The position numbers and the translations under genes were made by a program. Shown here one piece after another: positions 1-6,217 of a stretch of 6,217 bases of DNA. Below the pieces are notes generated by a model that did no database searches, was not told the DNA's origin, and was given only the letters and a program-made list of their open reading frames with translations. Source of the stretch: Chloroflexota bacterium (GTDB taxonomy: Bacteria; Chloroflexota; Anaerolineae; Promineifilales; Promineifilaceae). The stretch is from contig JAAEOP010000770.1 of NCBI GenBank assembly GCA_024223125.1, forward strand, positions 1 through 6,217, given 5' to 3'. Positions within the stretch are counted from its first letter, which is position 1, and each line of letters starts with the position of its first letter.

Positions 1-936
1 CAGATGGTGTCGCGGCGGCACGCCCAAATTGAGTGTACGGATGAAGGTTGCACGATTACCGACCTCGACAGCTCGAATGGCACAAAACTGAATGGGGCGC
101 GATTGAGGGCAAAAGACAGTGTGCCGCTGAATCCGGGGGACATGGTTGACATTGGTACATTCACGTTGACATATGAACAGGTGCAAATTGAACCGGAACC
201 GGTTGTGCCAGAAGAACCACCAGCGGCCGAACTGGAGTCGGCACAAAAAGTTGAGGATGTAGCGGCCGCAGTTGAACCAGAGCCTGACCCTAAGCCTGAA
301 GCCGTGGCGAAGCAGAAAACACCTAAAGCGAAGTCCAAACCAGAAACTGACTTATTGGTTGAAGTAGAAAAACCAGAAAAAGTTGCACCGCCACCACCGC
401 CGCCAAACGGCACGGCCGCGGCCGCCGAAGAACCCGATGCTCCCTACACCCCCCCACCTGGATTGTCTTTCATAGAGAGCCGTTATATACAATACCTGCC
501 TGGTATCTACCGTACCGACTTCATGAAACGATTCCTGGCCTTGTTTGAATCCATTTATGGGCCGATTGAGTGGAATGTCGAAAACTTCGATCTATATCTG
601 AATCCCAAAACAGCGCCCGAAGGATTTATTCCCTGGCTGGCCAACTGGTTTGACGTATCCTTTGATAATAGCTGGAATGAAGCAGCGCGTCGCGCCTTCC
701 TGGTGGATGCCCACAAAATTTTTGCCCGACGCGGAACCAAATGGGCCTTAAGCCGTATTCTGGAAATCTATACCGGCCAAGAACCCCTTATTGATGATAC
801 TCATGAAGACTTGACTCCCTTTACCTTCACTGTGGAGATTCCGCTCAAAGAATCAGAAGTCAATCGAACCTTGATTGAACAGCTTCTCAATGATCATAAA
901 CCGGCCTACACTTCTTACGATCTCAGTTTCAAATAG
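1..936 (+). CDS. FHA domain fused to P2-gpI-like phage-tail/CIS baseplate protein (5' partial)
   Basis: The reading frame is open to the window edge, so the true start lies upstream; residues here are numbered from the ATG at 4. Residues 1-60 are the C-terminal two thirds of an FHA domain: SRRH at 3-6 and SSNGT at 23-27 are the conserved pThr-pocket segments, while the usual N-terminal Gly-Arg strand is off the window. Residues 62-157 are a low-complexity linker rich in Pro, Glu, Ala and Lys, with six prolines at 129-134. Residues 160-310 match the Tail_P2_I / TIGR02242 tail-protein pattern: LPGIYR, then RFLALFE, IEW, a TAPEGFIPWLANW stretch, and RRGTKWALSRILEIYTG. In phage P2 and eCIS this family sits in the baseplate wedge. 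The tail-domain call is strong; assignment to an eCIS rather than a prophage is inference from the fusion and the neighbouring signalling genes. No hydrophobic segment is visible, so the protein is presumably cytoplasmic until particle assembly. Confidence 0.85.
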   Translation, partial: QMVSRRHAQIECTDEGCTITDLDSSNGTKLNGARLRAKDSVPLNPGDMVDIGTFTLTYEQVQIEPEPVVPEEPPAAELESAQKVEDVAAAVEPEPDPKPEAVAKQKTPKAKSKPETDLLVEVEKPEKVAPPPPPPNGTAAAAEEPDAPYTPPPGLSFIESRYIQYLPGIYRTDFMKRFLALFESIYGPIEWNVENFDLYLNPKTAPEGFIPWLANWFDVSFDNSWNEAARRAFLVDAHKIFARRGTKWALSRILEIYTGQEPLIDDTHEDLTPFTFTVEIPLKESEVNRTLIEQLLNDHKPAYTSYDLSFK

Positions 937-1029
937 GGCATGTTGTGAAACTTTAGCGAAATTTTGTTACCTAGTTAACTTCACCCTGTAAAGTCGTTGC
1001 AAAGACCCGTGATTTTAGGCTGTGTAAAA

Positions 1030-1058
1030 TTGACATTGGTGTGTTCATCCATTAAGAT
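1030..1058 (+). promoter_or_regulatory. sigma70-type promoter of the BTAD operon
   Basis: A perfect TTGACA at 1030-1035 is followed, after exactly 17 bases, by TAAGAT at 1053-1058, which keeps the key T-A....A-T positions of the -10 box. Start of transcription would be near 1065, giving a leader of about 175 bases before the GTG at 1242. The element is in the AT-rich spacer and correctly oriented for the downstream genes. Promoter activity itself is inference. Confidence 0.6.
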
Positions 1059-1108
1059 TTTCTCAAGAACGAAAAAGGCAAAGTGCCAACTTTATAGCCT
1101 TGAGAAAA
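1058..1108. repeat. Perfect 10-bp inverted repeat over the promoter start region
   Basis: TTTTCTCAAG at 1058-1067 is exactly complementary to CTTGAGAAAA at 1099-1108. The 31-base spacer itself holds a small GGCA/TGCC stem (1077-1080 / 1084-1087). The left arm begins at the last base of the -10 box and would span the transcription start, so transcripts from that promoter would lack most of this arm. This makes a DNA operator more plausible than an RNA hairpin for that transcript; RNA reading through from the upstream gene could fold it. Arm centres are 41 bp apart, close to four helical turns. Confidence 0.5.
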
Positions 1109-1119
1109 ATTGTTGCAAA

Positions 1120-1178
1120 CCTGATGATCAGGCACTAAGCTAGATTTAGAAGCAATTTATTAGATAACCCAATTGCTT
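1120..1178. repeat. Two short palindromic stems in the leader
   Basis: CCTGA at 1120-1124 pairs with TCAGG at 1128-1132 around a 3-base loop. AAGCAATT at 1150-1157 pairs with AATTGCTT at 1171-1178 around a 13-base loop. Both would lie in the 5' leader of the operon mRNA. Neither is followed by a T-run, so they do not look like terminators. They may be RNA structure or protein sites, or chance in AT-rich DNA. Confidence 0.3.
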
Positions 1179-1229
1179 GAATTTTCAATTCTGGTGTGTT
1201 CCGGTTTTTCCATGAATTGATTAGAAAAT

Positions 1230-1234
1230 GAGGT
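1230..1234 (+). promoter_or_regulatory. Ribosome binding site for the GTG start at 1242
   Basis: GAGGT at 1230-1234 lies 7 bases before GTG at 1242. No in-frame ATG with a comparable site is nearby, and the protein from this GTG starts directly with the expected first strand of the winged-helix domain, so the GTG is the likely start. Confidence 0.6.
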
Positions 1235-1241
1235 CCATACT

Positions 1242-2117
1242 GTGACTAATCTTCAAGTAAGGACACTTGGAAAATTGCAACTTCAACATAATGGGAACGT
1301 TGTTAACAGATTTCCTACCCGATATGTTGAAGAATTGTTGGGGTTTCTGTTACTAAATCCCCATGTAGAACACAGTCGTCTGAAACTGATTGATCTCTTA
1401 TGGCCCGATTGTGCCGAAAAACAGGGCCGCGGCCGCTTAAATACAACCTTATGGCGTTTACGGACATTATTTGATACGCTGGATGTATCTCATGATACAT
1501 TGTTGCATACGACGCGAGGATGGGTTAGTTTTAAGCCTGATTCGCTTATGCAGGCCGATTTTGAATTATTTGAGAAGTGCGCCCAAAAAGCACAGTTTGA
1601 AAATGATTTTGATGAAAGGGAACATCTTTTGCATCAGGCTGTCGCTGAATATCAGGGAGATTTTTGTGAGGGTATTTATACTGATTGGTGTCTGATAGAG
1701 CGAGAACGTCTGGCGCGGCTTCATTTGCGACTGCTTGGTCAGCTTATGCATTGTTTGTTACAAAGAGGTGAATATGAAGCGGCCGCGGAAATGGGGCAGC
1801 ATATTTTACAGATGGATCCATTACGGGAAGAGGTGCATCGGGCAGTGATGTTGTGTTACAAGAATTTGGGCTGGCATACAAAAGCGATAAAACAGTTTCA
1901 GATATGTTCGGATTTGTTGGCGCTGGAATTGAGAGTGGTTCCTATGCCGGAAACGGCCGTGTTATTCAACCAGGTTATCTCCGAGCGTACCCGACATGTA
2001 CAGACAGATCTTCTGACGCATGATCCTTTACAAGATGAGTTGCAGGCAGCTTTCGTGCAGTTTCAATCTGCCAGCGACCGGTTGAACAAGCTGCTGGCCC
2101 GATACAAATCATCATAA
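1242..2117 (+). CDS. BTAD/SARP-type transcriptional regulator
   Basis: This 291-residue protein has the two-part plan of the AfsR/DnrI/SARP family without any ATPase or NB-ARC module. Residues 4-97 form an OmpR-like winged helix: the first strands (LQVRTLGKLQL), the FPTRYVEELLGFLLLNP helix region (24-40), DLLWPD at 51-56, the recognition-helix segment RGRLNTTLWRLRTLF at 63-77, and a wing ending in TTRGWVSF (90-97). Residues about 101-250 are the all-helical, TPR-like bacterial transcriptional activator domain (GDFCEG; ERLARLHLRLLGQL; the YEAAAEMGQHILQMDPLREE repeat). Residues 255-291 form a further helical tail that could be a coiled coil. It is probably cytoplasmic and DNA-binding. It is first in the operon, 17 bases before the VWA/FHA gene, with a GTG start. 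By position it may control its own operon, the upstream tail genes, or both; targets and ligand are unknown. Family call firm, role inferred. Confidence 0.88.
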   Translation: MTNLQVRTLGKLQLQHNGNVVNRFPTRYVEELLGFLLLNPHVEHSRLKLIDLLWPDCAEKQGRGRLNTTLWRLRTLFDTLDVSHDTLLHTTRGWVSFKPDSLMQADFELFEKCAQKAQFENDFDEREHLLHQAVAEYQGDFCEGIYTDWCLIERERLARLHLRLLGQLMHCLLQRGEYEAAAEMGQHILQMDPLREEVHRAVMLCYKNLGWHTKAIKQFQICSDLLALELRVVPMPETAVLFNQVISERTRHVQTDLLTHDPLQDELQAAFVQFQSASDRLNKLLARYKSS

Positions 2118-2125
2118 TTAACATT

Positions 2126-2130
2126 AGGAG
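2126..2130 (+). promoter_or_regulatory. Strong ribosome binding site for the VWA/FHA gene
   Basis: AGGAG at 2126-2130, extended by GAA, lies 4 bases before ATG at 2135 in the 17-base gap after the regulator stop. It is the best Shine-Dalgarno sequence in the window and fixes the start in front of a clear signal peptide. Confidence 0.7.
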
Positions 2131-2134
2131 AAGT

Positions 2135-4105
2135 ATGTACAGTAGAAAGTCTCTCATTGGTGTCCTGATTTTATTGATAGCTATTTTAACGTCAGGGGGA
2201 GTGTTGGCTCAATCGCAGACAGGAGTTGGCGCTGTCACTGAGATTGTCGTCACGACTGTAGAAGGAGCAGATTTCCCAGTTGTTACCCTTTTTGTACGTT
2301 CCCTGAATGCGGAGGGATTACCCGTATCGGGTCTTAGCGGAGCTGATCTCCAGGTGACGGAAGATGATAAAACGGTGGAATTGATTCGTGGCCCGGTAGC
2401 AAACGAGGGTGGTTTGTGGGGCTACTTTGTGGTTGATGGGGGCGTACGCCTGGGGCAGGCTAATCGTTGGCAGAAAGTACAAGATATTATTAAAGCGTTT
2501 ACCGAACCCGGCGGCCGTATGCAGGCCAATGATCATATTGCGGTCACCGTCATTGAAGGCGCCGATTCAATATTGTTGACAGATTACACAACGAATGGGT
2601 CTGATGTGGTGACAGCTCTGGATTCTTACCGGCCGCGGGGGTGTACAGATTGTTTTTCTGATGTGGTTGACCCACTGGAGGACATTTTAGATGATCTGGA
2701 CAATGCCGAAAATTCACAGAACCAGCCCAAGTTTATTCTGTTTTTGACGGGTGAATTAGAACGCTACCAACCCGGCGCCATTGATTCTTTGGCTGACCGG
2801 GCTAATAGTTTGGAAGTCCCCATTTATACCGTAGCCGTAGACGGCCGAGGCGCTGTGGAACTCGTTCGAAAGTTAGGTGAGGATAGTGGTGGCGCATCTT
2901 TAGAGTTTGATGATCCTGAACGAGCAGCGGCCGATTTGGACACATTGTATCGAGATATGTTGGGTGCGTTACGGCCACAATATGAGATGGCGTATCGTTC
3001 GCCCAGCGGTGTGGCCAGCACCCGCATTGTGCGTGTAGCCACGGCCGACGGCCGTATTGTGGGCGAAAACAATTACAACATCGAAAACATCGCTTTACCA
3101 AGAGTGACCATAGACCTGCCGGTAGAAGCCTCGATTGTGACCCCGGACAATACAGACAGTGTGGTGGCTAAAGTGGTGTTTACGGATGACCATAAACGAG
3201 AATTGGAAACGGCCGTGTTGAAACTTAACGGCCAACCGGTGCAAACCATCTCCAATCCGCCCGACCCGTCCCAAATTGAGTTCGATTTCCCCTGGGATCA
3301 GATAGATGAGTCCGGCAGTGTCAAGCTGGAAGTGGAAGTGAAAGACGAATTTAATCTCTCTTCTCGTCCGGGCACGGTTGAAGTAACGGCCGATTTGCCT
3401 GTGGTAGTGATACCCACAGATACACCGACACTATCAGACGAAGGAAACGATGCGGGAATAGAATCTACTCCCTCAACTGGTGAAGACAGCGCTGAAACAG
3501 TTACCCCACCTACTTCCGGTATATCCAACACAGTCATCCTGATAAGCATTGCCTTACTGGCTGTTGTCATGGTGGTCCTCGTCCTCACCCGTGATAAAGG
3601 GCCGGTCAAAGCAGCCCGTGAAACCATCATGCGGCAGGTAGACCGCATGACTAAACGGGTCAGCCCTTCAGAGGTTCGAGCGTATCTGATTGTTTTGGAA
3701 GGGGACGTCAACATAGGCAAACATTTAGAACTGTATGGTACGACTACTATCGGCCGTTCCAAACAAGATTCTGACCTACTCTTTCAGCAGTATGACGACA
3801 CCAGCCCCATCAGCCGTCGTCACTGCACAATTATTGACGAAGAAGATCATTTTAAGCTCCGAGATGAAGACAGCGCCAATGGCACATTTCTCAACGGTGT
3901 GCGGCTGGAGTCAATGGTTCCTAGAGATTTACAAGATGGAGACGAGATCGAAATTGCTCGTGTGGAACGGGGTGGGGTCAAGCTGCAATTCCAGAGCGTT
4001 CAACCTGTCAGTGATTCATATGACGATTATGATGATTATGGTGATGATGATGACTTTAGAGGTACACGAGTGGTAAAACGAGACCAGCCAGGAGATCGGT
4101 TTTGA
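2135..4105 (+). CDS. Membrane protein: external VWA and Ig-like domains, cytoplasmic FHA domain
   Basis: This 656-residue protein starts with a signal peptide (basic YSRK, hydrophobic core 7-19, likely cleavage after VLA at 23-25). Residues about 33-85 resemble the N-terminal part of VWFA-related proteins (ADLQVTEDDKTVELI). A VWA-like fold spans about 94-285, but its metal site is degraded: DxSxS reads D101-G-G-V-R105, Thr171 is kept, and the second Asp is Gly206 in FLTGEL. A CTDC pair (170-173) could form a disulfide. Residues about 322-425 look Ig-like, followed by a Thr/Ser/Pro/acidic linker. One transmembrane helix lies at about 466-485, then a basic stretch. A complete FHA domain at about 519-611 has G540-R541, S560-R-R-H563 and N582-G583. 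The acidic tail (Asp/Tyr-rich, 629-640) ends with RGTRVVKR. With VWA outside and FHA inside, it could pass an external or envelope cue to the downstream kinases. The ligand is unknown. Its TGA overlaps the kinase start by 4 bases, indicating translational coupling. Confidence 0.85.
   Translation: MYSRKSLIGVLILLIAILTSGGVLAQSQTGVGAVTEIVVTTVEGADFPVVTLFVRSLNAEGLPVSGLSGADLQVTEDDKTVELIRGPVANEGGLWGYFVVDGGVRLGQANRWQKVQDIIKAFTEPGGRMQANDHIAVTVIEGADSILLTDYTTNGSDVVTALDSYRPRGCTDCFSDVVDPLEDILDDLDNAENSQNQPKFILFLTGELERYQPGAIDSLADRANSLEVPIYTVAVDGRGAVELVRKLGEDSGGASLEFDDPERAAADLDTLYRDMLGALRPQYEMAYRSPSGVASTRIVRVATADGRIVGENNYNIENIALPRVTIDLPVEASIVTPDNTDSVVAKVVFTDDHKRELETAVLKLNGQPVQTISNPPDPSQIEFDFPWDQIDESGSVKLEVEVKDEFNLSSRPGTVEVTADLPVVVIPTDTPTLSDEGNDAGIESTPSTGEDSAETVTPPTSGISNTVILISIALLAVVMVVLVLTRDKGPVKAARETIMRQVDRMTKRVSPSEVRAYLIVLEGDVNIGKHLELYGTTTIGRSKQDSDLLFQQYDDTSPISRRHCTIIDEEDHFKLRDEDSANGTFLNGVRLESMVPRDLQDGDEIEIARVERGGVKLQFQSVQPVSDSYDDYDDYGDDDDFRGTRVVKRDQPGDRF
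4090..4094 (+). promoter_or_regulatory. Ribosome binding site that supports a TTG start at 4102
   Basis: AGGAG at 4090-4094, inside the last codons of the VWA/FHA gene, is 7 bases from TTG at 4102. The start and the preceding stop share TTGA (4102-4105). The spacing and the immediate onset of kinase-type sequence (YRDHYTLEEHIASGGF) favour this non-ATG start. Confidence 0.65.
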
Positions 4106-5055
4106 AAGGCGCCAAACTTTATAGAGATCATTATACGCTGGAAGAACATATTGCCTCCGGTGGATTCGCAGACATTTACCGAGCGTCTGAGGTTGGCCGA
4201 AATGAGCCGATAGCTATCAAAATTTGCGCCAAACATGATGATGTTTCCTATTCCCGTTCCATCATCAAAGAAGCAGAGCTTCTTCGGAAATTTAACCACC
4301 GCAGCATCATCAAACTGCATCCTATTCCCCGCCCAGACAAAGCCAGCGTCACTTATGCGAATGCGATTGAGCTACCCCAGCATCCCGTCTTCTTCGTCAT
4401 GGAATATCTGAATGGAGGTTCTTTAGAGGATTATCTGCAAGAAGTGGGCACATTATCGCCGCCAGAAGCAGCTACCATTGCCCTGGAAGTGGCCCGTGCC
4501 TTAGATCATATTCATCTGAAAGGGTATGCCCACAATGACTTGAAGTTGGAAAATATCGTTTTTAGGGAACCGGTGCAGGCTGGAAAAATGTTTATGCCTG
4601 TCTTATTGGATTTTGGTATTGCTACCCGCGTTTTGCCTCCACAAGGAGGCACGTTGTATATCATGTCGCCAGAACAACTGCCATTGGTAAGCGTCAATGT
4701 AGCTCCTGAGCGCATGAACGATGTCGATCAGGTGAAGATTGATGTGTGGGGATTGGGCGTGGTTTTGTATCGTATGCTGGGTGGAAAACTGCCATTTTCG
4801 GGGCGTAATACCCGTTCTTTGACGGCGCAGATAAAGGTTTCTCGACCCACGTCTTTGCGTGAATTTTCGCGGCAGATAACGGCCGGATTGGATGAGATGG
4901 TAATTGATGGTTGTCTGGCTAAAGATCCCAATCACCGCTTGTCCTTATTAGATTTGGGGATCGAACTACGAAAAGTGGCCGGGCCAGGCGTGCCCGCTCA
5001 GAAAAGTGGGCACGCATCGTCCCGAAAAAGTAAATGGATGTTCTGGTCTTCGTAA
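4102..5055 (+). CDS. Soluble Hanks-type Ser/Thr protein kinase (non-RD)
   Basis: This 317-residue protein phosphorylates Ser/Thr using ATP by family. A kinase fold spans about 10-293: glycine loop IASGGFADIY (17-26), IAIK with Lys40, a helix-C Glu at 57, catalytic loop H144-N-D146-L-K148-L-E-N151, DFG at 170-172, SPE at 189-191, DVWGLGVVLY in the F helix and a C-terminal HRL motif. All catalytic residues are present, but the HRD Arg is Asn145, so it is a non-RD kinase. The segment between DFG and SPE is short and has little to phosphorylate besides the P+1-side Thr, suggesting control other than activation-loop phosphorylation. There is an extra loop before the hinge (about 71-94) and a loop with a second APE-like triplet after SPE. 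The basic, Ser-rich tail has no membrane helix, so the kinase should be cytoplasmic. It is translationally coupled to the VWA/FHA gene, whose FHA domain is a natural partner. It ends in tandem stops TAA TAG. Confidence 0.9.
   Translation: MKGAKLYRDHYTLEEHIASGGFADIYRASEVGRNEPIAIKICAKHDDVSYSRSIIKEAELLRKFNHRSIIKLHPIPRPDKASVTYANAIELPQHPVFFVMEYLNGGSLEDYLQEVGTLSPPEAATIALEVARALDHIHLKGYAHNDLKLENIVFREPVQAGKMFMPVLLDFGIATRVLPPQGGTLYIMSPEQLPLVSVNVAPERMNDVDQVKIDVWGLGVVLYRMLGGKLPFSGRNTRSLTAQIKVSRPTSLREFSRQITAGLDEMVIDGCLAKDPNHRLSLLDLGIELRKVAGPGVPAQKSGHASSRKSKWMFWSS
4988..5015 (+). repeat. 8-bp GC-rich inverted repeat at the 3' end of the first kinase gene
   Basis: GCGTGCCC at 4988-4995 is exactly complementary to GGGCACGC at 5008-5015 with a 12-base loop. 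It lies inside the last codons (about residues 296-305) in a low-conservation tail. No T-run follows, so it is not an intrinsic terminator. It could form an mRNA stem between the two kinase cistrons, affecting stability or expression ratio, or be coincidental. Confidence 0.4.
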
Positions 5056-5061
5056 TAGCTA

Positions 5062-5090
5062 TAGACATTCAGATAATATTTTTGGATACT
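5062..5090 (+). promoter_or_regulatory. Possible weak promoter before the second kinase gene
   Basis: TAGACA at 5062-5067 (5 of 6 to the -35 consensus) and GATACT at 5085-5090 (4 of 6) are 17 bases apart in the AT-rich 56-base gap. Transcription would begin near 5097, right at the Shine-Dalgarno sequence, giving a very short leader. Such matches are frequent in AT-rich DNA, so the gene may simply be co-transcribed from upstream. Confidence 0.3.
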
Positions 5091-5098
5091 AGAATTTG

Positions 5099-5102
5099 AA
5101 GG
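5099..5102 (+). promoter_or_regulatory. Ribosome binding site deciding the TTG start at 5112
   Basis: AAGG at 5099-5102 is 9 bases before TTG at 5112. An in-frame TTG at 5106 is only 3 bases away and therefore less likely. An in-frame TAA at 5103-5105 blocks any start further upstream, so the gene must start at one of these two TTG codons, or later with loss of the first kinase strand. Confidence 0.5.
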
Positions 5103-5111
5103 TAATTGAAC

Positions 5112-6217
5112 TTGGAAAAAGTTGGCCCCTATAAAATACTGGCAGAAGTGGGTAAAGGCTCTACGGCGCGAGTGTACCGAGCGTGGGATGAAGCGCAGGC
5201 TCTGGAGGTAGCTGTAAAGCTCATGTCGGCCCGTATAAGCCATCAGGAATTGTATGCGGAGCGGGTGTCGGAACAGGTCACGGCCGTTAACCAACTGCAA
5301 CATCCCCATATTCTGCCTGTGCTGGAAACAGGAATGCATGACGGCCGTCTTTACCTGGTCATACCCTTTATGAAAGGGGGAACTTTACGCTCCCGATTGG
5401 ACGATGGTAGCCTGCCACAAGCAGAATTGTGGCAAATGATGCGCCAGGTAGCCTCGGCTCTGGACAGCTCTCAAGCCGCCGGAATTTCTCACCTGGATAT
5501 AAAGCCCACCAATATTTTATTCAACCGGAAGGGAAATGCTTTTGTGGCTGATTATGGTTTGATGCAGGCCATAGATGTGACACTTCATGCTTCTGGATTG
5601 CCGGGAACATTAGCTTATATGTCGCCGGAACTGTTTGTGGGTGGAGGAACAGACGGCCGTGCCGATCAATACAGTCTGGCAATTGTGGCTTTTGAGAGCT
5701 TGTCTGGTCAACTGCCATTTAGCGGCAATGTGACCCAACTCATGTTCAAGCAGGTGCATGAATCGCCACCACTGGAACTGTTACATGATGATGAGTTGGC
5801 TCAGGTTTTGGGTCAGGCGCTGGCCAAAAAACCGGATGAACGCTTTAATACCACCTCCGAGTTTGTCATGGCGTTAACTGCGGCCGTGTTATCTGTGGCC
5901 GCAGATGCAAATATGACGTTTATTATGGGGGCGACGCGGGCTGTGACCGATCCTGAACCGGAACCAGCAGCCGCATCTGTGGAACTCATTATAACCCCGG
6001 AGGAAGATGAACCTGAGGAGGCCAGCGATGCCACCTTGATTGCGCCCTCCCCTTTACGGCCGTTGCCCCTAACCACAGATATTGAGTCGGAAGAAGAACT
6101 GCATTTGGATGAAGCGCTGGATGATGTGCTTATTGCCTATGATAGTGACGCGACGATGATTGTAGCGCCCCCAACAGCGCCAAAGTTTCCAGAGGAAAGT
6201 GAACGACCCCCTGTGGC
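5112..6217 (+). CDS. Ser/Thr protein kinase with acidic, Thr-motif tail (3' partial)
   Basis: The frame is open from TTG at 5112 to the window end (368 codons plus two bases), so the C-terminus is missing. The kinase domain covers about 7-262: EVGKGSTARVYRAWD (glycine loop, 12-26), VAVK with Lys36, HPHILPV, catalytic loop H127-L-D129-I-K131-P-T-N134, D147-Y-G149 in place of DFG, GTLAYMSPE (165-173), and the ADQYSLAIVAFE helix F. Catalytic Asp129, Lys131, Asn134 and Asp147 are kept, so activity is plausible. The HRD Arg is Leu and DFG is DYG. The helix-C Glu is uncertain: the register suggests Gln55 or a one-residue shift to Glu54. Thr157 and Ser161 in the activation segment could be phosphorylated. 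Residues about 283-368 are an acidic Pro/Ala/Glu linker with SDATLI (305-310) and SDATMI (345-350), which may be phospho-sites for FHA domains. Whether a membrane helix or sensor domain follows is unknown. It lies 56 bases after the first kinase and is probably part of the same module. Confidence 0.88.
   Translation, partial: MEKVGPYKILAEVGKGSTARVYRAWDEAQALEVAVKLMSARISHQELYAERVSEQVTAVNQLQHPHILPVLETGMHDGRLYLVIPFMKGGTLRSRLDDGSLPQAELWQMMRQVASALDSSQAAGISHLDIKPTNILFNRKGNAFVADYGLMQAIDVTLHASGLPGTLAYMSPELFVGGGTDGRADQYSLAIVAFESLSGQLPFSGNVTQLMFKQVHESPPLELLHDDELAQVLGQALAKKPDERFNTTSEFVMALTAAVLSVAADANMTFIMGATRAVTDPEPEPAAASVELIITPEEDEPEEASDATLIAPSPLRPLPLTTDIESEEELHLDEALDDVLIAYDSDATMIVAPPTAPKFPEESERPPV

Follow-up and report, generated by a model that had tools for sequence, protein, structure and literature searches.

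What do FHA and Ser/Thr kinase genes do beside the tail gene of a contractile injection system (CIS)? The question arises from positions 1..6217 of contig JAAEOP010000770.1 of a Chloroflexota bacterium, the whole 6,217-nucleotide stretch that we analysed and call the window; regions beyond its ends were read from relatives, which are 46-73% identical. An earlier note on this DNA had proposed a phosphothreonine control module for the CIS. Our analysis points, with moderate confidence, to the window being a seam at which the end of a CIS and the signalling head of a type VII-like system are fused into one block, possibly switched by phosphothreonine.

Genes of the window

Pfam and NCBIfam profiles bore out the gene list of the earlier note: FHA-Tail_P2_I, BTAD, VWA-FHA and two kinases (K1 and K2), all five on the + strand. 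The first gene (1..936, + strand, 5' end cut) encodes an FHA domain (2.2e-13), a proline-rich linker and a Tail_P2_I/TIGR02242 baseplate protein (3.9e-17 and 3.1e-23), which we take to be a wedge like P2 gpI and T4 gp7. Because its 5' end is cut, the FHA domain in the window lacks its first strands. The full-length proteins of L001-L003 have 338-362 aa, with G-R, S-R-x-H and N of the FHA domain intact. The phosphothreonine-binding residues G-R, S-x-x-H and N are present in the FHA-tails of close relatives and in the VWA-FHA protein, and the G-R part is missing by truncation in the window gene and in L005. We rejected a phage origin of the FHA-tail, as 62 of 50,697 phage records matched, none with 80% query coverage, and the ten matches listed span only residues 251-352, the Tail_P2_I part.

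The second gene (1242..2117, + strand; BTAD 4e-23) encodes a SARP/AfsR-like BTAD transcriptional regulator of 291 aa. Upstream lies a sigma-70-like promoter, TTGACA-17-TAAGAT (1030..1058, + strand), agreeing with the consensus at 10 of 12 positions. Promoter-like sites in the window stretch were no more frequent than in shuffles (2 versus a mean of 1.4); TTGACA-N17-TAAnAT is kept in 7/7 sequences of the alignment, 163-260 bp upstream of the BTAD start as aligned. The gap between BTAD and VWA-FHA is 17 bp in the window and 7-45 bp in L001-L003. Given the conserved promoter, BTAD, VWA-FHA, K1 and K2 possibly form an operon, one that may bridge both machines.

The third gene (2135..4105, + strand; 656 aa) encodes a signal-peptide-like N-terminus, a VWA-fold region, one further hydrophobic helix (464-487) and an FHA domain (2.3e-17), a layout that suggests an ectodomain, a transmembrane segment and a cytoplasmic FHA. 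The VWA region had no Pfam match and reached 28 bits against TIGR03436, where the cut-off is 81. Residues of about 92-280 of the predicted model nevertheless matched solved VWA domains in Foldseek, for example 1sht (TM 0.78 by target length, rmsd 3.2); the model has a mean pLDDT of 53, with the VWA region its confident part and the FHA half of low confidence. An invariant D-x-G-x-R stands in place of the MIDAS sequence DxSxS, so that a metal-binding VWA was rejected. The C-terminal T-R-V-V is invariant (7/7), and its T644 (4064..4066, + strand) is a candidate phosphothreonine for FHA binding.

K1 (4102..5055, + strand; Pkinase 1.1e-40; 317 aa) uses a TTG start inside the stop of the third gene (TTGA), a 4-bp overlap retained in all 7 close sequences and also in G039 and G041, two genomes without a TIGR02242 gene. 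It has no evident transmembrane segment, which agrees with the description in the earlier note of a soluble first kinase translationally coupled to VWA-FHA. Its catalytic K40, D146, N151 and D170-F-G are all invariant, and it is of the non-RD type (HND).

K2 (Pkinase 8.4e-38) is present in its N-terminal part only, as it is truncated by the 3' end of the window (5106..6217, + strand, cut), which corrects the earlier note. Its catalytic residues read K, HLD, N and DYG in the window, with HRD and DFG in relatives. Complete K2 proteins from six relatives have a large C-terminal domain and, judging by eye, one hydrophobic segment; beyond the window, the order in relatives is a tail with T motifs, the hydrophobic segment and a FecR-like ectodomain. 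The proposed split between a membrane sensor and a soluble kinase thus fits VWA-FHA and K1 and fails for K2, seemingly a membrane kinase with its own ectodomain.

The K2 tail holds conserved islands resembling D-A-T-x-V-V. Two lie in the window, both on the + strand: D-A-T-L-I-A at 6027..6044 (T at 6033-6035), which fits the looser but not the stricter of our two patterns, and D-A-T-M-I-V at 6147..6164 (T at 6153-6155). All ten strict matches among the 138 called proteins searched fell in K2 tails, for a motif picked after viewing those tails. Three T-motif sites coincide with conserved islands within a poorly conserved linker, and judging from the sequence they are possible docking sites for FHA domains.

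A block shared with relatives

As the earlier note stated, there is no PP2C phosphatase gene in the window; its suggestion to look further afield was productive, as PP2C lies 20-22 kb downstream in 4/4 relatives whose contig reaches that far. The ectodomains of K2 and PP2C are homologous (hhalign probability 97.7, E 2.4e-12) and have a FecR-like fold. This common ectodomain, together with the conserved T islands in the K2 tail, is new here. CIS core genes, likewise sought outside the window, were found upstream: the sheath gene lies at 26-34 kb in 3/3 long contigs. Sheath, tube, spike, gp25 and baseplate J genes (PF04984, PF06841 twice, PF04717/PF05954, PF04965, PF04865) cluster with the tail gene in G002, as do AAA, eCIS core, Pvc16_N and CIS_tube matches; G001 and G003 have the orthologues. 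The tail gene is the sole TIGR02242 gene of its genome in 5/7 genomes. At 22 of 23 FHA-tail loci, the best-scoring ones of a phylum sample, the nearest upstream profile match is baseplate J; the remaining locus, G077, has just 1.6 kb of upstream sequence.

Pfam annotation of G001, G002 and G003 delimited a syntenic block of 55-62 kb with breaks on both sides. It runs from the CIS through FHA-Tail, BTAD, VWA-FHA, K1 and K2 to a type VII core (YukD-FHA, WXG100 and EccC), then CHAP, a kinase-FHA gene and PP2C; an OmpA gene also lies within it. The kinase-FHA protein, of about 1000 aa, was rejected as an active kinase: G2_34 and G3_37 lack the catalytic Asp (HGG, DFR/DFQ; by eye), so it is likely a pseudokinase. 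The genes lying between the CIS genes vary. Six genomes have one WXG100 match each, on the contig of the window genes, and four have a single full-length EccC, inside the block, all other matches being weak and of FtsK type. EccC is split across two contigs in G005, and the G004 contig stops short of it. The WXG100, EccC and YukD trio also occurs in G024 and G045. Pfam scans of the block proteins detected none of EccB/D/E, EssA/B or EsaA.

Such a block might arise by chance or selfish clustering, an island of functionally uncoupled signalling and secretion genes. The varying genes between the CIS genes and the VWA-FHA-like and FHA proteins elsewhere in these genomes would fit this idea, yet the strict gene order, the borders that are sharp in three genomes, and the conserved promoter and VWA-FHA/K1 overlap argue against it, and we regard it as the least probable reading. 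Alternatively, the two parts could form a hybrid machine in which EccC/YukD-FHA, OmpA and CHAP provide a membrane and wall docking platform for the CIS through FHA-phosphothreonine contacts. The single WXG100 and EccC of each genome sit in the CIS block, OmpA and CHAP genes are inside it, and YukD carries an FHA domain as well as the baseplate protein. However, the two machines are on separate contigs in G045, and Roseiflexus CIS particles are described as free in the cytoplasm (PMC12998442), which makes this very unlikely.

Kinases and FHA-baseplate genes

A dedicated control module, in which BTAD, VWA-FHA, K1 and K2 would act on the FHA baseplate as PpkA, Fha1 and PppA act on the type VI secretion system (T6SS), is closest to the earlier proposal. 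It draws support from the same-strand neighbourhood at six of seven related loci, where the gene order is also retained, from PP2C within the block, and from the CIS-linked BTAD gene so close before VWA-FHA. The seventh locus, L007 (a 5.2-kb contig), has a kinase of the kinase-FHA type after its tail gene instead. Against it, K1 is not beside a CIS tail gene in 5/11 K1-bearing genomes of the family (G024, G039, G041, G045 and G050), where its neighbours include PP2C and/or type VII genes. VWA-FHA accompanies K1 in four of these five, and four of the five assemblies lack TIGR02242 genes entirely. The G024 contig begins just before K1 and those of G039 and G041 are short, so the apparent lack of a nearby CIS is partly missing data. 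The earlier note would have dropped its proposal if tail and kinase genes were not neighbours in related genomes; they are at six loci, but K1 is not seen beside a CIS tail gene in these five relatives, and by that test the proposal is half refuted.

The kinases near other FHA-tails bear on the same point. We found a kinase near 37/46 FHA-tail genes and 0/20 plain tail genes, counting the family and the best-scoring loci of the phylum sample. Within about 10 kb, the figures were 19/23 versus 0/13 in the family and 18/23 versus 0/7 among the best-scoring FHA-tail and tail loci from which the phylum counts were taken. The kinase profile was checked by a leave-out control. L048-L050, weak TIGR02242 matches with no tail-profile match, were uncounted; the sub-cut-off TIGR02242 matches G032:C44 and G033:C240 were left out; and L032, whose tail is truncated at the contig end with a kinase present, was excluded from both family groups. 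Chance adjacency in kinase-rich genomes was rejected, since plain tails gave 0/13 in the family and 0/7 among the best-scoring loci of the phylum sample even at E = 1. FHA-baseplate genes are thus linked to kinases across the phylum Chloroflexota.

The linked kinases are mostly kinase-FHA fusions, unlike the K1 and K2 of the window. The idea of a phosphothreonine module for the CIS therefore stands in part: the CIS core and PP2C are there, but the usual partner of FHA-Tail elsewhere is a kinase-FHA protein, which this block contains too as a separate gene. We consider a dedicated module unlikely.

At 9/46 loci no kinase lies near the FHA-tail. Five of these FHA-tails retain the FHA R and S (L021, L022, G212, G297:C158 and G291), and PP2C is close by in G212 and G291. 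Ser is lost in three kinase-linked FHA-tails (G113, G430 and G297:C163), so a working FHA should not be taken for granted at every locus. In an initial set of 42 FHA-tail loci, 1/34 kinase-linked versus 3/7 informative kinase-less proteins had lost R or S (p 0.012); with four added loci this became 3/37 versus 3/8 (p 0.06), and co-loss of kinase and FHA binding residues was rejected. G204 and G260 have an FHA protein after a plain-tail gene, without a kinase.

We rejected BTAD as part of a type VII module: no BTAD match stands beside VWA-FHA in G039, G041 or G050, and in G010 a BTAD relative (47% identical) directly follows FHA-Tail, without VWA-FHA or K1 (K1 threshold E <= 1e-60). BTAD is CIS-linked.

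A proposed switch and its relation to known systems

From the gene content we infer phosphothreonine signalling at this locus. In the fusion that we favour, two secretion-machine gene sets would have merged into one block at the window in an Ardenticatenaceae-like lineage. Left of the seam would be the CIS end, with the FHA-bearing P2-I/gp7-like baseplate protein and then the CIS-linked BTAD; to its right, VWA-FHA, K1 and K2 would be the signalling head of the type VII-like system. K2 and PP2C may read the same envelope cue through their common FecR-like domain, with opposite outputs. K2, with K1 kept near the membrane by VWA-FHA, would phosphorylate threonines of its own tail and of partners; the FHA domains of YukD and VWA-FHA would dock at these phosphothreonines and gate the EccC machine, and PP2C would reset the switch. 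The main reader of the CIS baseplate FHA would be the kinase-FHA protein that belongs to the CIS, and BTAD may tune transcription in the manner of AfsR/AfsK. Co-transcription of BTAD, VWA-FHA, K1 and K2 could set both machines under one switch: with the FHA baseplate gene joined to type VII kinase genes, both are possibly switched by phosphorylation.

In Streptomyces, AfsR adjusts transcription for the Ser/Thr kinase AfsK. Here, too, Ser/Thr kinases adjoin a BTAD regulator; the window BTAD matches the AfsR model weakly and lacks the AfsR-type ATPase domain. GarA and OdhI are FHA switches with a threonine motif near the FHA domain. Candidate sites of this kind lie near the FHA in VWA-FHA (TRVV) and in two YukD-FHA proteins (D-[KR]-T-M), although the VWA-FHA motif, unlike theirs, is at the C-terminus.

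The T6SS borrowed TssL and TssM from a type IV system, thereby joining a phage tail to a membrane complex. A monoderm composite injection machine would be a parallel: a CIS with a phosphothreonine-reading baseplate would be docked and triggered at the cell envelope by the type VII-derived EccC/YukD-FHA, with a kinase and phosphatase of the same sensor domain as its on/off switch. We think this quite improbable. Pfam scans of the block proteins detected no TssJLM family, the OmpA protein scoring far below the TssL cut-off. The locus does resemble the PpkA-Fha1-PppA pathway in placing a kinase, an FHA protein and a PP2C beside a contractile machine, with a membrane protein bearing an outward VWA, as PpkA, a membrane kinase, does (PMC3224232). 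It differs in that the VWA belongs to the FHA protein, K1 lacks an evident transmembrane segment, the K2 ectodomain is FecR-like, the baseplate protein contains an FHA of its own, and there are several kinases.

Elsewhere in the phylum, G217, presumably the chromosome of Roseiflexus sp. RS-1, carries an FHA-Tail after baseplate J, plus kinase-FHA genes; EccC and YukD had no match in the 60 kb around its CIS. If that assignment is right, the gene links our locus to a genus with imaged CIS particles, those of R. castenholzii, whose CIS type is cytoplasmic and of lineage IId (PMC12998442). The kinds of CIS genes are the same as in our block. The words FHA and kinase are absent from the main text of that paper, and text searches of the open-access literature listed no paper that, judged by its entry, deals with FHA or kinase control of a non-T6SS CIS, PMC12998442 being the one whose main text was searched for these words. 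With an FHA in the baseplate of many Chloroflexota CISs and usually a kinase beside it, the pair is a concrete candidate for CIS triggering.

The closest counterparts on the other side of the seam are T7SSc-T7SSe of Bacillota and Actinomycetota, described with WXG100, an FtsK ATPase, a YukD-like protein, a membrane kinase and a PPM phosphatase, with a vWA protein in T7SSc and an FHA protein in T7SSe/f (PMC11217815). The block of the relatives has the same set: WXG100, FtsK-type ATPase, YukD-like protein, membrane kinase, phosphatase and VWA/FHA. In contrast to those systems, a single membrane protein here combines VWA and FHA, YukD carries a fused FHA, one type of ectodomain is common to the kinase and the phosphatase, the block is continuous with a CIS, and the host belongs to Chloroflexota, a phylum unnamed in the main text of PMC11217815. 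TscE of T7SSc is a separate, predicted cytoplasmic vWA protein, whereas our VWA lies behind a signal-like N-terminus, in one chain with a transmembrane segment and FHA. The joining of a CIS to a type VII core in one block, with an opposing kinase and phosphatase that have the same ectodomain, suggests that unlike nanomachines can share one post-translational switch.

Gene block and flanking context

Gene calls and domain searches bore out the five forward-strand genes listed in the earlier note. The first, cut at its 5' end, encodes a baseplate protein that joins FHA to Tail_P2_I/TIGR02242 (FHA-Tail; 1-936, Pfam and NCBIfam). It is followed by a SARP/AfsR-like BTAD regulator (1242-2117, Pfam), a VWA-TM-FHA protein (VWA-FHA; 2135-4105) and two Ser/Thr kinases called by Pfam, K1 (4102-5055) and K2, the latter running from 5106 to the window end, where it is cut. 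The FHA domain of VWA-FHA was assigned by Pfam; its VWA label is fold-based, not Pfam, the predicted model resembling solved VWA domains in a structure search. Among aligned relatives the MIDAS motif of this domain is absent and an invariant D-x-G-x-R takes its place. K1 is a complete kinase whose catalytic residues are invariant in the alignment of relatives, and mean column identity is 91% for K1, 78% for VWA-FHA and 66% for K2. K1 starts inside the stop TGA of VWA-FHA (TTGA), an overlap present in all seven close sequences and in two further genomes, G039 and G041.

A search of GTDB species genomes gave seven related loci (L001-L007), each in a Chloroflexi MAG. Six keep the order tail-BTAD-VWA-FHA-K1-K2, with 46-73% identity gene by gene. 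The remaining one, L007 (5.2 kb), has a kinase-FHA type gene immediately 3' of the tail gene. The window's flanking context was read from relatives only, on fragmentary MAG contigs. For three of them (G001-G003), 80 kb per genome was assembled from adjoining stretches and genes were called. Collinear orthologues span 55-62 kb, from a small gene before an AAA ATPase to a PP2C, and outside this block the three 80-kb regions share no gene order on either side. The G002 block, read from Pfam with WXG100 from a separate search, begins with AAA/WHD, eCIS core, Pvc16_N, sheath, tube, a small protein, tube and a variable protein. CIS_tube-LysM, spike, gp25, baseplate J, a variable protein, kinase-FHA and giant coiled-coil and M35 proteins come next, and then FHA-Tail, OmpA, BTAD, VWA-FHA, K1 and K2. 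It ends with YukD-FHA (opposite strand), WXG100, EccC, CHAP, kinase-FHA, pseudokinase-FHA (domains read on the G003 orthologue) and PP2C.

The earlier note had suggested looking in the flanks for core genes of a contractile injection system (CIS) and for a PP2C phosphatase. On the relatives' contigs, G001-G003 have a sheath gene 26-34 kb upstream of the tail gene, and G001, G002, G003 and G006 have PP2C 20-22 kb downstream of it; in G004 and G005 the sheath and PP2C genes are on other contigs. WXG100 has a single match per genome in G001-G006, on the same contig as the window genes. One full-length EccC lies inside the block in four genomes; it is split across two contigs in G005, and the G004 contig stops before it.

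Several other features were seen in these regions. Variable genes of the CIS block look cargo-like (L013:2729-6620 and L013:14407-15612 in G003; L009:8862-12002 in G002), with an M91 'effector' domain with LysM, or M35 metallopeptidase on coiled-coil or OmpA-containing proteins. The pseudokinase-FHA protein (L015:11428-14337 in G003; orthologue G2_34 in G002) adjoins PP2C, has lost the catalytic Asp and DFG, and carries a C-terminal M14 carboxypeptidase. A highly iterated palindrome around CGGCCG, which we take to be HIP1-like, occurs in the window (1-6217) and in the fetched loci L010, L014, L018, L026, L024, L124 and L123. ACGGCCGT is present seven times in the window, against 0.08 expected from base composition, and 31-65 times per 20 kb in L010, L014, L018 and L026, against ~0.5 expected. 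The G045 form is GCGGCCGC (36 and 25 per 20 kb) and the G050 form TCGGCCGA (9 in 20 kb); ACGGCCGT was not found in the G217 and G199 stretches.

Kinases near FHA-bearing tail genes

A TIGR02242 match was found in 28 of the 52 genomes of G002's family. Loci were fetched for nearly all 28 and scored with block-derived profiles. A kinase domain lay within ~10 kb of 19/23 FHA-tail loci (window and L001-L007 counted) and of none of 13 plain-tail loci, those without FHA; relaxing the kinase profile cut-off to E = 1 still gave no match in the family's plain-tail loci. As a control, left-out kinase classes were recovered by the profile at 106-218 bits. We then read 23 further FHA-tail loci from an even pick of 400 genomes across the phylum. 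The nearest upstream match was baseplate J in 22 of these; 18 had a kinase nearby, which was fused to FHA in 14. Plain-tail loci of this sample had a kinase in 0/7. Pfam bore out the profile-based assignments in G217 and G199. Combined, a kinase was nearby in 37/46 FHA-tail and 0/20 plain-tail loci; without the window and the seven similarity-found loci the counts were 29/38 versus 0/20 (Fisher p ~1e-8, a guide only, as loci are related and L025 and L026 nearly identical). Both Pfam domains were present in all 120 matches listed of 802 FHA-tail homologues.

The nine kinase-less FHA-tail loci are L021, L022, L035, L039, G122, G212, G291, G297:C158 and G425; several of their contigs are short, and the G425 contig stops where the tail gene does. 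Two of the nine, G212 and G291, instead have a PP2C near the sheath or tail gene. The G212 PP2C (G212:C165:5394-5969, L114) sits between Pvc16_N and sheath in a CIS cluster with FHA-Tail and no kinase seen; in the second half of L128 (G291), a 616-aa PP2C-containing frame lies ~1 kb past the FHA-Tail end, again with no kinase seen. The FHA R or S was lost in 3/37 kinase-linked proteins (G113, G430, G297:C163) and in 3/8 informative kinase-less ones (L035, L039, G122), a post hoc comparison (p 0.06); the FHA of the window and that of L005 are truncated and lack the G-R part. Loss of these residues with kinase absence is at best a trend. Counting against the reading put forward below, five kinase-less FHA-tail loci retain R and S, and three kinase-linked FHA-tails are without the Ser.

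FHA parts can also accompany a CIS without fusion to the baseplate, as in G204 and G260, where two separate FHA proteins (~570 and ~950 aa) follow a plain-tail gene with no kinase seen (L136 and L135, respectively). Kinase-FHA frames of >2000 aa lie downstream of FHA-Tail in L025 (G033) and L026 (G032), and G032 has an additional FHA protein before the AAA ATPase.

Probable origins of the regulator and the signalling genes

K1 relatives at E <= 1e-60 were found in 11/52 family genomes (G001-G006, G024, G039, G041, G045, G050). One contig of G045 carries VWA-FHA, K1, PP2C, YukD-FHA, WXG100 and EccC in this order, the last three being the type VII-like (T7SS) set, and its CIS with FHA-Tail is on a separate contig. 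G024 has K1, K2, YukD-FHA, WXG100, EccC, CHAP and kinase-FHA on a contig that begins just before K1; no sheath or TIGR02242 was found in its assembly. G050 has VWA-FHA, K1 and PP2C and, ~12 kb past K1, an EccC-like gene of 28% identity; sheath and TIGR02242 were not found in this genome. G039 and G041 carry VWA-FHA, K1 and PP2C on short contigs; G039 gave no TIGR02242 or sheath match, and G041 no TIGR02242 and one weak sheath match. Since K1 is not seen beside a CIS tail gene in these five genomes, the VWA-FHA/K1 signalling set does not require CIS genes next to it, and it probably predates this arrangement. The earlier note had proposed a phosphothreonine control module of a CIS, a reading that these results support in part. 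FHA, kinase and phosphatase parts are indeed joined to a CIS here, but VWA-FHA and K1 are linked more widely to PP2C and type VII genes than to a CIS.

BTAD, on the other hand, appears to be CIS-linked, because in G010 a relative (47% over 285 aa) lies directly 3' of FHA-Tail and more divergent BTAD genes are close to several other CIS clusters. On that G010 contig, BTAD is followed by housekeeping-type genes and by no VWA-FHA or kinase; a kinase-FHA gene lies 5' of FHA-Tail. TTGACA-N17-TAAnAT occurs 163-260 bp before BTAD in 7/7 sequences, in an upstream region otherwise poorly conserved. Sites of this type are not commoner in the window alone than in shuffles, and we therefore put weight on conservation. 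Across the 125 loci compared, the exact form occurs only a single time, in L047, apart from this site (re-fetched copies counted with it). In G002 the OmpA gene lies between FHA-Tail and the promoter-like site, which thus belongs with BTAD. From these arrangements we infer that BTAD-VWA-FHA-K1-K2 is likely an operon that brings a CIS-linked regulator together with signalling genes linked to the T7SS.

A putative kinase-phosphatase circuit

Complete K2, available in six relatives, consists of kinase, low-conservation tail, hydrophobic segment and ectodomain (column identity 0.87, 0.50 and 0.83 for kinase, tail and ectodomain). By hhalign with the linkers removed, the first half of its ectodomain is homologous to the PP2C ectodomain (probability 97.7, E 2.4e-12). 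In a set of 138 called proteins, each of the two ectodomain profiles significantly matched the proteins of the other, the one exception being a marginal match of the K2 profile to G3_26 (E 0.007). The K2 ectodomain model (mean pLDDT 67) is similar to anti-sigma regulators of the FecR type (4m0h; E 1.1e-5, TM 0.51 by target, 130 columns). PP2Cs of G045 and G050 also carry a K2-like ectodomain. PP2Cs of this type are at L011:1449-3608, L123:6975-8843 and L124:3519-5345; with K2 they make a matched kinase/phosphatase pair of putative sensors, present also in G050, where sheath and TIGR02242 gave no match.

The motif [DE]-[AE]-T-x-[IVL]-[IV], defined after inspection of the tails, occurs ten times in the 138 proteins, all in three K2 tails, against an average of at most 0.04 in shuffles. 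Three T sites form conserved islands in 6/6 complete K2s (EADAT-x-I, DPEATFVVEPP, EPDATFV[VI]EPP or near forms). The window's cut tail has one strict match, DATMIV (at least one in 39/2000 shuffles), and one looser match, DATLIA. Known FHA ligands served as the model for reading these sites, which by analogy are candidate FHA ligands.

With homologous ectodomains, kinase K2 and PP2C may respond to a single cue in opposite ways. FHA proteins would then dock on phosphorylated threonines of the K2 tail; YukD-FHA would connect this recruitment to EccC, VWA-FHA would bring in K1, and PP2C would reset the system. On the CIS side, the more general pair would be the baseplate FHA and a kinase-FHA protein; in this lineage K1 and K2 might act on the baseplate as well. 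CIS particles of Roseiflexus are reported to be free in the cytoplasm (PMC12998442), which does not favour membrane docking. For the type VII side, a 2024 survey of T7SS variants, whose main text does not mention Chloroflexota, describes several subtypes from Bacillota and Actinomycetota that include kinases, PPM phosphatases, and vWA or FHA proteins (PMC11217815).
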